From Ilumatobacteraceae bacterium (GTDB taxonomy: Bacteria > Actinomycetota > Acidimicrobiia > Acidimicrobiales > Ilumatobacteraceae): 40,599 nt of DNA. The position numbers and the translations under genes are program-made. Numbering within the stretch: position 1 is the first letter of the stretch; each line of letters starts with the position of its first letter. The stretch covers positions 1 through 40,599 of the forward strand of contig JAOBWQ010000330.1 of assembly GCA_025463425.1 (NCBI GenBank). The letters run 5' to 3'. Of the stretch, positions 1 through 40,599 are shown in pieces. The notes beneath the pieces were generated by a model. That model was not told where the DNA came from. It made no database searches and worked only from the letters and a program-made list of their open reading frames with translations.

Positions 1-900
1 ATTTCGGAGTCGTGTCTGAATCGTTGGCTCGCGCTCGACGAGATCGAGACCGGTGACCGACCCGGCGTGACCAAGGCCGAGTCGGCCGAGACCCGCGAGT
101 TGAAGAAGCGGAACAAGATCCTCGAGGAGGAGAACCTGATCCTGCGGCGTGCGGCAGCGTTCTTCGCGAAGGAGATGCTCCCAAAATGATGTACCCGCTC
201 GTCGTCGAACTCGCCGCTGAAGGTGTTGCGGTGGTCACGACGTGTCGGGTCCTCGGGTTCTCTACGCAGGCGTTCTACAAATGGCGCAACCGCCCCTATT
301 CGGACTCGGAGTGGGACGATGCGCATCTGATCAACGCGCTCAAGGATCTCCATGCCGATGATCCCGAGTTCGGATACAGGTTCCTGCACGACGAGCTCGT
401 CGCCGGCGGCCACGAGGCCGGCCCGAACCGGGTGCAGCGTCTGTGTCGTGAGAACCAGGTGTGGTCGGTGTTCGCGAAGAAGAAGGGCTTGGGTCGCAAC
501 GTCGGGCCGCCGGTGCATGACGATCTCGTCAAACGCCACTTCAAGCTGACACACCCGATCAGGTCTGGCTGACCGATATCACCGACCACTGGACCAACGA
601 GGGCAAGCTCTACATGTGCGCCATCAAAAGACGTCTGCTCCGGACGCATCGTCGGCTACGCCATGTCCGATCGGATGACCTCGGCTCTGGCGGTGCGGGG
701 CGCTCGACAACGCCGTGATCGGCCGTGACTACCGCGGCACGATCGTTCATTCCGACAGGGGCAGCCAGGCCGGATTCAACCGGTCGTCGCAACACCGATC
801 TGAGGAGGTTGTTGATGGGCAGGCCAGCTGGATGGATGACGGGCTTGACGGGCCGTTCGCCAATGAAGTCGTCGGGGCGCCGGCGCACCGTCGCGAGATC
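1..900 (+). pseudogene. IS3-family transposase remnant (orfA 3' part plus frameshifted orfB)
   Basis: Frame 1 reads ...AETRELKKRNKILEEENLILRRAAAFFAKEMLPK* (OrfA C-terminus), overlapping orfB at 186 (MMYPLVVELAAEGVAVVTTCRVLGFSTQAFYKWRNRP...FGYRFLHDEL). The rve-like text continues in other frames (VWLTDITDHWTNEGKLYMCAIK; HSDRGSQ), so orfB is frameshifted. Confidence 0.85.
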
Positions 901-1405
901 GAGCGCGAGTCTGGAAGCGGGTCGCGACGGGAAATCACGAGCGAGGCGGCTGCGGAGGCTGTGGGTGTGTCATCCGCGGTCGGGAGCCGATGGTTCCGCC
1001 ATGGTGGAGGAATGCCACCGATGGATCTGAACCCGGGAACGGACCGCTACTTGTCGTTTGCCGAGCGCGAGGAGATAGCGCTGTTGCGCGCCCAGGGCGG
1101 TGGGGTGAGATCGATCGCCCGCGAGATCGGCCAGGTCGCCGTCGACGGTGTCGCGCGAGCTGCGCCGCAACGCTGCGACTCGTGGCGGCAAGCTCGAGTA
1201 TCGGGCGTCGGTCGCGCAATGGAAAGCAGACCTTGTCGCGCAGCGGCCGAAGGCGTGCAAGCTGGTTGAGAACCCACAGTTGCGTGAATACGTGCAGGAC
1301 CGTTTGTCGGGTGTCGTGCGCGGCGCGGACGGTGACATCGTTGGTCCGACAGCGCCGGTGTGGATTGGTCGGAACAAGCCGCATCGAGGTGATCGCCGTT
1401 GGGTT
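890..1405 (+). pseudogene. IS30-family transposase N-terminal remnant, frameshifted and truncated
   Basis: RYLSFAEREEIALLRAQGGGVRSIAREIG in one frame continues as SRELRRNAATRGGKLEYRASVAQWKADLVAQRPK...NPQLREYVQDRLSGVV in another. The catalytic region is absent. Confidence 0.8.
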
Positions 1406-1845
1406 CGAGGGTGGAGCTGCTGCACCGGCACTCCCACCAACAACATCTCTTGCCGAAGCTCTCAAAGCTCCTCACGATGCCCGTCGCGGACCAGCGACGC
1501 AAGACGGCGCAGCTGAAACAGCGGCAGACCCGACTGAACGAAGCGGACCAAGCCCTGGCCATTGTCGCGTACCGCACGAGTGGATCAATCAATGTCGTCG
1601 CTCGAGAGTTCGGCATCAACCGTCGTACAGCGGCAAACATCCTCGAGCGGCACAGCCTCGACCGTTACTACAACGTCCTCACCGCCGAGCACATCCGAGA
1701 AGCGGCCACGCTGTATCGAGATGGTTGGTCCCTCGCCAAGCTCGGTCAGCACCTCGGCGTGGACGCCGGCACGGTGCGCAGAGCACTCCGCAAGGCCGGC
1801 GTCACGATGCGCCCGGTCGGAACGAACCAGTGGACTGGTGGCTAG
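1399..1845 (+). CDS. Helix-turn-helix protein (recombinase/transposase-associated type)
   Basis: 148 aa ORF with two HTH-like segments (INVVAREFGINRRTAANILERH and WSLAKLGQHLGVDAGTVRRALRKAGVTMRP). Confidence 0.5.
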   Translation: MGSRVELLHRHSHQQHLLPKLSKLLTMPVADQRRKTAQLKQRQTRLNEADQALAIVAYRTSGSINVVAREFGINRRTAANILERHSLDRYYNVLTAEHIREAATLYRDGWSLAKLGQHLGVDAGTVRRALRKAGVTMRPVGTNQWTGG

Positions 1846-2150
1846 GCAGCCCCGGTGTTGTCACGATTGCCATCCAACGGTTCAGCAGCTGACTCTGTCA
1901 GCACTTCATCCCAGACCCGCTCGACGCCGATGCGGGTCACTGCAGAAGACCTTCTCGTTCGAGAAGCACCAACTGCATCGGCCACTGACTTCCGCCAGCC
2001 GCAGTTCAGCGAAACGCTGAACGTCGACTCGTTCTGGCTCGACACCATTATCACACTGATACTGCAGGCACGGATCGACGAGATCGGACTACGAGGTCCG
2101 GCCTACCTCGAGGGTCTGAAACTCTTACCGTCTGTGATGGGTTGCTTGCG

Positions 2151-4907
2151 CTATCGAAGCCCACCTGCAGCAGTGACTTCGCCAGCCGATGACGCGGACG
2201 GGTGTTGAGCCAACAGCGCAACGGCTGCCTCGGCCGTGAGCGGTCTCGAAAACAAAAAGCCCTGGCCGAGTTCGCAATGTTGGTCGCGGAGGACGTCCCG
2301 CTGGATGCCAACCTCGATGCCTTCCGCGACCGTTTCCATACGTAGTGTTTTTGCGAGGTCTAGGAGGCCGCGGACGATGTCCGGCATGTGTTCGTCTTCG
2401 GTGATGGTGTTGATGAAGGAGCGGTCGATCTTCAAGATATCGATCGGAAATTGGCGCAGGTAGCTCAGCGAGGAGTAGCCGGTGCCGAAGTCGTCGATCG
2501 CCAACTTGATGTCAAGTTCGCGCAGCTGTCGGAGGCGGGAGGCTGCCATTGCGGCGTCTTGAATCAGTGAGGTTTCAGTGATCTCGAGCACGAGGGATCC
2601 GGGCCGCAGCCGTGAGGTGCGGAGCGCCTCGCGGACGTGTCCGAAGAGCGTGTCGGAGGCAATTTGGCGGCCACTGATGTTAACCGCGATGGAGAGAGCG
2701 CGGTCGGGGTAATCACGCTGCCACTTGGCTGCGGTGGTGCATGCTTGGAGTAGTACCCATTGGCCGATCTCGATGATCGATCCGTTCGCTTCAGCGATCG
2801 GGATGAACTCGTCTGGGCCTACGAGACCTCGGGTCGGGTGGTTCCATCGCAGCAGGGCCTCGAAGCCGACCAGCTCGTCCGTTTCGAGATCGACGACCGG
2901 CTGATAGGCGAGTTCGAATTGGCCGTCGTCGAGTGCGCCGGCCAGGTCGCTCTCAAGCTCACGTCGTTGGATCGCGGCGCTACGCATTTCAGGATCGAAG
3001 AGAGCCCATTTGGCTTTGCCTGATGTCTTGGCTTGATACATCGCGACGTCTGCGTCACGAAGGATTGATGTCGCAGTCGACCTGTCCTCACCTACGGCAA
3101 CGCCGATGCTCGCCGATAGTGCGATGCTCTGCCCGAACCATTCGACTGCGTGGGCGAACGAGTCGAGGATGCGGTCAGCTATTGCGGCGGCTTCGTCCAG
3201 CGGTGGGTTGCATTGTTCGAGCAAGATCGCGAACTCGTCCCCTCCGAGGCGGGCGACGGTGTCGCCGGTGCGGACGGCTGCCAGCAACCGCGCGGAGATC
3301 TCGCTCAGCACGTGGTCGCCGGCGTCGTGGCCGTAACTGTCGTTGACCATCTTGAAGCCGTCGACGTCCACGTACACGAGCGCGACGTCCGTGCCGGATC
3401 GCGCCGAGCGTTGAAAGGCGTGAGCGACCCGATCGTGGAAGAGTGAACGGTTCGCGAGCCCGGTGAGAGCGTCGTGGAATGCGAGTTGGGTCAGCTCGGC
3501 CTCGGCGCGCTTGCGATCCGTGATGTCGTGGATGTTGATGATCACGCCACCGATGTTCAAATCCGCGGCAGGGTTCACGGCACGCAAACTGAACCAACGA
3601 ATGGAACCGTCGGCCAATTGCGTCCTGAACTCGCTGTCGGCAACGACGCCTTCGGTGGTCCGTATCCAATCGAGGGAGGCCCGCATTCGTGCTCGTTCGA
3701 GTGGTTCGACGAATTCCATCACGTCCGCGCCTACGGTACCCGCGCCCTGTTTGCCGAGCATCTCGACGAGTTGGGGTGCTTCGTTGGTGACTCTGCCATC
3801 GACATCTACGACGATCACGGCGTCTGCGGAGTTGCCGGCTAGTGAGCGCCAATAGATCTCGCGACGGCGCATCTCGGCGTCCTGCACCAAACGGGCGTTG
3901 ACCAGCCGCAACTCTCGGAAGAATGCCAAAACGATCAGCCCGGCGGTCACGGCGAAAAGAGGAATTGGATTCGGATCAGATCCGTGCGCAGTTGACCACA
4001 GTTCAACGATGCCGGGTACCAGCAGAGGGGCGAGACTCATCAGAACACGCCCTCGCGGCAACACTCGCGGCGTCACGACCGGGCGATTCGGCGACTTCAG
4101 AGAAACAGCGACGGCCATGAGTGCAGCACCGCCCATCCACCCTAGATCCATCCACGTCGACTTGGCCGCCGCATCGCTGAACAACAACGCCGCGAAATCC
4201 GACGCCAGCCAGGCACCGATCCCGAACAGCATCGCGAACCCCGGCAAGCTCCACAGCCGACGGCTCAGCAGCGCCTTGACCACAACGGCGAGCAGGGCGG
4301 CATCGAGCACCGGATAGGCCGCCCACACGAGATGAACCAATGTCGACACCGACTGATCCGCGAAGATGGCACTCACGTCGGCAGTGATCCAGACCCCGGC
4401 GATCGCCAGGATCACAAACGATCCCATATCGATCAGAGCGTCGACATCGAACGTGCGCCTGCCGGGCCGCAGACCCAGCCGTGCGATCAATCCGGCGGCG
4501 AGAGCAACGTACGACGCCAAGTAGAAGACATCCGCGATCGACACGTCCGGGGGCGCACCGTTCACGTGCGAGACCACCATGTAGCACGCGTCTCCTACGC
4601 CGGACAGGAGCAGCGCAACGGCTATCAGCTGATCACCAGCGCGAGTCCACAGGTTCCTACGTGTAGCGAACCATGCGAGGCAGCCGGCGCCGACCGTCAC
4701 GGCGAGATACGAGAACTCGCCCGCGAGGCCGGACGGTCGCGCCACATGAAGCCCGCCGAGAGCCACCAGCGCAGCAAAGGCGCCCAGCGCGACTCGTCCG
4801 CTGCTGCCGTGGTCAGCCACGTGGTGGTCCCTGTGCTTGGCGCGCTTCAGACGAGGCGAACCTCCATCATCCGGTGCGAAGCGATTCATGAAACGACGAG
4901 ATGGCAC
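2151..4907 (-). CDS. Multi-TM sensor with PAS, GGDEF and EAL domains (diguanylate cyclase/phosphodiesterase)
   Basis: 918 aa. Hydrophobic N-terminal region, then PAS-like text, RLGGDEFAILLEQC (GGDEF), GFEALLRWNHPTRG (EAL) and DDFGTGYSSLSYL. Confidence 0.93.
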   Translation of the reverse strand: MPSRRFMNRFAPDDGGSPRLKRAKHRDHHVADHGSSGRVALGAFAALVALGGLHVARPSGLAGEFSYLAVTVGAGCLAWFATRRNLWTRAGDQLIAVALLLSGVGDACYMVVSHVNGAPPDVSIADVFYLASYVALAAGLIARLGLRPGRRTFDVDALIDMGSFVILAIAGVWITADVSAIFADQSVSTLVHLVWAAYPVLDAALLAVVVKALLSRRLWSLPGFAMLFGIGAWLASDFAALLFSDAAAKSTWMDLGWMGGAALMAVAVSLKSPNRPVVTPRVLPRGRVLMSLAPLLVPGIVELWSTAHGSDPNPIPLFAVTAGLIVLAFFRELRLVNARLVQDAEMRRREIYWRSLAGNSADAVIVVDVDGRVTNEAPQLVEMLGKQGAGTVGADVMEFVEPLERARMRASLDWIRTTEGVVADSEFRTQLADGSIRWFSLRAVNPAADLNIGGVIINIHDITDRKRAEAELTQLAFHDALTGLANRSLFHDRVAHAFQRSARSGTDVALVYVDVDGFKMVNDSYGHDAGDHVLSEISARLLAAVRTGDTVARLGGDEFAILLEQCNPPLDEAAAIADRILDSFAHAVEWFGQSIALSASIGVAVGEDRSTATSILRDADVAMYQAKTSGKAKWALFDPEMRSAAIQRRELESDLAGALDDGQFELAYQPVVDLETDELVGFEALLRWNHPTRGLVGPDEFIPIAEANGSIIEIGQWVLLQACTTAAKWQRDYPDRALSIAVNISGRQIASDTLFGHVREALRTSRLRPGSLVLEITETSLIQDAAMAASRLRQLRELDIKLAIDDFGTGYSSLSYLRQFPIDILKIDRSFINTITEDEHMPDIVRGLLDLAKTLRMETVAEGIEVGIQRDVLRDQHCELGQGFLFSRPLTAEAAVALLAQHPSASSAGEVTAAGGLR

Positions 4908-5055
4908 ACACCAATATCGACGAACAAGACCTGAACTTGACTGTCAGGAGCGGGGTACGTGAAGCGCCCTTGCATTTGATGAGTCCTCGGTTTGGGTTGC
5001 AATTTCGTGCTGTTCGAGACACATGAGGAGAGCGCGACATACCGAGGAGTTATCC

Positions 5056-5150
5056 GCCTAGAGTTCCCTCGCAGGATTCTTGATCTGCTCAACGCCGCAA
5101 AGTCGCGGACCTCGCTGCCGATCTGGGAGTGACGGATCATCGATCCACCA
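5056..5150 (+). pseudogene. Short transposase OrfA relic
   Basis: EFPRRILDLLNAAK in one frame and RRKVADLAADLGVTD in the next resemble the N-terminal HTH of IS3-type OrfA. It is frameshifted and truncated. Confidence 0.4.
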
Positions 5151-5261
5151 GTGGAGTCGTGAGCACCCGCTGTTCGTCGATCGAAACTCGTTTCCGCGGC
5201 GGGGTCGCTCGCTGCTCCGCGAACAACCTTTCGCGCCCGTGACTGAACCACGATCGGTGTG

Positions 5262-7775
5262 TCAGGTCAGCCCACGACCCGCGGAGTTTGACAGTCCCTG
5301 CTCTGTCAGCCATCCGCTGAGCGCAGTTGCGGGGAGGGGACGGCTCCACAGGTACCCCTGTGCGAATGGGCACCGGGCTTCGTTGAGCGTCTCGAGCTGA
5401 GCGGCGGTCTCGACTCCTTCTGCGACAACGCGTAGCTTCAAGGTCTCGCCAAGCATGGTGATTGCCTCGACGAGCGGGCGGTCGTCGAAGCGAGTGCCTA
5501 GATCGGAGACGAATGATCGGTCGATCTTGAGGACATCGACCGGCAGTCTCTTGAGGTAGGCGAGGGACGAGTACCCGGTCCCGAAGTCGTCGATCGCGAG
5601 GTGTATGCCTGTCTCTCTCAGGGTTCTGAGGCTGCGGATGGAGCGTTCGATATCACCCATGATCGACGTCTCGGTGATTTCGAGAGTCAGTTTCGATGCT
5701 GGGATGCGAGCGCCTTGGAGCGCAGACTCGACAGCTCGGTTCAGCGAGGAGCTAAGAATTTGTCCGGTGGCTATGTTCACCGCCATGCCGGCGTCGGCGA
5801 GAGCGAAGTCCTGCTGCCAGACACCGAGTTGATGTACGGCGCTATCGAGGACCCATTCGCCGATCGGAATGATGAGACCCGTTTCTTCTGCGAGTGGAAT
5901 GAACTCGTCGGGACTGACCACGCCGCGCGCGGGGTGGTTCCAGCGAATGAGAGCTTCAAAGCCGGCAACCCTGAGGGCCGGAAGGGCGAGGATTGGTTGG
6001 TAGTACACCTCCAACTCGTCGCGGTCGAGTGCGTGACGAAGTTCGCCTTCGAGGTCGAGCCGGGACCGCGCACGTTCCCGGAGCACCCGATCGAACAAGC
6101 AGCTCTGCGCGCGTCCGTTCTCCTTGGCCTTGTACATCGCAGCGTCCGCATCGCGAAGCAACGTCTCGCTCGTGTCGGTCGGGCTCGCGTAAGCGATCCC
6201 AATGCTCGCGGAGAGGTGGAGCTCGAGGCCGTCCAGTACAAATGGCGCCCGGAAGACGTCCAGCACACGGTCCGCGGTGGCGTCCGGTGCAGCATCTGGC
6301 TGTCTGGGGTGCACGATTACGAATTCGTCCCCGCCGAATCTTGCAATGAAGGCGTCTGGAAGATGTCGGACGAGGCGCCGGGTCACGGCGCGCAGTACTT
6401 GGTCGCCGACCACGTGGCCGATGCCGTCATTGACGACCTTGAACCGATCGATGTCGACGAAAAGCACGTCGATTTCCGTTCGGTCCTTTCGGGCTCCGGT
6501 GAGGAGTACGTCGAGGTGCTTGACCAAATGGACCTTGTTCGGGAGCCCGGTCAGATCATCGTGCGTTGCGCGCCTAGCCAGTTCGTCCTCGGTGACCTTT
6601 CGGTCAGTTATGTCCGTCGTGACGCCCACAACGGCTAGAAAGGTGCCGTCGTCGTCGAACACCGGAGTCGACGTCGCGATGACGGGAATCACAGTGCCGT
6701 CACGTCGGCGGACACGAAAATCTCCCGTCCAGGACAGGCCGGCTGCGACTCGCTCAGCGAGATCGTCGGAAGCAGCCGTGCTGTCGACCGGCGCCACGAG
6801 GTCGGCGACGAAGCGCCCGAGCGCTTCCGTTTGGGTCCAGCCATACATGTGTGTGGCCGCTTGATTCCAGAATGCGATCCGACCCCGAGCGTCGGTGGCG
6901 ATGATCGCTTGACCGGCAGCGTCAAGTAGGCGGGCTTGGAATATTACGGCCCGTTCGGCGGCCTTGCGAGCGGTCACGTCACGAAAGTTGACGATGATGC
7001 CGCAGACCTCGGGCGAATTGAGATGATTGGTCATGCTGAACTCGAACCATCTTGCGCCGACGCGTGTTCGGATCAGCAGATCGCTCGACCGGGTAGCACC
7101 CGGATGTCCACGGACGGCCTTGAACATCCCTACCAGCACCGCCCGGTCCGCATCAGGCAAGGTCTCAAACGGAATAAGCTTCGCCGCGGTTTCAGACTCG
7201 CTCTCCAACGGTGTGTACGCCTCGATGACAGCACCCTGGGCGTCCAGAATGCGGTAGCCGTCGACCGATTTCAACATCACCAAGTCACGGCGCCGCCCAG
7301 CCACACCAAGCTGCCGTTCCGCTTCGACGCGATCCGTCACGTCCCGCAACGTCGAGACCACGGCATACGGTTCAAGCTCGGCGCCGCGGATCAACGGGCG
7401 CACATCCATCTCGAGCCAATGAATGGTTCCGGCGAGCCTCTCGACGCCCAGAACATGCCCTGACGACCCACGACCAGTCTGTATGCAGTGCCGCCCCGGG
7501 CGATCCGTGATGTCGAGCGGTTTGCCATCGACATCGACGGCGTACCACGCCACAGACGCCAGATTCGCACCTCGCAAATCAACCATTGGTATCCCCAGCA
7601 ACTCCGCTGCCGCAGCATTGACTTCGAGCACGACGCCACGTCGGTCCTGCACCAAAACACCGACCGTTACAGCATCGAGCACGCGCTCGTCGTCCGACAA
7701 TTCCTGACGAACGCCGACCACCATATTCGCACTAGGGCGTACGCTTCGCGCCCCATGAACCAGTCTCGAAGTCAC
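5262..7775 (-). CDS. PAS-GGDEF-EAL protein (diguanylate cyclase/phosphodiesterase)
   Basis: 837 aa. Several PAS-like segments, RFGGDEFVIVHPRQ, GFEALIRWNHPARG and DDFGTGYSSLAYLKRLPVDVLKIDRSF. The start may be internal (MVVGVRQ). Confidence 0.93.
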   Translation of the reverse strand: MTSRLVHGARSVRPSANMVVGVRQELSDDERVLDAVTVGVLVQDRRGVVLEVNAAAAELLGIPMVDLRGANLASVAWYAVDVDGKPLDITDRPGRHCIQTGRGSSGHVLGVERLAGTIHWLEMDVRPLIRGAELEPYAVVSTLRDVTDRVEAERQLGVAGRRRDLVMLKSVDGYRILDAQGAVIEAYTPLESESETAAKLIPFETLPDADRAVLVGMFKAVRGHPGATRSSDLLIRTRVGARWFEFSMTNHLNSPEVCGIIVNFRDVTARKAAERAVIFQARLLDAAGQAIIATDARGRIAFWNQAATHMYGWTQTEALGRFVADLVAPVDSTAASDDLAERVAAGLSWTGDFRVRRRDGTVIPVIATSTPVFDDDGTFLAVVGVTTDITDRKVTEDELARRATHDDLTGLPNKVHLVKHLDVLLTGARKDRTEIDVLFVDIDRFKVVNDGIGHVVGDQVLRAVTRRLVRHLPDAFIARFGGDEFVIVHPRQPDAAPDATADRVLDVFRAPFVLDGLELHLSASIGIAYASPTDTSETLLRDADAAMYKAKENGRAQSCLFDRVLRERARSRLDLEGELRHALDRDELEVYYQPILALPALRVAGFEALIRWNHPARGVVSPDEFIPLAEETGLIIPIGEWVLDSAVHQLGVWQQDFALADAGMAVNIATGQILSSSLNRAVESALQGARIPASKLTLEITETSIMGDIERSIRSLRTLRETGIHLAIDDFGTGYSSLAYLKRLPVDVLKIDRSFVSDLGTRFDDRPLVEAITMLGETLKLRVVAEGVETAAQLETLNEARCPFAQGYLWSRPLPATALSGWLTEQGLSNSAGRGLT

Positions 7776-7946
7776 CAGACTTGCACGCGAACACGAAGCA
7801 TCACACTAGATATCGGCAGGACTGCCAACAGCTGAAGGGGTTTGCAAGCGCACGCGTGGTACACCCTCGCTATGCGGACGGCTCCGGGAGGCGTCCGCGG
7901 GTCCCACGCATTCTTCGCCGTACGTCGGTGCGTGAGGCACGGCGAT

Positions 7947-7979
7947 GCTGCTGCACCGGTACTCCCACCAACAACATCT
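7947..7979 (+). repeat. 33-bp dispersed repeat, second copy of 1416-1448 (one mismatch)
   Basis: gctgctgcaccgg[c/t]actcccaccaacaacatct is present at both positions. Confidence 0.8.
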
Positions 7980-8338
7980 GCTCAAGCCTCTCGGGTTAAC
8001 CGCCTCGCAGCTCACGAGCGTCAAGCCCTAGCCGAAGATCCACTGCTCCCGCTCGAAGAAGGACTGTCACTCGATTCGCGACCCTTGTTCTGACCGAGCT
8101 TGAGTCGTTCAGCATCAAGTAGACGTCATCACTCAGCAGGCGCTCAATTCGGCGAGTGCTGCCTTGCGACCGGCGAGCAACGCGATGTCCTCCTCTGTGA
8201 GCGCGACATCACTCTGTAGTAGGCCAGCACCACCCCCGCGGGCGTGTCGAGACGCTGGCGACGGTCCGACGACCGGTCATAGCAACTGTATTTGAGCCGC
8301 CACGCGACGTCCTCAAAAAGGCGCGACTTGCTCTTGTC

Positions 8339-8773
8339 GTGGACATCGCTGGCAGCTACTCTGGCGGCTTCCAACCAGAAGGGAAAGCTGCTGAAGGAAC
8401 GGTCGCCGCGTTGGTACTCCCGTCATGGGCAGACACATACCACCGCTTTCCCGCGATCGAGACTGACCGCCACCGTCGACGACTCAGAGAGGTCGCAGTT
8501 TTCATTGGAAGTGCGCTTATTGGCTACCTTTCGATCCTGGGGCTCGTCCTCGTTGCAGGGAGACGATCGGGGGCCTTCTCGGATCTCCCCCGAGGACAGC
8601 CAACGGTCGAGGCTCTCGCTGCCGGCGCCCTTCACGCAGTGTCCGGCACACTTGCGCCAAGTGTGGCTCAGGGATCTGCGGTAGGGAGCGCCGTCTCGGC
8701 GCTGGTGTGGGCCTGGTACACCTCTTTCGTCCTCGTGCTTCCTCAGCTTGGAGGAAGATTGTGGGGAAAATAG
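8339..8773 (+). CDS. Hypothetical membrane protein
   Basis: 144 aa ORF with a hydrophobic segment (VAVFIGSALIGYLSILGLVLVAG). No recognised family; start uncertain. Confidence 0.35.
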   Translation: MDIAGSYSGGFQPEGKAAEGTVAALVLPSWADTYHRFPAIETDRHRRRLREVAVFIGSALIGYLSILGLVLVAGRRSGAFSDLPRGQPTVEALAAGALHAVSGTLAPSVAQGSAVGSAVSALVWAWYTSFVLVLPQLGGRLWGK

Positions 8774-9063
8774 GCCCGCCGTCCTGTTGAGTTAAAGCGA
8801 CTGTGGGCCGATCTACGAGGTCGCTCGTGGATTGCGACACCCGTTGGGCAACATCGCCGCCGCCCTCGAACGGTGAGGCGTCCAGCACCGCTAGAACGGC
8901 CTGGGGAACAGCGCCCCGTGGTCTTCGGAGCTCTCGCCAATCAAAAACGTGTTTGCACGCTCACCGCCAGCCTCGACCTTTTGCTTTGTTCACGGCCACA
9001 CTAAGGACGAGGTGAAGGGGCCTGAGACGGGATCTCAACTTGGGGATTAGGCTTCGCCTCCAC

Positions 9064-10044
9064 ATGAGAATTTGTGTCGCTACCATCTTGGGTGCTGGAG
9101 CCGTCCTCGTGACGAGCTGTTCGTCGGGGTCGGGCTTGAAAGCGAGTCGTTCCGAAAACGAGTCGACAGCCATCACATCATCGGCGACCGGAGTGGCCGG
9201 GTCGTCGAACACTGCGAGTGATCAGACTGCGTCAACCCCGTCGCCGGACAACTTGGCTATCGCCTTCACATCGGAGCGCGACGGCAACCAAGAGATCTAT
9301 GCGATGAATGCCGACGGCACCGATCAGACTCGCCTCACCCATAACTCAGCACGTGACTTCACGCCTGCTTGGTCGCCAGACGGCACCCAGATCGTCTTCA
9401 CATCGGACCGTGACGGTTACGACAATCTCTACGTAATGAATGCCGACGGCACTGGGCAGATGGCACTGACCGATACTGGCGATGACACCGGCGGAAGTTG
9501 GTCGCCCAGCGGCACGAGAATCGCATTCGCTTCGTCTCGTGGCGGTCGGTCGGCCATCTGGGTGATCAATGCCGATGGTAGTGGCGCGACTAGTACGTCG
9601 AGTTCCAACGGCGACGATCCGGCCTGGTCGCCGGACGGAACGAAGATCGCCTACAACGACTACCACGATTCCATGAACCAGATCGCCGTGATCAACGCCA
9701 CAGGTCTTGATCCTCCTACTGTGCTCACTGCCGAAGGCGAAAACCAAGACGCGGCATGGTCGCCGGACGGCAAGCAACTCGCCTTCGACTCCGACCGTCG
9801 CGGCAACGTTGACATCTACGTGATGAACAATGATGGCACCGCGCAGACACCGCTCAGCAAGGCTTCCGAGGACGAGTTCTACCCGGCATGGTCGCCTGAC
9901 GGCAGTAAGATTGTCTTTGGCGCGGTGCAGGACGGGAAGAACTACATTCTCGTGATGAATGCTGACGGCAGCGGAAGATCGACGCTCACTAGGTCTGGAG
10001 ACGACTACAACGCTGAATGGCGGCCCGCCGCTCAAGCACCCTGA
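9064..10044 (+). CDS. TolB-like beta-propeller lipoprotein
   Basis: Lipobox-like signal ([19 protein letters not shown]) followed by repeated Y/V-MNADGTxQ...[11 protein letters not shown] blades. Confidence 0.88.
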
Positions 10045-10054
10045 CGCCGGGCAA

Positions 10055-10300
10055 GCACAGCACAGCCTCTTCGCCAGCGACAATACGCCGACATGCTGAA
10101 CGTTCTCGACCGGCACCGTTGGCGCACGCGCGCCGAGCTGACATCGCGGATCGTGAACTGGGTCGAGCGGACCTACCATCGACGCCGACGGCAGGCACGA
10201 CTCGCCAAACTCACACCCATCGAGTTCGAACTCGTCTTCAACACACAGGCCACAGCCGCCTGAACCTCCACAACCCCACTGTCAACCAAACTGGGGGCAG
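10055..10300 (+). pseudogene. IS3-family transposase C-terminal remnant with probable element end
   Basis: 10093-10263 encodes MLNVLDRHRWRTRAELTSRIVNWVERTYHRRRRQARLAKLTPIEFELVFNTQATAA*, which resembles an IS3 OrfB C-terminus. It is followed by ctgtcaaccaaactgggggcagaccc, resembling an IS3 terminal repeat. Confidence 0.75.
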
Positions 10301-10694
10301 ACCCATCCATCCTCGTTTCCAAGGTAAGGAGACTCCGCGGATCCCAGGCGATTCACCGATCCAAACTTGCCGTTGGTCCCACACGGCCGTCGCGTACGTC
10401 TCGCTGGCGCCGATGAGTGTCGCACGCAGCCCGACGTTGTCTCTGCCGGCACGGGTGTACATCAACCGCCACAGCGTGATGGGCACGAATGCCGAGCCGC
10501 TCGGATCCGCTGCCGCAGTGATGTACAGGCCTCCGCCGCCCGATCGCGACCGCCACCACAGCACCGATCGCGGCCCGGCGGGTTCAAACCGATGCTGCAC
10601 TCGAACCCACGCTCATGTCGCACCTGCTTTGCCACAGCGGCACGTTGCTGCATGTGTGCCGCACCGATCCCAAGCGGCAGGTCTTGACCGGCAG

Positions 10695-13472
10695 TCAGGG
10701 AGCGCCGAGGCCGTGGCGGACGGCGAGCGCGGTGGCCTCGGACCGGGAGGCCACGCCGAGCTTGGCGAGGATGTTCGACACGTGATGCTCGGCGGTCTTG
10801 CGGCTGATGAACAGCGCGGTCGCGATCTGCGGGTTCGACCGACCCGCCGCGACCAGTGACAGCACCTCTAGCTCGCGCCCGCTCAGACCGAAGCGGTCGA
10901 CGGGAACAGCGGGTCCCGCCGGAGCTAGATCGAGTTGTGCCAGCTGCCGCGTCCGCCCTGCCTGATACGGACAGTCCATTGCGTCGAAGGCGACTGCAAG
11001 GCGATCGGGTCCGGCAGCGTCACCAGCCTGCATTGCCTCGACGCGGCGGATGATCCCGATCGCGAGCTGGTTGTGACGGGCGACGTGGGCAGCGCGACGC
11101 ACGCGATCGGCGAGCCGATCGGCCCGGGTGAGCAACGACGCCTCCGCCCATGCGGCCGCGTACATGGGCCGCCAGATCGTCTGGTTCATGCTTCGTACCA
11201 GTGATGGGTCGTCGGGTTCGGGCGTGAGGATCCGCATCGCGGCTTCGGCGTCCCCGCGATGCAACAGGACGAACGCGTCCATCATCTGCGGCCAGATTCG
11301 TGGATCGGTGTCGTCCTGGTGGTCGAGCATGATCGCCCGCTTGATGGCCACCCACCGGTCGCGCTGCTCGTCGTCGCCGAGGATGCCGTACGCCATCGCG
11401 ACTGCGTAGGTAGCGGGCGCGTGGCTGTTCACCTGCGGGCAGCCGGCTTCACGCCAGCCGGCCTCGAACCGGGCTGCGATCGGCAGGAGCTCGGCGAAGT
11501 GTCCGGCGAACGCGTCCACCTCCATCCGCCGTCCAAGCGCGACGTGTTGCCCTTCGCGCAGGAACGGCAGCCGCGACAGATCGTCGGCGTGCCGGCGTGC
11601 GGTGCGCAACTGTCCCACGGCGAGGTTGATGTGCGCGCCCATCAGATGCGCATCGGTGTGATCCATGCCGGTCATCACGTTGAGCGGCTGGCGGGACATT
11701 GCGTCAAGGCGCTCGCTCACGGTGCGTCGGGCCGCGGGCAGATCTTCTTCGAGCATCTCCACGCCGCAGCGGGCGTCGCGTGCAGCATCGATCAACTGAT
11801 CGTCGTTCGATTCGATCGCGAGCATGACGGCGCGTTGCGCAGCGTCGCGCGTGAAGCCGCTGCCGATGCCTGACATGCTGCGCGCCACCGCGAGCGCAGC
11901 CTCGACGTGTTGCGAGCCCGCTCCGAGATCGGCTGCGCGTCGTAGTAGCGCCTCGTTGTGCTCTCGGGGGAGACGTGCGGCGATCGTGCCGAGATGCCGC
12001 TCGTAGACCGTCACCGAATTGGCGAGATCGAGTGCGGCGAGCTCGTTCAGTCCGGCTGCGATGGCGACGGCGGCAGCTTCGTCGAGCAGACGCAATGCTT
12101 CGGATCCGACGTAGCGCAGGAGGGCGGCGCGGGAGGCGCGCACCAGCAGCTCGTGGCGTTGCTCAGCTGTGGCCGCCAGCGAGGCGGCTTGCTCGTACCG
12201 TTGCTGCGCCTCGTTGGGCCGTCCGCGCAGGAACACCACCTCAGCCAGTTGCTGGGCCAGCCCGACAGCGGTGTCGTGGTGGCGGAGGTCGCCGCCGGCC
12301 CAGTTCAGTGCAGCGCGCGCGTCGTCGACCACGGCGTCGACTCGGTCGCACCACGACGTGTCGCCGGCGTCGGCTGCAAGCAACCGCTCCAGCTCCGTTG
12401 CGCACCATGTTGCGTGACGGCGGTGCAGATCGTCGAGCTCGGCCAGTTCTTGCGACAGGTCGGTCGAGTACTGGCGCACCGCTTCCAGGATCCGGTAGCG
12501 CGAGCGGATGCCCGGCACGAGCGTGACCAGACTCCAGTCGACGAGCGCGCCGAGACGATCGAGGGCCGCGCTCACTGTCGAGCCGAGGAGGGCCGCCGCA
12601 GCGTCGATCGAGAACGGAGCCGCGAAGACCGAGCAGGTGCGCAGCACCGTCTGCTCCTCGGTTGTCAGGAGGTGATAGCTCCAGTCGATGGTGGCGCGCA
12701 GCGAGCGATGGCGGGTGTCGGTGCCGTGCGTCGAGGCCTGTAGTTCCAGTCCCTCCGCCAGTGATCGACGCAGACCATCGAGGCCCATGGTGGGCACACG
12801 TGACGCACCGAGCTCGATGGCCAGGGCCATGCCCTCGAACGATCGGCACACGTCGTGCACCAGCGATTCGTCTGCGAGCAGTTCGGGGCTGGCGCCGCCG
12901 GCAAGCGCGCGCACCATGAACAGATCGACGGCGTCGCCGCGATGACCGCCATCGTCACCCATCGACATGCCTGGCACGGGCATCACCCGCTCGCCGGGCA
13001 GCAGCAGTCGGAGCCGGCTGGTGGCCAGCACGCGCAGGTTCGGGCACGACGTGAGCAGATCGGCGACGTGTTCGCGGACTGGGTCCGCCAGGTGCTCGCA
13101 ATTGTCGAGGACCAGCAGAACCTGGCGCGAGGCGAGCGACGCGACCAGTGACTCGCGCCGGCCGAGGCCCGCGCGTTCGGGGACACCAGCCGCCTCGGCC
13201 GTCGCCGCGACCACGGCGCCGGGATCGGTCACGTGCACGAGATCGACGAACACGACGCCGTCGTCGAAACTGCCGGCGAGGTCGCCCGCCACGGCCACCG
13301 CCAGCCGAGTCTTGCCGACCCCGCCCGGGCCCGTCGCGGTGACGAGCCGGTTGTGTTCAACTGCATGACGCAATGCGGCCCGCTCGGCGACTCGCCCGAC
13401 GAACGGCGTGAGCGCGATAGGAAGGTTGGTACGTCCCGTGCCCTCGACTCCGTCGGGAGCTGCAAGCGTCAT
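10695..13472 (-). CDS. LuxR-family transcriptional regulator with N-terminal ATPase
   Basis: 925 aa. Walker A ([17 protein letters not shown]), Walker B-like [11 protein letters not shown]-terminal LuxR HTH ([51 protein letters not shown]). Confidence 0.92.
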
Positions 13473-13508
13473 CCAGGCATTGTGTCATCGCCTACCGGCG
13501 AGGCTCGA

Positions 13509-13784
13509 TCAGGCAGATGCGCTCTGGGGGCCGAATTCGTTGGCAACCGAGACGACGAGGTTGGCGGGGAAGCCGCCGCGACGGGCGTGCTCCTTGATGT
13601 CTTCTGCGCTCTCGGCCTCGTGGAGGCAGTAGATCTTGTCGCCGGCGACGTAGCTGGTGATCCACGTGTAGGGCACGCCGAGGCCGTCGACCACCTCGTT
13701 CGAGGCCTTGGCGATGTCGGCCAGTTCGTCTTGGGTCAGGTTGCTCGCGCCGGGGATCTGGCGCTCGATCAGGAATCGCTGCAT
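13509..13784 (-). CDS. DUF4242-type small protein
   Basis: MQRFLIERQIPGASNLTQDELADIAKASNEVVDGLGVPYTWITSYVAGDKIYCLHEAESAEDIKEHARRGGFPAN... with a GGAGG-like RBS upstream of the ATG. Confidence 0.75.
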   Translation of the reverse strand: MQRFLIERQIPGASNLTQDELADIAKASNEVVDGLGVPYTWITSYVAGDKIYCLHEAESAEDIKEHARRGGFPANLVVSVANEFGPQSASA

Positions 13785-13977
13785 GGTGTGTCCTCCAGTG
13801 TCGTGCCGGAGCTTCCCGGCAGAACCCATGGTGAAGCAAGGCTTGCCCCCACGCATCGGGCACCTTGCCCATCTTCCTCACCCATTTGCGCGTGGGGGAG
13901 GGTCGCTGCCCGGCTCGGTGGGTGCTGGACACTCTCACGCACGTGTGCGGCCCCCACCCGGCACATGCGGGTTGACA

Positions 13978-14300
13978 TCAGAAATAGCTGGATGTACTCG
14001 GGTCACCTCGGGCTTCGAGGCCAGCCACGCGGTTGTTGATCAGCCGGATTTTGGCGTTGATGCCTTCGAGGCGACTGTTCGAGATGCCTTGCTCGACGGA
14101 CGCGATGAGCCCGTCGAAATGCCGGCGGATCCGTTTGACCAACGCCCGGAAGGGCTTCAAGCGGCTTCGTAGCGCACGGGTGCACCACGCTTTCAGGTAG
14201 GCGCGGGCGTCGCCGGGGTCGACGATCTTGTAGAGGTCGCGGTAGGCCTCTTTCAGTTCCCAGGCACGGAACAATCCGTAGCGTGAAGCGCCCCGGGTCT
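13978..14300 (-). pseudogene. ISL3-like transposase C-terminal fragment
   Basis: RGASRYGLFRAWELKEAYRDLYKI...ISNSRLEGINAKIRLINNRVAGL resembles an ISL3 DDE C-terminus. The N-terminal part is missing. Confidence 0.75.
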
Positions 14301-14335
14301 GGTGGAGGCTCCAACCTTTGAGAAGGATGGAGTCA

Positions 14336-14595
14336 TGCCAAGCAATGGGAAGTATCCGGACGAGATTGGTGAGCGTGCGGTGCGGATGGTGCTCGATCAT
14401 CAGCACGAGTACGGGTCGCAGTGGGAAGCGATGTGCTCGGTCGCGGAGAAGTTGGGTCCGAAGCCGGAGACGGTTCGGCTGTGGGTTCGTCAGGTCGAAA
14501 AGGACACCGGCCGCCGGGCCGGCGCGTCGACTGACGAGCTCGCCGAGCTGAAGCGGTTGAAGCGTGAGAACGCCGAGTCGCGCCGCGCCAACGCC
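14336..14595 (+). pseudogene. IS3-type OrfA fragment
   Basis: MPSNGKYPDEIGERAVRMVLDHQHEYGSQWEAMCSVAEKLGPKPETVRLWVRQVEKDTGRRAGASTDELAELKRLKRENAESRRAN, then abrupt loss of similarity. Confidence 0.75.
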
Positions 14596-14839
14596 ATCTC
14601 GATTGTCCGTTGCTGGTCAGCCACCTCCTTGCGTAACGCCTTGATCTCGGCCAACTCGACAGTCATCGGCCCGATGACGAGCCCGCTGTCGATGTGGGCC
14701 TGGATCACCAGCGCCGCAACGTTTCCGGAGTCGTAATCGAAAACGCCCGAGCAACCTCGGTCACTGTCCGTTCCCGATCCAAAACTTCCTCGACAGCTCG
14801 ACGCCGGAACTCGGCCGTGCACTTCGATGGACGTGCCAT
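14596..14839 (-). pseudogene. Second IS3-type OrfA fragment, opposite orientation, frameshifted
   Basis: MARPSKCTAEFRRRAVEEVLDRERTVTEVARAFSITTPETLRRW*; continues in another frame as IQAHIDSGLVIGPMTVELAEIKALRKEVADQQRTIEMA. Confidence 0.65.
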
Positions 14840-14891
14840 GACAACAGTCTCCTCCCGCGACCGCCTACGGCCACGGAATGAGCACTGCATC

Positions 14892-15110
14892 AAACCCGGG
14901 GTGACTCATTACAGCGGCTTCTTCGAGACCGAGCTCGATGAGCTGCTGCGCGAGCGCGAGTTCAGTTCGCTCATCTTCACCGGGTGCACAACCAGCGTGT
15001 GCGTGGAATCAACGCTGCGCGACGCGTTCTACCGCGACTATCGGTGCCTTCTCTTCACGGATTGTTGCGGGGAAGCGAACGGCAGCAACGAGTTGAGAAC
15101 CAACCATTAG
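14892..15110 (+). pseudogene. Isochorismatase-family cysteine hydrolase C-terminal fragment
   Basis: YSGFFETELDELLREREFSSLIFTGCTTSVCVESTLRDAFYRDYRCLLFTDCCGE carries the TGCTTSVCVESTLRDA motif. The N-terminal part is missing. Confidence 0.75.
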
Positions 15111-15243
15111 GCGACTCTCACCGTGATCGAGGTTCTTCGGCTGGACAGCCGAATCCTCGGACCTCCTCACCGCACTGTCAGGCTCAGAGGCGACCGTGCA
15201 ACGTTGACCGTCGGTCGTCGTCGACTGGTTCGGCGCGAGTCGA

Positions 15244-17022
15244 TCACGACCATAACTGCGAGCGGACAGCGTGCTCGATCGAGGATGGGTCGGTGCCGAG
15301 TGCCACGTAGTCGGCTTCGACGGCGGCGGCGAGTTCAGCGACCAGTCCGAGTTTGGTGGGTCCGGTCTCGGTGTCGACGAGGATGACGCGTGCACCGGTG
15401 GCGGCGAGGTGCCGGATGGCATCGCGGGCGGCTTCGAGCGGGTCCTGTCCCGGCGCCGTCGATGTGCCCGTCGCTCGTCCGTCGGTAATGATCACGACGG
15501 TCGGATCGAGTGCCCGGTCGCCGGTCGCTCCGTCGATCAGGTCGCGCGCAGTGTCGATACCAGCCGACAGTGGTGAGGTGCCGCCGGTGCGAATGTCCTG
15601 CAGCCGCGCCTTCGCGATCTCGATCGATGCAGTCGGGCGCAGGATGATTTCGGCCGAGGCGTCGCGGAAGGTCACGAGCGCGACGCGACCGCGTCGGCGG
15701 TACGCGTCGCCGAGCAGCCCAAGCACGGCGGACTTCGTCGCGGCCATGCGATGCTCGGCGCCCATCGATCCGGATGCGTCGACAACGAGCACGACGAGGG
15801 CACCGGTGCGTTGTTCGCGTTGGGCACCGCGCAGATCGGAGGCGGTCACCGGTGCCACCGGGTCACCGATGGCGGCACGCCGGGTGGCGAGCGCCGTCGC
15901 GGTGGCCCGCCCGTCGATGGTGCCCGCCGAGTCCAGGGGCGCCTCGCGCAGGAACCGGCCACGGGGTGCGTTCTGAGTGCCGAAGCGGCCTACGCTGCCG
16001 TTCGGTCTGGTCGGGCGATTCGGGTCGGGCAGCCGCATGCTGGTCGGGCCTGCTGCCTGGTCGAGTTGGTGGTCGTGGTCCGGTGGCGATGGTTCGTTGC
16101 TGTGGTCGTCGGGCTGGCTCGCCTCGAGAGCTTGTTGCCATGCGCAGTCAAGTTCGTCGGGCCGGATGCCGGGTTCGTCGAAGGGCCGCCGGCGGCGGCG
16201 ATGCGCGAGGACCATCTCGGCGACCGCGCGCACGTCGGCGGCCGTCACGATGTCGCGGCCGTCGAGTGCGGCGTGAGCGGTGGAGGCCCGGCACAGCATC
16301 AGATCGGCGCGAAGGCCCTCGGCGCCGACCTCGAGCGCGAGGTGGCTGGCGATCTGGGCGACTTCGGATGGGAGATCGACTGCTGCGGATTCGGCGACGG
16401 CCAAGCGTTGGCGGAGCTGTTGGTCGTCGTCGAGGAACTCGTCGAGATGGTGGTGGAGCATCTCGGTCGCGAGCTGGCGGCGGACGGCTTCGATGCGATC
16501 ACCGGGGTGCTTGGGTGCTGCGACGTCGACCGCTAGTCCGAAGCGGTCGAGGAGTTGTGGTCGCAGCTCGCCTTCTTCGGGGTTCATCGACGCGACGAGC
16601 ACGAAGCGCGCCGGGTGGTTGTGTGACACGCCGTCGCGTTCCACCCGGTTGACACCGGACACCGACACATCGAGCAGGGTGTCGACGAGGTGGTCGGCGA
16701 GGAGGTTGATCTCGTCGACGTAGAGGACGCCCCCGTGGGCTGCAGCGAGGAGCCCGGGCCGAAACCGGGGTTGGCCGTCGGTCAGGAGGGCGGCGACATC
16801 GAGTGAGCCGATGACGCGGTCCTCGGTCGCGCCGAGTGGGAGCTCGATGAACGGTGCACCGTCGGGCAGCAATGCCGCCAGCCCTCGGGCGAGTGTGGTC
16901 TTGGCGGACCCCTTGTCGCCGCGCAACAGCACGCCGCCGAGTCGTGGGTTGACGGCCACCATCAGCAGTGCCGTCTTGGCCTGTTCCAGGCCGACGACCG
17001 CTGAGAACCGGAGGGTGGTCAT
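15244..17022 (-). CDS. Fused ChlI/ChlD (BchI-BchD)-type chelatase subunit, presumed cobaltochelatase AAA+/VWA partner of CobN
   Basis: MTTLRFSAVVGLEQAKTALLMVAVNPRLGGVLLRGDKGSAKTTLARGLAALLP (AAA+), C-terminal VWA motif VVLVVDASGSMG. The start overlaps the cobN stop (ATGA). Confidence 0.9.
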   Translation of the reverse strand: MTTLRFSAVVGLEQAKTALLMVAVNPRLGGVLLRGDKGSAKTTLARGLAALLPDGAPFIELPLGATEDRVIGSLDVAALLTDGQPRFRPGLLAAAHGGVLYVDEINLLADHLVDTLLDVSVSGVNRVERDGVSHNHPARFVLVASMNPEEGELRPQLLDRFGLAVDVAAPKHPGDRIEAVRRQLATEMLHHHLDEFLDDDQQLRQRLAVAESAAVDLPSEVAQIASHLALEVGAEGLRADLMLCRASTAHAALDGRDIVTAADVRAVAEMVLAHRRRRRPFDEPGIRPDELDCAWQQALEASQPDDHSNEPSPPDHDHQLDQAAGPTSMRLPDPNRPTRPNGSVGRFGTQNAPRGRFLREAPLDSAGTIDGRATATALATRRAAIGDPVAPVTASDLRGAQREQRTGALVVLVVDASGSMGAEHRMAATKSAVLGLLGDAYRRRGRVALVTFRDASAEIILRPTASIEIAKARLQDIRTGGTSPLSAGIDTARDLIDGATGDRALDPTVVIITDGRATGTSTAPGQDPLEAARDAIRHLAATGARVILVDTETGPTKLGLVAELAAAVEADYVALGTDPSSIEHAVRSQLWS

Positions 17023-20000
17023 CGGCTCTCCTCCCATCCTTCTGCTTCGAGCACGGCCTGGCGCAGGGTCGCGACGGCGTCGTCGCTGGCGTTCCACATC
17101 TGACGCTCGACGGCTTCGAGGAGCTTCTCGGCGATCGACTTGAGCGCCCACGGGTTGGACTGTTCGAAGAACTTGCGGATCTGTGGGTCGGCGACGTAGG
17201 CCTCGGTGACCTTGTCGTACATCCAGTCGTCGACCACCTTGGCGGTGGCGTCGTACCCGAACAAGTAGTCGACGGTCGCGGCCATTTCGAAGGCGCCCTT
17301 GTAGCCATGACGTTGCATGGCTTCGATCCAACGTGGGTTGATGACGCGGGTGCGCACGACGCGGGTGGCTTCCTCGGCGAGCGAGCGGATCAGCGGCCGG
17401 ACCGGATCTGCGGAGTCACCGAACCATGCTTTCGGATCGGCACCAGTGAGGGAGCGGATAGTGGCGATCATTCCGCCGTGGTCCTGGAGGTAGTCGTCGC
17501 TGTCGAAGATGTCGTGTTCGCGGTTGTCCTGGTTCTTGACGGCGACATCGATCGCGGCGAAGCGGCGGCGCATCGCGTCCTCGTTGGCGATGCCGTAGCC
17601 GCTTCGCCCGTAGGTCCAGCCCGACCAGGCGATGTAGATCGCGGCCAGGTCGTCGTCGGAACGCCACGAGCGTTGTTCTAGCGCCGTGACGATGCCGACG
17701 CCGTACGCGCCAGGGGTGGGGCCGTAGATGCGTGGGTCCTCGGCACCGTGGGCGCGGACGTAGTTCATGTCGGCCGGTTCGTCGAGCGACGCCGCCAGTG
17801 CGACAGCGTCGTCGACGAGATGCACGAGGTTGGGGAACGCATCGCGGAAGAATCCGCTGATCCGCAAGGTGATGTCGATGCGCGGCCGGCCCAGTTCGGC
17901 GAGCGAGGTCGGCTCGAGTCCGGTGATCCGGCGTGACTCGGCCTCCCACACCGGGCGGATGCCCAGCAGGGCGAGGGCCTCTGCGACGTCGTCGCCTTGG
18001 GTGCGCATCAGCGCGGTGCCCCACAGCACGAGCCCGACGGTCTTGGGGTAGGTCCCCTCTTCGGCGAGGTGGCGTTCGATGATCGCGTCGGCCAGCTTGC
18101 AGCCCACGTCCCAGCTGAGCTGCGTCGGCAGGGCCTTGGGGTCGAGCGAGTAGAAGTTCCGTCCGGTCGGCAGCACATGGGCGCCGCCGCGGGTCAAGGT
18201 TCCGCTCGGTCCTGCAGGGACGTAGCGGCCGCGCAGGCCGGCGAGCAGGTTGGTGATCTCGTCGGTGGATCGGCGCAGATTCGGAACGAGCCAGGTGCAC
18301 ACCCACTCCACCGTCGGCACATCGTGGTGGTCGACTGACCAGCCTCGTGCGGCCGCTGCTTCGAGCAGTTCGCGGCATCTGGCCTCGACGGCGTCGAGCG
18401 ACTGTGGCGATTGGAGGTCCAGACCGAGCTGTGCCGCGACGGTGGTGCGCAGCGACGGGATGCGGCCATGGCCCAGGCGTGTGATCGCGAGGACGAGATC
18501 GACGAGACCCTCCCGTTCGGGCGGATCGCCGAGGGTGTGCAGACCTCCGCGGATCTGGGCGTCCTTCAACCCGCACAGGTAACCGTCGACGTTGACGATG
18601 ACGTCGTCGAAATCGCTGCCCTCCGGTGCGGTCTCGAGCCCGAGGTCGCGGTCGATCGACGCGTCGGTGAGCGTCTCCCAGATCTTGTTGCGCAACGCGG
18701 GGAGCTTGGTGGGGTCGAGGCTCTGGATCTGGCTGTACTCGTCGAAGAGCTGTTCGAGCTTGGCGGTCTCGTCGTAGGTGTCGGCCCGCGTCATCGGCGG
18801 CAACAGGTGATCGATCACGACCGCGTGGGCGCGGCGCTTGGCCTGCGATCCCTCGCCAGGATCGTTGACGACGAACGGGTAGAAGTACGGGACGTCACCG
18901 ATGGCGGCGTCGGGCCAGCATCCGGCCGACAGCGCGAGCGGCTTGCCGGGCAACCACTCGAGGGTGCCGTGCTTGCCGAGGTGGACGATCGCGTCGGCGC
19001 CCCACACCTCGTCGAGCCACCGGTAGAACGCTAGGTAGTGATGCGCCGGCGGGAGGTTGGGCGAGTGGTAGACCGCGACCGGGTCATCGCCGTAGCCGCG
19101 TGGTGGTTGGATCGCGACGATGACGTTGCCCAGATCGACACCGCTGAACACGAGCGCGCCGTCGTGGATACGTTGCACGCCCGGCGCCGGCCCCCATGAT
19201 CGTTCGAGCTCGGAGCGCGACTCGGCGGGCAGCGTCGCGAACCACTCGCAGTAGGTGTCGGCCGGCAACGCTCCGACCGCGGCATCGATCTGTTGGCGAG
19301 TCAGCGTCTCGGCGTCGTAGGTGAGGCCGTCGGCCAGCTCGGCCATCAACTCATCCCCGCTGGCAGGGATCCGTGTGATCGAGTAACCCTCCGCGACCAT
19401 CGCCTCGAGCAGTCGCATCGCCGAGGCCGGGGTGTCGAGACCGACCGCGTTGCCAAGCCGGCTGCGTTTGGTCGGGTACGCGCTCAGCACGATTGCGACT
19501 CGTCGTTCGTCGGGGGCTGCTCGACGCAGACGGGCGTAGCGAGACGCGAGGCCGGCCAGGCGAGCGACACGGTCGGGGACGGTGCGGTAGGCGCGAACCG
19601 AGTTTCCGAGATCGTCGCCGTCGTCGACGATCTCGTTGAACGCGAACACGGGTCCGATGATCCGTCCGTCGAACTCGGGGATCGCGATGCCTGCGGTCGC
19701 ATCGTAGGGGCCGAGCCCACCTTCGTTGTCGAGCCATTCGGCGATCGACTGTCCCGACGACGGTGCCTGGATGATCGGTACGTCGAGCGCGGCGAGGGCG
19801 GTTGCGTCCCAGTCGTCGCCGTCGAGGCCGCCGACACCCCCGGCGATGCCAGCACCCGCCGCTGAGCCACCTGTTGCCAGCACGGTCGTGATGAGCACGT
19901 CGAGGTGCTGCTCGGCGAGGATGTCGAGCACGGGTTGGGCGGCGTCGCCGCGCAGCGAGTAGCACCACATTGCGACGACGTCGTTGCCGCGTTGTTCGAG

Positions 20001-20555
20001 TGCGTCGCAGAGGTCGGTGACGAACTGGGTGTTCCCCGCGACGAGGTGGGCGCGATAGAAGACGACGCCGACGACCGGGCGGTCCCCGACGCGGTCGTGG
20101 GTCGCGGTGATTCGCCAGATCCCATGGGTGGGGATCGCGACGGGCGCGTCGAATCCGAAGCCGTCGCGCAGCACGGTGTCGGCGACGAATCGGAGCAGGT
20201 GATGGAAGTTGTCCGGTCCGCCGTTGACGAGGTAGGTGAAGGCGTCGGTGAGGATCGCGCTGGGCACGCTCGACAGCCCGGTCAGCTCCGCGTCCGGGAC
20301 GGCTTCACCGGCGAACGCGAGCAGTGGGATGCCGCGTTCCAGACAGGCGACTTGGAGCCGGTCGAAGTCGTCTTCCCAGGCGCGGCGCCCGCGCAGCAGG
20401 CGCACCAGCACGCACGTCGCGCCTGGCAGGTCGCGCTCGAGGTCGAAGGTCCATGGCTGCGCGGCGCGCACCTTCGGGAACCCGTCGGGGAGGGTGTCAA
20501 TGGCGACCCGCAGGGCGAGGATCTCGGTGTCGACGTTGGTGATGTACCAGATCAT
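17019..20555 (-). CDS. cobN: Cobaltochelatase subunit CobN
   Basis: 1178 aa from MIWYITNVDTEILALRVAID; CobN/BchH-type text (YHSPNLPPAHHYLAFYRWLDEVWGADAIVHLGKHGTLEWLPGK). The 1410 aa ORF extends upstream artefactually. Confidence 0.95.
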   Translation of the reverse strand: MIWYITNVDTEILALRVAIDTLPDGFPKVRAAQPWTFDLERDLPGATCVLVRLLRGRRAWEDDFDRLQVACLERGIPLLAFAGEAVPDAELTGLSSVPSAILTDAFTYLVNGGPDNFHHLLRFVADTVLRDGFGFDAPVAIPTHGIWRITATHDRVGDRPVVGVVFYRAHLVAGNTQFVTDLCDALEQRGNDVVAMWCYSLRGDAAQPVLDILAEQHLDVLITTVLATGGSAAGAGIAGGVGGLDGDDWDATALAALDVPIIQAPSSGQSIAEWLDNEGGLGPYDATAGIAIPEFDGRIIGPVFAFNEIVDDGDDLGNSVRAYRTVPDRVARLAGLASRYARLRRAAPDERRVAIVLSAYPTKRSRLGNAVGLDTPASAMRLLEAMVAEGYSITRIPASGDELMAELADGLTYDAETLTRQQIDAAVGALPADTYCEWFATLPAESRSELERSWGPAPGVQRIHDGALVFSGVDLGNVIVAIQPPRGYGDDPVAVYHSPNLPPAHHYLAFYRWLDEVWGADAIVHLGKHGTLEWLPGKPLALSAGCWPDAAIGDVPYFYPFVVNDPGEGSQAKRRAHAVVIDHLLPPMTRADTYDETAKLEQLFDEYSQIQSLDPTKLPALRNKIWETLTDASIDRDLGLETAPEGSDFDDVIVNVDGYLCGLKDAQIRGGLHTLGDPPEREGLVDLVLAITRLGHGRIPSLRTTVAAQLGLDLQSPQSLDAVEARCRELLEAAAARGWSVDHHDVPTVEWVCTWLVPNLRRSTDEITNLLAGLRGRYVPAGPSGTLTRGGAHVLPTGRNFYSLDPKALPTQLSWDVGCKLADAIIERHLAEEGTYPKTVGLVLWGTALMRTQGDDVAEALALLGIRPVWEAESRRITGLEPTSLAELGRPRIDITLRISGFFRDAFPNLVHLVDDAVALAASLDEPADMNYVRAHGAEDPRIYGPTPGAYGVGIVTALEQRSWRSDDDLAAIYIAWSGWTYGRSGYGIANEDAMRRRFAAIDVAVKNQDNREHDIFDSDDYLQDHGGMIATIRSLTGADPKAWFGDSADPVRPLIRSLAEEATRVVRTRVINPRWIEAMQRHGYKGAFEMAATVDYLFGYDATAKVVDDWMYDKVTEAYVADPQIRKFFEQSNPWALKSIAEKLLEAVERQMWNASDDAVATLRQAVLEAEGWEESR

Positions 20556-21310
20556 GCAGGGGTGCTCCCGGTGAGGTCGTCGAGCCGTTTGGCGGTCAGC
20601 TCGGCAGGGGCGCGAAGGCTGCAGTCGTCGCACATGAAGCCACTCGTGGTCTGGTACCAGAGGCAGCAGTTGGTGCGCGTCCAGTACCAGCCGACAGCGT
20701 CGGGTGTGTCGAGCCTCGAGTACGAACCGAGCCCGGTCAGACGCTGCGACGCAGCGCGTTCGAACTGGGCAGCGCGGGCACGCACGATTGGGTCCCCGAA
20801 GGGTGCGACGTCGAGGGCACGGAAGATGGTGGCCAGCGATGCAGCGGCGTTGCCCCACAGCAGTCGCTCGCCCACTTTGGTGGTGGCCCGCACGGCGGCG
20901 ATGAACGGGGCGAGATGCTCGTCGAGGAGGGCGTCGACGAAGTCGTCGGTCGGTACGTCGTGGCAGGTCTTGTCGAGGATCGCGACCTCGGCGGGACGGT
21001 GACGTCCGAGCCGGACCGCGGTCGCGGCCGGGTTGGTGGACGGTGTCGGGAGCTCGAGGGCGAATGCGGCGACGGCGATGCTGGGGACTCGGAACGCGTA
21101 CGACTGCGTGTACAGCGAGGCTGCGACTTGGGGGTCGTCGGTGCCGCGCCCGGCGGCGGTCGAGTCGATCTCGGCGCGCAGCCGGTCCGGGTCGGCGATG
21201 AGGTCGCTGGAGCGGATCCAGCCGTCCTCGGGCGGTGCGGTGAAGCTGCACCGCAGGTACGAGACGCGTTCCAGGACCGCGGCAGCGATCTCGTCGAGTG
21301 TGGGGCTCAT
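20552..21310 (-). CDS. FhuF-like (2Fe-2S)-binding protein
   Basis: C-terminal NCCLWYQTTSGFMCDDC matches the FhuF-type CC-x10-C-x2-C cluster motif. Overlaps the cobN start. Confidence 0.7.
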   Translation of the reverse strand: MSPTLDEIAAAVLERVSYLRCSFTAPPEDGWIRSSDLIADPDRLRAEIDSTAAGRGTDDPQVAASLYTQSYAFRVPSIAVAAFALELPTPSTNPAATAVRLGRHRPAEVAILDKTCHDVPTDDFVDALLDEHLAPFIAAVRATTKVGERLLWGNAAASLATIFRALDVAPFGDPIVRARAAQFERAASQRLTGLGSYSRLDTPDAVGWYWTRTNCCLWYQTTSGFMCDDCSLRAPAELTAKRLDDLTGSTPA

Positions 21311-21320
21311 GATCGTGCCG

Positions 21321-22838
21321 TCATCGCGTTGCTCCCGTCGGGACGTGTGACCCGGTTGTCGAGGCGTCGTTGATCAGCCGCTCGATGGCAGCCATGTCGA
21401 GGTGCTCGTCGAGGGCATCGGCGAGGTGGTCGAGAGCGTCGAGTCGTGCTTGTTCGAACGATCGGCCTGCACTCACGAAGCGCTTCCGCCGATGCGTCGC
21501 GACGGTCTGCAGGAACGATCGACGGAACTCGTCGGCTTCGAACAGTCCGTGCAGGGTGGTGCCGAAGCGGTGTCCGTCGTGCACGCCGTCGACGCTCGTG
21601 CCGTTGGCGTCGTGGAGGACGACGAAGGCGTCGGCGCCGTGCACGCGAACTCTTCCGTGGTGGATCTGGTAGCCCGACACGGGCAGGCCGTCGGCGGTGC
21701 CGTCGCGCAGCAGGGTGATCTTGTTCGGCTCGAAGTGAGTGCTGATCGGCAGCATGCCGAGCGCGTCGACCTGGCCAGCGTGGCACTCGACCGGGTCGGT
21801 GATGGTCGCGCCCATCATCTGGTAGCCGCCGCAGATGCCCAGCACGACCGCTTCGCTGCGCCTAACGGCGTCGGCGAGGCCCGTGCGGCGGAGCCAGGCC
21901 ATGTCGTCGATGGTCGCCTTGGAGCCGGGCAGGACGATGAGGTCGGGTGTGCCGAGCCCGCTGCGATCGTGCACGTACCGGACCCGCACTCCGTCCTCGA
22001 CCGACAGGGGGTCGAGGTCGGTGAAGTTCGAGATGCGCGGGAACCTGATCACGGCCACGTCGAGCTCGTCGGCGAGGGCGTCGCCTGCCATCGGGCGTGG
22101 CGCGTCGAGTGCCATCGAGTCCTCGGCGTCGAGGCCGGTGCTGTCCAACCAGGGCACGACTCCCAGGACCGGGACACCGGTTCGTTCTGTGAGCTGCGCG
22201 CAGCCGTCGAGCAGCAGTGCTGGATCGCCGCGCAGCTTGTTGATGACCATGCCGCGCACGCATGCCCGAAGGTGATCGGGCAGCAGGGCGATGGTGCCGT
22301 AGAGCGCGGCGAACACTCCGCCGGGGTTGATGTCGCCGACAACGATCGCCGGGAGCTGTGCCTCGTGGGCGATGCGGAGGTTGACGATGTCGCGTTCGAG
22401 CAGGTTGATCTCGGTCGGGCTGCCGGCTCCCTCGCAGAGCACGACGTCGAAGCGGCGGCGCAGGTCGGCGAGCGCGTCAAGCACCACCGGCAGTAGCTCG
22501 ATCTTGGTCGCGTGGTAGTCGGCGGCGGTCATCACCTGCCACGGGACGCCTTTGAGCACGATCTGGCTGCTGCGTTCCCCGGTGGGCTTGAGCAGGATCG
22601 GGTTCATCGCGACTTCGGCTGGCACGCCGGCTGCGTGTGCCTGGATGCCTTGGGCGCGGCCGATCTCGTGGCCGGAAGGTGTGACCACCGAGTTGAGCGA
22701 CATGTTCTGTGCCTTGAAGGGGGCCACCCGGACGCCATGGCGGGCGAGGAGGCGGCACAGCCCGGCGACGATGGTGCTCTTGCCCGCATCAGAGGTGGTG
22801 CCGCACACCATCAGTGCGCCACGCACGGATCCGCTCAT
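21321..22838 (-). CDS. cobQ: Cobyric acid synthase CobQ
   Basis: 505 aa; LMVCGTTSDAGKSTIVAGLCRLLARHGVRVAPFKAQNMSLNS..., GLFEADEFRR. Confidence 0.96.
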   Translation of the reverse strand: MSGSVRGALMVCGTTSDAGKSTIVAGLCRLLARHGVRVAPFKAQNMSLNSVVTPSGHEIGRAQGIQAHAAGVPAEVAMNPILLKPTGERSSQIVLKGVPWQVMTAADYHATKIELLPVVLDALADLRRRFDVVLCEGAGSPTEINLLERDIVNLRIAHEAQLPAIVVGDINPGGVFAALYGTIALLPDHLRACVRGMVINKLRGDPALLLDGCAQLTERTGVPVLGVVPWLDSTGLDAEDSMALDAPRPMAGDALADELDVAVIRFPRISNFTDLDPLSVEDGVRVRYVHDRSGLGTPDLIVLPGSKATIDDMAWLRRTGLADAVRRSEAVVLGICGGYQMMGATITDPVECHAGQVDALGMLPISTHFEPNKITLLRDGTADGLPVSGYQIHHGRVRVHGADAFVVLHDANGTSVDGVHDGHRFGTTLHGLFEADEFRRSFLQTVATHRRKRFVSAGRSFEQARLDALDHLADALDEHLDMAAIERLINDASTTGSHVPTGATR

Positions 22839-23611
22839 GTCCGGCTCCGTGATGTGAGTGCGAGCAGCCAGCTGATCGCTTCGTCGGGTGTCTGCACGGT
22901 GGTTGCGCCGGTGGCGGCCGGCCGGCTGACCATCACGATCGGCAGGCCGAGGCTGCGGGCGGCGGTGACCTTGGCGTTGGTGGCGTCGCCGCCGGAGTTC
23001 TTCGACACGATGGCGTCGATGTCGAGTTCGCGCAGCAGCGCCAATTCATCGGCGACGGTGAACGGTCCGCGGGCGAGGAGCAGCGTGGCGTGGCCCAGCG
23101 CTCCGGCCACGGGCGGCTCGATCGACCGGACGAACAGGTGCTGGTCGATGCAGGCAGTGAACGGTGCAACTTCTTGGCGACCGATGGTCAGCAGGACACG
23201 CCGGAAGGTCGATCGCTGCACGATCGCTGCGGCGTCGGGGACATCGGCTGCGTCGATCCAGTGGTCGCCCGGCTGTTGGGTCCACGGCGGTCGTTCGACC
23301 CGCAGCAGCGGGACGCCGACGGTCTCGCACGCGGCGAGTGCGTGGTGCGGCATCTGCTTGGCGAAGGGGTGGGTCGCGTCGATCACCGCGCCGACCCGGT
23401 CGCGCGCGAGGAGATCTTGGAGGCCCTGGATGCCGCCGAAGCCGCCGCGGCGCACGGCGACGCCGGCGGGTGGCATCGCGGGCGCCGCCGTACGGCCGGC
23501 AAGCGACATGGTGGGCTCGATGCCCGGGATGCTTGCGAGCCGAGGCGCGAGTGATGTGGCCTCGGTCGATCCCGCGAGGAGCAGGACGCAGGTCGTGCCA
23601 TTGATCGTCAT
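22835..23611 (-). CDS. cobK: Precorrin-6A reductase CobK
   Basis: VLLLAGSTEATSLAPRLASIPGIEPTMSLAGRT; VGAVIDATHPFAKQMPHHALAACETVGVPLLRVERPPW. Confidence 0.93.
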   Translation of the reverse strand: MTINGTTCVLLLAGSTEATSLAPRLASIPGIEPTMSLAGRTAAPAMPPAGVAVRRGGFGGIQGLQDLLARDRVGAVIDATHPFAKQMPHHALAACETVGVPLLRVERPPWTQQPGDHWIDAADVPDAAAIVQRSTFRRVLLTIGRQEVAPFTACIDQHLFVRSIEPPVAGALGHATLLLARGPFTVADELALLRELDIDAIVSKNSGGDATNAKVTAARSLGLPIVMVSRPAATGATTVQTPDEAISWLLALTSRSRT

Positions 23612-24723
23612 CGCCACTCGGTCGTGGGCACGCCGGGGTACGTCCATCCCGAGGGCGGGCGGATGATCGCGGCCGGTGTCACACCGTCGGGGAGGCCGAT
23701 GCCGGGCGGCAGGTCGAGCCCGAGGTCCAGCTCTCCTGGCAGGAGATGGGTGTACGACCCAGGTGGGGATGCGGCGCCGCTTGCTGGTATCGGTGCGACG
23801 ACCTCTATTCGTGCCAGTGGGGTCTCGATGACGCGGGTCGGAGAGGCGGCAACGAGTTGGTCATTGATGTCGGCGAGCGCCGCGTCGAGCGGTCGCCCGA
23901 GGTGCTGACGGAGCAGTCGCTCGACGTCGCCGCACGCCTGGATCGCGAAGGTCGCCGAGCGGCCGATGCCGAGATCGAACAGTGTGGAGTGTGCTGCGGG
24001 TCGGATTGCGTTGGTGTCGGGTCCGAGGTCAGTGATGACGTTGCCACCGCTGAAGGCGTGGGCGTCGCCGACGGCGAGGATCATCAGGACGGGCTCGTGG
24101 GTACCTCGTTTGTCGAGCGAGTAGAGGCGTGCGTGGTCGTCTATGTCGACGCGCAGTGCCGCGCTCTCGGTGGTGGCGATGACGACGGGGCCCGATCTGG
24201 TGACCACCCGGTCGGGGTCAGAGCCGTCAAACTCCCCGCTGGCGCCGTGCACACCGAGCACCCAGGAGCTGCCATCGCGGAGCAGTTCGTGGACGACGTC
24301 AGCGAGAGCCGCAGCCGGGAGTGGCACGACTTCGGCGACCATCAGCGGTGTCGCATCAGTGGTGAACTCGCGGGTGGCGAGTCCAGCAGGGAGCGATGTC
24401 GAAGCCCCGGTCCGCATCCAGGCGGCGAGCTGGTCGATGTCGTCGTCGTCGAGCATCTCGCCGAACCGTCGTCGCCTCGCCCCTGTGCGGACGACGACGA
24501 CGTTGGAGCGTTCACACGTGCCGAGGCAGTCGACCGTCCACAGCCTCGTCGACGTTGCCGCGGTCGCGGCGCGGAGCAGTGCGAGGTGTGCGGCGTGGTC
24601 GATCTGCGGGTGCTTGTCCACGGTGCCGCAACAGCAGCCACGACAAATGAGGACCGATGAACTCGCGGTGGGGTCAGGCGAGCGGTCCGTGTGCGGGGTG
24701 ATGTCAGGGTTCCCGAACTTCAA
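23608..24723 (-). CDS. (2Fe-2S) ferredoxin-domain protein with long uncharacterised C-terminal region
   Basis: SSVLICRGCCCGT...VDCLGTCERSNVVVV is a thioredoxin-like ferredoxin pattern. A TTG start overlapping the cbtA stop is the likeliest; start uncertain. Confidence 0.65.
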   Translation of the reverse strand: MKFGNPDITPHTDRSPDPTASSSVLICRGCCCGTVDKHPQIDHAAHLALLRAATAATSTRLWTVDCLGTCERSNVVVVRTGARRRRFGEMLDDDDIDQLAAWMRTGASTSLPAGLATREFTTDATPLMVAEVVPLPAAALADVVHELLRDGSSWVLGVHGASGEFDGSDPDRVVTRSGPVVIATTESAALRVDIDDHARLYSLDKRGTHEPVLMILAVGDAHAFSGGNVITDLGPDTNAIRPAAHSTLFDLGIGRSATFAIQACGDVERLLRQHLGRPLDAALADINDQLVAASPTRVIETPLARIEVVAPIPASGAASPPGSYTHLLPGELDLGLDLPPGIGLPDGVTPAAIIRPPSGWTYPGVPTTEWR

Positions 24724-25541
24724 CGGGGGGCCGCGAGGTCGATGTCGTCGACTCTGGCCCTGGTGAACCGCCGCGCCGGTCGGGTGACCGGCTCGAGCAG
24801 CCGCTCGGCGAGCCAGCCGAAGGTGAGCCCGATCCCAGTCCAGAGGATGAGTTGGATCAGTATCGATGCGACGCGGAACTTCCACAGGATCGTCGGCGGG
24901 AAGGTGATGGTGGCGTCGGTGACCGCGTTGGTGATGCCGGGGATCGCTGCTTGGGGGACCTCGTTGATGCCGGGCAGCGCGACGTAGGCGATCGCGATGA
25001 TCGCGACGTAGATGAGGCCGGCGGAGAGTGTGGCGTTCCATCGGGACGTCCGGTCGATCAGGCGGCGCCAGGCAATTGCGGCGATGGTCATGCCGGCGAC
25101 CGAGATGACGATCATCAGCACGAACAGCGCTGTTCGTCGACCGATCGTGTCTGCTTGGCCGATCGCGGGTGGGTTGGCCGGGTACTTGAGGACGGGGACG
25201 AGGTAGACGGCAACGAATCCGCACAGCCCAACGAGCGCAGCGGTCGGCTTCGCTTTCGTCATGCCGCCACGGCCATAGATTCCCGCGAAGACCAGCGCGC
25301 TGATCCCGCCGAGCGCGATCCCATAGATCAATGCACCGGTACCGAGCCCTGCAGAACTTTGCACCGAACGGCTGACCAGATCAGCGTCTGGTGCCTCGTG
25401 ATGGATGTTGTCGGCGACATATCTCTCGAAGGCGACCGCTTTCTCGACCTGGGGTTCGCCCATGATTTTTGCGACACCGAAGCCGAACAGTCCCGCGAGG
25501 AGGCCCGCGAGGAGACCTCGCACCAACAGCTTTCTCATCAT
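24720..25541 (-). CDS. cbtA: CbtA-family cobalt transporter subunit
   Basis: MMRKLLVRGLLAGLLAGLFGFGVAKIMGEPQVEKAVAFE, several TM segments, adjacent to CbtB and a B12 riboswitch. Confidence 0.9.
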   Translation of the reverse strand: MMRKLLVRGLLAGLLAGLFGFGVAKIMGEPQVEKAVAFERYVADNIHHEAPDADLVSRSVQSSAGLGTGALIYGIALGGISALVFAGIYGRGGMTKAKPTAALVGLCGFVAVYLVPVLKYPANPPAIGQADTIGRRTALFVLMIVISVAGMTIAAIAWRRLIDRTSRWNATLSAGLIYVAIIAIAYVALPGINEVPQAAIPGITNAVTDATITFPPTILWKFRVASILIQLILWTGIGLTFGWLAERLLEPVTRPARRFTRARVDDIDLAAPR

Positions 25542-25556
25542 GTCGGGCGCCGCTGT

Positions 25557-25775
25557 TCAGTGACAGGGAAAGCCGAGAAGGTGGCGCGCGTCGTGCACCC
25601 ATTCGTGCAACATGTGCCCGCCGAGGATGGACGAGGCCCCCTGCTCGGCCCCGACGATGTACATCAGGAAGAGCATCAGCACACCGGTGAACAGAGCCCA
25701 CGGCATGAGTTCGCGCACCGGAATCTTGATCGAGATCGGCGTGGATTCACGTAAGGCGACGGACATGGTTGACAT
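25557..25775 (-). CDS. cbtB: CbtB-family cobalt transporter subunit
   Basis: 72 aa, one TM helix, C-terminal His motif (LGGHMLHEWVHDARHLLGFPCH). Confidence 0.88.
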   Translation of the reverse strand: MSTMSVALRESTPISIKIPVRELMPWALFTGVLMLFLMYIVGAEQGASSILGGHMLHEWVHDARHLLGFPCH

Positions 25776-25814
25776 GTGCAGTAACTCCTTTGGGATTCAG
25801 CGTCCCAGTTGTTG

Positions 25815-25950
25815 GATTGTCTACGCGTCTCCGTCCGTGTCTGACTTCGAACCAATTACGTGGTTCTTCACAGTGGCGCGACCGTCCCGGATTTACACCG
25901 GGTTCCAGCGGAGTGCGTGGGCGGACGTTAACACGCGGGATCACCCGGCA
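25815..25950 (-). promoter_or_regulatory. Cobalamin (B12) riboswitch upstream of cbtB
   Basis: Minus strand reads GGAACCCGGTGTAAATCCGGGACGGTCGCGCCACTGTG...GAAGTCAGACAC, matching B12-box and core conserved text. Boundaries approximate. Confidence 0.9.
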
Positions 25951-25975
25951 CAATGGCCGTCCGAGGGGCCCCCGT

Positions 25976-26881
25976 TCACTGTGGATCGTGCTGCGATGAC
26001 GCGAAGTGGAGACGCCGCTCCTCGGTCCGCGCTGTCGTACGGCGGATCTCCAATCCATCGAGCAGCAGCCGAGTGGCGAGCACCGCGCCGACGCCTTCGC
26101 CGGCACGCAAACGCAAGTCGAGGACGGGCTCGAGTCCGAGGCGGCGCAACACGAGCGGGTGGGCCATCTCGTTGCTGCGCTGGCCCGCGACCAGGTGGCC
26201 GCTTGCTGCCGGCGACATAGTGCACGCGATCGCTGCCGCGACGGACGTGGCCAACCCGTCGAGGACCACGACACCACCGCACTCGGCGACACCGACAACG
26301 ATGCCGCAGATGACTGCGAACTCCGGTCCGCCGAGAGTTCGCAGGAGGTCCACGGCGTCATCGGCGCGGCGGTGCAGGTTGCGCCAACGCTTCAGCGCGG
26401 CCGCGACGACATCCTGCTTGCGTCGGATCATCGCCGAGTCGGCACCGGACCCGAGCCCGACGACGCTGGTCGCGTCGATCCCAAGCAGTGCTGCAGTCAG
26501 GGCTGCGGCGACGGTGGTGTTGCCGATCCCGACTTCGCCGACCACCACGAGCTGGTCGGCGAAGAGACGCCTGCCGGCTCGCGTGCCGAGCTCGATCAAT
26601 GCCTTCGTGTGCGATGTGGTCATCGCGTCGGTCGCGGCGAGGTCCCCGGTCGATGATCCCGCGTCGATGACCTTGCAGGCGAGTTGCGACGCCGCGGCAG
26701 CGGCGGCGCCCATCGACGTGCCCGCCGTCGCCGCGTCGAGCACGCTGGCGGTCACCGTCCGCGGGTATGGGCTGACGCCGAAATCGGCGACTGGATGGTC
26801 GCCGCCGACGAGGACGAGCGTCGCTCGTGTGATCTGCGAACCAATGTTGGCGACGACCCGGTCGAGTGCTCGGTCCAGCAC
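25976..26881 (-). CDS. cobT: Nicotinate-nucleotide--dimethylbenzimidazole phosphoribosyltransferase (CobT), N-terminus apparently in the bluB frame
   Basis: LVGGDHPVADFGVSPYPRTVTASVLDAATAGTSMGAAAAAA and RLRAGEGVGAVLATRLLLDGLE (catalytic Glu region). CobT-like text begins upstream of the GTG. Confidence 0.9.
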   Translation of the reverse strand: MLDRALDRVVANIGSQITRATLVLVGGDHPVADFGVSPYPRTVTASVLDAATAGTSMGAAAAAASQLACKVIDAGSSTGDLAATDAMTTSHTKALIELGTRAGRRLFADQLVVVGEVGIGNTTVAAALTAALLGIDATSVVGLGSGADSAMIRRKQDVVAAALKRWRNLHRRADDAVDLLRTLGGPEFAVICGIVVGVAECGGVVVLDGLATSVAAAIACTMSPAASGHLVAGQRSNEMAHPLVLRRLGLEPVLDLRLRAGEGVGAVLATRLLLDGLEIRRTTARTEERRLHFASSQHDPQ

Positions 26882-27705
26882 GCCGAGGGAACCGACGGTG
26901 TCAAGAAACGGTCCGTTTCATCGCGGGCAGCGACGATGGATGCTGCGGTCGGGGCCGCGATCCGCGACTGCGGCGGGGCGGGTGGTTGTGCGTCGTTCCA
27001 TCGGTCGGTCATGACGAGCTCGCCGAGCGGTCGACGTGCTGACCATCCGTGACGTTCCAAACCCGGCGCGAGCTGGCGTTCGTCCGGGTAGCCGACGCAC
27101 AACCAGCCGAGCGTCTCGACACCGTCGGGTACGCCCAGCAGCGAGGTGAGGTCTTCGGGTCGGAACAGCGTGACCCAGCCGACGCCGAGGCCACGGGCGT
27201 GTGCGGCGAGCCACACGTTCTGGATTGCACACGCACAGGACCACATGTCTGCGTCAGGGAAGGTGGCCCGCCCGAGGACGCCTGCGGGGTTGGTGCGTCG
27301 GCCGCAGCAGACGACGATCCCTATTGGCGCTTCACGGATGCCCTCGAGTTGGAGGTCGAGCAGCTGGCATGCCGATGCCTCGTCGAGCTGGTCTGCCTGG
27401 GTGAGGCGCTGTTGGTCGGCCAGCCATGCGGCGGTGGCGCGGGTCTGCGGATCGCGGACGACGATGAATCGCCATGGCTGGCTCTGTCCGACCGACGGTG
27501 CCTGGTGAGCGGCCACGAGTAGCTGATCGACGAGTGTTTGGTCGATGTCGTCGGGTCGGAAGCGGCGCACGTCGCGACGCGCAGCAACGACCGCGTCGAG
27601 TGCGTCTTGCTCGACGGCGGGGAAGGCCCACCCGGTTGGATCGTGGTGTCGCTCGGCGGCACTCGTGACGTCACCGATCAAGGGGACGGGCCGTTCCCGG
27701 CTCAT
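26752..27705 (-). CDS. bluB: 5,6-dimethylbenzimidazole synthase BluB (C-terminal tail resembles the CobT N-terminus)
   Basis: AVVAARRDVRRFRPDDIDQTLVDQLLVAAHQAPSVGQSQPWRFIVVRD...MWSCACAIQNVWLAAHARGLGVGWVTLF is BluB nitroreductase-fold text. Confidence 0.93.
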   Translation of the reverse strand: MSRERPVPLIGDVTSAAERHHDPTGWAFPAVEQDALDAVVAARRDVRRFRPDDIDQTLVDQLLVAAHQAPSVGQSQPWRFIVVRDPQTRATAAWLADQQRLTQADQLDEASACQLLDLQLEGIREAPIGIVVCCGRRTNPAGVLGRATFPDADMWSCACAIQNVWLAAHARGLGVGWVTLFRPEDLTSLLGVPDGVETLGWLCVGYPDERQLAPGLERHGWSARRPLGELVMTDRWNDAQPPAPPQSRIAAPTAASIVAARDETDRFLTPSVPSACWTEHSTGSSPTLVRRSHERRSSSSAATIQSPISASAHTRGR

Positions 27706-28487
27706 CGAAAGGGTTCTGTCGGGCCGGTCGGTGCTGTGGTCGTGTGGGCCCGTGGTGTGTACATCGACGACCCGGCGGGCCGGTCGAGCACCCGGGTCGT
27801 CGAGGAACCGATGACCACGATGGTGCTCATGTCGATCGAGTCCGGATCGAGTCGGGCGAGGTACGTGATGGTGACGGTCTCGTCGTTTCGGCCGACGTGG
27901 CGCCCGACGACGACGGGTGTGTGCGGGGCACGGTGCCGGGCGATGACCGCGATCGCGTCGGTGAACTGGTGGGGGCGGTGCACGCTGCGGGGGTTGTAGA
28001 GCGCGATGACGAAGTCGGCGGCGGCGGCTGCGTCGAGACGTCGCTCGATGATTGCCCATGGCTTGAGCACGTCGGACAGGGAGATCACGCAGAAGTCGTG
28101 ACCGAGCGGGGCGCCGACCCGGCTGGCGACCGCCTGCGCGGCGGTGATGCCGGGCTGCACATCGACGTCGACGTCGCGCCACAGGTCGGGGTGCGCGTCG
28201 AGCTGTTCGAGCACCGCGCTGGCCATCGCGAACACGCCGGGGTCGCCGGAGGAGACGACAACGACGTCGCCGCCAGCGGCTGCGAGGTCGAGCGCCTGGC
28301 GGGCGCGTTCACTTTCGACCCGGTTGCCGGACGGGTGCCGCCGTCCCGGGTGTGCCGGGTCGACCATCGCGAGGTAGGACGTGTACCCGACGAGATCCGT
28401 CGCGGCGGCGAGCCGCGCTGTGACGGCGGGCGTGCACCAGTCGGGGCGGCCGGGGCCGAGGCCCACGACGGTGACGCGGCCGTTCAT
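27702..28487 (-). CDS. cobJ: Precorrin-3B C17-methyltransferase CobJ
   Basis: MNGRVTVVGLGPGRPDWCTPAVTARLAAATDLVGYTSYL...VVSSGDPGVFAMASAVLE...ALYNPRSVHRPHQ. Confidence 0.95.
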   Translation of the reverse strand: MNGRVTVVGLGPGRPDWCTPAVTARLAAATDLVGYTSYLAMVDPAHPGRRHPSGNRVESERARQALDLAAAGGDVVVVSSGDPGVFAMASAVLEQLDAHPDLWRDVDVDVQPGITAAQAVASRVGAPLGHDFCVISLSDVLKPWAIIERRLDAAAAADFVIALYNPRSVHRPHQFTDAIAVIARHRAPHTPVVVGRHVGRNDETVTITYLARLDPDSIDMSTIVVIGSSTTRVLDRPAGSSMYTPRAHTTTAPTGPTEPFR

Positions 28488-29257
28488 CTGTCGGGCCGGT
28501 TGCGGGTGTCGAGCCCGGTGCCGGGGATGAGCACGAGCGAGAAGTACGGGGCGTCGATACCGGCGGTGTCGCCGAGGGGAACGACTCGCTCGGTCGCGCA
28601 GCTGGCCCGCTCGACGTACACGCCCTGCCCGGCGAGACCGACGGCGTTTGCTGCGTCGCGGACGTCGGCGAGGTGGCGGCCGACCTTCATGATCACGGCA
28701 GCGTCCGCGCCTGACAGGGCTTCTTTGAGCTGTGCGGGTGGCATCACTCCGGGCAGCACCGTGAGGGTCTCGTTCATCGAGACCAGCGGCACGCCTGCCG
28801 CCGCCGATGCGGCCGACACCGAGGTGACGCCCGGGATCACCGTGGTCCGGTAACGGCCGGCGAGGCGTTGGTGGATGTACATGTAGCTGCCGTAGAAGAA
28901 CGGGTCGCCCTCGCAGACCACGGCGACGTCGCGTCCGCGGTCGAGTTGGGCGGCGATGTCGTCGGCGCTGCGGTCGTAGAAGTCGGCGATCTGGCGTTCG
29001 TAGTCCGCGGGTTCGATGGCTTCGGTGGTGACTGGGTACTCGAGGCGCAGCACGGTCTGGTCCGCGGTGACGAGGTCTTCGATGATCGACCATGCGTTGC
29101 CGTGACGGCGGCGGGCGGCGAAGTGGGCGATGACAGGGCATGTCTTGACGGCTCGGTGTGCCTTGATGGTCATCAGTTCCGGGTCGCCCGGGCCGATGCC
29201 CACCCCGTACAGGTGGCCGACGGCAGATGTCGTCCGGTCGTTCACGGTGTCGGGCAT
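28484..29257 (-). CDS. cobI: Precorrin-2 C20-methyltransferase CobI
   Basis: GHLYGVGIGPGDPELMTIKAHRAVKTCPVIAHFAARRRHGNAWSI...CEGDPFFYGSYMYIHQRL. Confidence 0.96.
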   Translation of the reverse strand: MPDTVNDRTTSAVGHLYGVGIGPGDPELMTIKAHRAVKTCPVIAHFAARRRHGNAWSIIEDLVTADQTVLRLEYPVTTEAIEPADYERQIADFYDRSADDIAAQLDRGRDVAVVCEGDPFFYGSYMYIHQRLAGRYRTTVIPGVTSVSAASAAAGVPLVSMNETLTVLPGVMPPAQLKEALSGADAAVIMKVGRHLADVRDAANAVGLAGQGVYVERASCATERVVPLGDTAGIDAPYFSLVLIPGTGLDTRNRPDR

Positions 29258-29260
29258 CGG

Positions 29261-29890
29261 CTACTCCTTGCTGCTCGCGAGCGCGTTCACCGCGGCGGCC
29301 GCCATCGCGCTGCCACCGCGTCGTCCGTGCACGGTGAGGTAGGGGACGTGGTGGTCGAGGGTCGCCAGCGCGTGCTTGGACTCGGCTGCCCCGATGAAGC
29401 CAACGGGGATGCCGATGATCGCGGCCGGTTTCGCCGCGCCGTCGAGCACGAGCTCGAGCAGGCGGAAGAGCGCGGTCGGGGCGTTGCCGATGACCGCGAG
29501 CGCACCGTCGAGGTCGTCGAGCCAGCGGTCGACCGCGACGGCGGAGCGGGTGTTGCGTGCGGCGATGGCGTCGGTCGCGATGCCATCGTCGCGCAGCGCG
29601 CAGCGCACCGGGTTGCCAGCGGGGAGCCGGGTGCGGGTGATTCCGTGCGCGACCATGTTCGAGTCGCACCAGATGGTGCAGCCGTTGGCCAGCGCTTGGC
29701 GGGCCGCGTCGGCGAAGTCTGCGGATGCCTCGATGTGGCGGACGATGTCGACGTCGCCGCAGGCGTGGATGATGCGCACCGCTGCTGGTTCGAGGTCGGC
29801 GGCGATGCTCGACAGGTCGGCTTCCCGCCTGATCGTCGCGAACGACGCCGTGTAGATCGCTGCACCGTCGCGCTCGTAGTCGAGCCTCAT
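29261..29890 (-). CDS. cobH: Precorrin-8X methylmutase CobH
   Basis: MRLDYERDGAAIYTASFATIRREADLS...VRIIHACGDVDIVRHIEAS...IIGIPVGFIGAAESKHAL. Confidence 0.95.
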   Translation of the reverse strand: MRLDYERDGAAIYTASFATIRREADLSSIAADLEPAAVRIIHACGDVDIVRHIEASADFADAARQALANGCTIWCDSNMVAHGITRTRLPAGNPVRCALRDDGIATDAIAARNTRSAVAVDRWLDDLDGALAVIGNAPTALFRLLELVLDGAAKPAAIIGIPVGFIGAAESKHALATLDHHVPYLTVHGRRGGSAMAAAAVNALASSKE

Positions 29891-31059
29891 CGGAACGTCC
29901 CGCTCTCGTCGGCGACGAGCTGCCGCACGCCGGAGGGTGCGCCGCACTGCTTCGCGCACGCCGACAGGTGCACCCCGCCAGGTGTGCTATCGGTCGCCAC
30001 CAGCTCGGCCGCCGCGATGCCGGTGTCGGCGTGAGCCCACCAGCATCCAGCTGACCCGACGCATGCCGAGATCGCTGCTTTCGGGTCGTCGCGGTCCACC
30101 ACCAACCCGAGGTCACCGAGCTCAGTCATCAGCTGTTGGGCGGCCGACGACGGCAGGCCGCAGAACGCGAACGAATGGTCGGGCGTGAGGCGCAGATCAG
30201 CGGCGTGGGTGGCGGCAAGGCCTGCCAAGGCGATGAGCACCTGGTGGGTCACTCTCCCGAGGAACGGTGCGGCGACGACGTTCACCCTTTGTGCATGGGC
30301 ATGGGGCACCATGCCGAGGATCCTGCCTGCCACCAGCGGCGGCGTTGCGGCCCGGGTGACGTGGGCTGTGCTCGCGGCGAGCCGGGCCGCAACGGTTGCG
30401 ATCCCGGTGATTGTGACTAGCTGGTCCATCCGTATCTGCTCGTCGACGCACCACTGCGTGGCCGCGACGGCAGAGCCGACCGGATCGTCGGTGGATCCGA
30501 TGGGTGCCCGGGTACCGCGCACGCAGATTTGCCAACTGCCATCACGTGTGGCCCGCAGTGCGACGTCGGCGTCGAGCCCGTCGAGCGGCCAGCTGCCGCA
30601 GTCGTCGACGACAATGCCGAACTTGCTTGGCGCGTTGCCAGCGATGCCGTCGACGAGCCGGGCGACGAGCGCTGCGACGACCGGGCGGCTGTCACACGCG
30701 GCGGCCTGGTCGTGCCCGGTCAACGGGTTCGCGACCACTGCCCTGAAGGCTTCCCGGCCCGGGTCGGCGCCGGCGAGACCGGCTTCGACGGCGGCTGCGG
30801 TCGCAAGGTCCAGGCGGTGGGCGGCGACGCCGCGGATCTGCAGGTTGGCCCGCGAGGTGATGTCGACGATGCCGGACCCGAACTCACCGGCCAGTGCCGC
30901 CACCGAGGCCAGCGCCGACGAGGTGACGAGTCCGCCTGGCACACGGATGCGGAGCAGCCAGCCGTCGCCGGTCTCCATCGGGTCGAGCACGCCCGGGCAC
31001 CAGCCGCGGGTCAGGCCGCGTGCGGGCCGCGGCTCGAGGGCGGGTTCGGACATCGTCAT
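29887..31059 (-). CDS. cobG: Precorrin-3B synthase CobG (nitrite/sulfite-reductase ferredoxin-like)
   Basis: RGWCPGVLDPMETGDGWLLRIRVPGG, SRANLQIRGV, CVGSAGCWWA...HLSACAKQCG (Fe-S cysteines). Confidence 0.9.
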   Translation of the reverse strand: MTMSEPALEPRPARGLTRGWCPGVLDPMETGDGWLLRIRVPGGLVTSSALASVAALAGEFGSGIVDITSRANLQIRGVAAHRLDLATAAAVEAGLAGADPGREAFRAVVANPLTGHDQAAACDSRPVVAALVARLVDGIAGNAPSKFGIVVDDCGSWPLDGLDADVALRATRDGSWQICVRGTRAPIGSTDDPVGSAVAATQWCVDEQIRMDQLVTITGIATVAARLAASTAHVTRAATPPLVAGRILGMVPHAHAQRVNVVAAPFLGRVTHQVLIALAGLAATHAADLRLTPDHSFAFCGLPSSAAQQLMTELGDLGLVVDRDDPKAAISACVGSAGCWWAHADTGIAAAELVATDSTPGGVHLSACAKQCGAPSGVRQLVADESGTFR

Positions 31060-31129
31060 GACCGGCAACCTAGCAGTCACGTAGGGCACCCTGCCCTACG
31101 TGAAACTTGGAAGTTGCTAGGCTCGCCCG
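31060..31129. promoter_or_regulatory. Divergent cobG/cobO promoter region with perfect inverted repeat CACGTAGGGCA-CCC-TGCCCTACGTG (31078-31102)
   Basis: Perfect 11-bp arms. It is flanked by TGCTAGG on each strand, giving TANNNT-like -10 hexamers (TAGGCT 31118-31123 plus; TAGGTT 31072-31067 minus) 6-7 nt from each start codon. Confidence 0.75.
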
Positions 31130-31651
31130 ATGGCCCAGGCATCGCGCTTTCTGATCAACACCGGCACCGGAAAGGGCAAGACCTCGGCCTCGATGGGTGT
31201 CATGGGACGCAGCTGGGCGCGCGGATGGAGCGTGTGCGTGGTGCAGTTCATGAAGAGCGAGAAGTGGAAGGTCGGTGAGCGCAAACTGGCCGAGCACTTG
31301 GGCATCGAGTGGTTCACGCTCGGCGACGGGTTCACCTGGGAGTCGACCGATCTCGACGAGACCGCGGCCAAGGGGCGCCACGCGTGGGAGATCGCTGCGG
31401 AGAAGATCTCGAGCGGTGACTACGACATGGTCATCCTCGACGAGGCCACCTACATCGTGAAGTACGGGTGGATGCCGGTCGACGATTTGGTCGCGGTCAT
31501 CTCCGCCCGCCCGGCCCGCACCAACGTGGTGATGACCGGCCGTTACGCCGCTCCGGAGCTGATCGAGATCGCCGACACCGTGACCGAGATGACGAAGATC
31601 AAGCATGCGATGGACGCCGGCATCTCTGCCCGCAAGGGCATCGAGTACTGA
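31130..31651 (+). CDS. cobO: Cob(I)yrinic acid a,c-diamide adenosyltransferase CobO (BtuR type)
   Basis: INTGTGKGKTSASMGVMGRSWARGWSVCVVQFMKSEKWKVGERKL...VILDEATYIVKYGW. Confidence 0.96.
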   Translation: MAQASRFLINTGTGKGKTSASMGVMGRSWARGWSVCVVQFMKSEKWKVGERKLAEHLGIEWFTLGDGFTWESTDLDETAAKGRHAWEIAAEKISSGDYDMVILDEATYIVKYGWMPVDDLVAVISARPARTNVVMTGRYAAPELIEIADTVTEMTKIKHAMDAGISARKGIEY

Positions 31652-31653
31652 GC

Positions 31654-33027
31654 GTGCTGATCTCCTCGGGGTCGTCGCTTCCCGCCCGGCTGGTGATCGC
31701 AGGCACGCATTCCGGGGTCGGCAAGACCACAGTCGCCACGGGTCTGATGGCGGCGTTGCGACGCTGCGGGCATCGTGTGGGGGCCGCCAAGGTCGGGCCG
31801 GACTTCATCGACCCCGGGTACCACTCCATCGCGGTCGGTCGCCCGTCGCGCAACCTGGACATCTGGATGAGCGGTAGCGATGCCGTCGTGCCGCTCGCCG
31901 CACGAGCCGGCGCCGGGGCCGACCTTCTCGTCATCGAAGGGGTCATGGGCCTGTTCGATGGGGCCGGTGACGGCACCCCGTCGTCGACCGCCGACGTCGC
32001 ACAGCTGCTCGACGCGCCGGTGATCCTGGTGGTCGACGCTGCGTCGATGAGCCAATCGGTGGCCGCGCTCGTCCACGGGTTCGCGACTCTCGACCCTCAC
32101 GTGCGTGTCGCTGGGCTGGTGCTCAACCGGGTCGGCAGCCCGGGCCATGAGACGTTGCTGCGTGACGCCCTGGCCCCGTCGGGGATCCCGGTCCTCGGGG
32201 TTCTGATGCGGGACGAGCGGCTGGTGTGGCGCGATCGGCACCTCGGCCTGATCCCCGTCGCCGAACGCGGCGACGACGTCGCCGCTTCGATCGACGTGCT
32301 CGCCGAGCTGATCGCGGCGCGTTGCGATCTTGCCGCCATCGCCCGGCTCGCTGCGACGGCACCAGCCCGGCCAGCCGGCGCTGTGGCGATGCCCTCACCG
32401 GTCGCCGGCGGCCCGGTGCGCATCGCCGTTGCCGCAGGACCGGCGTTCAGCTTCACGTACCCGGACAACCTCGAAGCCCTCGCTGCTGCGGGCGCCGAGC
32501 TGATCCCGTTCGACCCGTGCGTCGACGCTGCGCTCCCGGCCCGGGTGCAGGGCCTCGTCGCCGGCGGCGGGTTTCCGGAGGTCTACGCAGCAGAGCTGAG
32601 CGCCAACACGGCACTGCTCGCAGACGTCCGTCAACTCGTCACCAACGGGCTGGTGACCTGGGCCGAGTGCGGCGGGCTGCTGTGGCTGTGCGACCAGCTC
32701 GACGGCATGCCCATGGCGGGCGTCGTGCACGCCCGCTCCACCATGACCCAGCGCCTCACACTCGGTTACCGCACCGCGACAAGCACCACCGCGACGCCAC
32801 TCGGCACGGCCGGGCTCGTCTTGCGCGGGCACGAGTTCCATTACTCAACGACCGATCCAGACGGCGACCTGTTCGCACTGGGCGGGCGGCACGGCGCCGG
32901 TAGCAGCGGCTTCGGGAACGACCGCATGGTTGCCTCCTACCTGCACACCCATCTCGGCGCCCGCCCGGACGTCGCTGATGCGTTTGTCCGCGCCTGCACT
33001 GCCCTACGTCTGCCCTACGCAAGCTAA
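31654..33027 (+). CDS. cobB: Cobyrinate / hydrogenobyrinate a,c-diamide synthase CobB
   Basis: LVIAGTHSGVGKTTVATGLMAALRRCGHRVGAAKVGPDFIDPGYHS...CGGLLWLCDQLDG. GTG start. Confidence 0.95.
   Translation: MLISSGSSLPARLVIAGTHSGVGKTTVATGLMAALRRCGHRVGAAKVGPDFIDPGYHSIAVGRPSRNLDIWMSGSDAVVPLAARAGAGADLLVIEGVMGLFDGAGDGTPSSTADVAQLLDAPVILVVDAASMSQSVAALVHGFATLDPHVRVAGLVLNRVGSPGHETLLRDALAPSGIPVLGVLMRDERLVWRDRHLGLIPVAERGDDVAASIDVLAELIAARCDLAAIARLAATAPARPAGAVAMPSPVAGGPVRIAVAAGPAFSFTYPDNLEALAAAGAELIPFDPCVDAALPARVQGLVAGGGFPEVYAAELSANTALLADVRQLVTNGLVTWAECGGLLWLCDQLDGMPMAGVVHARSTMTQRLTLGYRTATSTTATPLGTAGLVLRGHEFHYSTTDPDGDLFALGGRHGAGSSGFGNDRMVASYLHTHLGARPDVADAFVRACTALRLPYAS
33000..33019 (+). repeat. Tandem direct repeat TGCCCTACG-tc-TGCCCTACG immediately upstream of the RHH-methylase gene
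   Basis: Two exact 9-mers with 11-bp periodicity, within the last cobB codons. The same 9-mer forms the cobG/cobO palindrome. Confidence 0.8.
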
Positions 33028-33037
33028 GGTCGGAGCC

Positions 33038-33925
33038 GTGCACAAGTCGTCGATCTACCTGCCGGACGAACTGAAGCGGGACCTGGGCGAACTGGCGGCC
33101 CGCACCGGTCGTTCCGAGGCCGATCTCATCCGCCACGCCATTGAGCGACTGCTGGCCATCAGCGACACTCCGACGGCACCAGCCGCTGCCCCGATGCCCA
33201 TCCACCCGCGCCCCGCGCTGATCGGCGTCGGTGTCGGACCCGGCGACCCAGGGTTGGTCACCGAGCGAGCCCGGGCGACGCTTGCCAGCGCCGACCGGGT
33301 GCTGGTCATCACCACCGACGTCCGCTCCGTCGGCCGCGCCGAGATGGTCGTACGCTCCGTCGCTCCCACGGCCCGGGTGCAACGGGTGCCGTTCGCCATC
33401 AGCGGCGACGCCACGACACGCCTCGCGTCACTGCACAACGTCGCCGCCGAGGCACTCGCCGCGCTCGACGCCGGTGAGCTCGTCGCCGTCGCCGTCATCG
33501 GCGACCCCGCGCAGTGGACCATCTTCCCCGACCTCGCCGCACGCATGAGTGCCCTTCGTCCTTCGCTGCACGTGAGTGCCGAACCGGGCATCACCTCGTA
33601 TCAGGCCGCGGCCGCATCCGCCGGCACCGCGCTCGGGACGGCAGGCGGGGCGCTGGTCGTCCTCGACGACGCCACCGACTTGCGCCGGCACCTCAAGACC
33701 GGCGACGACACGGTGGTGCTCTACAAGGCTTCCACCGATGCCGATACGTTGAGGTCGGCCGCGGCGCGAGCTGACCGGCACGACGCCATCGTCGCCGAGC
33801 TCAGCGGGCTCCCCGGCCAACGCCTCAGCCCACTCGACGACACCCCGTCCGGGCCGATCTCCTACCTCGCCACGATCGTGTTCCCTGCGCGGCACCCCGT
33901 CGCTGTCACGTCGGTCTCGGCATGA
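33038..33925 (+). CDS. Ribbon-helix-helix (CopG-type) domain fused to a CobI-like tetrapyrrole (corrin/porphyrin) methylase domain
   Basis: GTG start: VHKSSIYLPDELKRDLGELAARTGRSEADLIRHAIERLLA (RHH), linker, then ALIGVGVGPGDPGLVTERARATLASADRVLVI...VIGDPAQWTIFPDLAARM...SAEPGITSYQAAAASAGTAL in one frame. Confidence 0.88.
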   Translation: MHKSSIYLPDELKRDLGELAARTGRSEADLIRHAIERLLAISDTPTAPAAAPMPIHPRPALIGVGVGPGDPGLVTERARATLASADRVLVITTDVRSVGRAEMVVRSVAPTARVQRVPFAISGDATTRLASLHNVAAEALAALDAGELVAVAVIGDPAQWTIFPDLAARMSALRPSLHVSAEPGITSYQAAAASAGTALGTAGGALVVLDDATDLRRHLKTGDDTVVLYKASTDADTLRSAAARADRHDAIVAELSGLPGQRLSPLDDTPSGPISYLATIVFPARHPVAVTSVSA

Positions 33926-34722
33926 TCTCCTTCGTCGGCGCCGGCCCCGGCGCACCGGACCTGATCACTCTGCGCGGCGCGCAACGACTCGCTGCCGCCG
34001 ACGTCGTCATCTGGGCCGCGTCACTCGTGCCCGAGGGGCTCCTGCAGCACTGCCGCCGGGACGCGATCCGCCACGACTCCAAGACCATGACGCTCGAAGC
34101 GGTGTGCGCTGTGTACGCAACCCATCCGGACTCCGCCATCGTGCGGCTCCATTCCGGCGATCCCACCCTCTACAGCGCGATTGGCGAGCAGATCGCCTGG
34201 TGCCGCCAGCACGGGCGCGACCACGAGATCGTGCCGGGCGTCTCCTCGATGAACGCGACAGCCGCGCTCGCCGGCTGCGAGCTGACCATCCCCGGCGTCG
34301 CCCAGTCCGTCGTGCTCACCCGCCTCGCGTCCGGCACCAGGGCCTCGATGCCCGACCGCGAGAGCGTCCAGGCCTACGCCGCGACGGGCGCCACCATGGC
34401 GGTGTTCCTCTCTGCGGGCCACGTCGACGACCTTGCCGCACGCCTCCTCGAGAGCGGCTCGGCGTACTCGGCAGACACTCCCGTCGTCGCCGGTCATCGC
34501 GTCAGCTGGCCCGACGAGCAGCTGCTGCGCACCACCGTGGGCGCGATGGCCGCCGACGTGTACGCTGCCGGCTTCGAGGCCACCACCCTGTTCCTGATCG
34601 GCCCCGCCCTCGCCGGCGCCACCGACCAACGCAGCCACGTGTACGCGCCCAGCTACACGACACGGTTCCGTCCCGCGATCGACGACCATCCCACAGTCAC
34701 CAGCGTTGCGGCACATGGCTGA
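33922..34722 (+). CDS. cobM: Precorrin-4 C11-methyltransferase CobM
   Basis: MISFVGAGPGAPDLITLRGAQRLAAADVVIWAASLVPEGLL...RLHSGDPTLYSAIGEQ...VPGVSSMNATAALAGCELTIPGVAQSVVLTR. Confidence 0.96.
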   Translation: MISFVGAGPGAPDLITLRGAQRLAAADVVIWAASLVPEGLLQHCRRDAIRHDSKTMTLEAVCAVYATHPDSAIVRLHSGDPTLYSAIGEQIAWCRQHGRDHEIVPGVSSMNATAALAGCELTIPGVAQSVVLTRLASGTRASMPDRESVQAYAATGATMAVFLSAGHVDDLAARLLESGSAYSADTPVVAGHRVSWPDEQLLRTTVGAMAADVYAAGFEATTLFLIGPALAGATDQRSHVYAPSYTTRFRPAIDDHPTVTSVAAHG

Positions 34723-35932
34723 GATCACCGCTCACGATGCGATGGTGTCCGTGGTCGGCGTGATCGGCGGTGAGGTGTTCGGCCCCGCCGCACGGGACGC
34801 GATCGCTGACGCCGACGTCCTCGTCGGGTCGCCCCGCCACCTCGCTTGGTTCGACCACGCTCGATCGAGCGCACACGAACGGATCGAGCTCGTCGGCCCG
34901 CTCCCCGCGTTGATCGACCGCATCGCCGGACACCGCGTCGCCGGTCACCGGGTGTGCGTGCTGTCCTCCGGGGATCCAGGCTTCTTCGGCATCACCCGGC
35001 TGCTCGCCGAGCGGTTCACGCCCCGCGGCCTCCGGGTGCTGCCGGCACCATCCTCGGTGTCACTCGCATGGGCGGCCGCTGGCACGACCTGGGACGACGC
35101 CGACGTCGTGTCGGCCCACGGACGGCCACTCGGCGATGCCGTCGAACAGGCGCTGCACTCACCGAAGGTCGCAGTGCTCACCGCCCCCTCCAACCCTCCC
35201 GAAACCCTCGGCAAAGAGCTCCTCGCCCACGGCTGCGGACCGCGCCAGGTGGTCGTCGCCAGCCGCCTCGGCGAAACCGACGAGCAGATCACGCATACCG
35301 ACGTCGACGGGCTCGCCGCCGGCCAGTTCGACCCGATGTCGGTCGTACTGCTCGTCGCCCCCAGCGCCGGAGTCACCGCACCGACGCTGTCGTGGGGACG
35401 CCCGGAAGCCGACTACGCCCACCGGGCAGGGATGATCACCAAATCCGAGGTCCGCTCGATCGTCCTCGGCAAACTCGACCTGCCCCGCGCCGGCGTGCTG
35501 TGGGACGTCGGCGCGGGCAGCGGCTCGGTCGGCATCGAGGCCGCCACCGTCGCCCCCGGGTTGCGGGTCTACGCCATCGAGCGCAGCACCGACGATGCCG
35601 CCAACATCGAGACCAACGCCCGCCTGGTTGGCGTCGCCGCCAACCTGGACGTCATCGTCGGCATCGCCGCCGCAGCCTTGGCCTACCTCCCCACACCGGA
35701 CCGCGTGTTCGTCGGAGGCGGCGGGCTCGACGTCGTCGAGGCATGCTGGCAGCGCCTGCGACCGGGCGGCGTCCTCGTCGCAACCTTCGTCGTGCTCGAC
35801 CGCGCCGTCGCCGCGATGCAACTGCTCGGCTCGATGGTCCAGATTCACGTCGACCGCGCCGTGCCGGTCGGCGGTGTCGGCATGCGCCTCGAACCCACCA
35901 ACCCCACCTTCGTTTGCTGGGGACAACGATGA
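34715..35932 (+). CDS. cobL: Precorrin-6Y C5,15-methyltransferase (decarboxylating) CobL (CbiE-CbiT fusion)
   Basis: CbiE-like VSVVGVIGGEVFGPAARDAIADADVLVGSPRHL and CbiT-like LDLPRAGVLWDVGAGSGSVGIEAATVAPGLRVYAIER. Confidence 0.94.
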   Translation: MAEITAHDAMVSVVGVIGGEVFGPAARDAIADADVLVGSPRHLAWFDHARSSAHERIELVGPLPALIDRIAGHRVAGHRVCVLSSGDPGFFGITRLLAERFTPRGLRVLPAPSSVSLAWAAAGTTWDDADVVSAHGRPLGDAVEQALHSPKVAVLTAPSNPPETLGKELLAHGCGPRQVVVASRLGETDEQITHTDVDGLAAGQFDPMSVVLLVAPSAGVTAPTLSWGRPEADYAHRAGMITKSEVRSIVLGKLDLPRAGVLWDVGAGSGSVGIEAATVAPGLRVYAIERSTDDAANIETNARLVGVAANLDVIVGIAAAALAYLPTPDRVFVGGGGLDVVEACWQRLRPGGVLVATFVVLDRAVAAMQLLGSMVQIHVDRAVPVGGVGMRLEPTNPTFVCWGQR

Positions 35933-36321
35933 CACCACCCGGCCTGCCAAACCCCAAGAACGTCGTGCTCGGCATCGGCCTTTCCTCCCTGGCCACCGCC
36001 GACGAAGTGCGTGCACTCGTGCGCCACGCGCTCAGCGACCGCCACCTCGACCTCGCCGACGTCTGCCTCGTCGCCACCCGCGACCGGTTCGTCCACGACC
36101 GGCGCGTCAACCTCGGCGTTCCGGTCTATGGCATGACCGACGAACGCCTCGTCGCCGCCTCCGCCCCCTGCACGCGACCGGTCGGCCTGCAGGCACGCGT
36201 CGCCGAGACCGCTGCGCTGCTCGCCGCCGGCAGCCGCGACGCGCTGATCGGTCCCGTCGAACGCTCCGCACACGCCACCGTCGCCGTGGCTCAGCGCCGA
36301 CCCGGTGGAGTGCGACTGTGA
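35929..36321 (+). CDS. cobE: CobE / CbiG C-terminal-domain protein
   Basis: VVLGIGLSSLATADEVRALVRHAL...FVHDRRVNLGVPVYGMTDERLVA, between cobL and cobA. Confidence 0.8.
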   Translation: MTPPGLPNPKNVVLGIGLSSLATADEVRALVRHALSDRHLDLADVCLVATRDRFVHDRRVNLGVPVYGMTDERLVAASAPCTRPVGLQARVAETAALLAAGSRDALIGPVERSAHATVAVAQRRPGGVRL

Positions 36322-37040
36322 CCGTCCACCTCGTCGGCGCCGGACCGGGCGACCCCGACCTGCTCACCGTGCGCGCCGCCCGACTCATCGCCTCGGCCGA
36401 CGTCGTCGTCCACGATCGGCTTACCACGCCCGCCATCCTCGACATCGCCCCCGCCGGCGCGCTGCGCATCGACGTCGGCAAGTCCTCTGGCCATGCCGTC
36501 ATGCCGCAGAGTGAGATCAACCGGCTGCTCGTCGAGCACGGACGCACCGGCGCCTGCGTCGTGCGGCTCAAAGGCGGCGACCCGTACGTGTTCGGCCGGG
36601 GCGGCGAGGAAGCCGAGGAGCTCCAAGCCGCCGGCGTCGCGTTCGAGGTCGTGCCCGGCATCAGCTCCGCCATCGCCGCCCCGATGGCCGCCGGCGTGCC
36701 CGTCACCATGCGCACCCGGGCCCTCGCCTTCACCGTCGTCACCGGGCACGAAGACCCCGCCGGCCAGTCCACCGTCGGCTGGGAAGCCCACGCCGCCACC
36801 GGCGCCACGCTCGTCGTCCTGATGGGTGTCGGCCGGATCGCGATCATCGCCAAGCGCCTCATGATCGGCGGACTGCACCCCGACACCCCGGTCGCCGCGA
36901 TCCGCTGGGGCTGCACCCACCAGCAAGAGGTCGTGCGCACCACCCTCGCCGACGTCGGCCACGCCGACCTCGTCGCCCCTACCACCATCGTCATCGGCAC
37001 CGTCGCCGGACTCGACCTGCGCAGCGTCCCCCGCCCGTGA
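36318..37040 (+). CDS. cobA: Uroporphyrinogen-III C-methyltransferase CobA
   Basis: VHLVGAGPGDPDLLTVRAARLIASADVVVHDRL...VRLKGGDPYVFGRGGEEAEEL...VPGISSAIAAPMAAGVPVTMR. GTG start. Confidence 0.97.
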   Translation: MTVHLVGAGPGDPDLLTVRAARLIASADVVVHDRLTTPAILDIAPAGALRIDVGKSSGHAVMPQSEINRLLVEHGRTGACVVRLKGGDPYVFGRGGEEAEELQAAGVAFEVVPGISSAIAAPMAAGVPVTMRTRALAFTVVTGHEDPAGQSTVGWEAHAATGATLVVLMGVGRIAIIAKRLMIGGLHPDTPVAAIRWGCTHQQEVVRTTLADVGHADLVAPTTIVIGTVAGLDLRSVPRP

Positions 37041-37987
37041 CCACACGTACTCCCGGCGCACAGACCGGCATCCCACCCTCCGGCAGCCACGGCGGAGACG
37101 GCGCGAGAGTCGCCGCCGCGCTCGGCATCGACCCCGCGTCGATGATCGACCTCTCGGCCAGCATGAACCCGTTCGCCCCCGATGTCGCCGCGCTGCTCGC
37201 CGACCTGCTCCGCCGAGCAGGGTCCGCCGTGCACCGCTACCCCGATCCCACTGGCGCGACCATCGCGCTCGCCGATGCGATCGGCGCTGACGCCGACCAG
37301 CTCGTGCTCACCAACGGCGGCGCCGAAGCGATCGCGCTCACCGCCGCACACCTCCGAGTCGGCAACGTCATCGAACCCGAGTTCTCCCTCTACCGCCGCC
37401 ACCTGACCGCCGTCGATCCCGCCGCGGCCAGGTGGCGCTCCAACCCCTCCAACCCACTCGGCCAGCTCGCCGCACCCGAAGACACTGCCGGCGTGTGGGA
37501 CGAAGCCTTCTACCCCATCGCCACCGGACGATGGACCCGAGGCGACGCTGGCGCGTGGCAGCTGGGCTCGCTCACCAAGCTGTGGAACTGCCCCGGTCTG
37601 CGGCTCGGCTACGTCATCGCACCCACCGCCGACGAAGCGCACGCAATCCGTCACCGCCAACCCCGCTGGTCGGTCAACGGCCTCGCCCTCGCCGCGCTCC
37701 CCGAACTGCTCGCCGTCACCGACCTACCCAGCTGGTCGGCCCAGATCAACACTCTGCGGCACGGGTTCGCAACGGCGCTGCGCGGAGTCGGTTTCCACGT
37801 CACCGACACCGACTCCAACTGGCTCCTCGTCCACCACGCCAACCTTCGCGTCACCCTCGCCGGGCACGGCGTGCTGGTCCGCGACTGCTCCACGTTCGGA
37901 CTTGCCGGCGTCCACCGGGTCGCGCTCCCCCCGCCCCACCACTTCGACAGAGTGCTCGAAGCGTTCGCCTCCGTCCACGCACGATGA
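37037..37987 (+). CDS. cobC: CobC / L-threonine-O-3-phosphate decarboxylase-like PLP aminotransferase
   Basis: GGDGARVAAALGIDPASMIDLSASMNPFAPD...WQLGSLTKLWNCPGLRLGYVIAP (PLP lysine region). Confidence 0.9.
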   Translation: MTTRTPGAQTGIPPSGSHGGDGARVAAALGIDPASMIDLSASMNPFAPDVAALLADLLRRAGSAVHRYPDPTGATIALADAIGADADQLVLTNGGAEAIALTAAHLRVGNVIEPEFSLYRRHLTAVDPAAARWRSNPSNPLGQLAAPEDTAGVWDEAFYPIATGRWTRGDAGAWQLGSLTKLWNCPGLRLGYVIAPTADEAHAIRHRQPRWSVNGLALAALPELLAVTDLPSWSAQINTLRHGFATALRGVGFHVTDTDSNWLLVHHANLRVTLAGHGVLVRDCSTFGLAGVHRVALPPPHHFDRVLEAFASVHAR

Positions 37988-38903
37988 CCGCGCTCGCGGC
38001 AACAGTAGGCGGCCTCGCAGACCAGATGTTCGGTGAGCCAGCACTGCGCTGGCACCCCGTTGCCCGCTACGGGTCGGTCATGCAACACATCGAACGACAC
38101 GTCTACGCCGACCGGCGCGTCAACGGCATCGCCTTCACCGCCATCGGCGCCGGGCTCGGCATCGGCACCGGCCTCGTGCTGCGCCGCGCTATCGGACCGG
38201 CCCTCGCCAGCGTCGCGGCCACCTGTATGAGCGCGGCTGGCAAGATGCTGGAGGACGAAGCCGTCACCATGGCCGGCCTGCTGACCGCCGGCGACCTCCC
38301 CGCAGCCCGGCAGCGCGTGATCTCCCTCGTCGGGCGAAACACCGATCACCTCGACGAGCACCAGATCGGCCGCGCCGTCATCGAGTCCGTCGCCGAGAAC
38401 TGCGTCGACGCCGTCACCTCGTCGGTGTTCTGGGCCGCCATCGGCGGTGCGCCGGCCGTGCTCGCCCACCGGGCCGTCAACACCCTCGACGCGATGGTTG
38501 GCCACCGTGACGAACGTTACGAGCACTTCGGCTGGCGAGCGCCCGCCTCGACGACGTCGTGAACTACGTCCCGGCACGGCTCACCGCGCTCGCCGTAGCG
38601 CTCGTCACCCCGACCCGCGCGCGGACGATACTCAACGTGATCCGCCGCGACGCGTCCCGCCACGCGTCACCCAATGGTGGCGTCGTCGAAGCTGCCTTCG
38701 CCGCTTCGCTCGGCGTGCAGCTCGGTGGCATCAACCATTATGGGGGCGAGATCGAGGACCGCGGCACCCTCGGCAATGGCCCGCCACCAGATGCGAGCGC
38801 CATCGCCGCTGCCGTCCGCCTCCGCCGCACCGCGACAGCGATGACGGCCTCGCCTCCTCCTCACACCTGGAGCCCTCGTTCAGCTACTGAGGCGGCGGAG
38901 TAG
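37984..38903 (+). pseudogene. cobD: Adenosylcobinamide-phosphate synthase CobD/CbiB, single-base frameshift near 38533
   Basis: MTALAATVGGLADQMFGEPALRWHPVARYGSVM...NTLDAMVGHRDERYEHFGW; the expected (A)SARLDDVVNYVPARLTAL continues in another frame. Confidence 0.88.
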
Positions 38904-39674
38904 GTAGGTGTCGAACATCCACCCCTTGGCTGCCCGGGCCTCGGCCCGTACGCGCACGATCTCATCGGCCACGTCATCGAGCGGCCCCGAGATCAGGACT
39001 TCATCAGGGCTCCCCAGATAGGCACCCCAGAAGATCTCGAAGTCTTCACCGAGTAACGCCCTGAAGCTCGTCTCGGCGTCCAGCATCACCACCACGTCGT
39101 CGACACCGTCCGGCAGCCCGTCACGGAGCCGGCGGCCCGTCGTGATCAGCACCGAACCACCGATGCGGTTCAACGGGATCCGATGACGCGCGGCCAACAC
39201 CTGAATGCTGCTGATTCCCGGCAAGACCGTGTGCTCCACCCGCACACGCCCACGATCGTTGACCTGGTCGATGATCCGCAGCGTGCTGTCGTACAACGAC
39301 GGATCCCCCCACACCAGAATCCCCGCCACTTCGCCCTCTACGACCTCGTCGGCCAGGACTCGCTCGAACTCGGCGACGCGTGCCGCATGCCACCGAGCGA
39401 CCGCCTCATCGTACGGGAGACGATCGTCCCGCCGCCCGTCCTCGACCACCACAACCCGGAACGGCTTCGACCCGGCGAACCGATCCAGGCTCTCCCGCCG
39501 CACGCCCACCAGATCGGCCTTGTCCGCACCCTTGTCGATCACCACGAACACATCGGTATCGGCGATCGCTGCAGCTGCCTCGGCGGTCACGAAGGACACC
39601 GCACCAGCCCCAATCCCGATCACGTGCAGGCGACGCGTCGCGACCGGCGGCTGGGACAGGGACTCCACCAGCAC
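38880..39674 (-). CDS. cobF: Precorrin-6A synthase (deacetylating) CobF
   Basis: LHVIGIGAGAVSFVTAEAAAAIADTDVFVVIDKGADKADLVGVRRE...VWGDPSLYDSTLRIIDQV...VLPGISSIQVLAARHRIPLNRIGG. GTG start inferred; the ORF is open to 39803. Confidence 0.9.
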   Translation of the reverse strand: MLVESLSQPPVATRRLHVIGIGAGAVSFVTAEAAAAIADTDVFVVIDKGADKADLVGVRRESLDRFAGSKPFRVVVVEDGRRDDRLPYDEAVARWHAARVAEFERVLADEVVEGEVAGILVWGDPSLYDSTLRIIDQVNDRGRVRVEHTVLPGISSIQVLAARHRIPLNRIGGSVLITTGRRLRDGLPDGVDDVVVMLDAETSFRALLGEDFEIFWGAYLGSPDEVLISGPLDDVADEIVRVRAEARAAKGWMFDTYLLRRLSS

Positions 39675-39821
39675 AACGTACCGGCGGCCAACGGCAGCCG
39701 AAGACGGGGGCGGCACCGATGCCCGGTTGCAGACGTCGGCTCGCTCGGCTTCACCACCCGGCGTGCTCGACGGATTCCGGATCGTCGACGGCGCTGAGGT
39801 CACTCGCTTGGACCCTCAGCG

Positions 39822-40172
39822 CTAGGTGCGCTCGCCGGGGACGTTGTCCTTGAATGTGTTGAGGCATGCGGCTGGGGTTGACCATCCGAGCGCACCGTGG
39901 GTGCGGTGCTGATTGTAGAAGTGGATGAACCCGGTGTAGGCGCTGGTTCGTTGCTTGTCGGAGGTCCACGGGCGGATGTAGGCCCATTCCTCGAGCAGGA
40001 TCCTGTGGAACCGTTCGACCTTGCCGTTGGTCTGCGGGCTGTGGACCAAGGCCTGCACCGCGACCGGCACGACCGTGAAGAAGACGCGACCTCGCCGCTG
40101 CAGCTTGGTTCGCGGCGCAAGGGATCACGTGCGAGCGGGTGATCACCGACAACGGTGCCTGCTACAGGTCGA
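39822..40172 (-). pseudogene. IS481/IS3-like transposase C-terminal remnant, frameshifted
   Basis: ALVHSPQTNGKVERFHRILLEEWAYIRPWTSDKQRTSAYTGFIHFYNQHRTHGALGWSTPAACL; upstream CERVITDNGACYRS lies in another frame. Confidence 0.8.
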
Positions 40173-40599
40173 TGCGCTCGCCAGTAGCTGATCTTGCCGA
40201 CCGAGGCTGAGGGGGTGAGGGTTGCCCACTTCGTCGGCCGACTCACAACGACGGTTCCAACCGGCAACCGGCCTCCGTTGCGTCGTGAACGTTGAACCGC
40301 TGCGGCACTTGGGGGAGTTTCGGACATCGCCGATGAGCTCGCCGAGGGGCGTGGCGCAACGTCGCCCGATCAGCACAACGGGGTCGGAGGCTCGATCGCG
40401 ATGTGCGAGAATGAAGAACGTACCTGCGTGAGTGCGATGCGATCACTGAGGCTGGGGACGCCTGGCGCGATGATCCGACGGTCGGATGCTCATGCTTCGG
40501 TAGTCCAGGTCAGCGGAGAGCAGGGTCGTGCATCAAGATTCGTTCGTGGCGGCAGCCGAGGAGGTGGCGGTTGCGGGGCGGGCGGCCTGCGACGCGATC

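Follow-up and report, generated by a model that had tools for sequence, protein, structure and literature searches.

The window, by which we mean the whole 40,599-nucleotide stretch of Ilumatobacteraceae DNA analysed here, contains a complete aerobic cobalamin cluster, and within it a gene that joins a ribbon-helix-helix (RHH) DNA-binding domain to a tetrapyrrole methylase. One strand encodes CobN, CobQ, CobK, CbtA, CobT, BluB, CobJ, CobI, CobH and CobG, the opposite strand CobO, CobB, the fusion protein, CobM, CobL, CobA and CobC; CobF is also present. CobI, CobJ, CobM, CobL, CobF and CobA were all found as separate proteins, so that no methylation step is left unfilled, as the initial annotation of this DNA had stated, and the canonical cobI beside the fusion makes the fused methylase domain redundant in the window. 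The genes and domains around the fusion are as follows.

27702..28487, minus strand: cobJ, presumed target (TIGR01466, 283.7 bits; start approximate)
28484..29257, minus strand: canonical cobI, presumed target (PRK05990, 328.5 bits, above cut-off; in a clade apart from the fusion)
29261..29887, minus strand: cobH, presumed target (PRK08285, 301.5 bits; start approximate)
29887..31059, minus strand: cobG, presumed target, which opens the divergent aerobic block (TIGR02435, 225 bits)
31130..31651, plus strand: cobO, corrinoid adenosyltransferase, first gene of a presumed target operon (PF02572, E 5e-61)
31654..33027, plus strand: cobB, a,c-diamide synthase, directly upstream of the fusion (PRK01077, E 2e-144; start set by eye)
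33038..33925, plus strand: RHH-methylase fusion gene with GTG start (open frame of 295 aa; Pfam domains; 35 homologous fusions)
33050..33157, plus strand: RHH (CopG-type) DNA-binding domain, residues 5-40 (PF01402 match; AlphaFold helices)
33218..33889, plus strand: proposed sensor, a tetrapyrrole methylase domain of CbiL type spanning about residues 61-284 (PF00590, TIGR01467, tree, CbiL structures)
33922..34722, plus strand: cobM, overlapping the fusion stop (TIGR01465, 270.8 bits, above cut-off)
34706..35932, plus strand: cobL (CbiE+CbiT)

Two stretches of the cluster have no Pfam match: a 308-aa frame between cobC and cobF (37651-38577, minus strand), which overlaps cobC on the other strand and parts of which are conserved next to cobC in several relatives, and about 240 residues in frame before the CobA domain (35595-36320, plus strand), which may be a frame extension only. 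A cobalamin riboswitch (RF00174, 32.9 bits) lies at 25815-25945 on the minus strand, upstream of cbtA. The biosynthetic promoters with the RHH sites described below showed no such element, and riboswitch control of them was therefore rejected; in the window, cobalt transport and cobalamin biosynthesis seem to be controlled in different ways.

The joint of both domains in one frame was confirmed by Pfam. Residues 5-40 match RHH_1 (PF01402; E 9e-7, 29.1 bits, above the gathering score of 20.5), within the first 40 residues for which such a domain had been claimed, and residues 61-263 match TP_methylase (PF00590, E 1e-28). An AlphaFold model of the protein shows helices at residues 10-23 and 27-43, with pLDDT values of 80-96 for the RHH, and a CbiL-like fold with 8xj3, 2e0k and 2qbu as the nearest solved structures; the model derives from a shallow alignment of window proteins and related loci, and its unreliable C-terminal half was not used to judge the active site. 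Translation from the GTG ahead of the RHH is backed by a -10-like TAAGGT that starts 13 nt upstream, a geometry (12-14 nt) common to 27 of 33 operator-bearing fusions. The methylase keeps the motifs GxGxG, GRAE and GDP and, as first noted, reads GDPAQWTIF at residue 155. Its score of 122 bits against TIGR01467 (cobI_cbiL), the best NCBIfam model, is below the cut-off of 163.25, which by score sets it outside the CobI/CbiL equivalog.

Conservation of the fusion, which the initial annotation had suggested checking, proved to be wide: the RHH-methylase joint recurs in 35 genes of 33 genomes, from 18 family codes within one class, perhaps Acidimicrobiia, and for the most part drafts, and is thus more than a chance association. 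Full-length fusions were found in the genomes G000, G023, G019, G024 and G046, then in many further families of the order, and also in families outside the order but inside the class. A phylum-wide draw of 396 genomes gave unfused relatives only and no fusion outside the class, and plasmid records gave no match. The unfused relatives occupy the same operon slot (cobO-cobB-cobI-cobM). Two genomes, G349 (L079/L080) and G100 (L074/L075), have two fused copies each, of which the L075 copy appears frame-shifted.

The fusion gene of the window is preceded by a repeat within the end of cobB and by a putative promoter.

33000..33020, plus strand: proposed operator O1 in the cobB 3' end, TGCCCTACGT C TGCCCTACGC (direct repeat, period 11)
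33025..33030, plus strand: -10-like TAAGGT with its first T 13 nt from the GTG, assigned to a presumed leaderless promoter of the fusion

Upstream of 33 of the 35 fusion starts, (G/A)CCCTACGT is repeated directly every 11 or 12 bp (on the other strand in two of the 33), whereas none of 25 unfused or canonical homologues is preceded by a tandem CCCTACGT repeat; the motif had first been derived from the same loci. Five fusions from outside the order, which were read once the motif was defined, all carry the tandem site. Genome-wide pattern searches in 27 fusion genomes returned 24 tandem sites, all but two at a fusion start; the two extra sites (G349:C241 and G334:C168) have no recognised cobalamin gene nearby and were treated as chance. 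The window was scanned for half-sites, since its period is 11 and not 12, and its O1 is the only exact copy in the genome. In 27 of the 33 operator-bearing fusions the start codon is preceded by a TANNNT hexamer that starts 12-14 nt ahead of it, as would be expected of leaderless transcripts; in 13 of these the second half-site itself supplies the hexamer as TACCCT. The position of these -10-like boxes implies that the operators overlap promoters, the promoter calls being consensus-like.

The two fusions without a tandem site at their start belong to G046 and G417. In the former (L070, 9025-11470) the fusion follows cbtA, and a cobalamin riboswitch precedes both; G417 (L096), which has no tandem site at the fusion start (4053), keeps the cobG/cobO palindrome described below (2056-2078). 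In six loci (L074, L075, L076, L077, L079 and L080) cobF and the fusion operon lie on either side of the operator and point away from each other. CbiD was not recognised between cobM and cobL despite the presence of CbiG-CobJ (checked in L074), and these loci may encode a hybrid route with CobF in the place of CbiD.

The form of the putative operator connects it to antitoxin-type RHH proteins, on a comparison of few loci. The closest stand-alone RHH proteins retrieved by a peptide search precede PIN-domain genes in both loci tested (L011 and L017), which is the arrangement of VapB antitoxins, and four antitoxin genes with a similar RHH have (C)GTATGGC-type direct repeats with an 11-12 bp period upstream (L012, L017 and L019 by scan, L011 by eye). 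Read on the opposite strand, the fusion half-site is CGTAGGGC, one base off the antitoxin repeat CGTATGGC.

A second proposed operator lies between the divergent cobG and cobO genes, flanked by a -10-like box on either side.

31067..31072, minus strand: -10-like TAGGTT of cobG, 13 nt before the ATG (31059) (sequence; geometry shared by relatives)
31079..31101, no strand assigned: proposed operator O2, palindrome ACGTAGGGCACCCTGCCCTACGT between cobG and cobO
31118..31123, plus strand: -10-like TAGGCT of cobO, 12 nt before the ATG (sequence; geometry shared by relatives)

Besides O1, the only exact copies of TGCCCTACG in the window are those forming this palindrome. The other aerobic-cluster genomes have the same palindrome at cobG/cobO, with half-sites 14 bp apart; in G019 it lies, together with the canonical cobI, on a different contig from the fusion. 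It is absent from fusion-only and unfused loci, among which L104 has one weak pair of other geometry. An order-wide scan of 397 genomes found 20 palindromes, nine of them beside cobG, where cobG was accepted only for frames of about 400 aa or beside cobO/cobH, as the CobG search was swamped by sulfite and nitrite reductases; the sites of G023, G019, G493 and G466 come in addition to these nine. The remaining 11, away from cobG, lie near no recognised cobalamin gene and were treated as chance. Of the nine genomes with a palindrome beside cobG, the fusion is present in seven; in G397 its methylase part lies at a contig edge, and in G098 an RHH match in C318 has no methylase after it. The genome G196 is a natural control: it shares the divergent cobG/cobO arrangement, but cobM comes directly after cobB, the fusion is missing, and the cobG/cobO promoter lacks CCCTACGT.

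A conserved putative operator at both the fusion and the cobG/cobO promoters, present where the fusion is present, speaks strongly for the initial proposal of a regulator of cobalamin synthesis, and on this sequence evidence the fusion is very probably a DNA-binding local regulator. That another, unlinked regulator occupies the CCCTACGT sites and the RHH does not bind DNA is highly improbable, given that the sites track the fusion across families, are absent from G196 and unfused loci, and resemble repeats ahead of similar RHH genes.

The methylase domain has a different ancestry from the CobI next to it. In a tree of 57 methylase domains, all fusions and their unfused relatives fall into a CbiL-type clade, which is set apart from a canonical CobI clade with 100/100 support. 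The label "CobI-like" is imprecise, since the domain groups with CbiL-type enzymes rather than with the CobI of the window. Its description as surplus fits the aerobic lineage of the window, but in most relatives the fusion is the sole enzyme for this step: in all 15 fusion-only genomes tested, and in G024 and G046, it is the only CobI/CbiL and scores above the TIGR01467 cut-off. Fusion-only clusters mostly have CbiD, and CbiG fused to CobJ, alongside, both hallmarks of the anaerobic route. A CbiL-type lineage in which the fusion is mostly the sole enzyme suggests that this architecture was a putative enzyme-regulator from its origin and turned surplus later, in the aerobic lineage alone.

The 11 fusions from genomes with an aerobic cobG block form one clade (100/98), and seven of them, including that of the window, sit on a long stem (0.60) and score 96-123 bits against TIGR01467. 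More broadly, scores exceed 166 bits in fusion-only genomes, compared to 96-125 bits in the window's clade and G019. In the seven window-clade fusions a W replaces the Y of GDPNxYSTF or GDPLxYSTF, and in G234 the P is changed too. G493 and G466 represent an intermediate state, with a canonical CobI, an unaltered GDPNVYSTF and about 147-149 bits (the G493 stretch scanned lacked the C-terminus). The altered catalysis claimed from the motif is thus plausible in view of the sub-cut-off scores and the change from Y to W or F after GDP in the window's clade; however, G493 and G466 keep GDPNVYSTF beside a CobI, and the fusion-only G113 has a W at the Y position without one, so that the motif alone is no proof of lost activity. 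Within the seven window-clade fusions the RHH is 72% identical and the methylase 51%, a trend that is reversed in the fusion-only group (57% and 60%). Canonical CobI proteins of aerobic-cluster genomes share 64% identity, i.e., the window-clade methylase diverges faster than the CobI of the same genomes. It is nevertheless under purifying selection, with a dN/dS of about 0.16-0.2 in the one close pair measured.

Three other readings of the window fusion bear on these data. It could be bifunctional, a still active C20-methyltransferase and second isoenzyme whose RHH only autoregulates its own operon; the retained GxGxG, GRAE and GDP motifs, the purifying selection, and the fact that fusion-only relatives must be active if cobalamin is made would agree with this. 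We nonetheless regard it as unlikely, as a canonical CobI is present, all window-clade members tested score under the cut-off, their methylase has diverged more quickly than CobI within the same genomes, and G196 manages without a fusion. Still less probable is a ligand-blind autorepressor, in which the methylase is a dimerisation scaffold only and the protein sets its expression level like an antitoxin repressor: the RHH is of antitoxin type and, in the window's clade, more conserved than the methylase, which however retains its SAM-site motifs and is still under purifying selection. A low methylase score and faster evolution might even suggest a decaying duplicate without function, a reading we consider barely conceivable, since it is contradicted by the conserved fusion and operator, the intact frames, the dN/dS in the pair tested and an RHH conserved across 18 family codes.

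The reading we favour, and consider likely, is that of a repressor acting locally on cobalamin synthesis, with a repurposed CbiL-type methyltransferase as its sensor. The RHH domain would bind CCCTACGT elements overlapping promoters, namely that of its own gene via the direct repeat, and those of the divergent cobG-cobH-cobI-cobJ and cobO-cobB operons via the palindrome. We infer that RHH dimers over these promoters repress, rather than activate, by occlusion. The methylase domain has most likely kept a binding site for precorrin-2 or cobalt-factor II and/or for SAM or SAH, the choice of ligand being a guess, and its occupancy would shift the DNA affinity, so that the cluster could follow the supply of its own early intermediate. 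Ligand sensing by this domain seems rather probable, although with less assurance than local regulation through DNA binding as such. In fusion-only relatives, one protein is probably enzyme and autoregulator at once, with turnover coupled to repression in the manner of PutA. In the window's lineage, with its cobG-H-I-J block and a CobI of its own, the fusion may now mainly be a sensor, and the chance that the window copy is a dedicated sensor without activity appears slightly better than even. For the complete scenario the balance is about even: an undescribed regulator family in which CbiL and an antitoxin-type RHH formed a self-regulating enzyme, which in the aerobic lineage with its own CobI turned into a sensor dedicated to an early corrin intermediate or SAM, controlling the aerobic operons through a new palindromic operator.

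The genomes display apparent stages of a transition from enzyme to regulator, from fusion-only genomes through genomes with both enzymes and an unaltered motif (G493 and G466) to a drifted enzyme domain, and also G196 without a fusion. The proposed operators are short, specific and directly testable. Within the coverage of our literature search, outside of which subscription journals lie, we found neither a description of an RHH joined to cobalamin biosynthesis nor of a tetrapyrrole methylase fused to a DNA-binding regulator.

Among known systems, the closest parallel is PutA, in which an N-terminal RHH on proline catabolic enzymes unites enzyme and autorepressor in one chain that regulates neighbouring pathway genes. 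The fusion likewise has an RHH and an enzyme in one chain, and putative operators at its own and neighbouring pathway promoters. In contrast to PutA, it has a SAM-dependent TP_methylase instead of proline dehydrogenase and aldehyde dehydrogenase domains, belongs to biosynthesis and not to catabolism, and in the window's lineage its enzyme domain looks replaced by a separate CobI. CbiL/CobI, the precorrin-2 (cobalt-factor II) C20-methyltransferase, is homologous to the fused methylase, which is the sole such enzyme in fusion-only genomes, but the fusion adds an N-terminal RHH and an operator, and the window copy scores below the family cut-off beside a second, canonical CobI. With VapB-type RHH antitoxins the fusion shares the closest stand-alone RHH sequences and similar upstream repeats of 11-12 bp period; unlike them, it has no adjacent PIN toxin gene, the next gene being cobM, its operator differs by one base, and its output is the cobalamin pathway. 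MetJ is also an RHH repressor tied to SAM chemistry, with SAM as co-repressor. It has been described as the only SAM-binding RHH protein known as of 2005 (PMC1282579). MetJ, however, binds SAM in the RHH dimer itself, whereas the fusion would use a separate methylase domain and has cobalamin genes as its putative targets.

Where the control of B12 synthesis genes is known, it is exerted mostly by cobalamin riboswitches, which sense the end product. Such a riboswitch (RF00174) controls B12-related genes, as the fusion would, and one lies near cbtA in the window, but it is RNA-based and missing from the promoters with RHH sites. In many members of one class, control of these biosynthetic promoters seems to lie with a protein derived from an early enzyme of the same pathway; such a protein could detect an unstable intermediate within the pathway itself. 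Judged from its genes and candidate operators, the fusion points to an undescribed kind of B12 regulator, the sensor of which is a former pathway enzyme.
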